From Weissella fangxianensis (lineage in GTDB: Bacteria > Bacillota > Bacilli > Lactobacillales > Lactobacillaceae): 64,000 nt of DNA. The position numbers and the translations under genes are program-made. The stretch covers positions 1-64,000 of the forward strand of contig NZ_JAMXDB010000007.1 of assembly GCF_024718545.1 (NCBI RefSeq), read 5' to 3'. The notes beneath the pieces were generated by a model, which did no database searches, had not been told where the DNA came from, and saw only the letters and a list, made by a program, of their open reading frames with translations. Shown here one piece after another: positions 1-64,000 of the stretch. Position 1 is the stretch's first letter. Each line of letters begins with the position of its first letter.

Positions 1-42
1 TCAATAATTATATCTATTACTACAATAATAAACGGATTAAAA

Positions 43-92
43 CAAAACTGGCCGGAAAAACTCCGGTTCAATACCGAAATCTTTCCGACCAG
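43..92 (-). terminator. Hairpin with T-rich tail
   Basis: Arms at 48-58 and 82-92 pair with one mismatch (CTGGCCGGAAA with TTTCCGACCAG), with a smaller CGGT/ACCG hairpin inside. On the minus strand the hairpin is followed by TTTTGTTTT. It would end transcription coming from the small gene at 173-388. The sequence from 93 to 172 shows nothing else convincing. Confidence 0.5.
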
Positions 93-172
93 CTAGTTGC
101 TTAAACTTCTCTCCAATTTTTGGGGTTAAGTTCATCCAGTCTTTTTTAGCTTAAAATGTATGATTTTTAAAA

Positions 173-388
173 TTAAACAGTGTAATATTTTTTTCCAGGC
201 TGGCGTACTTTATCGACAATGAGAAAGTTCCCAACTTGTTGTCGAATACGTACTGTATCCCCTAAGCTCAAATCTATCCCCCGATACTGAAAATGCTGAC
301 CATTGATTAAAATACGATCCAACGTAAAATTGCTTGGTGTTAAATGAACAGTCATGCCAGTTGTGTTTACATTGCGCTTTTCTTGCAT
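173..388 (-). CDS. Hypothetical protein, 71 aa
   Basis: I do not recognise this family. The start at 388 is chosen because a GGGGGG ribosome-binding site lies seven bases upstream and because a good promoter (419-447) sits inside the longer 102-residue reading frame, excluding the upstream start. The product is small, soluble and basic, with no signal peptide or membrane segment. The middle and C-terminal part (LDRILINGQHFQYRG, then GDTVRIRQQVGNFLIVDKV) has the alternating hydrophobic pattern of a small beta-barrel, possibly nucleic-acid binding; this is inference only. It is monocistronic, with hairpins on both sides. Its good promoter and ribosome-binding site argue that it is a real gene. 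Confidence 0.5.
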   Translation of the reverse strand: MQEKRNVNTTGMTVHLTPSNFTLDRILINGQHFQYRGIDLSLGDTVRIRQQVGNFLIVDKVRQPGKKYYTV

Positions 389-418
389 TTTTCGTCCCCC
401 CAGACTAGTCTTGCCCTT

Positions 419-447
419 AGTATATACTAGCAATGATAACACGACAA
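419..447 (-). promoter_or_regulatory. Promoter of the 71-aa orphan gene
   Basis: On the minus strand -35 TTGTCG (442-447), a 17-base spacer and -10 TATACT (419-424). Transcription would start near 412, giving a leader of about 24 bases to the ATG at 388. Confidence 0.55.
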
Positions 448-526
448 TCATTTCTTTCTCAGTTTGTGCATTTTTACACAAATAAAATAATTTCTTAAAA
501 TAATAGTCGTTTTAAGCCACCTAACT

Positions 527-585
527 AACCAATAAGCCCTGTTTCATCAATATACTAATATCAGATGAGACAGGGCTTATTGGTT
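527..585. terminator. Long bidirectional-type hairpin after the ribosomal operon
   Basis: Arms 527-548 and 564-585 are 22 bases each and match except for one position (a G-U pair on one strand). An A/T-rich tract flanks the hairpin on the high-coordinate side. It lies between the end of rplQ (770) and the orphan gene, so it probably backs up the terminator in the L17 downstream element. The remainder of 449-640 holds nothing else I can support. Confidence 0.6.
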
Positions 586-639
586 ATTATTTTATAGTCA
601 TTATGTTGAATGGACTAGGTTTTATATAAAAAACTGCAC

Positions 640-737
640 AAAAAAACCTCACACGTTATAGGCGCGACATAGATGCCTTTCAACCTAGACTTGGCTATTG
701 CCATCATCTTAACAGTTTATACCTTATAACATGAGAG
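640..737 (-). ncRNA. L17 downstream element RNA (3' UTR of rplQ)
   Basis: About 30 bases after the rplQ stop, an outer stem forms on the minus strand between CATGTTATAAGG (about 722-733) and CCTATAACGTGTG (649-661), with a large internal structured region. A run of seven T follows (640-646). Position immediately downstream of rplQ and overall shape match the L17 downstream element, a conserved RNA described in lactic acid bacteria and Listeria (recalled from Rfam, not searched). The terminal stem plus T-run would also act as an intrinsic terminator. Confidence 0.7.
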
Positions 738-769
738 ATCTCATTGTTTTTATTAATTAACCAATGAAA

Positions 770-1156
770 TTAGTCAACCAATTCCAAGATAACCATTGGA
801 GCAGCGTCACCACGACGTTGAGTAGTCTTCAAAATGCGAGTGTAACCACCGGCACGACCCTCAAAGCGAGGTGCAACATCGTTAAATAAGTGTTGCAAAG
901 CTGTTTCAACTTGAACTTTGTTATCATCAGTTGTATTTACGTCTGCAATAACGTTACGCAAGAAAGCAGCTGCCTTACGGCGTGATGATAAATCACCATG
1001 CTTACCCAACGTAATCATCTTATCAGCAGTACGACGAACTTCCTTAGCGCGAGCTTCAGTAGTCGTGATGCGACCGTTGATCAATAGATCAGTAGTCAAA
1101 TCACTTAACAAAGCCTTACGTTGTGCACTGTTACGTCCCAACTTACGGTATCCCAT
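770..1156 (-). CDS. rplQ: 50S ribosomal protein L17
   Basis: 128 residues, a normal length for bacterial L17. The N-terminus [20 protein letters not shown] and the downstream [21 protein letters not shown] segment are diagnostic. The start has a strong AGGAGG site (spacing about 8). L17 sits around the polypeptide exit of the large subunit. It is the last gene of the supercluster, 38 bases after rpoA, and is followed by the structured 3' UTR at 640-737. Confidence 0.98.
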
Positions 1157-1194
1157 GAGTGTGTCCTCCTTTTCTTGGTATTCTATCGTTTAAT

Positions 1195-2139
1195 CTAATC
1201 TTCCTTGCGGAACCCTAAACCGAGCAATTTAAGCTTGTCCTGGATTTCGTCAAGTGATTTCCGACCGAGGTTACGGACAGACATCATTTGAGTCTCCGTA
1301 CGCTCAGTTAACTCTTGTACAGAGTTAATCCCGGCCCTTTTGAGACAATTATAAGAACGAACAGACAAATCCAATTCTTCAATTGGTGTATCTGCATGTT
1401 TCGTTGTTGGCTCTTCTTCCTTGTCTGCCATCACTTGTGCAGTAATTGCCCGTTCAGACATATCAATAAAAGCGTTCAAATGATCAGACATAATACGTGC
1501 AGCTAATGAAACAGCTTCAGTAGCTGACAATGAGCCATCAGTCCAAACATCTAAAGTCAACTTATCAAAGTCGTCACGTTGACCAACACGAGTGTTTTCA
1601 ACTTGATAGTTTACGCGTTCGATTGGGGTAAAGATTGAATCAATTGCTAGAACGCCAATAGGCATTTCGTCATGCAATTCCTTATTCTGGTCCCCTGAAA
1701 TATAACCACGACCACGAACAGCCGTCAAAGTCATATGCAAGGTAGCCCCAGCCGCAACAGTAGCGATGTGAAGATCGTTATTCAAGATCTCAACATCACT
1801 ATCACCAGCTATGTCACCGGCCGTCACATCAGCGGGACCGGTTACGTTAACTTCGAGTGTTTTTTCATCATCACTATCGATGCTCATTGAAACCTTTTTA
1901 AGGTTCAAAATGATTTGCGTAACATCTTCAACGACACCTTCGACCGTTGAAAATTCATGCAAAACGCCATCAATCTGTACTGAATTGATTGCCGCACCGG
2001 GCAATGAAGACAACAATACACGGCGTAGTGAGTTACCCAAAGTAGTTCCGTAACCACGTTCAAGCGGCTCAACCACAAACTTACCGTAATTGCTATCCTC
2101 TTCAACCAACATAATCTTAGGATTTTCGAATTCAAGCAT
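1195..2139 (-). CDS. rpoA: DNA-directed RNA polymerase subunit alpha
   Basis: 314 residues from [10 protein letters not shown]. This start is preferred over the longer frame (2190) because AAAGGGG lies about 11 bases upstream and the N-terminus then aligns with other alpha subunits. The N-terminal dimerisation domain (about 1-230) contains [20 protein letters not shown]. The C-terminal domain (about 245-314) carries the helix-hairpin-helix [14 protein letters not shown] and the [10 protein letters not shown] segment that bind UP elements and activators. It assembles the polymerase core with RpoB and RpoC, also encoded in this window. Confidence 0.97.
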
Positions 2140-2190
2140 ACTGTTTGTTACCCCTTTCAAAGCATGTTGTGCACTATTTGCAACCGGCAA

Positions 2191-2577
2191 TTAGACACGA
2201 CGACGCTTTGGTGGACGTGAACCGTTGTGAGGCACTGGAGTAACATCCTTAATTGATGAAACATCCAAGCCAGCAGCGGCTAACGCACGGATAGCAGACT
2301 CACGACCTGAACCAGGTCCCTTAACAGTTACCTCAACAGTCTTCATGCCGTCTTCCATTGCACTCTTTGCAGCAGCTTCAGCAGCCATTTGCGCAGCAAA
2401 TGGTGTAGACTTACGGCTACCCTTGAAACCAAGTGCCCCAGCTGATGACCAAGAAACGGCGTTTCCTTGAACGTCGGTGATCATTACGATCGTGTTGTTA
2501 AATGTTGCGTGGATGTGTGCTACACCAGATTCAACATTTTTACGTACACGACGCTTACGATTAGTACGACCTGCCAT
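2191..2577 (-). CDS. rpsK: 30S ribosomal protein S11
   Basis: 128 residues from [18 protein letters not shown] two codons further upstream is an alternative start, but the ATG is conventional and has AAAGGAG at suitable spacing. It contains [13 protein letters not shown] and the C-terminal [13 protein letters not shown] signature of S11, which forms the platform of the small subunit. It is in the alpha operon between rpsM and rpoA. Confidence 0.97.
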
Positions 2578-2610
2578 AATCAAGTTATCTCCTTTCCAAT
2601 TAGTTTAAAA

Positions 2611-2976
2611 TTACTTCTTCTTACCAGCAATTGAAACAGCTGGGCCCTTACGCGTACGAGCATTGTTCTTCGTGTGTTGTCCACGAACTGGCAATCCCTT
2701 ACGGTGACGGATACCACGGTATGAATTGATTTCTTGCAATCCCTTAATGCTCATTGTAACTTCACGACGCAAGTCACCTTCTACCTTAATACCATCAACG
2801 ACGGCACGGATAGCGTCTTCTTGGTCTGGAGTTAAGTCACGAACACGGACATCTTCAGAAACCTTTGCTTCTGCCAAAACTTTTTGTGCAGTAGAATTAC
2901 CGATTCCATATACATATGTTAATGCGATCACGATACGCTTATCGCGAGGCAAATCAACACCAGCAATACGAGCCAT
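2611..2976 (-). CDS. rpsM: 30S ribosomal protein S13
   Basis: 121 residues beginning [19 protein letters not shown], with YGIGN and the C-terminal [14 protein letters not shown] and KKK tail typical of S13. It sits in the head of the small subunit and contacts the P-site tRNA and the intersubunit bridge. The start is preceded by AAAGGAGG. It lies between rpmJ and rpsK in the usual alpha-operon order. Confidence 0.98.
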
Positions 2977-3029
2977 TACGATTACCTCCTTTTTCTATAT
3001 AATAAATAAATTTAAAACGTCAGTAAGAA

Positions 3030-3149
3030 TTACTTACCTTGACGTTGCTTGTGCTTTGGGTTTGCAGAGCAAATCACCATTACACGACCATTACGCTTGA
3101 CAACCTTGCAGCTGTCGCACATACGCTTAACTGATGGACGAACCTTCAT
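3030..3149 (-). CDS. rpmJ: 50S ribosomal protein L36
   Basis: 39 residues, [20 protein letters not shown] onward, ending in KHKQRQGK. It has the zinc-binding Cys-x2-Cys, third Cys and His (C11, C14, C27, H32 or nearby), so this is the zinc (C+) form of L36. GGAGG lies seven bases before the ATG. It is positioned between infA and rpsM, the standard arrangement in Firmicutes. Confidence 0.97.
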
Positions 3150-3184
3150 GATATTTACCTCCTTGAATTTTTTATATAATTTGC

Positions 3185-3400
3185 TTACTTAAACCGGTAT
3201 GTAATACGGCCCTTCGTCAAATCATATGGCGACATCTCAACTGCTACACGATCTCCAGGCAAAATACGAATAAAATTCTTTCGAATCTTACCAGAAACGT
3301 GTGCTAAGATGTCTGCGCCGTTTTCCAGTTCAACGGTAAACATGGCATTAGGCAAAGTTTCCTTTACCACACCAGAAATTTCAATAACATCACTGGCCAC
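3185..3400 (-). CDS. infA: Translation initiation factor IF-1
   Basis: 71 residues with a GTG start behind AAGGAGG. The whole protein is one OB-fold, with the IF-1 signature [20 protein letters not shown] and C-terminal [20 protein letters not shown]. It binds the 30S A site during initiation with IF-2 and IF-3. About 90 bases separate it from adk, and the gap contains no clear terminator. Confidence 0.97.
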
Positions 3401-3490
3401 GTTGCTGCCTCCTTAGTTGTGACATTGGAGAACGTAACAAGTTATTATAACACAGTAGTTTTACCTTGAACAGCAAAATATGCACTATAA

Positions 3491-4060
3491 TTAGTTGTTC
3501 TCCAAACTATCAAGTAACTTTTTTACATCTGCGAACACGGTGTCCAACTCATGAGCACCATCAATCTTATGCAAAATACCTTTTTCAGCATAGAAATCTG
3601 CGATTGGCTCAGTAAGCTTTCCATTCACGTCCAAGCGATTCTTGATCACTTCAGGCGTGTCATCCGCACGTCCACGTGCCATCATACGATCAACTAACAC
3701 TTGCGTATCAGCAGTAAAGTAAAGGACGGCGTCCAATGAACGACCTTCTTTGCTTAACATATCTTCCAATGCATGCGCTTGGTCTAAGTTACGAGGGAAT
3801 CCATCTAGGATGAATCCTGGCTTCGTATCTTCTTCATCTAAGCGCTCTGCAACGATACCGTTAGTAACTTCGTCAGGGACTAGGTCACCAGCATCCATGA
3901 AAGACTTTGCCTTCATACCAAGTTCAGTTTCGTTGGCCATTGCCGCACGGAACATATCACCCGTACTGATGTGTGGCAAGTTGTACTTCTCTACGATCTT
4001 TGCAGCCTGGGTTCCTTTACCAACACCTGGCAAACCCAACAACATGATATTCAAACTCAT
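3491..4060 (-). CDS. adk: Adenylate kinase (short-LID form)
   Basis: 189 residues. It interconverts ATP + AMP and 2 ADP. The P-loop reads GLPGVGKGT (residues 8-16). [12 protein letters not shown] and DGFPRN are the AMP-binding and catalytic segments. The LID is very short: [21 protein letters not shown] runs straight through, without the roughly 30-residue, four-cysteine zinc finger normally found in Firmicutes Adk. The ATG overlaps the secY stop (ATGA), so the two are translationally coupled, as in most Firmicutes. Confidence 0.96.
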
Positions 4061-5364
4061 TTTGCTTCGACTCCTTCTCGAATAAATCCAACATACTGCC
4101 GCTTCATCATCAATCCTTCAAGTTGGCGAATCAAGTCAATTGCCACTCCGATGACAATCAAGATTGACGTTCCTGACATAGCAAGGTTACTATCCAACCC
4201 AAAGACATGCGTCGCTAGGATTGGTGCTAAAGCGACAAATCCTAGGAACAAAGCGCCGACCACTGACAAACGCATCAGTAGACCTGACATCCACTTTTCA
4301 GTTGATGGCCCAGGCCAGACGCCCACAATATAACTACCTTGCTTTTGCAAATTCTCTTGCACCTTTTCAGGATTAACCTGAACAAACGCATAGAAGAATG
4401 TAAACAAGATAATTAGTAATGTGTAAACAATACCACCTTGCATCGTTTCGATTGAAAGGTATTGCATAACTGTATTATACCAACTTGCATCCGCAAACTT
4501 ACTTGCAAAAGCTTGCAAAATTGTTTGTGGCGTCACCAATAGAGATGACGCAAAGATAACTGGGATCACACCCGCAATATTAATACGCAATGGTAGGTAA
4601 GAAGAACTTCCCGACCCTACTGAACGACGTGTATATTGCATTGGCACTTTTCGAATAGCTTGGTTAAACCAAGTAACGAAAGCGATGACTACCACAAAGA
4701 TAATCATAAGACCAACCAAGAATGCCCATCCACGCGCTGGATCGTCACCTTGTAGAATGTGTTCCTTAAACAATTGGTAAATACCTGCTGGCAAACGCGC
4801 AATTATACCAGCAAAAATCAACATTGAAACACCTTGTCCAAGACCACGTTCAGTAATCATCTCACCTAACCAAACTGATAACATTGTACCAGCAGTTAAG
4901 ATGAATCCGATCAACAAATATGTCTCTGTATTTGGTGTTTTCACCAGATTAACCTGGCTAAGTTGATTAAATCCAGCCGTTATTCCAATAGATTGGACAA
5001 AAGCTAGACCAATAGTCAACCACCGAGTGACTTGGTTCAACTTACGCCGTCCAACTTCACCTTGCTTCGACCATTCAACAAATCGTGGCACAATATCCAT
5101 TTGTAGGAGCTGTACCACGATTTGTGCAGTAACGTATGGTGAAACCCCCATTGCAAACAATGAGTAATTTGTTAGTCCACCACCGCTAAACATATTCAAA
5201 ATGCTGCCGAGCCCAGAATTTGCTACCTCTGTCAGTGCTGCCGTGTTAATTCCCGGCACAGTAATGTAGGCACCTAATCGGTAAACAATTAAAATCCATA
5301 AAGTGAAAAATAATTTCTTACGAATGTCTTTTTCTTTTAATGAATTGAGCACGGTTTTCAGCAT
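4057..5364 (-). CDS. secY: Protein translocase subunit SecY
   Basis: 435 residues with ten predicted membrane segments, the channel of the SecYEG translocon. It has the N-terminal [19 protein letters not shown], the first helix/plug region [21 protein letters not shown] and loop-rich C-terminal half containing [20 protein letters not shown]. The start codon overlaps the rplO stop by one base (TAATG) and the stop overlaps adk, consistent with coupled translation inside the spc operon. Confidence 0.97.
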
Positions 5365-5798
5365 TAGATCACCTCAGCTTTACCACCAGCAGCTTCGATT
5401 GCTGCGGTTGCTGATGCTGAGAACTTGTTAGCCTTAACAGTCAATGACTTTTCTAATTGACCATTAGCCAAGATCTTAACGCCGTTCAACTCGCTTTTAA
5501 CGATACCAGCTTCAACCAACATTGCTGGTGAAACTTCAGTACCATTATCGAAGCGGTTTAACACATCAAGGTTGACAACAGCATACTCTTTACGGTTAAT
5601 GTTCGTGAATCCACGCTTTGGCATACGACGGAACAAAGGCATTTGTCCACCTTCGAATCCTAGACGTGTCTTACCACGAGCCTTTTGACCTTTTTGACCA
5701 CGTCCCGCAGTCTTACCATTACCTGATGATTCACCACGTCCAACACGGTTGCGAACGTTACGTGAGCCTTCAGGCATTTGAAGTTCATTTAGCTTCAT
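5364..5798 (-). CDS. rplO: 50S ribosomal protein L15
   Basis: 144 residues starting [20 protein letters not shown], followed by a glycine- and basic-rich loop (GSSGNGKT-like region, [19 protein letters not shown]) that threads into 23S rRNA. The C-terminal part is a small alpha/beta domain. GGAGG precedes the ATG. Order rpmD-rplO-secY is the normal spc-operon order. Confidence 0.97.
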
Positions 5799-5839
5799 TA
5801 GGGTTTTACCTCCTTCAATGCAATCTAATTATTGAGCTC

Positions 5840-6025
5840 TTACTTAACTACTTCAACCGTAACCAAGTGAGCAATCTTGAACACTGCACCACGCGTTGCT
5901 GCGTTGTCAGGCAATACAACTGATGAACGCACCTTGTTCAATCCAAGGGCCTCCACAATTGCACGTTGCTTTGGCAAACGGTGGGCAGCACTCTTTACAA
6001 GAGTAATTTTAACTTGTTCAGCCAT
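5840..6025 (-). CDS. rpmD: 50S ribosomal protein L30
   Basis: 61 residues, beginning [20 protein letters not shown] and containing the L30 signature [19 protein letters not shown]. It is a single small ferredoxin-like fold on the large subunit. Only 11 bases separate it from rpsE, and its ribosome-binding site GGAGG lies in that gap. Confidence 0.97.
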
Positions 6026-6036
6026 GTTCTGCCTCC

Positions 6037-6540
6037 TTAATCTGCCAAGTGCTCTAATGAGACCTGACGCAAATCAGCAACTTCTTCAGCGTTCTTCAAT
6101 GAGTTGATTGCATCGAAAGTTGCGCGTACAACGTTGATTGGCGTAGCTGAACCTAATGACTTTGCAGTCACATCAGCAACTCCGGCCAATTCCAAAACGG
6201 CACGAGCAGCACCACCTGCTGCTACCCCAGATCCTTCAACGGCGGGCTTCAATAAGATACGGCCACCCGAGTGGACACCCAAAATAGAGTGAGGAAGGGT
6301 TGTACCAACAATAGGTACGCTAATAATGTTGCGCTTTGCATCTTCAGCAGCCTTACGGATTGCTTCAGGAACTTCTTGCGCCTTACCAGTACCAAAACCA
6401 ACATGTCCGTCACGGTCACCAACTACGACCAAAGCAGCGAAACGCAAACGGCGTCCACCTTTAACAACCTTGGTAACACGGTTGATGGCTACAACGTTTT
6501 CTTCAAGCTCACCGAGCTTATTTGCATCGATAAATGCCAT
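6037..6540 (-). CDS. rpsE: 30S ribosomal protein S5
   Basis: 167 residues. The N-terminal dsRNA-binding-like domain contains [19 protein letters not shown] and [20 protein letters not shown]. The C-terminal domain includes the conserved [20 protein letters not shown] segment. S5 helps form the mRNA entry site and affects decoding accuracy. It sits between rplR and rpmD. Confidence 0.98.
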
Positions 6541-6559
6541 GTTTTCTTTCCTCCTTCCC

Positions 6560-6916
6560 TTAGAACTTCAAGCCAGCTTCGCGAGCAGCTTCTGCCAAAG
6601 CTTGTACACGACCGTGGTATAAGTAACCACCACGATCAAATACAACAACTTCAACGTTAGCGGCCTTTGCGCGCTCTGCGATTAAAGCACCAACTTTAGC
6701 TGCCTGTTCTGTCTTTGGAGCAGCTTCGATTGACTTGTCCAATGTTGAGGCACTAGCAAGCGTCACACCCGCTACGTCATCAATTAATTGCGCGTAGATG
6801 TTCTTGTTAGAACGGTAAACGTTCAAGCGTGGGCGCTCAGCAGTACCAGAAATCTTGCCACGAACGCGAGTGTGTCGGTGTTGACGCACTTTGTTCTTGT
6901 CTGACTTCGTAATCAT
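6560..6916 (-). CDS. rplR: 50S ribosomal protein L18
   Basis: 118 residues with [20 protein letters not shown] and the C-terminal [20 protein letters not shown], both diagnostic of L18, which binds 5S rRNA at the central protuberance. The start ATG is at 6916 behind AAGAGG. An 86-base gap to rplF is the longest gap in this part of the operon, with no clear hairpin. Confidence 0.97.
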
Positions 6917-7002
6917 GTTCGTAACCTCTTTTTTATTATTTGAAAGATATACTCATAAGTAAATCGTAACGTTGCGTACGACTTTAAGCACAGGGCTTAA
7001 GC

Positions 7003-7539
7003 TTACTTACCAGTCTTACCTTCCTTACGTACAACGTGTTCATTTTCGTAACGAATACCCTTACCCTTGTATGGTTCAGGTGAACGTACGGCACGGATTT
7101 CAGCTGCGAAATCACCAACAAATTGCTTGCTGATTCCTTCAACTGTAATCGTAGTTGCGTCAGGAACTTCAACAGTTAAGCCTTCACGAGCTTCAAATTC
7201 TACTGGGTGTGAGTAACCGACATTCAAAACAAGCTTGTCGCCTTGCTTTGCTGCACGGTATCCAACACCGACTAGCTTCAAGGTCTTCTTGAAACCATTT
7301 GAAACACCCTCGACCATGTTGTTAACAATGGCACGAGTAGTTCCGTGAAGTGCCTTCATACGAACATCATCTGATGGACGTGTGAATGAAACCTGAGTTC
7401 CATCAACAGTCAAATTGATCTCATGAGCAAGTGAACGTGATAATTCACCTTTAGGACCCTTGACAGTAACAACATCACCGTCGCTTGTTACTTCAACATT
7501 TGCGGGTAATGTGATGGTCTTATTACCAATACGACTCAT
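7003..7539 (-). CDS. rplF: 50S ribosomal protein L6
   Basis: 178 residues, [20 protein letters not shown] at the N-terminus and the L6 signature [22 protein letters not shown] at the C-terminus. Two related beta/alpha domains bind near the factor-binding site of the large subunit. AGGAGG sits at good spacing before the ATG. Confidence 0.98.
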
Positions 7540-7570
7540 TGGTTGACACCTCCTTGTTTAAATTTTATTT

Positions 7571-7969
7571 TTACCAGACGTAAGCCAATACCTCGCCACC
7601 AATTTTCTTGGCGCGAGCTTCTTTATCGGTGATAACACCTTCAGAAGTTGAGATGATTGCAACACCCAAACCGTTCAATACCTTAGGTACATCATCTGAC
7701 TTAACGTACGTACGCAAACCAGGCTTTGAAATACGCTTCAAACCTGAGATTACACGAGTTTTGTCAGCAGAATACTTAAGGAAAACACGGATGACACCTT
7801 GCTTGTCATCTTCAATGTATTCAACGTCACGAACAAAGCCTTCACTCTTTAAGATCTCGGCGATGTCCTTCTTGATCTTTGATGCAGGTACTTCAACTGA
7901 GTCGTGGCGAACCATGTTCGCATTACGAATGCGAGTCAAGAAATCTGCAATTGGGTCAGTCATTGACAT
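7571..7969 (-). CDS. rpsH: 30S ribosomal protein S8
   Basis: 132 residues, [20 protein letters not shown] onward, with the C-terminal [20 protein letters not shown] signature. S8 binds the central domain of 16S rRNA and is the classical repressor of spc-type operons. AGGAGG precedes the first ATG at spacing nine. Directly upstream comes rplE with only 43 bases between, leaving no room for the usual rpsN gene. Confidence 0.98.
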
Positions 7970-8012
7970 TGATATTTGCCTCCTATTATTAATTACTGTA
8001 AATCAGTGTTGA

Positions 8013-8555
8013 TTACTTTGAGAAAGGCATACCCATTTGAGTAAGCAATTCACGAGCTTCTTCGTCGGTGTTTGAAGTCGTTACAAGCACGATATCCAAA
8101 CCACGAACACGATTAACCTTATCATAATCGATTTCTGGGAAAATAAGTTGCTCACGTACTCCCAATGTGTAGTTTCCACGGCCATCAAAAGCCTTTGGTG
8201 AAACTCCACGGAAGTCACGAACACGTGGCAATGAAACGTTGATCAACTTATCTAAGAAGTCGTACATACGCTCACCACGCAAAGTAACCTTTGTACCGAT
8301 TGCCATACCCTCACGCAAACGGAAGCCAGCGATTGACTTCTTTGCACGAGTGATAACTGGCTTTTGACCAGCAATCAATTCCAATTCAGCAACAGCTTCA
8401 TCCAAGTTCTTTGAGTTTGAAACAGCGTCACCAACACCCATGTTAAGCACGATCTTTTCGATCTTAGGTGCTTGCATGATTGATGAATACTCAAACTTCT
8501 CAACCAATGAAGGTGTAACTTCATTGACGTACTTTTCTTTCAAGCGATTTGCCAT
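8013..8555 (-). CDS. rplE: 50S ribosomal protein L5
   Basis: 180 residues with [14 protein letters not shown] near the N-terminus, [20 protein letters not shown] in the middle and [15 protein letters not shown] at the C-terminus, all typical of L5. It binds 5S rRNA and contacts P-site tRNA. AAAGGAGG precedes the ATG. Confidence 0.98.
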
Positions 8556-8585
8556 GATAATGATTTCCTCCTTTCACCTAGAAAA

Positions 8586-8894
8586 TTATGCCAAAGTCTT
8601 TCCAGACTTCTTAGCGAAACGTACCTTCTTACCATCTTCAACTTTGTAACCAACTTTGGTTGGTTCGTTAGTAGAAGGGTCAAGCAATTGTACGTTTGAA
8701 ACGTGGATTGGAGCTTCAAGCTCAACAATACCACCTTGTGGGTATTGGTTATTAGGCTTTTGGTGCTTCTTAACCTTATTGACACCTTCAACAACGACAC
8801 GGTCTTGTGATGAAATAGTCTTTACAACTACGCCTTCCTTACCCTTGTCCTTGCCGGCGATAACCTTAACCTTGTCACCAGTCTTCACAAACAT
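8586..8894 (-). CDS. rplX: 50S ribosomal protein L24
   Basis: 102 residues with the N-terminal KOW motif [20 protein letters not shown]. The middle [20 protein letters not shown] is typical of L24, an early assembly protein at the exit-tunnel side. AAGGAGG precedes the ATG. It lies between rplN and rplE as in other bacteria. Confidence 0.97.
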
Positions 8895-8926
8895 GCGAGG
8901 CTTCCTCCTTGATTTAATGATGGTAA

Positions 8927-9295
8927 TTACAATACTTCAGGTGCCAATGACACAATACGCATGTAATCATTGCCACGCAATTCACGCGCAACAGGTCCGA
9001 AGATACGAGTACCTACAGGGCTCTTGTCATCTTTAACGATAACAGCGGCGTTTTCATCGAAACTGATGTATGAACCATCAGCACGGTGAGTACTAGCAGC
9101 AGTACGAACGATAACGGCTTTAACAACGTCACCCTTCTTAACATTTCCACCAGGAATAGCTTGCTTAACAGTTGCAACAACCATGTCACCGATTCCAGCG
9201 AACTTACGACCAGATCCACCTAATACCTTGATAGTCAAGATTTCGCGTGCACCTGAGTTATCAGCAACCTTTAAACGACTTTCTTGTTGAATCAC
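8927..9295 (-). CDS. rplN: 50S ribosomal protein L14
   Basis: 122 residues with a GTG start behind [27 protein letters not shown] and [16 protein letters not shown] at the two ends are diagnostic of L14, which lies on the subunit interface. The length is exactly the usual 122. Confidence 0.98.
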
Positions 9296-9340
9296 GATTT
9301 TGTCCTCCTTCCGTTATTGGTAATATTCGAGATTAAACGA

Positions 9341-9607
9341 TTAGATAATAACGGCCTTCTCGACGATTTCTACCAAACGGAAGCGCTTTGTAGCTGACGT
9401 TGGGCGCGTCTCCATGATGCGTACCAAATCACCTGTCTTAGCTTCGTTGTTCTCATCGTGAGCCTTAAACTTTTTCGTGTACTTAACACGCTTACCGTAA
9501 ACTGGGTGGTTCTTGTAAGTGTTGATTGCAACAGTCACTGTCTTATCCATCTTATCTGAAACCACGCGACCTTGGTAAGTCTTACGTGTGTTACGAGCTT
9601 CAGTCAT
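9341..9607 (-). CDS. rpsQ: 30S ribosomal protein S17
   Basis: 88 residues. An OB-fold with [20 protein letters not shown] and [20 protein letters not shown], the S17 signatures. It is a primary binder of the 16S 5' domain. Located between rpmC and rplN. Confidence 0.98.
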
Positions 9608-9630
9608 AACGAACGGTCTCCTCTCTTAGT

Positions 9631-9837
9631 CTACTTGTTCAATTCTTGTTGACGAATGACCGTCTTGATACGGGCAATTTGCTTACGTACTTCTGACAAT
9701 CGCGCCGTGTTCTCAAGTTGACCTGTAGCTAATTGGAAACGCAAATTAAATAACTCTTCCTTGTAGCTCTTTTCTTGGGCAACCAGCTCAGCTTGGCTGA
9801 GACCCTTGATTTCATTTTTTTGATCCTTGATCTTCAT
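9631..9837 (-). CDS. rpmC: 50S ribosomal protein L29
   Basis: 68 residues forming two antiparallel helices; [20 protein letters not shown] and [16 protein letters not shown] are diagnostic. It lies near the tunnel exit beside L23. The ATG overlaps the rplP stop by one base (TAATG), so translation is probably coupled. Confidence 0.97.
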
Positions 9838-10256
9838 TATTCACCCTCCACTTGACGAGCTAAGATTTTAGTCTTAACTGGCAACTTGTTAGATGCAAGA
9901 CGCAAGGCTTCACGGGCAACCTCTTCAGGAACACCACCGACTTCAAACATAACCTTGCCGCGCTTTACAGGTGCTACCCAGCCTTCTGGGGTACCTTTTC
10001 CGTTACCCATACGAACACCAACACCCTTTGAAGTGTATGACAAGTGTGGAAAAATCTTAATCCATACTTTACCACCACGCTTCATGTAACGCGTCATAGT
10101 AATACGAGCAGCCTCGATTTGACGGTTTGTAATCCAGTGTGACTCAGTAGCTTGTAAACCGAAATCTCCGAAAGCTACTGTCTTACCACCTTTAGCCTCA
10201 CCACGCATCTTGCCGCGGTGTGGTCGACGGTACTTTACACGCTTTGGAACTAGCAT
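9837..10256 (-). CDS. rplP: 50S ribosomal protein L16
   Basis: 139 residues starting [20 protein letters not shown], with [20 protein letters not shown] and [19 protein letters not shown]. It organises the A-site tRNA elbow region of the large subunit. Only one base separates it from the upstream rpsC stop, and its ribosome-binding site is inside rpsC. Confidence 0.98.
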
Positions 10257-10257
10257 G

Positions 10258-10926
10258 TTACTCGCCTCCTTGCTTCTTTTCTGACTTTATCTCTGGCAAA
10301 ATATCACCACGGTAAATCCAAGTCTTAACTCCGATTTGACCGTAAGTAGTCTCTGCCTCATTCCATGAGTAGTCAATGTCTGCACGCAATGTGTGCAAAG
10401 GCACTGTACCCTCTGTATATTGCTCAACACGAGACATATCTGCACCATTCAAACGTCCAGAAACTTGTGTCTTAATACCCTTGGCACCAGCACGAGTTGC
10501 ACGTTGGATAGCACTACGCATTGCACGACGGAAAGCCACACGGCGAACCAAGTCTGCTGCAATTTGTGAACCTACCAATTGGGCATCCAAATCAGGCTTC
10601 TTGATCTCAATAATGTTGATGTGAACACGTTCACCCTTGGCAACAAGCTTTGCAAGCTCATTACGCAATGCATCAACTTCAGATCCACCTTTACCAATAA
10701 CCATACCTGGCTTAGCAGTGTGGATTGAGATATTTACACGGTTAGCAGTACGTTCAATTTCAACACGTGAAATTGATGCTTCAGCCAACTTAGCTTCGAT
10801 GTACTCACGCAACTTTAAATCTTCGTGCAAAGTTGTTGCGAAGTCTTTCTTATTTGCGTACCATTTGGCATCCCAGTCGCGGATGATACCGACACGCATA
10901 CCAGCTGGGTTAATTTTGTGACCCAT
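10258..10926 (-). CDS. rpsC: 30S ribosomal protein S3
   Basis: 222 residues. It opens with [20 protein letters not shown]. The KH domain (about 40-110) contains [20 protein letters not shown], and the C-terminal domain contains [20 protein letters not shown] and [14 protein letters not shown]3 lines the mRNA entry tunnel and has helicase activity with S4 and S5. Confidence 0.98.
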
Positions 10927-10939
10927 GACTCAACCCTCC

Positions 10940-11287
10940 TTACTTTTCTTTTACCACAATAGTAATGTGGCTTGTACGCTTGTTGATTGGTGAAGCTGAT
11001 CCCTTAGCACGTGGACGGAAACGCTTTAGCGTTGGTCCTTCGTTTGCAAAGGCTTCAGCCACTACCAAATCTTCGCGATCTAATGAGAAGTTGTTCTCAG
11101 CGTTTGCTACTGCTGAGTTCAACACTTTGTATACATTTTCTGAGCTGTGGTTTGGCAAGAATTGCAAAATTGCAAATGCCTCAGCCACAGACTTACCACG
11201 AACTTGGTCAAGCACTTGGCGGACCTTACGTGGAGCGACACGAACGAGTTTGGCCGTGGCGCGTGCTGACGTGATTTGTTCAGCCAT
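10940..11287 (-). CDS. rplV: 50S ribosomal protein L22
   Basis: 115 residues with [20 protein letters not shown] and the C-terminal beta-hairpin region [20 protein letters not shown], whose tip lines the exit tunnel where macrolides bind. No resistance-type insertion or deletion is evident in the hairpin. It is slightly longer at the C-terminus by a short acidic/basic tail ending KEK. Confidence 0.98.
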
Positions 11288-11303
11288 TGTATTGTCCTCC
11301 TAA

Positions 11304-11585
11304 TTACTTACGAATAGTTGCTTTATCGTCTGCTGCGTGTCCGCGGAACGTACGCGTAGGAACGAACTCTCCAAGTTTGTGACCAACCATGTCTTCTTGT
11401 ACCAAAACTGGCATGTGCTTACGACCATCGTAAACTGCAAAAGTTAATCCGATGAAACTTGGGAAAATCGTTGAGCGACGTGACCATGTCTTGATGACAG
11501 TATGCTTATCTGAAGCATTTGCCTCTTCGACCTTCTTTAACAAAGAAGCATCAGCAAATGGCCCCTTCTTTAGGCTACGACCCAT
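11304..11585 (-). CDS. rpsS: 30S ribosomal protein S19
   Basis: 93 residues starting [20 protein letters not shown], with the signature [21 protein letters not shown]19 is in the head of the small subunit with S13. The ATG is preceded by AGGAGG. Confidence 0.98.
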
Positions 11586-11637
11586 TTTGAGGTCCTCCTC
11601 TCGTTTTTTAAAAACTTATAATAGCTGGAATCTATTT

Positions 11638-12471
11638 TTACTTGTTCTTACGGCTACGAACGATAAACTTTGATGAACGAGCCTTTTCGTTACGTGTCTT
11701 CTTACCAGCTGTCTTCTTACCCCATGGTGACAATGGTGATGGCATTCCAACAGGAGCCTTTCCTTCACCACCTCCATGAGGGTGATCGTTAGGATTCATT
11801 ACAGATCCACGAACGTGTGGACGTTGACCCTTCCAACGACGGCGACCAGCCTTACCCCAGCTGATCAATGAGTGTTGTTCGTTTCCAACAACTCCAACTG
11901 TGGCACGGTTTACTGCCAAGATCATACGAACTTCACCTGATTGTAGGCGAACTAGAACGTACTTTCCTTCTTTACCTAGCACTTGAGCTGATGCTCCAGC
12001 TGAACGGACAAGTTGTCCACCATGACCAGGCTTTAATTCGATATTGTGAATTTGAGTTCCATCAGGAATCTTTGATAATGGTAATGAGTTACCTAACTTA
12101 ATATCAGCATCTTCTCCTGATTGAACTGTCATACCAACTTCCAAGCCCTTAGGTGCCAAGATATATGACTTAGTACCATCAGTGTATTGTAGCAAAGCGA
12201 TGTTTGCAGTACGGTTTGGATCATATTCGATCGCAACAACCTTAGCTGGTACATCATCCTTAGTACGCTTGAAGTCGATAATACGGTATTGGCGCTTGTG
12301 TCCACCACCACGATGGCGTACAGTCATGTGACCGTATGAGTTACGAGCACCAGTGTTTGACTTTGATTCCAACAAGCTCTTTTCAGGCGTCGTCTTAGTG
12401 ATTTCAGAAAAATCTGAAGACGTCATATTACGACGACCGTTAGAGGTTGGCTTGTACTTTTTGATAGCCAC
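11638..12471 (-). CDS. rplB: 50S ribosomal protein L2
   Basis: 277 residues, [20 protein letters not shown] onward. It includes the [19 protein letters not shown]-type loop and the C-terminal [20 protein letters not shown], where the conserved histidine lies close to the peptidyl transferase centre. Length and order (rplW-rplB-rpsS) are standard. Confidence 0.98.
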
Positions 12472-12487
12472 GCTAATTTCCTCCTAA

Positions 12488-12775
12488 TTAGTTTTCGTTG
12501 AACAATTGAATGTCCTTTGAAGCTTCAGACAACGTAACAGTTGCCTTCTTACGCTTCTTAGTGTAACCAGCAAAGCGTCCTTGACGCTTCAACTTACCAC
12601 GTACGTTAGCCGTGTTGATCTTTTCAACTTTAACATCGAAAATTTCTTCAACAGCACGCTTAACTTGTGGCTTAGTGGCGCGAACATCAACTTCAAACGT
12701 GTAACGCTTTTCATCCAAAACGCTCATCGTTTGTTCAGTGATGACCGGGCGCAAAATGATATCGCGTGCGTCCAT
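12488..12775 (-). CDS. rplW: 50S ribosomal protein L23
   Basis: 95 residues with [20 protein letters not shown] and [20 protein letters not shown]. It forms the docking site for trigger factor and SRP at the exit tunnel. Its ATG overlaps the rplD stop by one base. Confidence 0.97.
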
Positions 12776-13398
12776 TATGCCAAAACCTCCTCAACTTGTG
12801 CCAAAGCTGATTGAACTACAACCAACTTATCGTTGTTGATTACGTCAAGCACGTTAACACCCTTAGCAGTCATAACAGTCACGTTTTCTAAGTTACGTGC
12901 TGCTAGTGCTGCATTAGCATTATCATCGTCCAAGACAACCAACGTCTTTTCATTTACGTTTAAGTTGTTCAAAACTGCCTTAAATTCCTTAGTCTTTGGT
13001 GCGTCGAATGACAATGCATCAACAACAACCAATGAAGAATCCAAAACCTTTTGTGACAACACTGACTTCAATGCCAAACGGTAAGCCTTCTTAGGCATCT
13101 TGTAGGCATATGAACGTGGTGTAGGTCCGAAGACAATTCCACCGCCACGCCATTGTGGTGAACGGATTGAACCTTGACGGGCACGACCTGTACCCTTTTG
13201 ACGCCAAGGCTTCTTTCCACCACCAGAAACCGCTGAACGGTTCTTTACAGCATGTGTACCTTGACGCATTGAAGCGCGTTGCATCAATACGGCATCCGTA
13301 ATGACATTGTTGTTTGGCTCTACACCAAATACTGAATCGTTTAATTCAATATCACCGGCATTTGAACCATCTTGCTTAAACAAAGCAACCTTAGTCAT
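12775..13398 (-). CDS. rplD: 50S ribosomal protein L4
   Basis: 207 residues. The extended loop [20 protein letters not shown] and [20 protein letters not shown] reach the exit tunnel. L4 is also the known feedback regulator of S10 operons through the leader mRNA, and an S10-type leader is present here at about 14480-14600. The rest is an alpha/beta Rossmann-like globular domain. Confidence 0.98.
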
Positions 13399-13422
13399 GT
13401 TAATTTCCTCCCTTCGTCCTTA

Positions 13423-14049
13423 TTACTTAGCTTTTTTTGAGTACTTAACAGTAACAAGTGACTTGTTGGCACCAGGAACATTACCCTTAACCAAGATCAC
13501 GTTGTTTTCTACATCAACGCGAACAACTTGCAAGTTTTGTACAGTACGCTTACGGTTACCCATGCGTCCAGGCAACTTCTTACCCTTGAAGACGCGATTA
13601 ATAATGGCACCCAATGAACCAGGACGACGGTGGTAACGAGAACCGTGAGCCATAGGTCCACGAGCTTGGCCATCCTTCTTGATGTTACCTTGGTAACCAT
13701 GACCCTTCGTAATTCCAGTTACGTCAACAGCTTCACCAGCGGCGAAGATATCAACCTTAACTTCATCCCCAACATTGAATTCTCCCTCAGCATCGCGGAT
13801 TTCACGAATGTAGCGCTTAGGGGTCGTGTTTGCTTTGGCAACGTGACCTTGCTCAGGTTTGTTGCTCAAAACTTGGCGCTTATCTTGGTAACCCAATTGA
13901 AGTGCGTTGTAACCATCATTTTCCAAAGTCTTAACTTGAAGAACAACGTTTGGCGTAGCTTCAACAACTGTTACAGGGATAAGTTCACCAGCCTCAGTGA
14001 ATACCTGAGTCATGCCGACTTTGCGGCCTAAGATACCCTTAGTAGTCAT
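13423..14049 (-). CDS. rplC: 50S ribosomal protein L3
   Basis: 208 residues starting [20 protein letters not shown]. The central extension [20 protein letters not shown] followed by [11 protein letters not shown] approaches the peptidyl transferase centre and is typical of L3. The ATG has AAAGGAGA upstream. It is the second gene of the S10 operon. Confidence 0.98.
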
Positions 14050-14141
14050 GACTATCTCCTTTTCAATAGTAAATCTAATATTTTTGGTTAGTTAAATGCA
14101 TAACCAGGCAAATTGATTATCTATAATCTAAGCTATAAGAA

Positions 14142-14450
14142 TTACAACTTAATTTCGATATCAACACCACTTGGCAATTCCAACTTTGACAATGCATCGA
14201 CTGTCTTAGCAGTTGGATTCATGATGTCGATCAAACGCTTGTGTGTACGCAATTCGAATTGCTCACGTGCATCCTTGTGCTTGTGAGGTGAACTCAAAAC
14301 TGTGTAGACCGTGCGTTCCGTTGGCAATGGAATAGGACCTGAAATTTCAGCACCTGTACGCTTTGCCGTTTCAACGATCTTTTCAGCTGATGAATCCAAG
14401 ATCTTGTGCTCGTAAGCCTTTAAACGGATACGAATTTTCTTATTTGCCAT
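14142..14450 (-). CDS. rpsJ: 30S ribosomal protein S10
   Basis: 102 residues from [20 protein letters not shown]. This start is favoured over the open frame extending to 14570 because GAAGGGAG lies about nine bases upstream, because S10 is normally 102 residues, and because the upstream region is a structured leader. The signature [20 protein letters not shown] is present. It is the first gene of the ribosomal supercluster and also a known partner of NusB in antitermination. Confidence 0.98.
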
Positions 14451-14479
14451 GATATAAATTCTCCCTTCGTCCATATTGG

Positions 14480-14600
14480 AATATGAAACTAACTCCGTGG
14501 AAACTACCGACACGCCCCACAAGGCTCCATGGCAATGGGCCTCGTGGCAATGCTGCCGGGTGTGTCGCAACCTCCCACATCATTGCTCGTCAATGGCACA
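14480..14600 (-). promoter_or_regulatory. S10-operon leader RNA (L4-responsive type)
   Basis: On the minus strand the sequence GACACACCC (about 14558-14566) pairs with GGGCGTGTC (about 14509-14517). The enclosed region contains AGCATTGCCACGAGGC and CATGGAGCC. This matches the conserved core of the S10 leader of Bacillus and other Firmicutes, through which L4 represses the operon. A small hairpin CATATT/AATATG (14472-14485) lies just before the rpsJ ribosome-binding site. I see no other gene in 14451-14870. Confidence 0.75.
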
Positions 14601-14649
14601 CTAATATGCGAGACACATTTACGTTGTCCCTCATTTCGCGTACTTGATT

Positions 14650-14678
14650 ATGATACAGCAGTCATGCTTGATACGCAA
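14650..14678 (-). promoter_or_regulatory. Promoter of the S10-spc-alpha supercluster
   Basis: Minus strand: -35 TTGCGT (14673-14678), 17-base spacer, -10 TATCAT (14650-14655). Transcription would begin near 14643, giving a leader of about 190 bases before rpsJ, which contains the S10-type structure. Confidence 0.5.
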
Positions 14679-14815
14679 GCATTTTGTTTATTTTTTTCAA
14701 ACAATTTTTTATCTGTTTTTCGCATCACAACGATAATTATCATACACAATTTAAAAACCAAATACCAATATAAACTCTCAAGATTGTTAATTATTTTTTA
14801 CAGATTGAAATTCGT

Positions 14816-14844
14816 CTGTCGATTCGCTTTTTTTCATATATAAT
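14816..14844 (+). promoter_or_regulatory. Promoter of the polyprenyl synthase gene
   Basis: A consensus -10 TATAAT at 14839-14844 with a weak -35 CTGTCG (14816-14821) at 17-base spacing. It lies about 70 bases before the chosen start of the plus-strand gene. It is back to back with the S10 promoter. Confidence 0.4.
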
Positions 14845-14915
14845 AGATGATAGTTTAAAAGACGTTATGCCAATTGATGTTACACAATATAGTAGATTTA
14901 AGGAATTCCAAATTA

Positions 14916-15905
14916 ATGAAACAATCACTTACGCAAATCCACAAAATGTGGGAAAGATTTCCATCAGTTCAAAAAGAACTCCAGGATGTGTTATTTATTA
15001 TCCAAGACTCATTAAAGGCAAATGATAAAGAAGTTGAGAAAGCATTATTGGATATGTTCCGTGCTGGCGGCAAAATGTTGCGACCAGCGTTCGTAATTAT
15101 TATTGGGCAGTTCTACCCCGGTGATGCTTCAAAACTAAAACATATTGCTGCCTCAATTGAGATGCTTCACACGGCAACTCTTGTGCACGATGATATTATT
15201 GATGATTCACCAGAACGTCGCCATGCACCAAGTATACAAGCAAGATTTGGCAAAGACATCGCAGCATATGCTGGTGACTACCTATTTGCTGCGACCTTCA
15301 AAACACTAGCCTTTCACACTGACAACATGACAGTTGTTCGTCAATCAACGAAATTACTAGAAGACATTTTAACTGGCGAACTTACCCAGCGTACTAATCA
15401 TTATGATCGTCATATGACATTATCCGATTATAAAGAACAAATCGCTGGTAAGACAGCTGCTTTATTTGTACTTTCTGCGCAATTAGGTGCGACAAATGGT
15501 GACGCTCCAGAAGCGTTTGTTAACTTAGTGACTGACTTTGCCTACAATGTTGGCATGGCTTTTCAAATCTTAGATGACATTTTAGATTACCAATCAACCA
15601 AAACCGACTTGGGCAAACCGACCCTACAAGATGTTCGCGAAGGAGTCTATTCTGCCCCATTGATCATTGCTATGCAAAATAAGCCTGAAATTCAAAAGCT
15701 TTTGGCAAAGAAGGAAAGCATCACCAATGAAGAGGCCATCCAATTACGTGATATGGTCATTGCTTCTGGTGCGGTTGATGAAGCAAGCGACCTAGCCAGC
15801 GAATATACTGAAAAAGCATTAGATTACTTATCGCAATTACCCGAGGGCGAATCAAAGGATACGTTAGTGGCTATTAGCGAAGCGCTATTAGAACGTGCAA
15901 ATTAA
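14916..15905 (+). CDS. Trans-polyprenyl diphosphate synthase
   Basis: 329 residues from the ATG at 14916, chosen because AAGGAA lies about 11 bases upstream; a TTG/ATG pair at 14874 lacks a site. The enzyme condenses isopentenyl diphosphate with allylic diphosphates to make a long prenyl chain for menaquinone or undecaprenyl-type lipids. Seen: GGKMLRPAF (allylic substrate binding), first Asp-rich motif DDIIDDSPERR, second Asp-rich motif DDILDY, and the GKT/QxxxD surroundings. It resembles the catalytic subunit HepT (component II) of heptaprenyl synthases; no HepS partner is in the window. Chain length cannot be told from sequence alone. Confidence 0.88.
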   Translation: MKQSLTQIHKMWERFPSVQKELQDVLFIIQDSLKANDKEVEKALLDMFRAGGKMLRPAFVIIIGQFYPGDASKLKHIAASIEMLHTATLVHDDIIDDSPERRHAPSIQARFGKDIAAYAGDYLFAATFKTLAFHTDNMTVVRQSTKLLEDILTGELTQRTNHYDRHMTLSDYKEQIAGKTAALFVLSAQLGATNGDAPEAFVNLVTDFAYNVGMAFQILDDILDYQSTKTDLGKPTLQDVREGVYSAPLIIAMQNKPEIQKLLAKKESITNEEAIQLRDMVIASGAVDEASDLASEYTEKALDYLSQLPEGESKDTLVAISEALLERAN

Positions 15906-15943
15906 ATGCACTTATATGGTAGAAAAAAGTAATTATTTAAACA

Positions 15944-15982
15944 AAAACGACATTCAGTCACGTGACTGAACGTCGTTTTTTT
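15944..15982. terminator. Bidirectional terminator between convergent genes
   Basis: CGACATTCAGTCA and TGACTGAACGTCG form a hairpin with a two-base loop at 15948-15975, flanked by A-run on one side and seven T on the other. It separates the plus-strand polyprenyl synthase from minus-strand tsaD. Confidence 0.85.
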
Positions 15983-15987
15983 ATTGT

Positions 15988-17013
15988 TTATTCATCTTCA
16001 TATTCAAACTCAAGCGCAGGATTAGCATTTAACGTCCAATCGCCACGTTTACCATGACGGTAAGCAATATCGACAGCTGCACCAATCATCGCTGCATTAT
16101 CACCCGCTAATTTAATAGGTACCGGAATAAACGCAATCTGTGGTCGTTGCGTCATCATGTCGGTCAACGCATCTCGTAAACCACGGTTAGCGGCTACCCC
16201 ACCAGCAACAATAAATGACTTCACCTGATAATGGTCTAATGCCTGCGATGTTTTACTTACTAGCACCTCGACCACTGCTTCCTGGAAAGAAGCTGCTAAA
16301 TCATCATGATTGACAGTTTCGCCACGCTGGTCAGCATTATGCATCAAATTAATGACCGCACTTTTCAACCCTGAGAAAGAAAAGTCGTAAGCACCATCGT
16401 CAATCAAGGCACGTGGTAACTTATAGTTAGGTTCACCCCGATGAGCCATGTTATCCAAAGTCTTACCAGCTGGGTATTTTAATCCCATTGTCCGGCCAAC
16501 TTTGTCATAGCTTTCACCAGCGGCATCATCACGCGTATCGCCAATGACGACGTAATCGTACTCTTCGCGCATCAAAACCAACTCTGTATGCCCACCGGAT
16601 ACCATCAACGCAAGTGCAGGATATTGAATAGGTGCCACGAAATTAGCTGCACTAATATGACCAGCCAGGTGTAACACGGGCACTAGCGGTAATTGATGTG
16701 CCCAAGCAATTGTTTTTGCGGCTGTGACCCCAATCAACAAAGCACCAACTAATCCAGGCCCCTGCGTTACACCAATAGCAGTTAAGTCACTGTAGGTTAA
16801 CTGAGCATCTTCAAGTGCTGCATCAGCCAAAATAGTCACCTGTTCGATATGATGACGACTCGCAACTTCAGGGACAATCCCACCAAACCTTTGATGACTC
16901 TTGATTTGTGTTGCTGTCTCTAAACTAACGATTTCATCACCATTTTTTATTATTGCCACACTCGTTTCATCAGCACTTGACTCAAATGCCATGATATAAC
17001 GTGTTTCTGTCAT
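15988..17013 (-). CDS. tsaD: tRNA N6-adenosine threonylcarbamoyltransferase TsaD
   Basis: 341 residues of the ASKHA/Kae1 fold. It transfers the threonylcarbamoyl group from TC-AMP to A37 of ANN-decoding tRNAs, working with TsaB and TsaE. Seen: N-terminal [13 protein letters not shown], the metal-binding HLAGH (about residues 113-117), [10 protein letters not shown], and C-terminal [10 protein letters not shown] and [10 protein letters not shown]. It starts three bases after the upstream acetyltransferase gene, so it belongs to the tsaB operon. The TC-AMP-forming enzyme is at 63443-64000. Confidence 0.97.
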
Positions 17014-17016
17014 GCT

Positions 17017-17469
17017 CTACTCCTTTACCTGTATCGGTAGCTCTAACATCATCAGATTAGCATCCTCCACAGGGTGATTATAATATGCTTTTCGTTGACG
17101 ATAAGTCTTAAAACCTAAACGCTGATACAACTGCTGCGCTGCTTGATTACTTGCCCGAACCTCTAACAGTATCTTCGTACCATCAAAAAATTCATCAAAC
17201 CAAGTACGCAATAAAATTTCTCCCAGATGTTTGCCTTGTTGCTCTTTTAAGATGGCAACATTGCTAATATCCAAAACATCATCTAAATAAATGCCCCCGG
17301 CAAAGCCAATCAACTGATCATGCGCAATCATCCCCACATAATGTGAATACTCGTTCTCTAGGTCTTGCTGAAAGGTTTTTAATTGCCATGGTGAACCAGC
17401 TGGGTATGCTGCTTCAGCGAGCTGGTATAACTGCTCGGCGGTCATGTCATGTTTATATAAGAAGTTCAT
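17017..17469 (-). CDS. GNAT acetyltransferase, RimI-like (second copy)
   Basis: 150 residues, one GNAT domain. The acetyl-CoA loop is QQGKHLGEIL (about 96-105), followed by LEVRASNQAAQQLYQRLGFK and the tyrosine/arginine RKAYYNHPVEDA segment characteristic of RimI. It overlaps the upstream rimI gene by 17 bases and abuts tsaD. RimI acetylates the N-terminal alanine of S18 in E. coli. With two RimI-like proteins side by side, the division of labour is unknown; this one has the more typical length. Confidence 0.88.
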   Translation of the reverse strand: MNFLYKHDMTAEQLYQLAEAAYPAGSPWQLKTFQQDLENEYSHYVGMIAHDQLIGFAGGIYLDDVLDISNVAILKEQQGKHLGEILLRTWFDEFFDGTKILLEVRASNQAAQQLYQRLGFKTYRQRKAYYNHPVEDANLMMLELPIQVKE

Positions 17470-18037
17470 TATCGATTTGATTTCCTAGTATTTGTGCCAT
17501 ATCAAATGCATCCCCACCATCTTCGCCATAGTAATGCGCTTTTCGCCGGACAATTTGGAATCCTAACCGTTCATACAGCTGCTGTGCCCGCTTGTTAGAT
17601 ACACGCACTTCTAAAGAAATACGGTGAAAATTAATTTGTTGTGCGATTGTCATCATGTACATCACCAGAAAGGTACCGACACCGCGGCTTTGCCAATGTG
17701 GCGCAACCATAATATTGGTAATGTGGACCTCATGGATGCCTGGGCGAAAAGCCGCCCCAATCAACGCCACCATTGAACCTGTTTCAGGCTGACGTACAAT
17801 CACATATAACCGATCACGTGTTCGCCGTAATTCTTCAGTAAATGCCGACATTGGCCATAAAACTGTATCATTATAGGCAGCTTTCTCAAGCGCCATAATA
17901 TCTTCTAAATCTGAATGCTTGGCTGGCATTAAATCAAATTCAAAATCTTTAATAACAATTTTTTGTCGAAATTCCCGCATCTCCTCTGATACAGGTTTAT
18001 CCCACCAATGAACTAATTGATTAAACTTTTTCCACAT
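17453..18037 (-). CDS. rimI: GNAT acetyltransferase, RimI-like with N-terminal extension
   Basis: 194 residues from MWKKFNQLVHWWDKP. This start lies inside the 3' end of tsaB (17-base overlap) and has AAGGTGG eight bases upstream. The first 45 residues are an extension rich in Trp and charged residues. The GNAT domain follows, with acetyl-CoA loop QSRGVGTFLV and LEVRVSNKRAQQLYERLGFQ then RRKAHYYGEDGGDAFDM. It probably modifies a ribosomal or other protein N-terminus. The symbol is by synteny with tsaB and tsaD. Confidence 0.85.
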   Translation of the reverse strand: MWKKFNQLVHWWDKPVSEEMREFRQKIVIKDFEFDLMPAKHSDLEDIMALEKAAYNDTVLWPMSAFTEELRRTRDRLYVIVRQPETGSMVALIGAAFRPGIHEVHITNIMVAPHWQSRGVGTFLVMYMMTIAQQINFHRISLEVRVSNKRAQQLYERLGFQIVRRKAHYYGEDGGDAFDMAQILGNQIDNELLI

Positions 18038-18746
18038 AGGCGTGCCCACCTTGATCCTCTGGATGTGCCTTCGCCCAATCGGCCTCTGCTTGTGATAGGC
18101 GATGATAATTTGGCACAAATTGATGAATATCATTCATGTCGGTTAACTTCGTACTGTCCTGTGCTAAGCTCACCATGTTAGCTGCATGTGGCAAGTTATC
18201 TTGCGCAAACGTTGCTGCTGGGAATAATTCACGTAATTGGTCTTCAAAACGTTGCCACTCACCAACAAAAATAAGTGGTTGTTGCATCGTTTCTAATGCG
18301 GTATGCAGTTTATCAATATTCATATGTTTATCAGGCTGACGTACAACTAGACGGCCTAACTCCCATTGATACTGCGCAGCATAGATGTTTTGATTGCGAG
18401 CATCCATAATAGGTACAATGATGGCATTCGTATCTGTCACGTTAGCTGCTAATAATGCCAAGCTTGAAATACCTGTTAATGAGATATTTAGTGTGAAGGC
18501 AAGTGTCTTAGCTGTTGTCACTGCAATACGTAACCCAGTATATGAACCTGGGCCTTGACTAACAATGACATTGTCTAAATCCTGTGGTGTCCAATTGGCT
18601 TGCTTTACCAACTCATCAATAAAAGGTAATAGTTGGGTTGAGTGGTTACGGCGTACATTAGTTTCACGTTGATCAATTAATTTATCATCCTCAAATAATG
18701 CAACGCTCAAAGGTTGATTGCTTGTATCAAAAGCAATGGTTTTCAT
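18021..18746 (-). CDS. tsaB: tRNA threonylcarbamoyladenosine biosynthesis protein TsaB
   Basis: 241 residues. Inactive ASKHA-fold partner that scaffolds TsaD. Seen: MKTIAFDTSNQPLSVALFED, QGPGSYTGLRIAVTTAKTLA and GISSLALLAANV, all conserved in TsaB. It heads a four-gene operon with two RimI-like acetyltransferases and TsaD. A possible promoter (TTGATT, 16 bases, TAAAAT) lies at about 18795-18822 on the minus strand. Confidence 0.95.
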   Translation of the reverse strand: MKTIAFDTSNQPLSVALFEDDKLIDQRETNVRRNHSTQLLPFIDELVKQANWTPQDLDNVIVSQGPGSYTGLRIAVTTAKTLAFTLNISLTGISSLALLAANVTDTNAIIVPIMDARNQNIYAAQYQWELGRLVVRQPDKHMNIDKLHTALETMQQPLIFVGEWQRFEDQLRELFPAATFAQDNLPHAANMVSLAQDSTKLTDMNDIHQFVPNYHRLSQAEADWAKAHPEDQGGHAYVEKV

Positions 18747-18825
18747 ATCAACTAGCTCCTCTACTTGTGAAATACTAATACCTATTTTACCGCAATTTTA
18801 ACAGAACAACACTGCTAATCAAGCA

Positions 18826-18957
18826 AGAGTGTGAACAAAAATGGGTTGAAGCCGGTGTGTAACGTTGTTTACGTCATTTTTGGCCATAGCGAAGCGTCGG
18901 CCGGGAATGGCGTAAATTGCGTTACATTGAGGCTTCAGTTTTTGTGAGCACGTTTAA
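18826..18957 (+). repeat. Structured intergenic element, copy 1 (subfamily A)
   Basis: A unit of 132 bases running from AGAGTGTGAACAAA to GAGCACGTTTAA. It folds into one long hairpin. The outer GTG/CAC and ACAAA/TTTGT stem encloses TTGAAGCC/GGCTTCAG. The inner arms, TGTAACG...GGCC and GGCC...CGTTACA, are 28 bases each with 21 Watson-Crick and about 4 U-G pairs on the plus strand. The loop contains AGCGAAGC. Related copies are at 18957, 31561 and 37463. Confidence 0.85.
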
Positions 18958-19087
18958 GAGTGTGAACAAATGCGGGTTGAATTCGGGTGTAAGGCTGTTT
19001 AGGATAATTTTGTTCGTAGCAACGCGAAGACCAGGATTATTCTAAATTGACTTACATTGAGAATTCAGCTTTTGTGAGCACGTTTAA
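18957..19087 (+). repeat. Structured intergenic element, copy 2 (subfamily B)
   Basis: It directly follows copy 1 in the same orientation, with the same ends and length. The stem sequences differ, but pairing is kept: TTGAATTC with GAATTCAG, and TGTAAG...TTTAGGATAATTTTG with CAGGATTATTCTAAA...CTTACA (about 19 Watson-Crick and 4 G-U pairs of 25). The loop holds GTAGCAACGCGAAGAC. It is nearly identical to the copy at 31561. Confidence 0.85.
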
Positions 19088-19089
19088 GA

Positions 19090-19127
19090 AGAGTGTGACA
19101 AAAGGCGTTTTGAAACCGGCCGTGAGC
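19090..19127 (+). repeat. Structured intergenic element, truncated copy 3
   Basis: The first 35-40 bases of the unit (AGAGTGTGACAAAAGGCG, then TTTTGAAACCGG) recur immediately after copy 2 and then lose similarity. It looks like a third tandem copy that was truncated. Confidence 0.6.
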
Positions 19128-19136
19128 CAATCTATA

Positions 19137-19211
19137 TCACTTGCGTCGCCACTGTCGTACAAATAACCAAATTCCTAAGATAATAGCCAAACAAACCAGG
19201 ACAATATCCAT
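19137..19211 (-). CDS. Possible 24-aa membrane peptide
   Basis: ATG-initiated frame encoding MDIVLVCLAIILGIWLFVRQ followed by a WRRK tail. This is one hydrophobic helix with a basic end, the layout of small membrane proteins and type I toxins. An AAAGG sits only two bases before the ATG, which is too close for a good site. The frame lies between the galE terminator and the repeat array. There is no database support and no clear antisense RNA; it may be a chance frame. Confidence 0.3.
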   Translation of the reverse strand: MDIVLVCLAIILGIWLFVRQWRRK

Positions 19212-19224
19212 GACCTTTCTTAAA

Positions 19225-19283
19225 TAAAAAAGACCAATGTCTCCGTACTTGAACGATTATTCAAGATACTTCATACATTGATC
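19225..19283 (-). terminator. galE terminator
   Basis: On the minus strand GATCAATGT (19275-19283) pairs with ACATTGGTC (19232-19240), enclosing a second CTTGAA/TTCAAG hairpin. A T6 tract follows. It starts 14 bases after the galE stop. Confidence 0.75.
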
Positions 19284-19296
19284 TATTGTTTACTGC

Positions 19297-20289
19297 TTAC
19301 CGATCACCATAACCATTTGGATGGGTTTGATGCCAGTTCCAAGCGGTACTAATAATTTCTTTCACATCATCATAATTAGGTTCCCAGCCAAGGACTTCGC
19401 GTGCCTTGTCTGATGAAGCAACCAATGAATCAGGGTCACCAGCGCGACGAGGAGCAACTTCAGCAGGAATTGGTTGACCAGTTGCTTCACGCGCAGCTTC
19501 TACCATTTGCTTAACTGAGAAACCATTAGCTGATCCCAAGTTAAACTGATTTGACTCATTACCCTTAGCTAGATAATCCAAAGCCAACACATGTGCATCG
19601 GCCAAGTCCATCACATGTACATAATCACGGACGTTAAAACCATCTGGCGTATTATAATCATCACCAAACATCATGATCTTCTCACGTTGACCCAAAGCTG
19701 TTTGCAAAATAATTGGTACCAAATGCGTCTCAGTTGGGTGGTCTTCACCAATTGAGCCATCAGCCTTAGCTCCTGCGACGTTAAAGTAACGCAAAGCAAC
19801 CCACTTTAATCCATAAGCTTGATCAGCCCACTTCATAATGTGCTCCATTTGTAACTTTGATTCACCATAAGGATTGATTGGATTTTGTGGCGTTGTTTCC
19901 TTAATAGGATTTTCCTTAGCCACACCATATGTTGCAGCTGTTGATGAGAAGACAATTTGCTTCACATCAAAGTCCAACATCACTTCCAACAAGTTAATCA
20001 TACCGTAAACGTTGTTATCGAAGTACTTTAATGGCTTTTCAACAGATTCCGGTACGATTGAAGAAGCTGCAAAGTGAACAACTTGATCAATATTTTCCTT
20101 TTCAAACACTTCAGTCAATGCTGCCTTATCACGAATATCAACTTCGTAAAATGGCACCCCCTCAGGTACTGAAGCACGATGTCCCGTCAACAAATTGTCA
20201 ACAACAACAACGTCACGATGGTCAGCTAGTAACGTAGCTACCATATGAGAACCAATGTAGCCAGCTCCCCCTAATACTAATACAGACAT
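19297..20289 (-). CDS. galE: UDP-glucose 4-epimerase
   Basis: 330 residues, an extended short-chain dehydrogenase. It interconverts UDP-galactose and UDP-glucose for the Leloir pathway and cell-surface glycan synthesis. Seen: NAD-binding GGAGYIGSH (about 7-15), catalytic SSTAATYG and YGESK (Tyr-x3-Lys), and [28 protein letters not shown] precedes the ATG. No other Leloir genes are adjacent. It follows the thioesterase gene by 39 bases and may share its transcript. Confidence 0.96.
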
Positions 20290-20328
20290 ATCAACTCTCC
20301 TTATTGTCTTAATTACTTTTAGTTTAGC

Positions 20329-21072
20329 CTAATTATTTGTTGCCGTCCACTCGATTGTGGCTTCAGCTGAAAGCACATCCCCAAACCAAATACGGTGTTT
20401 TGTGACATTATCAACAAGTTGCACTTCTGATTTAATTTTATTACCAGGCAAAACTTCGTGCTCATACTTAATGTTCATAGATGTTGGCTCATGACTTGTC
20501 AAAAATTCGACCGGTAGGACATCGCTCATCCATTCAGCATATTTAGAATTATTCACATGATGATTAGAATCAATGTCTAAGTACCGGACCACATATTCTT
20601 GCACATAATCAGCATCACGCGTTTCATCAAATGGTGTTACTTCAGGATCACGCGGGATTTTACGAACATGTTCTGGCTGATAAGCTTCTGCCATATCTTT
20701 GGGAATACGGGCTAACTTTCGTTTATTCATATCAATCATTGAAAATAAACCGTTCATAATCACAAGATCATTACCGTCGGCATCAATTAATCGATACTCA
20801 CGTTTAGCAAAGAAAGGATTAAATTGCTTGGCTTTAGTCATTAGCGTAATGGTTTCACCGTCTTTTGGCCGCCGATTAATTGTGACTAGTTGTTGTAATA
20901 CGATCCATCCCAGTCCCTTGGCATGGGTATATTCCGGCCCAATTTCCAAATCAATCGCTTGTTGCGTTGAACTTAAAATTGCCAAATTATAAATCATTGG
21001 TAAACTCAATTTACCGGTGACATCTGCTTCATAGTAAACCACATCATGTGGCATACGGAATTCTACAGCCAT
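20329..21072 (-). CDS. Acyl-ACP thioesterase
   Basis: 247 residues with two hot-dog domains. It hydrolyses acyl-ACP to release free fatty acid. The second domain contains the catalytic pattern Asp-x-Asn-x-His-x-x-Asn (DIDSNHHVNNSKYAEWM, about 165-181), where Asn and His are the key residues. The start abuts the rsmI stop at 21072, so it is in the dnaX-to-galE gene string. Chain specificity cannot be read from the sequence. Confidence 0.9.
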   Translation of the reverse strand: MAVEFRMPHDVVYYEADVTGKLSLPMIYNLAILSSTQQAIDLEIGPEYTHAKGLGWIVLQQLVTINRRPKDGETITLMTKAKQFNPFFAKREYRLIDADGNDLVIMNGLFSMIDMNKRKLARIPKDMAEAYQPEHVRKIPRDPEVTPFDETRDADYVQEYVVRYLDIDSNHHVNNSKYAEWMSDVLPVEFLTSHEPTSMNIKYEHEVLPGNKIKSEVQLVDNVTKHRIWFGDVLSAEATIEWTATNN

Positions 21073-21950
21073 TATTTATTCTCTCCTTGATATTTTAAAT
21101 AAAGTGCCTGGCGATCAAGCGACCGTTGTTTCGCAATTTTTTTAATCGCCGCAGTTGGTTTCAAACCACCTGCTACTAATTCTTTAACCGCATCAACCGC
21201 TGACAGTTCAGCTAATGGATCTTCGTCTGAATTTTCGGTTACGTCATCATTCCCAGCAACAAGAACCACGAATTCACCACGGACCTCATTGCTGGTTGTC
21301 CAAGCAACCAATTCTGCGACCGTTCCGCGCAAAAACTCTTCATAACGTTTCGTAAGTTCGCGTGCTAATACAACTTGACGCTCAGCACCAAATGCTTTTT
21401 CAATAGACTGTAATGTCTTACCTAGACGGTGAGGAGCCTCATAAAAAATCATTGTTTCCTGATGGGCTTTGAGCGTTTCAAGTTCACGTAATTGTTCTTT
21501 TGGTTTCCGTGGTAAAAAGCCATAGAACATGAATGGCTGTGGTGCCAAACCAGACGCAATCAATGCTGTGATTCCCGCACTAGCACCAGGAATAGGCACG
21601 ACTGGTACATCAGCTAAAATGGCGGCTTTCACCAATTCATGTCCCGGATCTGATATTGACGGCATCCCCGCATCTGACACCTGCGCGATACTCTCTCCTG
21701 CTTGAAGACGCGCGACTAATTCCGGAATACGTGTTTCCTTATTGTGTTCGTGAAAAGAGATTTGCTTCGTTGTAATTTCAAACTGATTCAGCAATTGTTG
21801 TGTATGCCGCGTATCTTCAGCAGCAATCACATCCACCGCTTGCATAACTTGAATTGAACGGTTGGTCATATCTCCAAGATTTCCAATGGGTGTTGGTACT
21901 AGATATAAAGTACCGACCGTCTGTTTGCCAAAACTCTTTTGTTGTTTCAT
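21072..21950 (-). CDS. rsmI: 16S rRNA (cytidine1402-2'-O)-methyltransferase
   Basis: 292 residues of the tetrapyrrole-methylase fold. It methylates the ribose of C1402 in the decoding centre. Seen: GTLYLVPTPIGNLGDMTNRS, IAAEDTRHTQQLLNQF, VSDAGMPSISDPGHELV and GASAGITALIASGL (S-adenosylmethionine binding). The C-terminal helical domain is also present. It overlaps holB by four bases. In many Bacillales/Lactobacillales yabA lies between these genes; it is absent here. Confidence 0.95.
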   Translation of the reverse strand: MKQQKSFGKQTVGTLYLVPTPIGNLGDMTNRSIQVMQAVDVIAAEDTRHTQQLLNQFEITTKQISFHEHNKETRIPELVARLQAGESIAQVSDAGMPSISDPGHELVKAAILADVPVVPIPGASAGITALIASGLAPQPFMFYGFLPRKPKEQLRELETLKAHQETMIFYEAPHRLGKTLQSIEKAFGAERQVVLARELTKRYEEFLRGTVAELVAWTTSNEVRGEFVVLVAGNDDVTENSDEDPLAELSAVDAVKELVAGGLKPTAAIKKIAKQRSLDRQALYLKYQGENK

Positions 21951-22951
21951 GATAAACCTGCTAACTTAAATTGACTTTCCAGTATCGTTGCTTCTAATGT
22001 TGTTTGAAAATTAATGTTTTTTTCTAAGCGCTGTGGAGCTGCTAATACGATGCTAATGACAGCCAATAACGTTTCTGTTTTAAAGTGCTGGGCAGTATTT
22101 GCCCACGTATCTGTAAAACGGCTATCCTGTACCCCTGCTTTTAACAATAGAATATCGCGCCAAGCTTGTGCCAACATCATCAATAAGGTTTTACTGTGTG
22201 CTGTATCCAATGCCAATGGCACATAAACCGTTTGTACTAAAGTAAAAGCTTGATCGGAATTTTTTAATATCGTTGATACCAAATCAATCGTTGCCTGTGT
22301 AGCCTGTTCAAACCAATCGTCAGTTAACCATTCTTCAGCAACAACTGTACTATCCGTTAATGCTTGTACCAAGGGGACCTGTTTTGCCGTATAACCCATC
22401 GCCAACAATTCTTCTTTAAACTGTTCATCGCTCACTGCTGAAAAATTAATTACTTGTGTTCGTGAAATAATTGTCGGTAAGATTTGCGACCGATTTTCAG
22501 CAATCAAAATAGCCGTTTGCCCTTGGGCTGGCTCCTCAATGAACTTCAATAATCCATTGGCAGCACTAGTCGTCATCGTATCAGCGCCCCCAACAATGAA
22601 AATTTTTTGTTGACCTTCTACAGCAGTTTTCGTAAATTCATCCTTCAAAAAGCGCACTTGATCGACCTTAATACTTTTACCATCGGGCTGTACCTCAATG
22701 ACATCGGGGTGTTCATGTTGCATAATCCGCTGACATTGATCACATGTACCATCAGGTTGTCCATCAGGCGTGACATGCTGACACATCAAGCGCATAGCTA
22801 GCCAATCCGCAACTAATTCTTGTCCCCGACCAGCTGGTCCAGTAAATAAAAAAGCGTGAGCAAGCTGTTGACTTGCTAACGCCTTTTGTAGTTGCGCAAT
22901 CAATTGGGGCTGTAACGCCATAACACGCGTAATTAATTCTTTGGCGTTCAT
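21947..22951 (-). CDS. holB: DNA polymerase III subunit delta'
   Basis: 334 residues from MNAKELITRV; the ATG has AAGAGG five bases upstream and is preferred to the GTG two codons earlier. It is a clamp-loader subunit acting with DnaX. The N-terminal AAA+ domain has a degenerate P-loop (TGPAGRGQE, no GKT), as expected for the non-hydrolysing delta' subunit. A cysteine cluster (C...CDQC) and SRTQVINFSA sensor region follow. It sits in a tmk-darA-holB-rsmI string typical of Firmicutes. Confidence 0.93.
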   Translation of the reverse strand: MNAKELITRVMALQPQLIAQLQKALASQQLAHAFLFTGPAGRGQELVADWLAMRLMCQHVTPDGQPDGTCDQCQRIMQHEHPDVIEVQPDGKSIKVDQVRFLKDEFTKTAVEGQQKIFIVGGADTMTTSAANGLLKFIEEPAQGQTAILIAENRSQILPTIISRTQVINFSAVSDEQFKEELLAMGYTAKQVPLVQALTDSTVVAEEWLTDDWFEQATQATIDLVSTILKNSDQAFTLVQTVYVPLALDTAHSKTLLMMLAQAWRDILLLKAGVQDSRFTDTWANTAQHFKTETLLAVISIVLAAPQRLEKNINFQTTLEATILESQFKLAGLS

Positions 22952-22960
22952 GAGCACCTC

Positions 22961-23290
22961 TTAGAAGCGGTGGAATTGTTCAACATCTTGAACAAATACC
23001 GTCGCACCACCAACCTGAACTTCCATCGGTGTGGCAGCTGTTGATTCCATTGACACATCAAGACTAACTGCTGGTGTCATAAATTGCTTACGTGTATGTG
23101 ATGTATCATGGATCAAGTCCAACACCTCTTGTACACGATCATCTTCAATACCGATCATAAAAGTCGTGTTTCCAGAGCGAAGGAACCCACCAGATGTTGC
23201 TAGTCGTGTTGCGCGAACATTCGCCTTCACAAACTTGCCACCTAATTTATTAGCATCCTTGTCTTGTACAATTGCGATAATCATCTTCAT
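22961..23290 (-). CDS. darA: Cyclic-di-AMP receptor DarA (PstA/YaaQ)
   Basis: 109 residues from MKMIIAIVQDKDANKLGGKF, matching the usual PstA/DarA length; AGGAGG is ten bases upstream. It is a trimeric PII-like protein that binds c-di-AMP. Seen: VRATRLATSGGFLRSGNTTF and GIEDDRVQEVLDLI, the ligand-contact region. It lies between tmk and holB as in Bacillus (yaaQ). Its downstream targets are not known from this sequence. Confidence 0.93.
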   Translation of the reverse strand: MKMIIAIVQDKDANKLGGKFVKANVRATRLATSGGFLRSGNTTFMIGIEDDRVQEVLDLIHDTSHTRKQFMTPAVSLDVSMESTAATPMEVQVGGATVFVQDVEQFHRF

Positions 23291-23304
23291 AATGTGGAAA
23301 CCTC

Positions 23305-23949
23305 CTAGTCGTGCATACCAAGTATTGGCATTAATGCTGTCCATGTATCTGTTATAACATCAGCCAAGTCTTGCTCGGCATTAATAATTAGAAACCGTTC
23401 TGGATATTGCGCAGCCAACTGATGATAAGCATCAGTTACCCGTTGATGAAATGAAAGTGCTTCAACATCTAAACGATTAATCTCATCTTGACGGTTTTCC
23501 TGAATTCGTTGTAACCCAACTTCAGGACGAATATCTAAGTAAACAGTTGCTGTTGGCATGACGCCTTTGGTAGCAAATTGATTAATCGTTGTCACTGACT
23601 CAATCCCCAAATCACGACCACCACCTTGATAGGCAATGGAACTATCGACGTAACGATCACTTACAACAACCTTATCCGCTGCTAATGCTGGTAAGACTGT
23701 ATCCACTAAATGTTGTCGACGTGAGGCTGCATAGAGTAAAGCTTCTGTCCAAGCATCCATACTGGGTAAATTAGGATCTAAAACCAGGTCACGAATCGCT
23801 TCAGCAACTTGACTATCTTTGCCGCCTGGTTCTCTTGTTAAAACTAATTTGTCACCTAGTAACGGCGTCAACCTTTGCACGATTGCTCGTAGCACCGATG
23901 TTTTCCCCGCGCCATCAGGACCCTCAAATGTGATAAATGTCCCTGACAT
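23305..23949 (-). CDS. tmk: Thymidylate kinase
   Basis: 214 residues. It phosphorylates dTMP to dTDP. Seen: P-loop FEGPDGAGKTS (about 8-18), REPGG near 39, DRYVDSSIAYQGGGR and a lysine/arginine-containing LID. It begins a transcript: an extended -10 promoter lies 35 bases upstream. Confidence 0.96.
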   Translation of the reverse strand: MSGTFITFEGPDGAGKTSVLRAIVQRLTPLLGDKLVLTREPGGKDSQVAEAIRDLVLDPNLPSMDAWTEALLYAASRRQHLVDTVLPALAADKVVVSDRYVDSSIAYQGGGRDLGIESVTTINQFATKGVMPTATVYLDIRPEVGLQRIQENRQDEINRLDVEALSFHQRVTDAYHQLAAQYPERFLIINAEQDLADVITDTWTALMPILGMHD

Positions 23950-23983
23950 GTATTCACCGCTTTCTAATTATTCTATATTTTTT

Positions 23984-23992
23984 ATTATACCA
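23984..23992 (-). promoter_or_regulatory. Extended -10 promoter of tmk
   Basis: Minus strand TGG followed by TATAAT (23984-23989), i.e. a TG-extended -10 box, about 35 bases before the tmk ATG. No good -35 is visible, as is common with extended -10 promoters. Confidence 0.5.
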
Positions 23993-24033
23993 AAAAGAAG
24001 CCGATACAAAATAGTTTCGACCCCTTATTTAGT

Positions 24034-24057
24034 AAATTACCCAAAAAATGGTAATTT
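24034..24057 (-). terminator. Hairpin after yaaL
   Basis: AAATTACC (24050-24057 on the minus strand) pairs with GGTAATTT (24034-24041) across an eight-base T-rich loop. The T tract after the stem is poor, so this is a weak terminator candidate separating the recR-yaaL transcript from tmk. Confidence 0.4.
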
Positions 24058-24082
24058 TATATACCTTTTGCTATCTTTTACA

Positions 24083-24346
24083 TTACTCGGGATGAACAAA
24101 TGCAGTTGACCAATGGCCCTTCATACCCCTTTGTCGGGCAGCACGTAGTAAAAAGAAATATTTTTGCTTGGCTTTGGCCGTCTCTGCCTTAATCATCCGT
24201 GGGGCAATATCACTTTCAAACATGGCTGTCTCAGAATTACGTGCTTTTTCATACTCGTATTTCGCATGTTCGATAGCGTCTGACAAACGTTTATCATACG
24301 CTTGTTGGTCAAATTTTGGACGCTTACTATGTAACTTAAATATCAC
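24083..24346 (-). CDS. yaaL: YaaL family protein (DUF2508)
   Basis: 87 residues, highly charged and mostly helical ([41 protein letters not shown]). It matches the small YaaL proteins encoded next to recR in Firmicutes; function unknown. It overlaps recR by four bases, so it is translated from the dnaX-ybaB-recR message. Confidence 0.8.
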
Positions 24347-24942
24347 AGCTGTGTCCTCCCTTCAACTGCCTTAATCAACGTAATTTGATCAGCATAATCA
24401 ATATCACTACCAACTGATAGTCCCGTTGCTAATCGCGACACCTTGATGCCTGCTGGTTTTAGTAACCGTGACAGATACATGGCGGTTGCTTCTCCCTCAG
24501 CATTGGCATTGGTTGCAACAATCACTTCTTGAATCGTTTCGTCTTTTTGCAAACGGTTAACCAGCGTCTCAATGTTGATGTCATCCGGTCCCTTACCCTC
24601 AAGCGGTGATAATACGCCATGTAAGACATGGTACAAGCCACGATATTCGCCTGTATTTTCAATCGCCATCAAATCTTTCACTTCGGCAACCACTAGTACT
24701 TGGCTCTGATCACGACTGTCATCCGAACAAATCACACAGGGATCCGTTTCGGTTAAGTTACCACATACTGAGCAGAATTGAAGATCACGTTTTGCAGAAA
24801 TCAACGATTGCGCAAAACTAGTGACGTCTTCTTCTGGCATATCGATTGTATAAAACGCTAGCCGTGTTGCAGTTTTTATGCCAATACCTGGTAATTTTGT
24901 ATAACTATCAATTAATTTTGCAATCGGCTCTGGATACTGCAT
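24343..24942 (-). CDS. recR: Recombination protein RecR
   Basis: 199 residues. It works with RecF and RecO in gap repair. Seen: N-terminal helix-hairpin-helix [16 protein letters not shown], a C4 zinc finger ([16 protein letters not shown]), and a Toprim domain ([20 protein letters not shown]). C-terminal Walker-B-like residues and [12 protein letters not shown] close the protein. It lies downstream of dnaX and ybaB in the classical order. Confidence 0.96.
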
Positions 24943-24967
24943 ACATCTGCCTTCTTTCTACAGCCTT

Positions 24968-25276
24968 TTAGAACATACCCTTTGGCGCAAATTGTCCCAA
25001 ACGCTTTTGTGAATCTTGATCAATTTGCTTCAATGCATCATTTACGGCAACAATAACCATATCTGATAAGCTATCTACATCTTCTGGATCAACAATATCT
25101 TCATTGATTTGTAGGTCCTTTAGTTCACGATCACCATTGAATGTGGCTAAAACGACATCTGATGGTGCATGACCGATATAATCAGTCTTAGCAATAGCAG
25201 CTTGCTCATCTTCCATTTGCTTTTGCATCTTCTTAGCTTGCTTCATCATTTGTTGCATATTTTGTCCACCGAACAT
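24968..25276 (-). CDS. Nucleoid-associated protein, YbaB/EbfC family
   Basis: 102 residues. An N-terminal methionine/lysine/glutamine-rich helix (MQQMMKQAKKMQKQMEDEQA) leads into a small beta domain, ending GQFAPKGMF. Family members are DNA-binding dimers associated with dnaX and recR. It is 24 bases after dnaX with its own GGA-type site (GAAATGA...). Confidence 0.92.
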   Translation of the reverse strand: MFGGQNMQQMMKQAKKMQKQMEDEQAAIAKTDYIGHAPSDVVLATFNGDRELKDLQINEDIVDPEDVDSLSDMVIVAVNDALKQIDQDSQKRLGQFAPKGMF

Positions 25277-25300
25277 TTATCATTTCCTCATTTCTTATAT

Positions 25301-27049
25301 TTAATCATCAATTTCTTCGACGATTGACTCATCAAAAATTGTTTTTGCTTCTGTTACTAAATTATCTTCTGTTGTATCTGCTTTTTCTTCAATATCAGGA
25401 TTAACTGCTGGTGCTTGTTGTTTGTGCTTTGGTAACTGGGCAACAAACTTTGAACGCAATACCGGCCAACTTTCCGTCGTAATAAAGACCAGCTGGCGCT
25501 CATGCTGCGCTTGCGTTAATTCACGAATTTGCGTGACCATTGTCTGCAATAAATCAGGTTTGCGCATCGCATTGGCCCGAATAACATCAAAATCAAAGGC
25601 AACGACTAGACCATTACTAGATGCCGCAATTGGGCGCGCAACATTCAGCATCGCCTGCTCAGGCACTGGCAGCATATTAATCATGTCACCCCAAATTGCT
25701 GTTACCCGATCCAAATCACCACGAGTGGCTTCAGACAATACACCAAACACTGCTGCTTGATCTTCACTAACGTGTGGTGCAACCCGCGAGTTTTCGCTAG
25801 TCACTGGCTTTGGTTCTGACACTGGCTGAGACCGTTTCTCTTCGTGAGACACTGACTGTGCTGGTTCAGATGCTGGACTAGGAGTTGGCTGTTGCTCCGA
25901 TGACTGACGATCTGTTTGCACAGCCGTAGCAACTGGATCAACTGCTGACGAAACTGATGAAACAACTTGGCCTTGACCAACCGGTTGACTCAGCTTAACA
26001 GTCAACACTTCAAGATAAATAGCAGGTCGGTTCGTAAATCGTAATTGTTGCTGTGTATTATTTAGTGTATCAATCATGTTGTACCAAATATTTGCCGATT
26101 GCGTTTTTGCTAACTGCGTAAACGTCTCATCCGGTACCAACGTTACCAACTCAGGCGCTTCAGTATACAGCAATAAATCGCGCGCGTAACTAATCAAATC
26201 TTCCACAAAACGGTTAGCATCTTTACCTTCATCCAAAACTTCAGACAATTTTGCTAACCCTTGCTTAGTATTTTGGTTAACGACTGCTTCAACGTATTTA
26301 CCAAGTAATGTCTGGGTAACTGATCCGGTAACTAACAATGCGTTTTCCAACGTGACATGACCGTCACCAAACGATAGTGCCTGATCTAAAATACTTAATG
26401 CATCACGCATTCCCCCGTCAGCCGCATTGGCAATCACTTTTAGCGCAGCTTCATCATACGTATTGCCACGTTGATCTAAGATATAAATCATCCGTTCATA
26501 TGCTGATTGCGCATTGATTCGCTTAAAATCAAAACGTTGCGTACGTGAAATAATAGTTGCCGGAATTTTCTGTGGCTCAGTTGTTGCCAAAATAAAAATA
26601 ACGTTAGCAGGTGGCTCTTCCAGCGTTTTTAGTAAGGCATTAAAAGCACCTGTTGAGAGCATATGCACCTCATCGATGATATATACTTTATATTTTGCCT
26701 GCGTTGGTGCATAAGTCACATCTTCACGAATTTCACGAATCTCATCGACCCCATTATTTGATGCCGCATCCAGTTCAACAATGTCGCCAAGTGTACCATT
26801 ATCAGCCGCCTGGCAAATCTCACAAGTACCGTCTGGTTCACCATCCACGGGATGTAAACAATTAATCGCCTTCGCAAAAATCTTGGCCGCTGAGGTTTTA
26901 CCCGTTCCCCTAGGGCCATTGAACAAATAAGCATGGGTTATTTGCCCAGTAATAATGGCATTTTTTAAAGTCTTGGTCACGATTTCTTGACCAATCATAT
27001 CGCTAAATTTTTGTGGACGCCATGTCCGATATAACGCCTGATATGCCAT
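25301..27049 (-). CDS. dnaX: DNA polymerase III subunits gamma and tau
   Basis: 582 residues from MAYQALYRTWRPQKFSDMIG; AAAGGGG lies nine bases before this ATG, whereas the in-frame codon at 27070 overlaps that site. It is the ATPase of the clamp loader. Seen: Walker A GPRGTGKTSA (about 45-54), a Cys-rich zinc module with CEIC, Walker B DEVHMLS, and SRTQRFDFKRI sensor region. A proline/serine/glutamate-rich linker (about 370-430) is followed by the C-terminal domain. No obvious slippery heptamer for gamma production was seen. Confidence 0.95.
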   Translation of the reverse strand: MAYQALYRTWRPQKFSDMIGQEIVTKTLKNAIITGQITHAYLFNGPRGTGKTSAAKIFAKAINCLHPVDGEPDGTCEICQAADNGTLGDIVELDAASNNGVDEIREIREDVTYAPTQAKYKVYIIDEVHMLSTGAFNALLKTLEEPPANVIFILATTEPQKIPATIISRTQRFDFKRINAQSAYERMIYILDQRGNTYDEAALKVIANAADGGMRDALSILDQALSFGDGHVTLENALLVTGSVTQTLLGKYVEAVVNQNTKQGLAKLSEVLDEGKDANRFVEDLISYARDLLLYTEAPELVTLVPDETFTQLAKTQSANIWYNMIDTLNNTQQQLRFTNRPAIYLEVLTVKLSQPVGQGQVVSSVSSAVDPVATAVQTDRQSSEQQPTPSPASEPAQSVSHEEKRSQPVSEPKPVTSENSRVAPHVSEDQAAVFGVLSEATRGDLDRVTAIWGDMINMLPVPEQAMLNVARPIAASSNGLVVAFDFDVIRANAMRKPDLLQTMVTQIRELTQAQHERQLVFITTESWPVLRSKFVAQLPKHKQQAPAVNPDIEEKADTTEDNLVTEAKTIFDESIVEEIDD

Positions 27050-27209
27050 GACTTGTGACCCCTTTCTCATCAGCTATTTTTCACTGACCTATTTGTAACT
27101 ATCATTAATAATAATATCAGAAAAAGCCTTGTGATAACAGCTGACTTTCAGACTTTTGACCAGCGTTTAGGCTAAACATTTTTGGAAAATAAATAAAAAA
27201 ATTCCAGAC

Positions 27210-27246
27210 AAAAAGAGACCAGAACATTTCTTATGTTCCAGTCTCT
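27210..27246 (-). terminator. SRP RNA terminator
   Basis: Arms 27214-27227 and 27233-27246 pair with two wobbles, followed on the minus strand by TTTTTG. It ends the SRP RNA transcript before the dnaX operon. Confidence 0.8.
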
Positions 27247-27247
27247 A

Positions 27248-27342
27248 CTAAATTGCTTAAGAAGTGAAGCACAATACACGGTCCCCTTAGTGCTGCTGCC
27301 TTCCGACCCTGACACAATTCGAAGTGCGTATTTGCCCCACGA
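27248..27342 (-). ncRNA. ffs: Signal recognition particle RNA, small bacterial type
   Basis: The minus strand contains the diagnostic SRP tip GTCAGGGTCGGAAGGCAGCA followed by GCACTAAGGGGACC, i.e. the GGAA tetraloop and asymmetric loop bound by Ffh. Flanking arms (ACGCACTTCG...and their partner near TGTGCTTCACTT) form the long hairpin. It lies between tadA and dnaX, the usual place in Lactobacillales. Ends are approximate, taken from the promoter and terminator. Confidence 0.93.
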
Positions 27343-27347
27343 ACTAT

Positions 27348-27376
27348 ATTATAGCAAGAGATTTCATTTTTGACCA
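27348..27376 (-). promoter_or_regulatory. SRP RNA promoter
   Basis: Minus strand -35 TGGTCA (27371-27376), 17 bases, and an extended -10 TGC-TATAAT (27348-27356). The -35 lies inside the last codons of tadA. Confidence 0.65.
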
Positions 27377-27891
27377 GTATTTTCTGCAGCTAAACGCCGT
27401 GCCCGCTTCTCAGCCTTTTTACGCTTTCTAACGGCCTTAAAGAATTGTTTTAGTAAGGCACTCGCTTCATCGGCACGTACGCCCGCATGAACACTTACTT
27501 GATGGTTTAGGCGCGTGTCACTCAACAATTCATACATTGATGTGACACCACCAGCTTTAGGATCAGCTGCGCCATAATATACATCTGTAATTCTAGTTTG
27601 CTGAATCAGGCCTGCGCACATAATACAAGGTTCTAATGTCACAAATAATTGTGCCTCCGGTAATCGCCATGAGTGTAGCTGCCGGTTAGCTTCTATGACT
27701 GCTTGGTACTCAGCATGTTGACTACCATCCTGCATATGCTCGCGCAAATTAAAGGCACGACTAACGACTTGCCCATTTTGGACAACGATTGCACCAATCG
27801 GGACTTCGCCAATAACAGCGGCCTTACGTGCCTCAGCTAATGCAAGACCCATAAAATAGTTAACTTGATCAGTTGTTAACGGTGCCGACAT
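27364..27891 (-). CDS. tadA: tRNA-specific adenosine deaminase
   Basis: 175 residues. It converts A34 to inosine in tRNA-Arg(ACG). Seen: the zinc site HAEYQA (about 58-63) with catalytic Glu, and PCIMCAG (PCxxC). The C-terminus has a basic tail KAVRKRKKAEKRARR. It overlaps the upstream methyltransferase gene by 23 bases. tRNA-Arg(ACG) and a tRNA-Thr(AGT), both A34 species, are encoded at 49767-50023. Confidence 0.94.
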   Translation of the reverse strand: MSAPLTTDQVNYFMGLALAEARKAAVIGEVPIGAIVVQNGQVVSRAFNLREHMQDGSQHAEYQAVIEANRQLHSWRLPEAQLFVTLEPCIMCAGLIQQTRITDVYYGAADPKAGGVTSMYELLSDTRLNHQVSVHAGVRADEASALLKQFFKAVRKRKKAEKRARRLAAENTGQK

Positions 27892-28486
27892 AGCTACTCT
27901 CCAAAATATAATATCCTTTATCTTTGGCGATTGTTTTCACATTCCCAAACAATTCAGCCATTAGCTTTTTGGCAGATGGTGCGCCCTGTTTCTTTTGTAA
28001 GACAACCGTCAATGTACCGCCAGTAACCAAGTGGTCCACTGCACCACTAATCATGTCCGTTACAATTTGCTTACCAGCTCGAACTGGTGGATTAGTCAAA
28101 ATCGCAGCAAATTTTCCTGAGACATGTTCATAGCGATCAGATTGCAGAGCGGTAATTTGTTGGCCCACCTGATTCTGTTCAGCATTACGTGCCACTAACT
28201 CCACGGCACGCTCATTAATTTCAGCAGCTACAAATTCACGATTGGGCATGCGCTTAGCCAAACTAACTGCCACCGGTCCATAGCCGGCACCCAGATCCAA
28301 AATTTTTCCTGCTGGAATATTTTGATTAAATGCTGTCAACATTATCCGTGTCCCATAGTCGACTGTTCCTTTTGAAAAAACACCTGCATCAGTCGTAAAT
28401 GTTAGCGGCTCGTCAAACAACGTAAATGTCCAAGTATGTTCATCATGTGCTGTTGTTGGATTTGCTGTGTAATAGTGTTCAGCCAT
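27869..28486 (-). CDS. Class I methyltransferase, RsmC-like
   Basis: 205 residues. The S-adenosylmethionine motif is ILDLGAGYGPVAVSLAKRMP (about 62-81). The catalytic motif NPPVRAGK (about 132-139) is the NPP-type signature of RsmC/RsmD-like N-methyltransferases. TFTTDAGVFSKGTVDYGTRI is conserved in this half-length Firmicutes family (YbxB-like). The likely target is guanine in rRNA, but this is by family only. Confidence 0.88.
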   Translation of the reverse strand: MAEHYYTANPTTAHDEHTWTFTLFDEPLTFTTDAGVFSKGTVDYGTRIMLTAFNQNIPAGKILDLGAGYGPVAVSLAKRMPNREFVAAEINERAVELVARNAEQNQVGQQITALQSDRYEHVSGKFAAILTNPPVRAGKQIVTDMISGAVDHLVTGGTLTVVLQKKQGAPSAKKLMAELFGNVKTIAKDKGYYILESSYVGTVNN

Positions 28487-28513
28487 AATATTCCTTTCTT
28501 ATTTAATTTTTCT

Positions 28514-29479
28514 CTATTTAAAGTGCTTATTCAAAAACTTCTGCACAGTTGCCTCATACTTTGCTGGATCGGTGCGATACGATTCCACATGCGCAGCGCC
28601 TGGTACCAAATATTTTTCTTTTGGCCCATTACTTGCCTCATAAACAGGTTTCATAAACTTCGTTGGTACAAACTTATCATTATCACCATGAATAAAAAGC
28701 ATTGGCCGCTTGTTTTGTGCCAATAATTTTTCGGCATCGGCTTCACCATAACTATAACCAGCTAATACTTTTGAATATCCTGAAACAACCGGGATAAGGA
28801 TATTTGCTAGCCAATCTGGCAGTCCATACATGTTTCCAGCTTCATAATGTAACTCATCGGTCACAGATGTGTACCCAGAGTCCTCAACATAAGCCTGAAC
28901 CTGTTTTGGTGGGTTCATACCAGACAACATCATGGTCGTTGCGCCACCCATTGATGCACCCATCACAGTAATTTGACTTTGTTTACCGTTCTTGGCGATT
29001 ACTTGTTTGATCCAACCTTTGTAATCTTTCGCATCGAGATACCCATAACCAATATACTTACCTTCAGACTTACCAGCCGCACGGTTATCAGGCATCAACA
29101 CATTATAACCCATGCGATGGAACATCTCACCATATGGTGCCATGGCTTTATGATCGACACCAAATCCATGAATCACAATCACGGTTTTGTTCGTTGCTTG
29201 TGTCGCTGGTAAGTATGAGCCAACTAATTTTGTGCCATCTTTAGCTTTTAAATGCCATGTTTTTGTATCAGCAGCTAACCATTTCTGTTGTTGCGGATAC
29301 AACGGATTCTTCTTGCTAACCAAACCACTACCAACAAAATCCTTTTCTGCTCTGACTTCAGCCACATGAAAGAAATAGCCACCAGCGCCCAGGACAGCTG
29401 CACCAACAATCACTACTAATGTTGTTGCGACTGTCCATATTTTTCTTTTGCGAGACCATTTTTTATGTTGTTTTATCAT
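28514..29479 (-). CDS. Alpha/beta hydrolase with N-terminal membrane anchor
   Basis: 321 residues. A basic N-terminus (KKWSRKRKIW) precedes one membrane segment (about 16-37), so the catalytic domain is probably outside the cell. Seen: VIVIHGFGVDHKAM (oxyanion region), nucleophile elbow GASMGG (Ser about 172), FIHGDNDKFVPT (Asp) and GAAHVESY (His). Resembles YqkD-type S9-like serine hydrolases of Firmicutes; substrate unknown. It heads the operon with the RsmC-like gene and tadA. Confidence 0.85.
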   Translation of the reverse strand: MIKQHKKWSRKRKIWTVATTLVVIVGAAVLGAGGYFFHVAEVRAEKDFVGSGLVSKKNPLYPQQQKWLAADTKTWHLKAKDGTKLVGSYLPATQATNKTVIVIHGFGVDHKAMAPYGEMFHRMGYNVLMPDNRAAGKSEGKYIGYGYLDAKDYKGWIKQVIAKNGKQSQITVMGASMGGATTMMLSGMNPPKQVQAYVEDSGYTSVTDELHYEAGNMYGLPDWLANILIPVVSGYSKVLAGYSYGEADAEKLLAQNKRPMLFIHGDNDKFVPTKFMKPVYEASNGPKEKYLVPGAAHVESYRTDPAKYEATVQKFLNKHFK

Positions 29480-29520
29480 TTTTAAATCCTTATCTTATAC
29501 CTACTAAACTCACTCAGAGT

Positions 29521-29529
29521 ATTATATCA
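29521..29529 (-). promoter_or_regulatory. Extended -10 promoter of the hydrolase operon
   Basis: Minus strand TGA followed by TATAAT (29521-29526), about 42 bases before the hydrolase ATG. The rest of 29530-29753, up to the pepF start, contains only the pepF promoter candidate and A/T-rich sequence. Confidence 0.5.
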
Positions 29530-29710
29530 CAAGGATTTAGCTGCTTTCTGCATCACTATAAAATTTACAATTTATAATTATTTTCCACGGAGTTTTATCA
29601 CTTGTGTTGCGACGTTATTTAGAAAACTTTCATTATGCAAAGTCAAAATATAACCCCGTACCAACACAATCAGCAACTCTTTATCTTTCATATACGCCTT
29701 CCCCTATTTA

Positions 29711-29719
29711 TGCTAAAAT
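29711..29719 (+). promoter_or_regulatory. Extended -10 promoter of pepF
   Basis: TGC-TAAAAT at 29711-29719, 35 bases before the pepF ATG at 29754. No clear -35. Confidence 0.4.
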
Positions 29720-29753
29720 AATTAAAATAATATGAGATTAACGGAGAGATAAA

Positions 29754-31559
29754 ATGACATAGTCATTAAACTGGGATTTAGATCCTATCTACCCTGGTGG
29801 TATCGAATCACCTGAATTTGCAGATAAAATATTACTACTAGCACATCAAATTACTGATTTAAAAAATAATGTTGCTGCTTATGAGATCAAAGAAGATAAT
29901 GATTTTTCAGGTTTTTCGAAGCTAGTTGATGACAACCAAGTTATCTTTTCTGGCCTACGCACAGCGGCTTTGTTTGTTAACGCCTTATCAGCAGCCGACT
30001 ATACAAACACTGCTTATCGTCCCTACCAAACAAAAGTATCTGAATTAGATGTTGCCTATCAAGCTGCCTTAAATGCATTTGCCAAGTTACTAACAACATT
30101 CTCAGATGCAGAATTTAAACAAGCTGTAGCTGAAAAAAGTGTCGCTCCAGTCGCTTTTTATCTGAATGAATTACGTTCACAAGCTGACCGTTTGTTAGAT
30201 GATCAAACCGAAGAATTGTTGAATACTTTGAAGCTTGATGGTCTTAAGGCTTGGTCAGAACACTACGACACCATCAGTGCTAGCTTGACCATGACTTATA
30301 CGGATGAAAATGGTGAACAACAAGAATTGTCTGCTGGTCAAGCCTTGAACAGAATTGATGATTATCCTGACGATGACACCCGTGCCGAAATCATGCACCA
30401 ATATGAGCAAATGTGGGGCAGTGCTGAAAACTTAGCTGCCGATACCCTCAACCATTTGGCAGGTGCTCGTTTAACAGAACAAAAAGCACATGGTTACAAG
30501 GATTTTCTTGAGGAGCCACTTGAATTAAATCGTATGTCTCGTGAAACATTGGCGACGATGTGGCAAGTTGTCGATGATAACAAAGATATGTTTAAAGCTT
30601 ACTTTGAACGTAAAGCAAAATTGCTTGGCTTAGAAAAAATTGGTTGGCAAGACCAATCAGCCCCCATTACAAAGTTAGGTGACTACGAGCCAACTACAAT
30701 GACTTACGACGAAGCCGCTGACTTTATCATTAAAAACTTCGGTAAGTACTCTCCTAAGATGGCCGCTTTTGCACAACATGCGTTTGAAAACCAATGGATT
30801 GAAGCTGAAAACCGTCAAGGTAAAACACCTGGGGCTTGGATGGAAAGTGTGCCTGATATTCGTGAGTCACGTATCATTACGACCTTTACTGGTTCTGTTA
30901 ATGATTCGGCAACCATTGCTCACGAAGTCGGTCACGGTTTCCACACCTCCGTATTAACTGATTTACCTGTTTGGCGCGATTCTTATGCAATGAATGTTGC
31001 TGAAACCGCCTCAACATTTGCTGAAATGTTGATCGCTGATGCTAATGTGCAAAATGCCAAATCAGATGCCGAAAAGGTTGTATTGCTTAATGCAAAGATG
31101 GATAATCCTATTGCGATGTTCTTAAACATCCGTACGCGTTTCTTGTTCGAAAAGAGTTTCTACGAAGAACGTGAAGGTGGGTTTGTTCCGGCATCACGAT
31201 TAAACGAATTAATGGATGATGCACAAAAACAAGCCTTCGGTGGTATTTTGGATGAACGTCACCCACACTTCTGGGCATCTAAGTTACACTTCTATATTGA
31301 TGATGTCCCATTCTATAACTTCCCCTACACCTTTGGTTACCTATTCAGCCAAGGAATTTATGCCTGGGCACAAACACAAGATAATTTTGAAGAAGCTTAT
31401 ATCTCACTATTACGCGATACAGCAAATATGACGACCGAAGAATTAGCTAAAAAGCACCTCGGCGTTGACCTAACAAAACCAGACTTCTGGCAAGCCGGTG
31501 CGGATTTAGTGAAAAAGGATATCGACGAATTCCTGCGCCTGTCAGAACAATTTGTTTAG
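29754..31559 (+). CDS. pepF: Oligoendopeptidase F, in-frame TAG at codon 3
   Basis: 602 codons from the natural start: ATG 29754 with GGAG seven bases upstream. Codon 3 (29760-29762) is TAG; the frame then reads SLNWDLDPIYPGG and stays open to the end. The first standard start codon after the TAG is a TTG at 29970, giving a 529-residue product without the N-terminal 72 residues. The M3 zinc-peptidase domain is intact, with HEVGHGFH (HExxH) and downstream ETASTFAEM. PepF is a cytoplasmic peptidase that hydrolyses oligopeptides. The stop may be a fresh null mutation, a sequencing error, or be bypassed. Confidence 0.85.
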
Positions 31560-31560
31560 A

Positions 31561-31693
31561 CAGAGTGTGAAGAAAAGGCGCTTTGAATTCGATTGTAAGG
31601 CTGTTTAGGATAATTTTGTTCGTAGCAACGCGAAGAACAGGATTATTCTAAATTGCCTTACATTGAGAATTCAGCTTTTGTGAGCACATTTAA
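31561..31693 (+). repeat. Structured intergenic element, copy 4 (subfamily B)
   Basis: It begins one base after the pepF stop codon. Over the middle 100 bases it is nearly identical to copy 2 (18957-19087), with the same arms TTGAATTC/GAATTCAG and TTTAGGATAATTTTG/AGGATTATTCTAAA and the same loop GTAGCAACGCGAAGA. It ends TTTTGTGAGCACATTTAA. Confidence 0.85.
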
Positions 31694-31694
31694 T

Positions 31695-31740
31695 CAGAGT
31701 GTGAAGAAAAGCGCTTTGAATTCGGTTGTAAGGCTGTTCC
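31695..31740 (+). repeat. Structured intergenic element, truncated copy 5
   Basis: The first 45 bases of the unit (CAGAGTGTGAAGAAAAGCGC, then TTTGAATTCGG and TGTAAGGCTGTT) repeat right after copy 4 and then stop. This repeats the tandem full-plus-truncated layout seen at 18826-19127. Confidence 0.7.
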
Positions 31741-31775
31741 AATAACAAATTTGCAAAACTGTTAATAGTTAACTA

Positions 31776-31823
31776 GCCGAAGAGACTTAGGTATTTTTAC
31801 CCAAATCTTTTCGCCTTTTTTAT
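31776..31823 (+). terminator. pepF terminator
   Basis: An imperfect hairpin between GCCGAAGAGACTTAGGTA and TACCCAAATCTTTTCGCC-type arms, followed by TTTTTTATTG. It lies after the repeat elements, so the elements would be part of the pepF transcript. Confidence 0.6.
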
Positions 31824-31908
31824 TGATACTTTCATATCAGCACCACATGTTTTTAATTTTCATTTAAGTTTCGTATTATTACACTAATAAATAGAAATTG
31901 TTAACTTC

Positions 31909-31946
31909 TGACAAGTATTGTCATACTTTCATCACTTGTTTAATAC
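31909..31946 (+). promoter_or_regulatory. Promoter of the sugar porter with palindromic operator
   Basis: -35 TTGTCA (31918-31923), 17 bases, -10 TAATAC (31941-31946). The -35 is one arm of a perfect inverted repeat TGACAA-GTA-TTGTCA (31909-31923), a plausible repressor or activator site. Transcription would start near 31953, which excludes the upstream in-frame start at 31898. Confidence 0.5.
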
Positions 31947-32008
31947 TTCATAACAACGGTTTATGTAATTATTTATTGAATGAATTTTTGAAAGGAAGTG
32001 TTTTAATT

Positions 32009-33379
32009 TTGCATAAAGAGAAATCTGGTCCGAAAAAGAATAATCCGTTTTTGAGTTATACCTCATATGTGATTGCTTTGGGTGGTTTTCTATTTGGTTA
32101 CGATACTGGGGTGATTAATGGCGCATTAACCTTCATTAATCGACCCGATCAATTGGGGGCATCCCCAACTCTGCAAGGATTAATTTCTAGTGCTCTCGTA
32201 CTTGGTTGTATGTTTGGTGCATTAGCAAATACAACACTAGCCGATAAACTCGGACGTAAACGATTATTACAGTGGGTAGCCGCCATCTTTACGGTAGCAA
32301 CCCTAGCTTGCGCTTTATCCATTAATGCATGGATGCTAATTATTTCGCGATTTATTCTTGGCTTATCTGTCGGTTGTGCATCCAGTTTATCGCCATTATA
32401 TCTAAATGAAATTTCTCCAGAAACGTTAGAAGCTCAGAATGTTAACAAAAATGCCATCGGTATTGTTCTCGGGCAATTAACTGCCTTTACCGTCAATGCC
32501 ATTCTTGGAACTATCTGGCCGGATTGGCATCCAATTTGGCGAATCATGATGTTAGCAGCCGCCATCCCCGCAATTTTGCTCTGGATAGCGTCGTCAAAAA
32601 TACCAAACAGTCCATTTTGGTATTTATTACAACAAAAGCGTGACCATGCTCATCGTATTTTCAAAGAACTTGGGTTCTCAAAGACCGATATTCATGAAAA
32701 TATCATTGAGGCAAAAGAATCAGTAAAACAGGGTGATAAAGATGATTGGCATCTGATTTTTTCATCAAAATCTGCCATTTATTTACTAGGTGCTGGTATT
32801 ACGATTGGTTTTATTCAACAAGCGTCTGGTATTAATACCGTCATGTACTACGGTTCTGTCATTCTTGAAAAAGTTGGTCTAGGATCTGGTGGCTCATTGT
32901 ACGGAAACGTGCTAATTGGTGTCGTTTCTTCATTAGCCATTTTCGTTGGTAAACCAGTTATAGAGCGTTTATCACCCTACCGTTTATTAACTATTGGCTT
33001 AATTGCCAACGTATTTAGTTTAGGACTATTGAGCTGGGTCATGAAAACATCACCACTGGCAGCATCAATGAATAATATATTAGTATTAATTATATTGTCA
33101 TTCTTTTTGGCTACTCAACAAGGTTTAGTCAGTCCAACCACTTGGTTGCTACTATCTGAAATGTTCCCACAGCAATTAAAAACAACTTTCAATGCCATTG
33201 GTACAGCCATGACTTGGTTGACAAACTTCGTCATCAGCTTAATTTTCCCAATGCTGATTGCGGCACAAGGAACAGCTGGCGTCTTTATCATATTCACATT
33301 TGCAAATCTAGGTTGCATCTTCTTAGCAACGTTATTCGCAAATTCACGACTAGTTAAACGTGCTGCTGCAAAATTTTAA
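32009..33379 (+). CDS. Sugar transporter, MFS sugar porter family
   Basis: 456 residues from a TTG start at 32009 (AAAGGAAG upstream), chosen because the longer frame begins before the promoter. Twelve membrane segments. Seen: GGFLFGYDTGVINGALTF in helix 1, DKLGRKR between helices 2 and 3, PNSPFWYLL in the central loop (family PESPRWL), and QQASGINTVMYYG in helix 7, all sugar-porter signatures. It is a proton symporter of a hexose, pentose or polyol; closest in style to IolT/AraE-type carriers, but the substrate cannot be assigned. Confidence 0.88.
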   Translation: MHKEKSGPKKNNPFLSYTSYVIALGGFLFGYDTGVINGALTFINRPDQLGASPTLQGLISSALVLGCMFGALANTTLADKLGRKRLLQWVAAIFTVATLACALSINAWMLIISRFILGLSVGCASSLSPLYLNEISPETLEAQNVNKNAIGIVLGQLTAFTVNAILGTIWPDWHPIWRIMMLAAAIPAILLWIASSKIPNSPFWYLLQQKRDHAHRIFKELGFSKTDIHENIIEAKESVKQGDKDDWHLIFSSKSAIYLLGAGITIGFIQQASGINTVMYYGSVILEKVGLGSGGSLYGNVLIGVVSSLAIFVGKPVIERLSPYRLLTIGLIANVFSLGLLSWVMKTSPLAASMNNILVLIILSFFLATQQGLVSPTTWLLLSEMFPQQLKTTFNAIGTAMTWLTNFVISLIFPMLIAAQGTAGVFIIFTFANLGCIFLATLFANSRLVKRAAAKF

Positions 33380-33493
33380 AATGAACATGACTTAATCGAA
33401 TCTAGTAAAAAAAATATAAGTAAGACTAAAATCACCCTATTTCTATCATATTACGTTATACTTAGGGAAAGGTTTCACAAGGAGGAGATACAA

Positions 33494-33676
33494 ATGAACC
33501 TATATCGTTCAAAAAATCATCGTATGTTTGCTGGTGTTATTGGCGGAATAGCTGAACGTTTCGGTTGGAGCGTTGCTTTACTTCGTTTGATTTGGGTTCT
33601 ATTAACCCTTACACCGGTACCTGGTCTGATTATTTATTTGGTTCTTTGGATGGTTCTACCTGAAAGAGAAAACTAG
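33494..33676 (+). CDS. PspC domain protein
   Basis: 60 residues, a single PspC domain: RSKNHRMFAGVIGGIAERFG then one membrane segment (VALLRLIWVLLTLTPVPGLI) and a second hydrophobic stretch ending WMVLPEREN. PspC proteins take part in membrane stress responses. AAGGAGGAG precedes the ATG. A TATACT -10 box is at 33457-33462. It is monocistronic, closed by the terminator at 33702-33743. Confidence 0.88.
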   Translation: MNLYRSKNHRMFAGVIGGIAERFGWSVALLRLIWVLLTLTPVPGLIIYLVLWMVLPEREN

Positions 33677-33701
33677 TTAGTTAATTAAATTTATAATACT
33701 T

Positions 33702-33743
33702 AAAAAGTGGTTGCGACAGAACAAACGTCGCAACCACTTTTTT
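33702..33743. terminator. Bidirectional terminator between pspC and the ClC gene
   Basis: AAAAAGTGGTTGCGAC (33702-33717) and GTCGCAACCACTTTTT (33727-33742) are perfectly complementary with a nine-base loop. It serves both the plus-strand pspC and the minus-strand ClC gene. Confidence 0.92.
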
Positions 33744-33757
33744 ACTAACAATCTATA

Positions 33758-35005
33758 CTATTTTAAAATCCATTTTGATGAAGCACTAGCCAGAGCAACT
33801 GAAAGCCCCATTGGCAACAGTGCTGAATAATCTAAGTGACAAACTTCAAATAACATAAATAATGCCATTAGTGGCGCTTGCTGTGATGCTGCTAAGAAGC
33901 CTCCTGCGCCAATGACACCTGCTTGGACAAGTGATGCGCCGGGTACAAGCAATACATAGACAAAACCAATCAACACACCAAGTGAACTACCAATAGCAAT
34001 CGATGGTGTTAATGTACCACCGGATGCCCCACCTTTTATCGTCATGATGGTCACAACTGCTTTCAATAATGCACCCATCAATAAGAAAAGTGCTAAATGA
34101 TAATCTGTATTCACAAATGCAAACTCAGCTAACCCGCGACCATTTCCCATAATTTCGGGCATAAACACCGCAACTAAACCTGTAATTAAAGCTGCTAATG
34201 GTAATTGCCACAAAATTTGTGAGCTCAGCGCACTATGCTTACCTGCCCATTGGAATCCTCGCCGGAAGTAGGCGCCTAATACTCCCATTAATAAACCAAC
34301 GACCAACACAAACGGTAACATATTCAGGGTAAAGTCTTTTTTGGCAATTAAATAATAAGGAACAAAGCCCTTTGAAATCGAACCAATCAACATTGCAATG
34401 ACTGACATACTCAAACTAACGGCGACACTTTTCATATCTACCTTTTTTAATAATATCTCAACTGCAAATAACATCCCCGTGATTGGGGCAATATAAATTC
34501 CTGCAAAACCTGCCCCAGCAGCAGCAGCAATCAATAAACGTTGATCATCTGTTGATAACTTTGCTAGACCAACTCGTTTCATAATCATTTGCCATTGCTG
34601 AGCTAACATGGCTCCTGCTTCTCGTGGCGCTAATTCACGACCAATTGAACCACCCGTTCCAACATAAAAGATTTGCGTCATCACATGAACTACTGTGGCT
34701 GCAAATGGCATTTTTTCGCCCTGCAACGCTTGCTTAATGCTAACCGTTGACTGTGCATATCGCTTTAAATTGTACCAAATAATTGCCACAATTAGACCAC
34801 CCAGTGTGACAGACACTAACCGATTAACGGCTGTTGTTCCTGTCGCAACTGGGACTGCGGCATTTTCTTCAAAGTGTAAAAATAATCGCTCAACGATATC
34901 TAATAATTGACCAAGTAATAATGAACTAAGACCTACAACTAAGCCCAATACGATGGTCGAAATGACTAATGTCACCGTCTGCTGTTTTGTTTCGCTTGCT
35001 AACAT
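33758..35005 (-). CDS. ClC family chloride channel/antiporter
   Basis: 415 residues, about 10-12 membrane helices. The ion-pathway segment reads GTGGSIGRELAPREAGA (about 118-134): the gating Glu is kept, but the family GREGP is replaced by GRELAP. GGASGGTLTPSIAIG (about 323-337) matches the conserved GGxxGGxFxP. It may move chloride or another anion with or against protons. It is the last gene after an XRE regulator and a methyltransferase-like gene. Confidence 0.85.
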   Translation of the reverse strand: MLASETKQQTVTLVISTIVLGLVVGLSSLLLGQLLDIVERLFLHFEENAAVPVATGTTAVNRLVSVTLGGLIVAIIWYNLKRYAQSTVSIKQALQGEKMPFAATVVHVMTQIFYVGTGGSIGRELAPREAGAMLAQQWQMIMKRVGLAKLSTDDQRLLIAAAAGAGFAGIYIAPITGMLFAVEILLKKVDMKSVAVSLSMSVIAMLIGSISKGFVPYYLIAKKDFTLNMLPFVLVVGLLMGVLGAYFRRGFQWAGKHSALSSQILWQLPLAALITGLVAVFMPEIMGNGRGLAEFAFVNTDYHLALFLLMGALLKAVVTIMTIKGGASGGTLTPSIAIGSSLGVLIGFVYVLLVPGASLVQAGVIGAGGFLAASQQAPLMALFMLFEVCHLDYSALLPMGLSVALASASSKWILK

Positions 35006-35019
35006 ACATATCCCTTTAT

Positions 35020-35850
35020 TTATTCTACTTCAAAAACACGTTCATCAATCAAATCAAACGACTGATGATGGGTATTTAACAGTGGTTTTAATTTAGCTTC
35101 TGACCAGAAAGCTTTAGAATTCGTTGCGCCACTTTTTTCACCAATTACAATAAACTGCTTATCCGAATATTGCTCGCGGATAACTTGCAATACCCGCGCA
35201 TCATCTGCTGACGTATCAGGTGCCCAACTCATCAGAATAACAGCCACGTCATCACCATACTTCTTTAACGCTGATAATGCTGACATCTTGTATACCGTTG
35301 TAACTGGTTGACGCAGATTCACATCTGGTTGATCGCGCCATGCTTGGTTATCCGTAGCAATGATTGTTTGTTCCGGCTGACAAGCTCGTAGACCTGCCGA
35401 TAAATAACCATGACCTGCCATTAATTCAAGAACTGGCTCACCAGCAATATAATCAGATAAATCTTTGACAAATGGCGTGGAAACAAAACCATACATACTG
35501 AAATATTCAATTAAAGCATCTCTTAAATGACGCACTAAAAAATCAACGTTTTCTAATGCCTCTGCCAGTTTTGCCCACAAAATATTTCCTTTACTGGATT
35601 GCTTAGGATATTTATTTAAAACAAAACGTTGCACATCTGCAATCATTGCATCCGTTACTTTTAATACTGGTAATTGTTCAGGCAGTAATCCAGCATTGAT
35701 TGCCAAAACTGCTTGCTGAACTTGATGTATTAAATTAGTAACTGAATGAATTCCTTCAAATAATGATTGATACGACAACAGCTCACTAAGATAATCAATC
35801 TCAGTGAGCTGTCGACCTGTACCAAAACGAATAAGCTCTTCTTGGTTCAT
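35020..35850 (-). CDS. Putative SAM-dependent methyltransferase-like protein
   Basis: 276 residues. The N-terminal half (1-130) is helical without a recognised motif. The C-terminal half has a methyltransferase motif I (PVLELMAGHGYLSAGL, about 139-154), a following acidic IATDNQAWRD and AVILMSWAPDTSADD. Similar proteins in lactic acid bacteria are uncharacterised. It is 11 bases after the XRE gene and 14 before the ClC gene, so the three are probably one transcript. Catalytic activity is unproven. Confidence 0.65.
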   Translation of the reverse strand: MNQEELIRFGTGRQLTEIDYLSELLSYQSLFEGIHSVTNLIHQVQQAVLAINAGLLPEQLPVLKVTDAMIADVQRFVLNKYPKQSSKGNILWAKLAEALENVDFLVRHLRDALIEYFSMYGFVSTPFVKDLSDYIAGEPVLELMAGHGYLSAGLRACQPEQTIIATDNQAWRDQPDVNLRQPVTTVYKMSALSALKKYGDDVAVILMSWAPDTSADDARVLQVIREQYSDKQFIVIGEKSGATNSKAFWSEAKLKPLLNTHHQSFDLIDERVFEVE

Positions 35851-35861
35851 ATTGGTTCCTT

Positions 35862-36263
35862 TTAAAATAGATTTTCTTGATGATTACTGCGCTCATCATT
35901 CTCAGCAGTATAAGAAACTGGGTTTAGGTATGAATTGACATATTGGAATATATCAAAACGCTGTTGATCCGTTAATGGCTTACCGTTAAAATCAATTTCC
36001 TTACCAGACAAAAATAGAAGTGACAAGTCAGTCTTTTCAGACATCGCCCGACCTACTAAGAAATCCATTGATACATTAAAAAAGTCGGCTAATTTACGGA
36101 CTTCAATGTAAGATGGTGAACGGTCGCCACGCTCCCAGTTTCCAATTTGAGCAGCCGTATTTGGCTTTTGGCCTGGCTCAAGATGTTTATTCATTTCTTC
36201 AGCAAGGTTCTCCAATGTGATATTACGACCTTTTCGTAATTCACGTAAGCGATCTGGAAACAT
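35862..36263 (-). CDS. XRE family transcriptional regulator
   Basis: 133 residues. A helix-turn-helix domain (about 1-72) contains RLRELRKGRNITLENLAEEM and AAQIGNWERGDRSPSYIEVR. The remaining 60 residues are of unknown fold and may bind a ligand or partner. A -10 TATACT (36310-36315) lies about 45 bases upstream with an inverted repeat GTGAG-CT-CTCAC beside it (36295-36306), suggesting autoregulation. Confidence 0.85.
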   Translation of the reverse strand: MFPDRLRELRKGRNITLENLAEEMNKHLEPGQKPNTAAQIGNWERGDRSPSYIEVRKLADFFNVSMDFLVGRAMSEKTDLSLLFLSGKEIDFNGKPLTDQQRFDIFQYVNSYLNPVSYTAENDERSNHQENLF

Positions 36264-36294
36264 ACGCGCAAGACTCCGTTCATTAAATATCGTT

Positions 36295-36315
36295 GTGAGC
36301 TCTCACCCTAGTATA
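36295..36315 (-). promoter_or_regulatory. XRE gene promoter and possible operator
   Basis: Minus strand -10 TATACT (36310-36315) is followed directly by GTGAG-AG-CTCAC (36295-36306), an inverted repeat spanning the likely start of transcription. A second palindrome, TTTTCCACA/TGTGGAAAA (36341-36364), lies further upstream and has no T tract, so it may be another operator rather than the rlmA terminator. Confidence 0.35.
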
Positions 36316-36392
36316 TTCATTTTACCGAACTTTCACACATTTTTCCACAATTATTTGTGGAAAAGGTGTTATTTTATCCACATTATGCACAA

Positions 36393-37241
36393 TTAGTTCT
36401 GAACTGTCATAATAACAACGTTCACAGTCACTTTGGATAGTGGTGTTTTTTCGGCCATCGCTTGAGTCTCTGGTCGAGCTCCCCAATGCAGTGGTGTCAT
36501 ATGTAACAAATCAACATATAGCTCGGTAGGGATTGTCCAATCATAAGAAATTTCACGTTGTGTGGCTGTTGGATAATTTTCCATAAAACGTTGTACAACT
36601 TTATCATTTTGATAAGTATGTTTAGGAGAATCAACGGGATATAGCAATTCACGTAATTGATGTAAATAACCCGAAGCTGGTACAACCTTAACTAAAGTCC
36701 CACCAGGTTTTAAAATACGTTTAAATTCTTCATAGGCGCTCGGTGAAAAGAATTCAACAATACTATCAAAACTACTATTTGCAAAAGGTAAATTGGCCAA
36801 GTCAGCTACAGCAAAGAAAGCATCAGTATCCAATTGCGTTGCTAAATTCACACCCGCCTTTGAAATATCAAAACCAATCGCCGTATCGTTCTGTTGACGT
36901 AAATCCAATAAGCGCTTTAAGGGGGTTCCTTCTCCTGTACCGACATCTAAGATATGTTGGTTAGCAGTTGGTAGCTCTGCATTCACCGCTTGCACAATAC
37001 CATCAAACAGACCAGCTGTTAAAACCTTACGTCTTGAGGCTAACATGCTATCATCGTATTCTGTATTGGCTGTTTTATTTAAAAAATTTATGGCACCTTT
37101 TTTATTTAAATCTAACTGATGACCTTGTGGACATACTAAACTATGCCCATCCACATGATCATATGGCTCATTGTCAACCAAACAACGAAACATTGAGACA
37201 TTTTGCTTAATAAATGCGATACCTTTGTCGATTTTTTTCAT
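36393..37241 (-). CDS. rlmA: 23S rRNA (guanine-N1)-methyltransferase, RlmA family
   Basis: 282 residues. The N-terminal zinc-like domain has FRCLVDNEPYDHVDGHSLVCPQGH, in which the usual CxxC is reduced to one Cys (CLVD), while the CPQGH part is kept. KKGAINFLNK is a family signature. S-adenosylmethionine motif I is ILDVGTGEGTPLKRLL (about 95-110), then IGFDISKAGVNLA. In Gram-positives this family (TlrB/RlmA-II) methylates G748 near the macrolide site. Target assignment is by family. Confidence 0.85.
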   Translation of the reverse strand: MKKIDKGIAFIKQNVSMFRCLVDNEPYDHVDGHSLVCPQGHQLDLNKKGAINFLNKTANTEYDDSMLASRRKVLTAGLFDGIVQAVNAELPTANQHILDVGTGEGTPLKRLLDLRQQNDTAIGFDISKAGVNLATQLDTDAFFAVADLANLPFANSSFDSIVEFFSPSAYEEFKRILKPGGTLVKVVPASGYLHQLRELLYPVDSPKHTYQNDKVVQRFMENYPTATQREISYDWTIPTELYVDLLHMTPLHWGARPETQAMAEKTPLSKVTVNVVIMTVQN

Positions 37242-37312
37242 TTTTAAATATAATCTTCCCTTTTATTTCCAATTGATAGCATATCACATCTAGCATAAAA
37301 TCGCAGTACGAG

Positions 37313-37345
37313 AGAGCGTGAACAAAGACATCGTTTGCAACAATA
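37313..37345 (+). repeat. Possible end fragment of the structured element
   Basis: GAGAGCGTGAACAAAGAC resembles the unit start AGAGTGTGAACAAA, then similarity is lost. It lies opposite copy 6 in the same intergenic region. Weak evidence. Confidence 0.3.
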
Positions 37346-37378
37346 GTGGCGCTATTTGGACTCATAGCGTGGCATGAT

Positions 37379-37416
37379 AAAAAAGAGGTTGGGACAAAAC
37401 AACGTTCCCAACCTCC
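37379..37416 (-). terminator. Terminator of the iron alcohol dehydrogenase gene
   Basis: GAGGTTGGGA (37406-37415 on the minus strand) pairs with TCCCAACCTC (37385-37394), followed by TTTTTT. It lies beyond repeat copy 6, so the element would again be inside the 3' UTR. Confidence 0.85.
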
Positions 37417-37462
37417 TTTGTGCTAAAAATGTATTAATTATAAGGCTATAAATTTTATAGCA

Positions 37463-37592
37463 TAAACGCGTTCCAAAAGTCTGAAGCCTCAATGTAACGC
37501 AATTTACGACATTCTTGTCCTTCGCTTTGCTTCGGCCAAAAATGACGCAAATAACGTTACACACCAACTTCAAAGCGACTTTTTCCTCGCTC
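37463..37592 (-). repeat. Structured intergenic element, copy 6 (subfamily A)
   Basis: On the minus strand the unit runs from GAGCGAGGAAAAAGTCGC to CTTTTGGAACGCGTTTA. It shares TGTGTAACGTTATTTGCGTC, TTTTTGGCC and TAAATTGCGTTACATTGAGG with copy 1, plus the loop GAAGCAAAGCGAAGGAC. The hairpin pairing is kept despite changes. It lies 26 bases after the alcohol dehydrogenase stop in the same orientation as that gene. Confidence 0.8.
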
Positions 37593-37617
37593 CCTTTCTC
37601 AACTACCAATAATTATT

Positions 37618-38814
37618 TTATTCAAAACCATCTGTAGTCAATGAAGCTCGATATAGATCAACAACGTCATCAACTGTCAAATTAACATAACCACCTGCTT
37701 GGTCCAAACCACCAATCCGAACAGCCTCTTGTGCCATTTCAACAAAATTTTCATCCGTATTGATATCAACGTCACCAAGTGTCATCGGAATATCAAGTGA
37801 CTTTATCCAATCGTAAGTTGCCTGAATTGCTTTTTCAGCAATCTCACGGTTATTTTCTCCGGTTAAATGCCAAACTTCACGGCCAAACCGAGCAAACTTA
37901 GCTTCAGTTTCATCCGATAGCACCCGTTTCATCCAACGCGGTGTTAAAATTCCTAATCCAACACCGTGGGTAATATCATAATAAGCTGATAATTCATGTT
38001 CGATTGGATGAACGGTCCAGCCATTAACATTACCCGAACGCGCAATACCATTCAAAGCCATGGTTGCACCCCACATTAGGTTAGCACGAGCGTCATAATT
38101 ATCCGGTTCTTTCAGCGCAACTGGGGCCCATTTAATAACCGATCGCATCATACCTTCAATGATACCGGCCTTCACATCATTGGCTGTTGAACGATCAAAA
38201 TATTGCTCAGTCAGATGTGAGAAAATATCAAACGATCCAGCTGCTGTTTGCCACTTTGATACTGAATAAGTTAACTGCGGATCCAAAAATGACACTGCTG
38301 GCGTGTTTGGACCATTTGTTCCAAGTTTAATATTCAAATCCGGATTTGAAATAACAGATCCTGAATTCATTTCTGAACCCGTGGCTGACAGCGTTAAAAT
38401 ATCGACAACAGGCAACTGGCCAATATTAGCACGTGACTTTGCACCACGATCGGCAACTAAGTCCCAGGCATCGCCATCATAGTATTTGGCTGATGCGATC
38501 ACCTTTGAAGCATCAAGCACTGAGCCACCACCAACTGATAAAATAACGTCAATATCATGATTCTTCGCCAACTGCTGTCCTTCACGAACAGATGCAATCT
38601 TAGGATTAGGTGCAATGCCAGATAATTCAACAACATGCAAGCCAGCTAATGCTTTCATTACACGATCATACAAACCTGACTTTTTTATTGACCCACCACC
38701 ATAAGTTAGTAAGACATTTTGACCAAATTGGGCAACAGCATCATGCAATTCCTCATCAATATGATGCTTGCCAAATCGAATATCTGTACTATTTTGAAAA
38801 CGAAAATCTTCCAT
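37618..38814 (-). CDS. Iron-containing alcohol dehydrogenase
   Basis: 398 residues. NAD(P)-binding N-terminal domain with YGGGSIKKSGLYD and VGGGSVLDASKVIA (GGGS motif). The metal site is formed by GSFDIFSHLTEQYF (Asp, His) and VHPIEHELSAYYDITHGVGL (two His). ATGSEMNSGSVIS is a family signature. It resembles YugJ/butanol-dehydrogenase-type enzymes that reduce aldehydes with NAD(P)H. GGAGG precedes the ATG. Monocistronic, with the rpoC terminator upstream. Confidence 0.92.
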   Translation of the reverse strand: MEDFRFQNSTDIRFGKHHIDEELHDAVAQFGQNVLLTYGGGSIKKSGLYDRVMKALAGLHVVELSGIAPNPKIASVREGQQLAKNHDIDVILSVGGGSVLDASKVIASAKYYDGDAWDLVADRGAKSRANIGQLPVVDILTLSATGSEMNSGSVISNPDLNIKLGTNGPNTPAVSFLDPQLTYSVSKWQTAAGSFDIFSHLTEQYFDRSTANDVKAGIIEGMMRSVIKWAPVALKEPDNYDARANLMWGATMALNGIARSGNVNGWTVHPIEHELSAYYDITHGVGLGILTPRWMKRVLSDETEAKFARFGREVWHLTGENNREIAEKAIQATYDWIKSLDIPMTLGDVDINTDENFVEMAQEAVRIGGLDQAGGYVNLTVDDVVDLYRASLTTDGFE

Positions 38815-38887
38815 TTGAACCTCCTGTCATTTACGACGGTTGTTATTTTCTTCACTATTTTATAAAAGGCTACAAAGTTATATTAAC

Positions 38888-38933
38888 AAAAAAATCTCAT
38901 AGACAACAACCGAATGTCATCTATGAGATTTTT
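38888..38933 (-). terminator. rpoC terminator
   Basis: AAAAATCTCATAGA (38890-38903) and TCTATGAGATTTTT (38920-38933) are perfectly complementary. On the minus strand the stem ends in a T-run. It lies 50 bases after the rpoC stop. Confidence 0.9.
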
Positions 38934-38982
38934 AGTTAACTACAGGATAACTACCATAACGGTACTTATCTTCTGTTAAATT

Positions 38983-41900
38983 TTATTTTGTTAAATGCAT
39001 GGCATTCTCAATATCAGCAATTGAAGTTGGAGTATCATCCTCTTCAGTTATTGGCTCAGCAACAACCTTGTCTTCAATTTCTTGGTATTGCTTCATTCCA
39101 GTACCAGCTGGAATCAACTTACCAATAATAACATTTTCCTTCAAACCAACAAGTGGGTCATTCTTACCGCGAATAGCAGCATCAGTCAAGACACGTGTTG
39201 TCTCTTGGAATGATGCGGCAGACAAGAACGAGTTCGTCTCCAATGATGCCTTGGTAATACCAAGCAATACTGGACGACCAGTTGCAGGCAAACCACCCTT
39301 AAGCAATGTACCTTCGTTGGCATCACGGAATTGCGCAATATCCATCAAAGTACCTGGCAAAAGATCAGTCTCACCTGGATCCATGACACGAATCTTACGT
39401 AGCATTTGACGTGCCATAACCTCAATGTGCTTGTCAGAAATCTCAACACCTTGCATACGGTAAACCTTTTGCACTTCATGCACAATGTAGTTTTCAGTTG
39501 CAAGTGTATCACGTACTTGGATAATCTCCTTAGGATCAGCTGAACCTTCATTCAACGTTTCTCCACGGTGGATACGATCACCCTCACCAACACGCATACG
39601 TGCAGTCATTGGTAATGTGTAAGAACGAGTATCTGTCTCACCTTGGATAGTAACTTCCTTGGTACGATCAGCAGGATTTTCCTCGATTGAAGTAACTTCA
39701 CCAGTTACTTCAGTAATCATCGCACGACCCTTAGGGTTACGTGCTTCGAAAATTTCTTGCACACGAGGAAGTCCTTGCGTGATATCGTTTCCAGCAACAC
39801 CACCCGTGTGGAACGTACGCATAGTCAATTGCGTACCTGGCTCACCGATTGATTGTGCGGCAACAGTACCGACAGCTTCACCAACTTCAACAACATCACC
39901 AGTAGCCATGTTACGACCATAGCAACGAACACAAACTCCGTGTTCAGTGTTGCAAGTAAATGCTGAACGAATAGTTACTGTTGTAATACCTGCTTCATCA
40001 ATACGCTTAGCAATATCTTCAGTAATCATTTCGTTATGACCAACTAACTTCTCACCAGTTTCTGGATCAAAGACAGACTTTTGGGCATAACGACCTAGGA
40101 CACGGTCATATAGTGATTCAATGACTTCGTTACCGTTCATAATAGCCGTAACATCCAAACCACGATCACTATGACAGTCTTCTTCACGGATAATAACATC
40201 TTGGGCAACATCAACCAAACGACGCGTCATATATCCTGAATCGGCAGTCTTCAAGGCCGTATCAGTCATTCCTTTACGAGCACCGTGAGTAGAGAAGAAC
40301 ATCTCCAAAACAGATAGTCCCTCACGGAAGTTCGCGATGATAGGTAGCTCCATGATACGACCATTAGGTGCGGCCATCAATCCACGCATACCAGCTAATT
40401 GTGAGAAGTTAGAAATGTTACCACGAGCCCCAGAATCCGACATCATAAAGATATTGTTATCTGGCTCGAAGTGCTCGATCAGCTTTTCAGTAATGTCATC
40501 TTTAGCCTTATTCCAAACAGCAATAACGCGTTCATAACGTTCTGCATCTGTGATCAAACCACGACGGAATTGCTTTGTTACCGTTGCAACTTGCTTGTGA
40601 GCATCAGCGATAAGTTCTGGCTTTTCCTTCAAGTCAGTAACATCGGAAACTCCCACTGTCAAACCAGACTTTGTTGACTCATCGTAACCCAAGTCCTTCA
40701 TACGGTCCAACAACAATGATGTTTCAGTAACTTTATAAACCTTGTAGACCTCAGCAATGATGTCTGACAAGTAACCCTTCTTAAATGGTGGCAAGATTGG
40801 TGTCTCAGCATAACGTGCCTTGATGTCCTCACCTGGCTCCAAGAAGAAACGATTATCAATTTCGTGTAAGTTAGCTTCTGTAGGCTCATTCAAGTATGGG
40901 AAGTCTTTTGGCAAAATATCGTTAAAGAACAACTTTCCAACAGAAGTCATCATAATACGTGAACGTTGCTCAGCTGTAAATGGCTTTGCGGCTGGCAATG
41001 AACTTGTTTGAATACCAATACGAGTATGCAAATGTACATACTTGTTTTGGTAAGCTGTCCGGACCTCATTAAGGTCCTTAAAGATCATACCTTCACCTTC
41101 ACGACCTGCTTCTTCAGTCGTTAGGTAGTAGTTACCGATAACCATGTCCTGTGATGGTGCAACGATAGGCTGTCCATCCTTAGGTGCCAAAATGTGACCA
41201 GCAGCTAACATAAGCAAACGAGCTTCAGCTTGTGCCTCATCAGACAAAGGCACGTGGACGGCCATTTGGTCCCCATCGAAGTCGGCATTGTAAGCCTCTG
41301 TTACCAATGGGTGCAAACGCATTGCTTTACCAGAAACTAGCACTGGTTCGAACGCTTGAATACCCAAACGGTGCAACGTTGGTGCACGGTTCAAAAGCAC
41401 AGGGTGCTCCTTGATAACATCTTCCAAAACATCCATTACATCTTCATCACGACGATCAATCTTACGCTTTGCGGCACGAATGTTACCAGCTAATTCGCGG
41501 TTAACCAATTCCTTCATGATAAATGGACGGAACAACTCCATAGCCATTGGACGTGGTAGTCCCATTTGGTTCATCTTCAAGAAAGGACCAACATCGATAA
41601 CTGAACGACCAGAGTAATCAACACGCTTACCAAGCAAGTTCTGACGGAAACGTCCCTGCTTACCCTTAAGCATGTGTGACAATGACTTCAATGGACGGTT
41701 ACCTGGACCAGTAACTGGACGACCACGACGACCATTATCAACCAAAGCATCGGCTGCTTCTTGCAACATACGCTTTTCGTTTTGAACGATAATGCCAGGT
41801 GCGTTCAACTCTAACAAACGCTTCAAACGGTTGTTACGGTTAATCACACGACGGTACAAATCGTTCAAATCTGAAGTGGCAAAACGACCACCTTCAAGTT

Positions 41901-42627
41901 GAACCATTGGACGCAAGTCAGGAGGAATAATTGGAATAACATCCATAATCATCCACTCTGGCTTGTTACCAGACTTAACAAACGCTTCAATAATGTCCAA
42001 ACGACGGACAGCACGAACACGCTTTTGTCCGGTTGCTTCACGCAACTCAGCCTTTAATTCAGTAACTTCTTCTTCCAAGTCAACTTGAGATAGCAAGGTT
42101 TGAATCGCCTCAGCTCCCATGCCGGCTTCAAAGGCATTACCATATTCGGCCTTTAATTCACGATATTCACGTTCTGAGATCAATTGCTTTTCAGTTAGTG
42201 GTGTATCACCACCCTTTGTAACCACATACGAAGCAAAGTAAATAACTTCTTCAAGTGAACGTGGTGACATATCCAAAACTAGTCCCATACGTGATGGGAT
42301 ACCCTTGAAGTACCAAATGTGTGATACTGGCGCAGCCAATTCAATATGACCCATGCGCTCACGACGAACCTTAGCTGACGTTACTTCAACACCACAACGA
42401 TCACAAACGATTCCCTTATAACGGATTCGCTTATACTTACCGCAGGCACATTCATAATCTTTTGTAGGTCCAAAGATACGTTCATCAAAAAGACCATCTT
42501 TTTCGGGTTTAAGTGTTCGGTAGTTGATTGTCTCAGGCTTTTTTACTTCACCATAAGACCAGCTGCGAATCTTATCTGGACTAGCCAGACCGATTTGCAT
42601 GCTTTCAAACTTATTGACATCGATCAA
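38983..42627 (-). CDS. rpoC: DNA-directed RNA polymerase subunit beta'
   Basis: 1214 residues from a TTG start ([20 protein letters not shown]). GAAAGGGG lies eight bases upstream, and the N-terminus then matches other Firmicutes, so the frame to 42660 is not used. Seen: zinc site 1 [20 protein letters not shown], catalytic [15 protein letters not shown] (three Asp for Mg), trigger-loop region and zinc site 2 with CHSDRG...[13 protein letters not shown]. Co-transcribed with rpoB across a 148-base gap that contains a hairpin. Confidence 0.97.
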
Positions 42628-42730
42628 TGGTTCGACCCCTTTCATAGGTTCTTTATACAAGTCCGATCCATCACGCCACTAGATTTGTTCTTAGTATTAT
42701 TGTCTATGCAAACCCTAACACTAAGCACAA

Positions 42731-42748
42731 ACCTAGCAAACGCTAGGT
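42731..42748 (-). terminator. Small hairpin between rpoB and rpoC
   Basis: ACCTAGC (minus 42742-42748) pairs with GCTAGGT (42731-42737), four-base loop, followed by TTTGTGC. It is too weak to be a full terminator; it may attenuate or be an RNA processing or stability element between two genes that must be expressed together. Confidence 0.4.
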
Positions 42749-42775
42749 CGGCTAACACTTTATTTAATTCATATA

Positions 42776-45700
42776 TTAATTAGCAGAATTATTAGTGTTT
42801 ATAACACTATCTGACTTTGCTGTCTTGTCAGCATCCTCAGCATTAAATTCTTGTGCTAATTTGTCAGTTTTCTTATCTGCTGAGTCGATGTTAAGAACTG
42901 TATCATCCTCATCCATATCACGTAATTCGATTTCACGTTCATCGGCATCTAAGACCTTCATATCCAAACCAAGTGCTTGCAATTCCTTAACTAACACGCG
43001 GAATGACTCAGGCACACCTGGCTTAGGAATTTGTTCACCCTTAACGATAGCTTCGTATGTCTTAACACGTCCAACAACATCATCAGACTTGTAAGTCAAG
43101 ATTTCCTGCAATGTGTGTGCAGCACCATAAGCTTCAAGGGCCCAAACTTCCATTTCACCGAAACGTTGACCACCGAATTGTGCTTTACCACCAAGTGGTT
43201 GTTGCGTAACTAATGAGTAAGGTCCGATTGAACGAGCGTGAATCTTGTCATCAACCATGTGAGCTAGCTTCATGTAGTGCATGATACCAACAGAAATTCG
43301 CTTATCGAACGCTTCACCAGTACGACCATCATACAAGATTGACTTTCCATCGGCTGGTAAGCCAGCTTCTTCGATGGCGTCCCAGATATCCGTGTCACGA
43401 GCACCGTCAAAGACAGGTGATGCAACGTGGATACCAAGCTCACGTGCAGCCATACCTAAGTGTAATTCAAGCACTTGTCCAATGTTCATACGTGAAGGCA
43501 CACCCATTGGTGACAACATAATGTCAATTGGCGTTCCATCTGGCATGAATGGCATATCTTCAGAAGGAACAATCACTGAAACCGTTCCCTTGTTACCGTG
43601 ACGTCCGGCCATCTTATCACCAACTTGAATCTTACGACGTTGTGCAATGTAGACACGGACCATCAAGTTAACACCTGGTGATAACTCATCCCCGTTTTCA
43701 CGAGTGAAGATACGAACATCTTGAACAACACCGCCACCACCGTGAGGAACCTTCAATGAAGTATCACGTACTTCACGAGCTTTCTCACCGAAAATAGCAT
43801 GTAGCAAACGCTCTTCGGCTGATAGTTCAGTCACACCCTTAGGCGTTACCTTACCAACCAAAATATCTCCGTCTTCAACTTCGGCACCAATCCGGATAAT
43901 ACCACGCTCATCCAAATTCTTTAACTGATCTTCACCAGTATTTGGAATTTCACGAGTAAATTCTTCAGGGCCAAGCTTTGTATCACGTGCTTCTGATTCG
44001 TATTCCTCAATATGGATCGATGTATAAACATCATCACGAATCAAACGCTCATTAATAATGATGGCATCCTCGAAGTTATATCCTTGCCAAGTCATAAAGG
44101 CAATCAATGGGTTTTGACCCAATGCCAATTCACCTTGCTCCATTGATGGACCATCGGCCAACACTTCATCGGCATCGATCTTGTCACCAACTTTAACAAT
44201 TGGACGTTGATTGTAGTTCTTACCAGCGTTTGAACGACGGAACTTCATCAATGAATACTTGTCTAATGAACCATCTTCACGACGAACGCGAATCTCATTA
44301 CCGTCAACATACTCAACAACACCAGGATATTGTGCAATAAGTGCAACACCCGCATCATGAGCAGCCTTATATTCGATACCAGTACCAATTAATGGTGCAT
44401 GTGGATCAATCAAAGGAACTGCTTGACGTTGCATGTTCGCACCCATCAAAGCACGGTTTGAGTCATCGTTTTCCAAGAAAGGAATAGCAGCCGTAGCGAC
44501 CGCAACGATTTGCTTAGGTGAAACGTCCATGTAATCAACTTGGTCAATTGGTACTTCGGTGTTCACATCACTCTTACGAGCCAGAACAGTATCCGTAGCA
44601 AATGAGCCATCATCGTTCAAGACAGAATTACCTTGTGCAACCACAAAGTTATCCTCTTCATCGGCTGTTAAGTAGTCAATTCGGTCAGTAACCTTATGCG
44701 TCGTCCAATCAACACGACGGTATGGCGTTTCAATAAATCCGTACTTATTAACACGTCCATACGTAGCCAATGAATTGATCAAACCAATGTTAGGACCTTC
44801 AGGGGTTTCGATAGGGTCCATACGTCCATAGTGAGTATAGTGAACATCTCGAACTTCATATCCGGCACGATCACGAGTCAATCCACCAGGTCCCAAGGCT
44901 GACAAACGACGCTTGTTAGTTAACTCACCCAATGGATTTGTTTGATCCATGAATTGTGACAATTGTGATGAGCCAAAGAATTCCTTAACAGCAGCAACAA
45001 CTGGACGAATGTTAATCAATTGTTGTGGTGTAACAGTATCTGGATCTTGAATTGACATACGCTCACGAACAACACGTTCCATACGGCTTAAACCAATACG
45101 GAATGTATTTTGTAGCAATTCACCAACACGACGGATACGACGATTACCCAAGTGGTCAATATCGTCAGTAACGCCGACACCTAATGGCAAATTCAAGAAG
45201 TAGTTCATACCAGCAATAATATCTGCTGGCTTTACTGTACGAATAGCTGGGTCGAATTGACCATTACCAATAATTGGTAGTGTCTTTTCTGGATCTTCTG
45301 GATTCTCAATCAAGATTGTTTGCAAAACCATTGGTTCAGTAACAACTGCATCATCAGAAGGTGTGAAAGTTGTCCGCTTGAAATCTTCACGATCCAAGTA
45401 AGGAGACAATGCTGACATAACCTTCTTGTCAATGACTGTACCCTTTTCGGCAATAATTTCACCTGTATCTGGATCAGCCAAAGTTTCACCTAAAGTCCAA
45501 CCCATCAAGCGTGACTTTAATGACAACTTTTTGTTGATCTTGTAACGACCAACTGGTGCTAGATCATAGCGCTTTGGATCGAAGAAACGTGCAGTCAACA
45601 AGGCACGGGCTGAATCAGCTGTCTTAGGCTCTCCCGGACGTAAACGTTCGTAGATATCCTTCAAAGACTCTTCAACTCGAGAATCCTCGATGTCCTTATG

Positions 45701-46378
45701 CACATCTTTATCCAAGGTTAATGAAATAGAATCATATTGATCACCTAACATTTGTAGGATTTCTGAATCTGATCCGTACCCCAATGCACGTACCAATTCT
45801 GTGATTGGTAGCTTACGAGTACGGTCAATACGAACATAGCTAAGACCCTTAGCATCTGTTTCAAATTCTAACCAAGCACCACGACTTGGAATGAATGTCG
45901 TACCGTAATTTGGGCGTCCGTTTTTATCTAATTCTTCATTGTAGTACACACCAGGAGAACGTACTAATTGTGAGACAATAACACGTTCAGCACCATTAAT
46001 AATGAAGGTTCCTGCTGGTGTCATTAATGGGAAATCACCAAAGAACACGTCTTGTGATTTGATTTCACCAGTTTCCTGATTGGTTAAGCGCAACGTAACG
46101 TGCAATGGTGCTGAATAATTAGCATCATGGTTACGAGCTTCTTCTACTGTGTACTTTGGCTCCATGAGCTTATAGTCCACAAATTCTAGAGACAACTTAC
46201 CTTGGAAATCCTCAATTGGCAAAATGTCCATAAACATTTCACGTAATCCTTCATCCAAGAACCAGTTGTATGAGTCCGTTTGAACTTCGATCAAGTTAGG
46301 CAAATCAAGAACTTCCTTGATTCGTGCATAACTACGACGAACACGGTGTTTACCATACTTTACAAGCGTTCCTACCAA
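42776..46378 (-). CDS. rpoB: DNA-directed RNA polymerase subunit beta
   Basis: 1200 residues from a TTG start ([20 protein letters not shown]); GAGG is eight bases upstream. The frame extends to a GTG at 46414, but that lacks a site and family similarity. Seen: rifampicin region [20 protein letters not shown] followed by [12 protein letters not shown]. The residue equivalent to E. coli His526 is Asn (codon AAC, 44915-44917). The following [16 protein letters not shown] has Asp where Cys is usual. The C-terminal half has [10 protein letters not shown]. Acidic, variable C-terminal tail. Confidence 0.97.
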
Positions 46379-46429
46379 GTTTTCCACCTCGCTTTGAATT
46401 GGCCAACTGTGCACCCAGTTATATTACAG

Positions 46430-46575
46430 TTTGTTAACAATTTCTGATTTTTACTGGTTTTTAAGTGCAAAAAAGACAACAGCATCCCCATACCTGAAAA
46501 CGCTCTTGTCGTTAATATGCAGGCTTCCAGGGACAATATTTCCTATCAGCCATTGTCTTATACACAATTAAACTA
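46430..46575 (-). promoter_or_regulatory. rpoB leader RNA (Lacto-rpoB type)
   Basis: The rpoB mRNA has a leader of about 197 bases. A first stem GACAAT/ATTGTC is at 46532-46557. A second, GACAAGAGC/GCTGTTGTC (46475-46510), is followed by six T (46469-46474), a terminator-like form. The repeated GACAA and TTGTC arms allow alternative pairing. Position and features fit the Lacto-rpoB motif, an RNA described only in lactic acid bacteria before rpoB (recalled, not searched). Confidence 0.7.
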
Positions 46576-46581
46576 ATGATA

Positions 46582-46610
46582 AGTATACAAGAAAAAGTAA
46601 GCATTATCAA
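46582..46610 (-). promoter_or_regulatory. rpoB promoter
   Basis: Minus strand -35 TTGATA (46605-46610), exactly 17 bases, -10 TATACT (46582-46587). Start of transcription near 46575. It overlaps the clpC terminator hairpin. Confidence 0.75.
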
Positions 46611-46641
46611 GAAAAACAATTCTTGTCAACGCTTACTTTTT
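46592..46641 (-). terminator. clpC terminator
   Basis: AAAAAGTAAGC (minus 46631-46641) and GCTTACTTTTT (46592-46602) pair over 11 bases, with an inner AAGAA/TTCTT extension. The stem starts six bases after the clpC stop and ends in TTTTT. Its 3' arm is the spacer of the rpoB promoter. Confidence 0.8.
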
Positions 46642-46647
46642 AATTAA

Positions 46648-49143
46648 TTATTCTGTAACGGTTTCAACGTCTTTTTTAGGTTGTTTTACCGTGATGTTTA
46701 TCTCACCACTCTTAGCCCCAATCGTCACTTGATCATTAACCGTAACCTTACCAGTTAACAATTCTTCAGACAAAGCATCTTCAACCTTCGACTGCAATGC
46801 TCGTCTAATTGGACGCGCACCGTATTCTGGATCAAAGCCAGCTTTGGCAATCACATCAATTGCCGCTGGTGTAATTTTAACTTTGAATCCTTGCTCACCA
46901 ATGCGCTGCAAAACTGACTTTGACATCAATTTAACAATTTGATGAAGCTCATCTTTCTTCAATGAATGGAAGACAACAACTTCGTCCAAACGGTTGATAA
47001 ACTCAGGACGGAAAGTTTCCTTAACTGTCTGCATAATCGTATCACGCATTGCATTATAGTCAGACATCTTATCAACAGCACCGAATCCAACTGACTTTTC
47101 GTCACGTAGTCGAGTTGCACCAAGATTTGACGTCATGATAATAATTGTATTCCTAAAGTCGACCTTACGACCCTTAGAGTCTGTTAAGAAACCATCGTCA
47201 AAGACCTGCAGCATCAAATTATAAATATCTGGATGTGCTTTTTCGGCCTCATCAAGCAATACGACTGAGTATGGTTGCCGACGAACTTTTTCAGTCAGCT
47301 GGCCACCTTCCTCATAACCAACGTAACCAGGTGCTGAACCAACCAAACGACTAGCTGAATAGGCTTCACGATATTCTGACATATCAACACGAATCATATT
47401 ATCTTCTGAACCAAACATTGCTTCAGCCAAAGCCTTCGCTAATTCAGTTTTACCTGTTCCAGTCGGTCCTAAGAACAAGAATGTACCAATTGGTCGTTTA
47501 GGATCTTTCAATCCTGAACGTGCCCGACGAATTGAACGTGCAATGGCCGAAACTGCTTCATCTTGGCCAACAACGCGATCATGCAGCACCTTTTCCAGAT
47601 TGACCAAACGATCTTTCTCAGACTTTTCCATTTGTGTTACTGGCACACCAGTTTGTTCAGAAACGACCTCAGCAATATCATGCAGCGAAAGTACCAAGTC
47701 ATACTTTGCTTGACTATCACCATCACTATCAGCCTGGGCATCTAGTTGTTTGTCGATACGTCGCTTTTGACTCATTTCTTTTTTACGCAATTCCGCAGCT
47801 AACTCAAAGTCTAACCGTTCAATGGCTTCATCTTTTTCTTGACGCAACGTCGCTAACTTCTCTTGCTGTTTTGCTAATGGTGTTTCATGGCCAACCCGGG
47901 CAATTCGTACCTTAGCTGCTGCTTCATCCATAATATCAATGGCCTTATCAGGTAAGTAGCGTTCCGTGACATAACGCACTGAAAGCTTAACTGCTTCGAC
48001 GATCGCATCGTCAGGAATAGCCACTTGATGGTGCTTTTCGTAACGATCCTTCAATCCTTTTAGAATTGCGATAGCATCGGCCTGCGTTGGTTCATTAACA
48101 CTAACCTGGGCAAAACGCCGCTCAAGAGCTGCATCTGCTTCGATATATTTTTGATACTCATTTAGTGTTGTTGCACCAATCGTTTGCAATTCACCACGAG
48201 CCAAGGCAGGTTTCAAAATATTTGACGCATCAATGGCACCTTCCGCACCACCTGCACCAATCAGTGTATGTAACTCATCAATAAACAAGATAACTTGGCC
48301 ATCATGTTGAATTTCATCAATCACTTTTTTCAGACGGTCCTCAAATTCACCACGGTATTTTGTCCCCGCAACTAATGATCCCATATCTAGCATCATCAAT
48401 CGCTTTTGTGTCATATCTGAAGGTACATCGCCAGCAATGATTTTTTGTGCCAGCCCTTCAGCAATCGCCGTTTTACCAACACCAGGTTCACCAATCAGGA
48501 CCGGATTATTTTTCGTACGGCGTGACAATATTTGGATAACTCGTTTCACTTCAGTTTCACGGCCAACAACTGGATCCATTTTCTTGTCACGCGCCAATTG
48601 TGTTAAATCACGTGCTAAGGCATCCAAAGTTGGTGTACCTTCCGTCTGCTGAGCTTGATTGCCACGCTTACGACGAGGATCACGCCGCTTAGGCGCTTCA
48701 CTAACACCTAATTTGCGTAAAATAGCCCGGCGCATTTCTTGTGGGTTCACCCCTAAATTGATCAAAATACGCGATGAAAAAATCGTTTCATCCGATAATA
48801 GAGCCAATAGCAAATGCTCGGTTCCTGTACGCTCTTGATGCAGCTTTACAGCACTTTCATTTGCTAGACGTAGTATCTCAGCCGCCTTTGGTGAATAAGG
48901 TAAATAAGATTCTTTTTCAGCACGAGATAATGTACCATAACCCGTAAATTGTTCAATTTGACTTTTAATGTCATCATCAACCACATTGAATTGTTGCATG
49001 ACCTTGCTAGCAATGCCTTCTTGTTCAATTGCTAAAGCAAGTAACAAATGCTCAGTACCAACGGCTTGATGTTTAAAATATTTTGCTTGTTCCTGTGCAA
49101 CGACTAAAACGTTTTTTGCACTCGGTGTATATTGATTATCCAT
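46648..49143 (-). CDS. clpC: ATP-dependent Clp protease ATP-binding subunit ClpC
   Basis: 831 residues from [20 protein letters not shown], one base after the ctsR stop (TAA-T-ATG). Two Clp_N repeats (about 1-145), AAA+ domain 1 with [15 protein letters not shown], a UVR-type/M domain ([20 protein letters not shown]), AAA+ domain 2 with [20 protein letters not shown] and IDMSEYREA. The last part has the ClpP-contact loop region. It unfolds substrates for ClpP and works with adaptors. Operon with its repressor CtsR. Confidence 0.95.
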
Positions 49144-49144
49144 A

Positions 49145-49621
49145 TTAATCACGCTCACTTTCAAACCGTAAACGGTTCAATAATTGCTGTAATAACCTTG
49201 CTCGTAGTTGACCTTGTATCGCCACGTCACCAACAGCTAACGCTTCCTTTGATAACATTGTTAGAAGGAGTTCGCCTTCACGTTGCGTCAAAATCTTTTC
49301 TCGATATAAGCTAGATATCACGGCTGTTGCTGTTCTAAAGCTAACAATCTCAGGGAGACTCTGCCTCATTTCATCAATGAGATCAGGCTCTGTTCGTAAT
49401 GCCATTTTCACAATACGAATATAGCCACCACCACCACGCTTTGATTCTACCAAATAACCATTTTCAGCACCAAATCGTGTTTTAATAACATAATTAATTT
49501 GTGATGGCACCACGTTAAAGCGGCGGGCAATTTCAGCCCGACGAATTTCAACTTCATTCGCCTGCTGTAAAATTTGTTTCAAGTATGCCTCGATATTATC
49601 CGACATATTTGAATCAGCCAT
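49145..49621 (-). CDS. ctsR: Transcriptional repressor CtsR
   Basis: 158 residues from MADSNMSDNIEAYLKQ; GGGGG is eight bases upstream. Winged-helix region EIRRAEIARRFNVVPSQINY and the glycine-rich wing ESKRGGGGYIRIVKM are the CtsR DNA-binding signature; the C-terminal helical domain follows. It represses clp genes until heat or arginine phosphorylation inactivates it. McsA/McsB genes are absent, as is usual outside Bacillales. The last base before clpC is shared closely, implying coupled translation. Confidence 0.95.
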   Translation of the reverse strand: MADSNMSDNIEAYLKQILQQANEVEIRRAEIARRFNVVPSQINYVIKTRFGAENGYLVESKRGGGGYIRIVKMALRTEPDLIDEMRQSLPEIVSFRTATAVISSLYREKILTQREGELLLTMLSKEALAVGDVAIQGQLRARLLQQLLNRLRFESERD

Positions 49622-49633
49622 GTCCTTCACCCC

Positions 49634-49650
49634 CTTGACCAATATTGACA
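49634..49650 (-). promoter_or_regulatory. CtsR operator
   Basis: Minus strand TGTCAAT-ATT-GGTCAAG, two direct heptads three bases apart, close to the CtsR consensus RGTCAAANANRGTCAAA. It lies 13 bases before the ctsR ATG, so CtsR probably represses its own operon. A TTGACT box at about 49671 could be the -35. Confidence 0.6.
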
Positions 49651-49722
49651 TAATTATAAAACGCATTGCAAGTCAATGCCACTAAACATTCACATCTTTT
49701 TTAAAAAATGCGGATTTGGCAT

Positions 49723-49760
49723 AAAAAGAGGTTGAGACAAGTTTTGTCTCAACCTCTTTT
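49723..49760 (-). terminator. tRNA cluster terminator
   Basis: AAAAGAGGTTGAGACAA and TTGTCTCAACCTCTTTTT form a perfect hairpin with a three-base loop, then a T-run on the minus strand. It starts seven bases after the tRNA-Arg 3' end. Confidence 0.93.
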
Positions 49761-49766
49761 AATTGA

Positions 49767-49840
49767 TGCACCTAGAAGGATTCGAACCTTCAACCTTCTG
49801 ATTCGTAGTCAGACACTCTATCCAGTTGCGCTATAGGTGC
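49767..49840 (-). tRNA. tRNA-Arg(ACG)
   Basis: 74 bases. Acceptor stem GCACCTA/TAGGTGC with discriminator A; anticodon loop CTACGAA within CTGA...TCAG gives ACG, the substrate of TadA. The T-arm has GGTTCGAATCC. No encoded CCA. Confidence 0.96.
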
Positions 49841-49871
49841 ATGTAATTTAAAACCTCCCAAATTGGAAGAA

Positions 49872-49944
49872 AGCGAACAACGGGATTCGGACCCGCGACC
49901 TCTACCATGGCAAGGTAGCGTTCTACCAGCTGAACTATGTTCGC
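49872..49944 (-). tRNA. tRNA-Gly(GCC)
   Basis: 73 bases. Acceptor GCGAACA/TGTTCGC, discriminator T; anticodon stem CTACC/GGTAG with loop TTGCCAT, so the anticodon is GCC. T-arm GGGTCCGAATCCC. No encoded CCA. Confidence 0.96.
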
Positions 49945-49950
49945 ATGGGA

Positions 49951-50023
49951 TGCCGACTACTGGATTCGAACCAGCGACCTCTTCATTACTAGTGAAGCGC
50001 TCTGCCAGCTGAGCTAAGTCGGC
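49951..50023 (-). tRNA. tRNA-Thr(AGT)
   Basis: 73 bases. Acceptor GCCGACT/AGTCGGC, discriminator A; anticodon stem CTTCA/TGAAG, loop CTAGTAA, so the anticodon is AGT with A34. T-arm GGTTCGAATCC. Body resembles bacterial tRNA-Thr. Efficient reading of ACC would need inosine at 34. Confidence 0.94.
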
Positions 50024-50043
50024 TTCTGTATCGATAATCGATA

Positions 50044-50126
50044 TACGGATGACAGGAATCGAACCTGCACGCCCTAGGGGCACTGGAACCTAAATCCAGC
50101 GCGTCTGCCAGTTCCGCCACATCCGC
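50044..50126 (-). tRNA. tRNA-Leu(TAG)
   Basis: 83 bases, a class II tRNA with a variable arm (about TGCCCCTAGGGCGT). Acceptor GCGGATG/CATCCGT has a G1-U72 wobble; discriminator A. Anticodon stem CTGGA/TCCAG with loop TTTAGGT gives TAG. T-arm GGTTCGATTCC. It is the first tRNA of the four-gene transcript. Confidence 0.95.
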
Positions 50127-50167
50127 AACAAACGTCTAATGAGTGAAACACTCAAGACAACTCTTAT

Positions 50168-50196
50168 AGTATATCCAATCTACGAACAAGTGTCAA
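50168..50196 (-). promoter_or_regulatory. tRNA cluster promoter
   Basis: Minus strand -35 TTGACA (50191-50196, perfect), 17-base spacer and -10 TATACT (50168-50173). It lies 40 bases before tRNA-Leu. The stretch from 50197 to 50370 shows nothing else. Confidence 0.85.
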
Positions 50197-50373
50197 TACT
50201 TTTTCAGATCTTTTACACTTTGTGATTAGTGCGCTATGACTAACAACGACTTACCACTTGATATATAATACTAGGTTTTATCACTTCTTGCAACTCTTTT
50301 TTAGTTTTAATCTATTAAAACGCGTTCGTGCTGTAAAAATTTCAGCGTGACTGCTAATTCATTTTAAACAAAA

Positions 50374-50406
50374 AGAGATTGGGACATTTATTCTGTCTCA
50401 ATCTCT
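50374..50406 (-). terminator. serS terminator
   Basis: AGAGATTGAGACA (minus 50394-50406) pairs with TGTCCCAATCTCT (50374-50386) with one wobble, followed by TTTTTG. It begins 20 bases after the serS stop. Confidence 0.88.
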
Positions 50407-50426
50407 CTACGTTTAACTATTATTAA

Positions 50427-51710
50427 TTACAAAGAATCTTCAGGCACAATCTTATCAGCACCAAAGTATGGGCGCAAAACTTCTGGAATCGTCACTGTAC
50501 CATCTTGATTTTGGTAGTTTTCCAAGATTGCAGCCACTGTACGACCAACAGCCAAACCTGATCCATTTAAGGTGTGGGCGAATTGTAGCTTGCCGTTTTC
50601 ATCACGATACTGAATACGTGCACGACGAGCCTGGAAGGCTTCCGTATTTGATACAGAAGAGATTTCACGATAAATATCTTGTTGTGGCATCCAAACTTCT
50701 AAATCATATGTTTTAGCTGCTGAGAAACCCATGTCTCCTGTTGATAGGGTAATGACGTGATATGGTAAGTTCAATTTTTTCAACAAGCTCTCTGCATTGA
50801 GTGTCATATCTTCTAATGCTTGATATGAATCTTCTTGCTTAGTGAATTTTACCATTTCAACTTTATTGAATTGGTGCATACGAATCAAACCACGTGTATC
50901 ACGTCCAGCTGACCCAGCTTCTTGACGGAATGCTGGTGACAAGGCAGTCACACTATAAGGTAACTTATCAGCATCAATAACTTCTTCACGGAAATAGTTA
51001 GTCAAAGGAACTTCTGCCGTAGGAATCAATGTCATATCATCGTTAGTACCCACACGATAGGCATCATCCATAAACTTTGGATATTGTCCTGTACCATACA
51101 TTGCTTCATCTTTAACAAGATAAGGCGTAATCATTTCCTTATAACCTTCTTTTTGATGTTCATCAAGCATAAAGTTATAAACTGCTCGCTCTAAACGAGC
51201 CCCTTGACCAACATAGTAAACAAAGCGCGCACCAGATACTTTGGCACCACGTTCAAAATCCAAAATACCTAAGTTCTCACCAATTTCAAAATGGGCTTTT
51301 GGTGTAAAGTCAAAGCTAGGAATCTCACCCCACTTACGCTCTTCACGGTTTGAATCCTCATCTGGTCCAACTGGGATCGTCTCATTTGGCAAATTTGGGA
51401 AGTGCAAGGCACGCTCTTTAATTTGTTTGTCTAATGCTGTGACTTGTTCATCAAGCTCTTTGATTGTGGCTGAAACCTGTTGCATCTCAGCAATCACGTC
51501 ACTAGCATCTTCTTTTTGGCGCTTCTTAAGACCAATTTGATCTGAAACAGAATTACGACGTGCTTTTAGTTCCTCAGTTTGTACCAATAGCTCACGGCGC
51601 TTTGCATCATCGGCGACCAATACATCAACTTCTTCCGGAGCAACACCACGGGTTGCTAAACGTTCCTTCACTTGTTCCGTCTCATGACGAATTAGCTTCA
51701 TATCTAACAT
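50427..51710 (-). CDS. serS: Serine--tRNA ligase
   Basis: 427 residues from [18 protein letters not shown] lies ten bases upstream. The N-terminal long coiled-coil arm (about 1-110) contacts the tRNA-Ser variable arm. Class II motifs: motif 2 [20 protein letters not shown] followed by FNKVE, and motif 3 [20 protein letters not shown]. It follows dgk by 13 bases in one operon. No T-box is visible upstream. Confidence 0.96.
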
Positions 51711-51723
51711 AACATTTACTCTC

Positions 51724-52377
51724 CTATTCACCCTTTAAGCCCAATTCGCTAATTTTTTGGTCAATCAATGCTAAAACTTTTTTTGCTGCTGACTCGTCAG
51801 CCACAAAATCATATTGGTCACCATCAATACTTAACTTTGGAGACCGATCATAAGCATCAAACCAAGCAACATAGCGTTCATTCAAACTCTTATAATAGTC
51901 GTACAATGATGGATCATTGGCTATTTGTTCATAATCACGGCCACGCTTTTTAATACGCTCTAGCATCGTATCAAAACTAACATGAATGTAAATCAACAAA
52001 TCTGGTGTTTTGACAATGGCCTCATCTGAAAAGTCAACTTGTTCCATAATATTATTTAACAAATCACCATAAATCTGTACTTCAGTTTGCGTTGCTCTAT
52101 CTAAGTCTGCATTTAACTTGAATAACAACAAATCTTCAAAGATAGATCGATCAATCACGTTTAATTGACTACCTTGTGCATCTTTGATGTTATCCAAACG
52201 CTTATTCAAAAAATAATTTTGCAACAAGAATCCGTAACGTTTTGGGTCCTCATAAAACAATGGCAGAATAGGATTATCATCAACGGATTCGTATAAGGCT
52301 TCGCTTCCTAAATGTTCTGCGAGCATCGTTGTTAAGCTGGTCTTCCCAGCACCAATAGTTCCCGATAGTACGATCAT
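51724..52377 (-). CDS. Deoxynucleoside kinase (deoxyadenosine/deoxyguanosine kinase)
   Basis: 217 residues. It phosphorylates deoxynucleosides for salvage. Seen: P-loop [40 protein letters not shown] (substrate contact), [13 protein letters not shown] (the D/ERS motif) and [11 protein letters not shown] (LID arginines). Lactobacilli often carry a tandem dAK/dGK pair; only one gene is present here. Base specificity is not predictable from sequence. Confidence 0.93.
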
Positions 52378-52471
52378 CCTGTTGTCCTACTTTCTTTAAT
52401 CAATATTAAGTCTATTTTATCAAATTTTACGTCGACTAACACACCTAGTTTTATTAGCGCGACATTTACAC

Positions 52472-52517
52472 AAAAAATACGTCCGTACAGGAAAATTCCC
52501 ACACGAACGTATTTTAT
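52472..52517 (-). terminator. ATP synthase operon terminator
   Basis: AAAATACGTTCGT (minus 52505-52517) pairs with ACGGACGTATTTT (about 52474-52486) with one mismatch, followed by TTTTTTGTG. It starts 27 bases after the atpC stop. Confidence 0.85.
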
Positions 52518-52543
52518 TGATAAACGTTTATTCGTTCAACTAG

Positions 52544-52960
52544 TTACTTGTTACCAGTAACTGCATGAATACGATTAACCGCACGCATTAAGGCAGCTTG
52601 TGCACGCTCAGTATCAGATGTATCACTAGCAGCTAAATGCTTTTCAGCACGTTCCTTAGCTCGTTCAGCACGCTTGACGTCAATATCTTGCGTACGTTCT
52701 GCACTGTCAGAAACGATTGATAATTGATTGTCAGAAAACTCTGCAAAACCACCACTAATTGTAATGTTTTCTTTGTAGCTTTCTTCTTCGTTAATAACTT
52801 TCACTTCGCCAATGTGCAACGATGTAATAATTGGTGAATGGTTTGCCATGATTCCTTCTTCACCATTGATCGTATCTAGTACAACCAACGATGCAGTTTC
52901 ATGTCCAAACACCACACCATCTGGCGTTACCACCTTAACATGTAGGGTGTGTTCACTCAT
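52544..52960 (-). CDS. atpC: ATP synthase epsilon subunit
   Basis: 138 residues. An N-terminal beta-sandwich (HTLHVKVVTPDGVVFGHETA, ANHSPIITSLHIGEVKV) and a C-terminal helical hairpin (KRAERAKERAEKHLAASDTS) that can inhibit ATP hydrolysis. Last gene of the atpBEFHAGDC operon. Confidence 0.96.
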   Translation of the reverse strand: MSEHTLHVKVVTPDGVVFGHETASLVVLDTINGEEGIMANHSPIITSLHIGEVKVINEEESYKENITISGGFAEFSDNQLSIVSDSAERTQDIDVKRAERAKERAEKHLAASDTSDTERAQAALMRAVNRIHAVTGNK

Positions 52961-52977
52961 GGCACCGCCCCCTTTGT

Positions 52978-54393
<1,416 letters not shown>

Positions 54394-54424
54394 TCATTTG
54401 TAATAAACCTGATGCTGGATACTT

Positions 54425-55306
54425 CTAATCCAAAGCGGCCATTCCACCAGTAATTTCTGTAATTTCAGTCGTAATTGCACCCTGACGCGCACGGTTGTAC
54501 TGTAGTCCAAGTGAATCAATGATTTCCTTGGCGTTATCAGTCGCTGAAGACATCGCATTTGCAGATGCCGCATGTTCAGCGGTTTTCGCATCAATAATGG
54601 CACCATATACTAAGCTTTCGGCATATTGTGGTAATACAACACCCAAAATTTGTTCAGCTGACGGTTCCATTTCATAGTCTGCCGTATACTTATTATCATC
54701 TTTAGATTCTTCCAAATTTTCTGCGGAAACTGGAAGCATTTTTTCTAGATGAACTTCGTTTGAAATACGACTCACGAAATGCTGATAACCCACAATTAAT
54801 TCATCAAAGACTTCGTTATCATACATTGTCGTGACGGTCTTAACGATTTCACGAACCTCCGTAAAGGTTGGTACATCAGACACACCACGATACTCGTATG
54901 CAACATCAAATCCACGCTTCTTAAAGAAGTCCGCTCCGTTTCCACCAACTGCCAGGATAACAACTTGTTCAGGTGTTAGTTGGCGTTCGTTAATTCTAGC
55001 CATTAATTCCTTTAATAGCGTTGAATTATAGCCGCCAACTAAACCACGATCAGATGATAGAACTAAAAATCCCACCTTTGATACATGCCGTTGTTCAAGC
55101 AACGTACCCGATACATTATTAATATGTGCAGTTGCTAGATGAGCCACAACATCATGAAGGGCATCGGCGTAAACCGTATATGAACCACCATGACGTTGAA
55201 TTTGACTTAATTTAGCAGTCGAGACCATTTGCATGGCGCTCGTGATTTGACGCGTCTTTTTCGTTGAGGCAATTCGGCGTTGAATATCTTGTAAAGAAGC
55301 TGCCAT
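54425..55306 (-). CDS. atpG: ATP synthase gamma subunit
   Basis: 293 residues. Central rotor shaft. N-terminal helix [20 protein letters not shown] then [12 protein letters not shown], and C-terminal helix [20 protein letters not shown] then [12 protein letters not shown], which form the coiled coil inside the alpha/beta ring. [16 protein letters not shown] is also conserved. Confidence 0.97.
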
Positions 55307-55323
55307 TTATCGCCCCTCCTTTA

Positions 55324-56865
<1,542 letters not shown>

Positions 56866-56909
56866 CTATTCATCACACACAACATCAATTTCGACTAGAA
56901 TTTCGATTA

Positions 56910-57452
56910 CTAGCGGATGATACTCTGACGAATAGCAGCTAACTTAGTTGCTAATGATCCATCCAAAATTTGGTCATTGGCTTTCACAATGACCCCACCA
57001 AGTAAGTTCTCATCAACGCTTTGCGTCAAACGCAATTCGTTAGCCTGATAACGCTGAACAAGTTTCTCTTTCAAACGTGAAACTTGTTCATCACTCAATG
57101 GCACCGCTGTTTGTACCTCTGCATTCACAATACCAGCAGCTTTATTAACAAGTTCTTCATACTTAGTAATAATCGCTGGTAAGTTTTGGATACGGCGATA
57201 GTCATAGGTCATCTGAATTAAATTAGCTACGACTTGGCTCGTTCCTTCAGATAAAGTTGCCAACATTTTTTGCTTAGCAGCTTCATCAATACGCAAAGAT
57301 AACAATGCTTTCGTAAATTCTGGATTTTGTTCTAATACATCACGAAGCGCTGACAGTTCAGCCAACGTTTCTGTATCAGTACCTTGATCATGGGTTAATT
57401 CGAACAAAGCAACGGCATATCGCTTAGCAATCGTTGCTTTATCTAATGCCAT
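56910..57452 (-). CDS. atpH: ATP synthase delta subunit
   Basis: 180 residues. Connects F1 to the stator. N-terminal AKRYAVALFELTHDQ (helical domain) and C-terminal VDENLLGGVIVKANDQILDG followed by SLATKL, the family signature. The ATG overlaps the atpF stop by one base. Confidence 0.96.
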   Translation of the reverse strand: MALDKATIAKRYAVALFELTHDQGTDTETLAELSALRDVLEQNPEFTKALLSLRIDEAAKQKMLATLSEGTSQVVANLIQMTYDYRRIQNLPAIITKYEELVNKAAGIVNAEVQTAVPLSDEQVSRLKEKLVQRYQANELRLTQSVDENLLGGVIVKANDQILDGSLATKLAAIRQSIIR

Positions 57453-57967
57453 TACTTGTTACCTAACCCTTCAATATAAGCGTCAATAAGCGCTTTTTGA
57501 TCATCTAACTTTAGTTCTTTTTGGATAATCTTTTGTGCGATGGTTACTGATAGGTCAGCAACTTCACCCTTGACGCCAGCCATTGCTTCAGAACGTTCAT
57601 GCGCAATTTGTGCACTTGCTTGTTCTTTTGTAGCTTGAGCGTCTGCCTGAGCGGCAGCAACGATTTGATCACGCTGCTTACCAGCTGCTGTCTTAGCATC
57701 TGAAACGATGCCATTGGCTTCAGTACGTGCTGATTGCAACTGCTCCGAACGCTTAGCAGCCATTTCCTCGGCCTGCTGACGCGCTTCTTCAGCAGTATCC
57801 AAATCATGGGCAACCTTTTCTGCACGTTTTTCCATCATTTTTACTACTGGACCCCAAGCATACCTCTTCAAAAGAAGCATCAATACTAGGAATGCCACTA
57901 GCACAAACAACATGTTACCCAAAGCCAACCCTTCGCTAGCACCCGCTAGAACAATTTGATTAAACAT
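57452..57967 (-). CDS. atpF: ATP synthase b subunit
   Basis: 171 residues. One N-terminal membrane helix (GLALGNMLFVLVAFLVLMLL) followed by a long charged helix (about 50-150, RAEKVAHDLDTAEEARQQAE) forming the peripheral stalk dimer. C-terminal KLDDQKALIDAYIEGLGNK docks on delta. Confidence 0.96.
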   Translation of the reverse strand: MFNQIVLAGASEGLALGNMLFVLVAFLVLMLLLKRYAWGPVVKMMEKRAEKVAHDLDTAEEARQQAEEMAAKRSEQLQSARTEANGIVSDAKTAAGKQRDQIVAAAQADAQATKEQASAQIAHERSEAMAGVKGEVADLSVTIAQKIIQKELKLDDQKALIDAYIEGLGNK

Positions 57968-57991
57968 AATTAGTTGGCCTCCGCGTTTCGA

Positions 57992-58231
<240 letters not shown>

Positions 58232-58248
58232 TTAAACAGTTACTGTAG

Positions 58249-58959
58249 TTACTCTGTCTTTTCCGAAACATAGACAGTTGTCAAAGTGACGAAGACAAAC
58301 GCTTGAATTGCCCCAATAAATAATGAAAATCCTTGCCAAATAATTGTGAGTAAGAAAGCTGGCACGAATGAAATTACACCCGCAGATTGAGCTAACTGCC
58401 ACAATAGAGACAATACCATTTCACCAGCAAAAATATTACCGAATAAACGTAGCCCTAATGTTAAGAAACTCGTAAATTGCTCAATAAGATTTAAAGGGAA
58501 CAAGACACTAAACGGTGACAGATATACTGACTTGAAGTAATTCTTGAAACCTTGCTTTTCAACACCTAAAAAGTGGGAAATAGTAATAGCAATTAACGCT
58601 AAAGTCATTGTCACTAATGGGTTAGCCGTTGGGGAATTCAGAAACGTATTACCGCCAACATCAACCATAAAGGCAACACCTAATTGATTTCCAACGAAGA
58701 TGAACAAAAACATGGAAAATATGAAAAACTTCAAACTGTTACCAGTCTTATTTGGGAGTGATCCATCAACTATATTATTGGTAAAATCAATGACCCACTC
58801 TAGCATATTCTGCTTACTCTTTCCAGCTGGCTTCATAACCAACTTTCGAGAGGTCCAAAGCGCTAGTAGAAAAACTATTGTCATTGAAACCAATGTCGAA
58901 ATAACCACGTTCCAATCAAACGTCAACCCCGCAATGCTAAAGGTCGCGGTTTTCTCCAA
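58249..58959 (-). CDS. atpB: ATP synthase a subunit
   Basis: 236 residues with a TTG start behind AAAGAGGTG. Five or six membrane helices. The essential Arg is in FLTLGLRLFGNIFAGEMVLS; LNLIEQF and the C-terminal IQAFVFVTLTTVYVSEKTE are typical. No atpI precedes it. It forms the proton half-channels against the c ring. Confidence 0.96.
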   Translation of the reverse strand: MEKTATFSIAGLTFDWNVVISTLVSMTIVFLLALWTSRKLVMKPAGKSKQNMLEWVIDFTNNIVDGSLPNKTGNSLKFFIFSMFLFIFVGNQLGVAFMVDVGGNTFLNSPTANPLVTMTLALIAITISHFLGVEKQGFKNYFKSVYLSPFSVLFPLNLIEQFTSFLTLGLRLFGNIFAGEMVLSLLWQLAQSAGVISFVPAFLLTIIWQGFSLFIGAIQAFVFVTLTTVYVSEKTE

Positions 58960-59039
58960 TGAAATTCACCTCTTTCCTTTCTTGAAGTCTAATCAAGCGG
59001 CATGCATTTTAAACAGCACCGTTTAACTTTTACTCCCTA

Positions 59040-59067
59040 ATATTACCTCTTTTTTGAGCTAATTCAA
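59040..59067 (-). promoter_or_regulatory. ATP synthase operon promoter
   Basis: Minus strand -35 TTGAAT (59062-59067), 16 bases, -10 TAATAT (59040-59045), giving a leader of about 75 bases. The remaining A/T-rich sequence to 59209 shows no gene. Confidence 0.55.
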
Positions 59068-59209
59068 TCATTAACAATCGCCCCTATTTGTCCCATTATC
59101 GAAACGCCTTTTTATAAAGCTTGTTATCATACGATTTCTGTTATTCCAAAAAAGAATAGAATAAGCGGAATATCCAAAAACGAAATATTCATCACAAAGA
59201 AATAAACAT

Positions 59210-59247
59210 AAATAAAATAAAAACAGCTTTTTTACAAAAACTGTTCT
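59210..59247 (-). terminator. Uracil permease terminator
   Basis: AACAGTTTTT and AAAAAAGCTGTT pair on the minus strand (59222-59245), followed by TTTATTTTATTT. It begins seven bases after the permease stop. Confidence 0.75.
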
Positions 59248-59253
59248 TAATTA

Positions 59254-60531
59254 CTATTTTTCAGAAGCTGCTTTTTCAGGCAAAATCAAATTCAACACAA
59301 TGCCCAAAACTGTTGCAATAGCAACACCTGAGAACTGTACAATGTTATTGCCGTGACCAATTTGTAGGTAGGCATTCCCAATACCAATCACCAAGACTGA
59401 TGAAGTGATCATCAAATTACGCTTTGAATTAAAGTCAAGTTGATTTTCAACAATGATACGTAAACCAGATGCAGCGATGACACCAAATAGCAAGAATGAC
59501 ACCCCTCCGGTTACTGCACCAGGGATACTTTGGATGACCGCTGACAGTTTACCAACAAATGAAAATAGAATTGCAAACGTTGCTGCGCCAATCAATACGT
59601 AAACTGAGTGGACCTTTGTAATTGCCATGACACCAATATTTTCACCATAAGACGTCACTGATGGTCCACCAACTAATCCAGCAAACAGAGAAGCAGCACC
59701 ATCACCAGCTAAAGTACGGTGTAGACCAGGATTCTTGATATAATCACGTCCTGTTAAATCATCCAAAACCATCAAATGACCTAAATGCTCTGTGATCGTA
59801 ACTAATGCAATTGGTGCCATGACTAATACTGCGCCCCAATGCATCACAGGTTTGTAATCAACAAATGGCATATCAAATTCTGGTAAGGCAAACCAAGCAG
59901 CATCTGCAACTGGCTTTAAATCAACCAAGCCAACCATAATTGCTAGGACATAACCAACGATAATGCCTAATAGAATTGGAATCAAACCTAGAAAGCCACG
60001 AAGATACATATTAAAGAAAATCGTAATGCCTAACGTAACCATAGCAACCAAAAATACGCGAATATCGTATTTACCATCTAACAATGTTGCTGATTCTGCT
60101 GCTGATCCGGATAATGACAATCCGATAACCATGATAATTGGACCAACAACGATTGGTGGTAATAATTTTTCAATCCAATCAGTACCAATAAAACCAACAA
60201 TTGCTGCCACAATCAAATAAACAATACCAACTGATATAACTCCAGTGGCAACTCCTGGATAACCAGTCGTTTTCATCAAAGCAACCATGGGAATAATAAA
60301 GGCAAAACTTGAACCCATGTAAGCAGGAATTTGACGTTTCGTAATTAAAATATGCAATAGCGTTCCAACACCAGAACTAAACAGGGCAATCCCTGGGTTC
60401 AATCCAACCAACAATGGAACAAGAACCGTTGATCCAAACATTGAGAACATATGCTGCAACGACAGCCCTATCCATTGCCAGAAACCTGGCTTTTCATCCA
60501 CATCTAATACGACATCACGTTTAACTTCCAT
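59254..60531 (-). CDS. uraA: Uracil permease, NCS2 family
   Basis: 425 residues, about 14 membrane segments. Uracil:proton symporter. Seen: N-terminal LSLQHMFSMFGSTVLVPLLV (conserved LQHxxAMFGATVLVP), the glutamate-containing IALVTITEHLGHLMVLDDL and GGPSVTSYGENIGVMAITKV motif. Its leader contains a PyrR-type attenuator, so expression should rise when pyrimidine nucleotides are low. upp, which uses the imported uracil, is encoded nearby at 61494-62123. Confidence 0.94.
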   Translation of the reverse strand: MEVKRDVVLDVDEKPGFWQWIGLSLQHMFSMFGSTVLVPLLVGLNPGIALFSSGVGTLLHILITKRQIPAYMGSSFAFIIPMVALMKTTGYPGVATGVISVGIVYLIVAAIVGFIGTDWIEKLLPPIVVGPIIMVIGLSLSGSAAESATLLDGKYDIRVFLVAMVTLGITIFFNMYLRGFLGLIPILLGIIVGYVLAIMVGLVDLKPVADAAWFALPEFDMPFVDYKPVMHWGAVLVMAPIALVTITEHLGHLMVLDDLTGRDYIKNPGLHRTLAGDGAASLFAGLVGGPSVTSYGENIGVMAITKVHSVYVLIGAATFAILFSFVGKLSAVIQSIPGAVTGGVSFLLFGVIAASGLRIIVENQLDFNSKRNLMITSSVLVIGIGNAYLQIGHGNNIVQFSGVAIATVLGIVLNLILPEKAASEK

Positions 60532-60574
60532 CGTGTTATTCCTTTCATATATAAACTTATAACCTGAAATAAAA

Positions 60575-60602
60575 AAGTTGAGGTATAAAAATACCTCAAC
60601 TT
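60575..60602 (-). terminator. Attenuator terminator in the uraA leader
   Basis: AAGTTGAGGTA and TACCTCAACTT are perfectly paired around TTTTTA, followed by TTTTTTATTT on the minus strand. It lies between the PyrR-binding element and the uraA start. Confidence 0.85.
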
Positions 60603-60719
60603 GATAGTTTTCTCTAATATGATAGTTTCGCTTACCGCCAAATCAACACGACAGCACCAAAATAATCTTATTAGCCTCACAGGACCAAGTTAAAGTTATT
60701 TTTAACGGTTATAATTATA
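60603..60719 (-). promoter_or_regulatory. PyrR-binding leader of uraA
   Basis: Minus strand contains GTCCTGTGAGGCT (60673-60685), close to the PyrR loop consensus UCCAGAGAGGCU, followed by AATAAG and enclosed in a weak stem. It lies just upstream of the terminator hairpin, as in PyrR-controlled attenuators. With -10 TATAAT at 60714-60719 and -35 TTTACT at 60737-60742 (17-base spacing), transcription starts about 60707. Confidence 0.75.
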
Positions 60720-60742
60720 TATCAGTTAACAAAATTAGTAAA
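60714..60742 (-). promoter_or_regulatory. uraA promoter
   Basis: -35 TTTACT (60737-60742), 17 bases, -10 TATAAT (60714-60719) on the minus strand, immediately upstream of the attenuator leader. Confidence 0.6.
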
Positions 60743-60774
60743 CAGAACTAATTAAAGGTTAAACGTTTAAATTA

Positions 60775-61404
60775 TTAAAATTCTGCAATCGCAGACTTAA
60801 TATCGGTTTCACCATCCCCCATTGGCAATAATTTACCATAGGTATTTTCAGCATTTAAAATGCCAGCTAACACATCAGCCACATTTTCAATACTATTGGC
60901 GGTCGCTGTCTTTGGATTAAACTGCACTTTACCTGAACCGGCTTCTTCTAATAAATTACCTGGTTGCAGAATCGTATAATTTAATGTTGTATGATCCATC
61001 AACCAATTATCGGCAAAGAATTTTGCAATATAATAATCCCTTAATTCTTCACCCCAAGCTTTAGGATTAGTTGATTGCCATGCACTCAACATGATAAATC
61101 GCTTAATACCAACTTTTTCGGCCGCATTTTCTAACTTAACAGCACCGAAGGCATCGACTTGTAATGCATTACTACCTCGTGATCCGGCAACAAAATAAAC
61201 AGCATCCAACTTTAAATCAGTCAATTCAGTTACTAGTTGTTCTTCATCGACTAATAGATCAATGTTAGCTAGCTCGACCTTGCCGCTATTAAATTGTTCG
61301 TCTAAATGACGAGTACCTGCAACCACTTCATGACCTGCAGCAGCTAATTTATCAACCAACAAACGACCTACTCGTCCACTTGCACCAGCTACTAAAACTC
61401 TCAT
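60775..61404 (-). CDS. NAD(P)-binding protein (atypical SDR, NmrA/YhfK-like)
   Basis: 209 residues, Rossmann fold. GASGRVGRLLVDKL at the N-terminus (GxxGxxG dinucleotide motif), VYFVAGSRGSNALQVDAFGA in the middle, and LQPGNLLEEAGSGKV near the C-terminus. Members include YhfK-like proteins of unknown reductase function. It follows upp after a terminator and is likely transcribed separately. The terminal part is shorter than in NmrA regulators. Confidence 0.85.
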   Translation of the reverse strand: MRVLVAGASGRVGRLLVDKLAAAGHEVVAGTRHLDEQFNSGKVELANIDLLVDEEQLVTELTDLKLDAVYFVAGSRGSNALQVDAFGAVKLENAAEKVGIKRFIMLSAWQSTNPKAWGEELRDYYIAKFFADNWLMDHTTLNYTILQPGNLLEEAGSGKVQFNPKTATANSIENVADVLAGILNAENTYGKLLPMGDGETDIKSAIAEF

Positions 61405-61424
61405 AATTTCCCCTTTCCAAATAA

Positions 61425-61456
61425 AACAAAAAAGGTTGGTAAAAATTTACCAACCT
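61425..61456 (-). terminator. upp terminator
   Basis: AGGTTGGTAAA and TTTACCAACCT pair with a two-base loop (61433-61456) and are followed by TTTTTTGTTTT on the minus strand. It begins 38 bases after the upp stop. Confidence 0.9.
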
Positions 61457-61493
61457 CCCCAACATTTCAATATATAATAATGAAATTTTGCTA

Positions 61494-62123
61494 TTAATGA
61501 GTCCCAAACAAACGGTCACCCGCGTCACCTAGACCCGGAATAATATAACCATGTTCGTTTAGCTTCTCATCCAAACCAGCTGTATAAATATCAACATCTG
61601 GATGAGTTTTTTGCACCGTCTCAACACCAATTGGTGCTGAAACAAGTGTAATCAGCTTAATTTTTGTGGCACCACGCTTCTTTAATGCATCAATCGCCAT
61701 CACAGCAGATCCACCAGTTGCCAACATTGGATCAACAACCAAAACTTCACGTTGATCAATATCTTCAGGCAACTTTACAAAGTACTCCACTGGCTCAAGT
61801 GATTCTTCATCACGATACATACCAATATGTCCAATTCGAGCGGCAGGAATTAACTTCATGATACCGTCAACCATTCCCAAACCAGCACGCAAAATTGGTA
61901 CAATTGCTAATTTCTTACCAGCAAGTGTTTTTTGGGTCGTCGTCGCAACGGGTGTTTCAACAACAACGTCTTCAACTGGTAGATCACGTGTTACTTCATA
62001 AGCCATCAATGAAGCAATTTCGTCAACAATTTCACGAAATTCTTTTGTACCAACATCTTTATGACGAATAATCGTTAATTTATGTTGAATTAGTGGGTGA
62101 TCAAAAACCGTTAGCTTACTCAT
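61494..62123 (-). CDS. upp: Uracil phosphoribosyltransferase
   Basis: 209 residues from [20 protein letters not shown] is seven bases upstream, and 209 is the usual length. It makes UMP from uracil and PRPP. Seen: [24 protein letters not shown]-binding [20 protein letters not shown] and C-terminal [17 protein letters not shown] (uracil contacts). Located directly after glyA (39 bases), probably one transcript. Confidence 0.97.
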
Positions 62124-62162
62124 TTCAAAGCTCCATTTCATTTTTCTCTATTATACGCTTTT

Positions 62163-63413
62163 TTAATTTGCGTGTTCAATCCCCGATAATGGGAATCTGT
62201 TTGTTAAATCTAATACTGACTGTGCAACTGACGCCAGAGTAGCTTCATCTTCTGGATTAGCCAACACCCGTAAAATCAACTCAGCAACTTCTTTAGCATC
62301 CGCTTCTTTGAAGCCACGGGTAGTAATGGCGGGCGTTCCAATACGAATACCTGATGTTACAAATGGACTGCGTGGTTCATTTGGAATAGCTTCTTTATTC
62401 GTTGTAATATGAACACTATCTAAAATGTTCTGCGCCTTTTTACCAGAAATACCTGTCTTTGTCAGATCCAAGTTAAATAAGTGATTATCGGTACCACCTG
62501 AAACAACACGTACAAGATCTGATTGTGCAAAAACATCAGTCATTGCTTTGGCATTAGCAACAACTTGTTGTCCATATACCTTAAAGCTTGGTTGCATTGC
62601 TTCATAGAAAGCTGTTGCTTTACCAGCAATCACATGTTCTAATGGTCCACCTTGTGTGCCTGGGAAAATTGCTGAATTAATGGCCTTACCCAATTCTTTT
62701 TTGGCCAAAATCAAACCACCACGTGGCCCACGTAATGTTTTATGCGTTGTTGATGTCACAACATCAGCAATCCCAACTGGTGATGGATGCACTCCTGCAG
62801 CAACTAAACCAGCAATATGCGCCATATCAACCATTAAGTAAGCACCCACAGAATCAGCAATTTCACGGAATCGATCAAAATCAATAAATCGTGAGTAAGC
62901 TGAAGCGCCAGTAACAATTAATTTTGGTTGGTATTCTGCTGTCAAGGCGGCCACTTGATCATAGTCAATGCGCTCGTCATCATCTAATCCATAGGCATGG
63001 AATTGATAAGTTTTACCAGAAAAGTTAACTGCAGAACCGTGTGTTAAATGTCCTCCAGCATTAAGGTCAAGACCTAAAACATGATCACCGGGTTCTAATA
63101 AGGCAGCATAAACAGCAGCATTAGATTGTGAACCAGAATGCGGTTGCACATTTGCATACTCTGCGCCGAATAGTTCTTTTACACGATCAATTGCTAATTG
63201 TTCTACTTGATCAATATACTCCGTACCACCATAGTAACGCTTATTAGGATACCCTTCAGCGTACTTATTCGTTAGAACACTTCCTTGCGCTGCTCGTACA
63301 CCTGCAGAGGCAATGTTTTCTGAAGCAATCAATTCAATATTATGTTCTTGACGATCGGCTTCACGGTCGATTGCAGCCCATAGTTCAGGATCAAAATCAC
63401 GGTAATTTGTCAT
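62163..63413 (-). CDS. glyA: Serine hydroxymethyltransferase
   Basis: 416 residues. Interconverts serine and glycine with tetrahydrofolate and supplies one-carbon units. Seen: [20 protein letters not shown], substrate-binding [30 protein letters not shown], and the PLP lysine in [14 protein letters not shown] (about 223-236). AAAGGAGG precedes the ATG. The order tsaC-glyA-upp-atp is common in Lactobacillales and other Firmicutes. Confidence 0.97.
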
Positions 63414-63442
63414 TGGGTTGACCTCCTTTAAGTCAAAAAAGC

Positions 63443-64000
63443 TTAAACATGTAACAACTCACTAATCCAGTGTCCACCTGATGCTTTACCTAAACGGTTA
63501 TTATAAGCACCATTCACATCAACTTGTGGCATAGCAGCAACAAGAATCGTTTGCACATCTTTCTTATCATCAAAATGACGCAAACCGGCAAATAATTTTG
63601 CTGCAGCTGTGTCATTATTATCACCTAGTGACCAGATAAAATCCATCCCTGCTAGCTGATGCTTTTCAATTAGATCATTCGTCAACATCAGACCAACTGG
63701 CTCTAATTGTGACTGCATCCAGATAATTGCTTGTGTCCAATCTTCTGGCGCAACCATATAAACTGCCTTATCAGGAGCATAGTGGCAATATTTCATTCCT
63801 GGCGCTTTGGGCGTTTCGTCATCAGCAACATGATGAACTTCGGAATCAATAGACATCCCAATGACTGCTTCAATTTGTGCTGGCGTAATTTTTCCAGGAC
63901 GCAAAACTGCTGGCATATCCGATGATAAATCTAACACTGTTGACTCCACACCAATCTTAGTTGGCCCATCATCCAAAATACCCGCAATTTTACCATGCAA
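63443..64000 (-). CDS. tsaC: L-threonylcarbamoyladenylate synthase (partial, 5' end outside window)
   Basis: The C-terminal 185 residues of a Sua5/YwlC-type protein; the N-terminus lies beyond 64000. It makes threonylcarbamoyl-AMP for TsaB/TsaD. Seen: [40 protein letters not shown] (end of the YrdC domain) and [20 protein letters not shown] leading into the C-terminal Sua5 domain. The extra C-terminal domain distinguishes Sua5 from short TsaC. Ends 29 bases before glyA. Confidence 0.93.

Follow-up and report, generated by a model that had tools for sequence, protein, structure and literature searches.

Small intergenic repeats with strong predicted hairpins are known from a number of bacteria. 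BOX, RUP and SPRITE of Streptococcus pneumoniae are modular elements of this kind (boxB being repeated). They are over-represented between convergent genes and inserted into one another, with one BOX lying between T-box leaders, and BOX and RUP are reported to have target duplications and to resemble the ends of resident IS elements (PMC3049150). REPs are described as being of 20–40 bp and as carrying GTAG or CGTC tags (PMC2817692, PMC3733652). A survey of 40 bacterial genomes describes Efa-1 of Enterococcus faecalis as a family of 163-nt stem-loops, and assigns to L. johnsonii, the Lactobacillus of the survey, one family, Lac-1, which is marked genic (PMC2267715).

In the current analysis we have characterised a family of hairpin units encoded in a stretch of 64,000 nucleotides of Weissella fangxianensis, referred to here as the window, which is the whole of the DNA presented. 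The units are similar to BOX, RUP and SPRITE in being intergenic, strongly folding and modular, and in their association with T-box leaders. Unlike BOX and RUP, with which they have been compared by description only, they are without visible target duplication or partner IS, each unit consists of one hairpin whose inner stem is free, and their range spans several families of the order. As extragenic palindromes in high copy they also resemble REPs and BIMEs, from which they differ in length (about 117–132 nt instead of 20–40 bp) and in having the ends AGAGYG and RCRTTTA/RCGTTTA in place of a GTAG or CGTC tag. The Y1 class of transposases recognises its target as a folded single strand. Unlike the REPs with their RAYT, the units are not accompanied by a detectable Y1 transposase (PF01797) in the genome of the window (G000) or in the genomes G001, G018 and G023.

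With Efa-1 the units share an intergenic location, folding, a copy number in the tens and a host of the same order. The two families are comparable rather than demonstrably identical; a search with model R2, which is described below, over 150 kb of the E. faecalis record NZ_CP143580.1 gave 0 matches (E ≤ 1). This record of 747 kb is filed as a plasmid and carries usual chromosome genes (ribosomal proteins, men, nrd). The EFAR repeats are another possible comparison system for E. faecalis. The attC sites of integrons comprise conserved outer and inner boxes and a free tip, act as one folded strand and are organised in head-to-tail arrays. Conserved boxes, a free tip, one folded strand and head-to-tail arrays are found in the units as well. 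They differ from attC in that their modules contain no genes, since none has been found between the arms (R-gene-R') among 79 R-R' pairs, and in that the attC core motif was not seen at the unit ends.

Small interspersed hairpin repeats are a known kind of element. What is new in the present family is its distribution over a whole order, its combination of a fixed base with a free inner stem, and the evidence that selection acts on a single strand, and no description of the element was found in the open literature searched. It is probably a non-autonomous mobile palindrome with a BOX- or REP-like lifestyle, forming a gene-free family of the Lactobacillales in which the folded plus strand would be the recognised form. 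The evidence for this reading consists of dispersal, presence and absence at sites, opposite orientation, swapped units, tandem arrays, decay by deletion and selection on the plus strand.

Hairpin units in the window

The earlier note on this DNA had described two full units and one truncated unit standing head to tail between tsaB and galE. They are present on the plus strand at 18825–18956, 18956–19086 and 19089–19126. The two full units, with covariance model scores of 137.9 and 125.5 bits, share an identity of 76% over 103 nt at a spacing of 130, and the second is by eye very like another full unit of the plus strand (31561–31692, 124.2 bits) that has a co-oriented stop codon 2 nt upstream. 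The truncated unit is a terminal 5' partial of 38 nt, referred to as R. A second terminal R on the plus strand (31696–31738) is nearly identical to the 5' end of the unit at 31561. A further full unit (139.4 bits) is encoded on the minus strand at 37463–37594. It is accompanied by an A+T-rich spacer module (37416–37462, minus strand; TGCTATAAAATTTATAGCC...TTTTTAGCAC), of a type found after many single units, and 3' of the spacer by a terminator-like hairpin (37385–37415, minus strand; GAGGTTGGGA...CCCAACCTC), both of which were read directly from the sequence. The window has four full units and two 5' partials in total, and the estimate of five or six copies made previously was right.

The reading frames neighbouring the array, 18021–18746 and 19297–20289 (putative tsaB and galE, in the names of the earlier note), are both on the minus strand, so that the plus-strand hairpins of the array are antisense to any read-through. 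In a consensus scan of 18600–19350 neither a promoter-like site of the plus strand nor a terminator-like site was encountered, the stretch after R included.

Unit anatomy and covariation

Units of the window's genome are 128–132 nt long. The ends of the family are AGAGYGnGA and GARCRCGTTT, the own-genome units having RCRTTTA/RCGTTTA at the 3' end. Starting from the ends, three helices succeed one another, the short basal one separated from the second by a UGA/GAR internal loop and the second from the third by a bulge around CGnTT; beyond a further internal loop most units have the box TGTAA/TTACA, and the hairpin is completed by a long inner stem and its loop. The UGA/GAG internal loop noticed earlier near the base is readily recognised (GUG-UGA...GAG-CAC). 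The base of the hairpin is conserved across genera and its internal loops are asymmetric, and the sequence of the inner stem is free to vary through paired changes. The loop AGCnAnGCG, which had been regarded as conserved, is nearly invariant in the 28 aligned units of the own genome; it is a feature of this type of unit, and units read from other genera have other loops.

The consensus structure of the 28 own-genome units comprises 45 pairs. Two-sided changes are seen in 27 of them and amount to 137 cells, compared with a mean of 35.8 for shuffled alignments, with 0 of 500 shuffles as high. In other genera 42 of the 45 pairs have two-sided changes (1414 cells, 0 of 500 shuffles as high), as counted on 123 distinct rows in an alignment that was fitted to the model itself.

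Array organisation has been analysed for 72 full units from own-genome loci, parts of G018 and some loci of G023 and G001. Only units scoring above 70 with the own-genome profile are considered in these statistics, which leaves out more divergent arrays (L067, L080). The 72 units form 66 arrays, with one unit in 61, two in four and three in one. A terminal R, made up of the first 30-odd bases of a unit, closes 24 of the arrays; most of those that lack it run on into the A+T-rich spacer. In 9 of the 24 the terminal R is best matched by the first unit of its own array, over all foreign units. The share of foreign units that outscore the own first unit has a mean of 17%, to which the array of the window, at 84%, is an exception. 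Half units have been considered as a separate element and rejected, as in L003, L024 and L028 a CATTTTT common to both marks the junction of unit and spacer, which by eye suggests deletions.

Fold and strand bias

Each full unit had been proposed to fold into a single long hairpin, and this is borne out by the energies. Plus-strand RNA folds of the first and second units of the array reach -66.6 and -49.5 kcal/mol (z -10.2 and -7.6), those of the minus strand -40.0 and -25.9 kcal/mol, and 0 of 200 shuffles are as stable in each of the four folds. The plus fold is more stable than the minus fold in 72 of 72 units, with a mean gain of 20.7 kcal. The same is true of 85 of 85 distinct units of other genera (mean gain 13.2 kcal), which were taken from named loci and selected by end motif and a plus-strand energy cut.

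The excess of U-G over A-C on the plus strand, to which the earlier note had drawn attention, is strong, with 399 G-U and 25 A-C cells over 48 consensus pairs of the 72 units. When 40 pairs obtained by folding the minus strand are used for the same units, 109 G-U and 23 A-C cells are counted. Contexts in which both flanking genes run against the element have 137 G-U and 7 A-C cells. One-sided changes at A-T-dominant pairs are 27 to G-U versus 3 to A-C in the window's genus and 19 versus 10 in other genera; at G-C-dominant pairs the corresponding counts are 77 versus 21 and 30 versus 13. The bias of one-sided changes is weaker in other genera than in the genus of the window.

C-to-T strand damage is ruled out as the whole cause of the wobble bias, because the bias is present at A-T-dominant pairs and also where both flanking genes are opposed. 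Transcription of host genes is without power to explain a bias that persists where the neighbouring genes run opposite. Selection on the plus-strand fold, not acting through transcription of neighbouring genes alone, is supported. Rare pair types, seen at most twice, are even (27 G-U and 25 A-C), and resident copies may therefore be under little selection. In DNA, too, G-T is better tolerated than A-C, so that RNA and single-stranded DNA are both possible as the folded form.

Range and copy number

The genome of the window has 41 DNA matches at E ≤ 10, and at least 36 matches are listed by the covariance model after removal of antisense echoes. Model R1, built from the 28 own-genome units (alignment A1), identifies the element in 9 of the 28 genomes of the genus, the own genome included, and in 103 of 397 genomes and 19 of 40 genera of the family, where 8 candidates were scored in each genome. 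The model R2 was derived from 125 matches in named loci of other genera and identifies the element in 60 of 395 genomes and 25 of the 80 sampled genera of the order (9 candidates scored), distributed in the families f1, f2, f5, f7 and f8. Six loci read from f5 and one from f2 keep the ends and the layout; the f8 locus is without the GTTT end. Seven selected genomes gave at least 150 matches of R2 in three cases and 140, 129, 101 and 88 in the others, antisense echoes possibly being included.

A pattern scan of named genomes revealed 70 stretches, encoded only in Paucilactobacillus, Lacticaseibacillus, Secundilactobacillus and Lentilactobacillus; being of the lactobacilli type, the pattern does not pick up units of the window's type. 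One unit is matched by fourteen plasmid records of Pediococcus and Lacticaseibacillus, with no gene listed under the unit in a table that covers protein-coding and resistance genes only. Plasmid searches with the region 18746–20289, a three-unit array, a query from another family and a composite of the window's genus yielded no lead. No match in phages was obtained with one lactobacilli-type query or one query from another family, nor in viral contigs with the lactobacilli pattern.

Placement relative to genes

With genes called by a simple ORF rule, 22 of the 66 arrays lie between convergent genes, 15 run with tandem genes, 25 against them, 3 are flanked by divergent genes and one is gene-less on one side. 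Where the gene on the 5' side is co-oriented, the array starts at most 35 nt from its stop codon (35 of 37 cases). A perfect inverted repeat of at least 8 bp follows within 150 nt downstream in 46 of the 66 arrays, the corresponding figure for random stretches being 38 of 500. Among the arrays of the named loci in other genera, 17 run with the neighbouring genes, 15 against, 13 are convergent and 9 divergent, 13 more being situated at locus edges. Nine of 30 co-oriented arrays in these loci overlap the upstream frame by 2 bases, which is expected if the TGA of the element itself is the stop codon of the upstream gene. At L267 (5842–5860) and other sites the TGAGCG of the element appears to supply the upstream stop, and an element-free relative uses another stop.

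These placements bear on the reading of the units as structured RNAs with a cellular job, either as small RNAs or at the 3' ends of mRNAs, where they would act in stability, RNase III processing or termination, with dispersal as a secondary matter. It draws on the strong covariation and the conserved internal loops, on the location of units directly 3' of stop codons, often with a terminator-like hairpin, and on the near-neighbour one-sided changes, in which Watson-Crick/G-U exceeds Watson-Crick/A-C by 96 to 24. We nevertheless consider it unlikely, since arrays show no orientation preference in tandem genes in either of the two sets given above, sites differ between sister species, the consensus scan gave the array of the window no plus-strand promoter-like site, and 19 of the 28 genomes of the genus have no match. 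The functional RNA argued for previously is upheld as far as selection on the folded plus strand is concerned. A discrete plus-strand RNA at this locus is not indicated, as neither a promoter-like nor a terminator-like site was found there, and an RNA function of its own does not follow from the strand bias of units that are without clear orientation preference, differ in their sites and are swapped. A single-locus regulatory RNA is ruled out by the many copies, the site differences between sister species and the placement statistics.

The mobile palindrome favoured here is also encountered within other hairpins. In genus g20, putatively Secundilactobacillus, a T-box leader has a unit in the loop of its next stem after Stem I, and because of the inserted unit the Rfam T-box match reaches only 63 bits (threshold 93). 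The T-box stem-loop sites displayed comprise 8 with a unit, always in the plus direction, and 8 unfilled ones, G254 having one of each. Two T-box leaders about 2.8 kb apart in L141 (71–451 and 2885–3269, 63 and 59 bits) each have a unit in the loop after Stem I. In G022 (L100–L106, L046, L054) a larger palindrome with the arms ACACCTTGGTCATTTT.../...AAAATGACCAAGGTGT encloses the unit together with a second hairpin in 9 of the 10 copies read, several of them near contig ends; such nesting fits the taste of the element for hairpin loops. IS-like ends, GGGTTCAGTTCA, cut a unit and a terminator-like hairpin 3' of a unit in L021 and L007.

Candidate mobilisers

Reverse transcriptase (PF00078) was not detected in G000, G001, G018 and G023, the genomes in which the Y1 transposase was also sought, and IS110 (PF01548) was not detected in G000, G001 and G023. 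Mobilisation from within the window's genome by RAYT/IS200, by a retron or group II element, or by IS110 is ruled out on these grounds. Among the 28 genomes of the genus Y1 is encoded in three (G003, where the element is present, G005 and G016) and PF00078 in three (G009, G016 and G019). PF01548 is encoded in G018 and G021, both of which have the element, and in six genomes without a listed element match.

Short non-coding repeats with terminal inverted repeats are a trait of MITEs, and the units are of this kind. An ordinary MITE would be a double-stranded element with imperfect terminal inverted repeats bound by the DDE transposase of a resident IS, the fold being a by-product. The repeated occurrence of the units, their rarity between divergent genes and the joint recurrence of unit, spacer and terminator-like hairpin agree with such an element. 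It would require neither the wobble strand bias nor the conserved difference between the left and right sides of the loops. No target duplication is visible between filled and empty T-box loops or at one L. zeae/L. chiayiensis site, empty sites differing by a few bases, and no IS with the ends of the unit was met in an analysis short of a systematic survey of IS ends or DDE transposases. An ordinary MITE is therefore quite unlikely. The earlier note had set its RNA against an IS, MITE or REP family with target duplications and no strand-biased wobble pairs; the outcome is divided, as the repeat is dispersed, the wobble bias is present and target duplication is not visible.

Gain, loss and exchange

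Seventeen own-genome sites with both flanks alignable in the fetched parts of the sister species G018 have been compared by eye. Nine of the gaps in G018 are element-free, including that of the window array, four contain remnants, in one case next to a run of N, and four are filled, two of these holding the element in opposite orientation.

Allelic series have been identified in plasmids as well. In Lacticaseibacillus paracasei the manXYZ gap, between the mannose-PTS IID gene and the DUF956 gene, has two units and a remnant in NZ_CP044239.1, one unit in NZ_CP080337.1 and only a remnant of about 40 nt in five other plasmids read (8 records found). The chromosomal gap, by eye, has one unit, two, or one and a partial in five related genomes and none in about ten. 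In the sorbose-PTS operon gap of two L. paracasei plasmids the units share an identity of 76.4%, the flanks on either side (404 and 276 nt) being 99.8 and 98.9% identical. The unit of a Pediococcus inopinatus plasmid is 97.5% identical to one of these two, and an 11-nt remnant is found in two L. plantarum plasmids read (four found). In a further gap the inner arm has been lost at a GCGGT repeat. Several element-free plasmid alleles are deletion remnants, and the plasmid series does not separate gains from losses. The site differences between sister species, taken with the modular swaps and deletions of units, are the behaviour of a mobile repeat.

It may also be supposed that no transposition takes place at present, and that old repeats change by homologous recombination, gene conversion and palindrome deletion only. 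Different units at one place, as in the sorbose-PTS gap, are in line with this, unequal recombination and deletion at short homologies could explain the allele series, and no mobiliser has been found among Y1, reverse transcriptase and IS110 in G000, G001 and G023. The opposite orientation of units in shared gaps and their presence in gaps that are empty elsewhere require insertion at some time, and this supposition is in our view distinctly improbable.

Possible mode of multiplication

For the mobile palindrome, which we regard as the probable reading, the conserved hairpin base would serve as the recognition site, the inner stem being free to change if still paired. The folded plus strand, as single-stranded DNA in replication or transfer or as RNA, may be recognised and multiplied, and movement would be provided in trans by a candidate recombinase. 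New copies may settle beside or inside other hairpins and directly 3' of stop codons, where they would do least harm, and could bring or replace a terminator. Arrays are likely to grow when a copy inserts next to a unit already in place or when units recombine unequally.

A more far-reaching and doubtful possibility is that the units are gene-free hairpin cassettes, each no more than a conserved folded base with a free tip, which a candidate recombinase would capture, stack head to tail and exchange, in the form of single-stranded DNA or RNA, throughout the order. If true, this would be a mobile element whose only cargo is the fold itself.

The element provides a natural test system for the mobilisation of small palindromes, in which its free inner stem, its fixed base and a measurable selection on one strand distinguish the recognised form from passive copies. 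As units occur at the 3' ends of genes, within an operon gap and inside T-box leaders, they are of importance when terminators and leaders are annotated, and the element could serve in strain typing.

Rfam matches

The repeat has dozens of matches in food-relevant lactobacilli and is present in 25 of the 80 sampled genera, yet it is without an Rfam model. In the whole window no Rfam family matches a unit at the gathering threshold, in agreement with the previous statement that no named lactic-acid-bacterial RNA family known to its author fits. The best match in 18700–19300, up to E 10, is mir-8515 with 25.7 bits (threshold 100), and 19 loci of other genera, searched up to E 0.01, gave no family at threshold on a unit.

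Other families have been identified in the neighbourhood of units. A SAM-III riboswitch (61.6 bits, threshold 45) is encoded at 991–1096 of L136, near two oppositely oriented units, and at 662–756 of L145, beside a unit, the RatA RNA antitoxin is weakly matched (43.5 bits, threshold 49). The window itself encodes an S10-Clostridia ribosomal leader on the minus strand at 14464–14591, with 38.4 bits against a threshold of 35.1.
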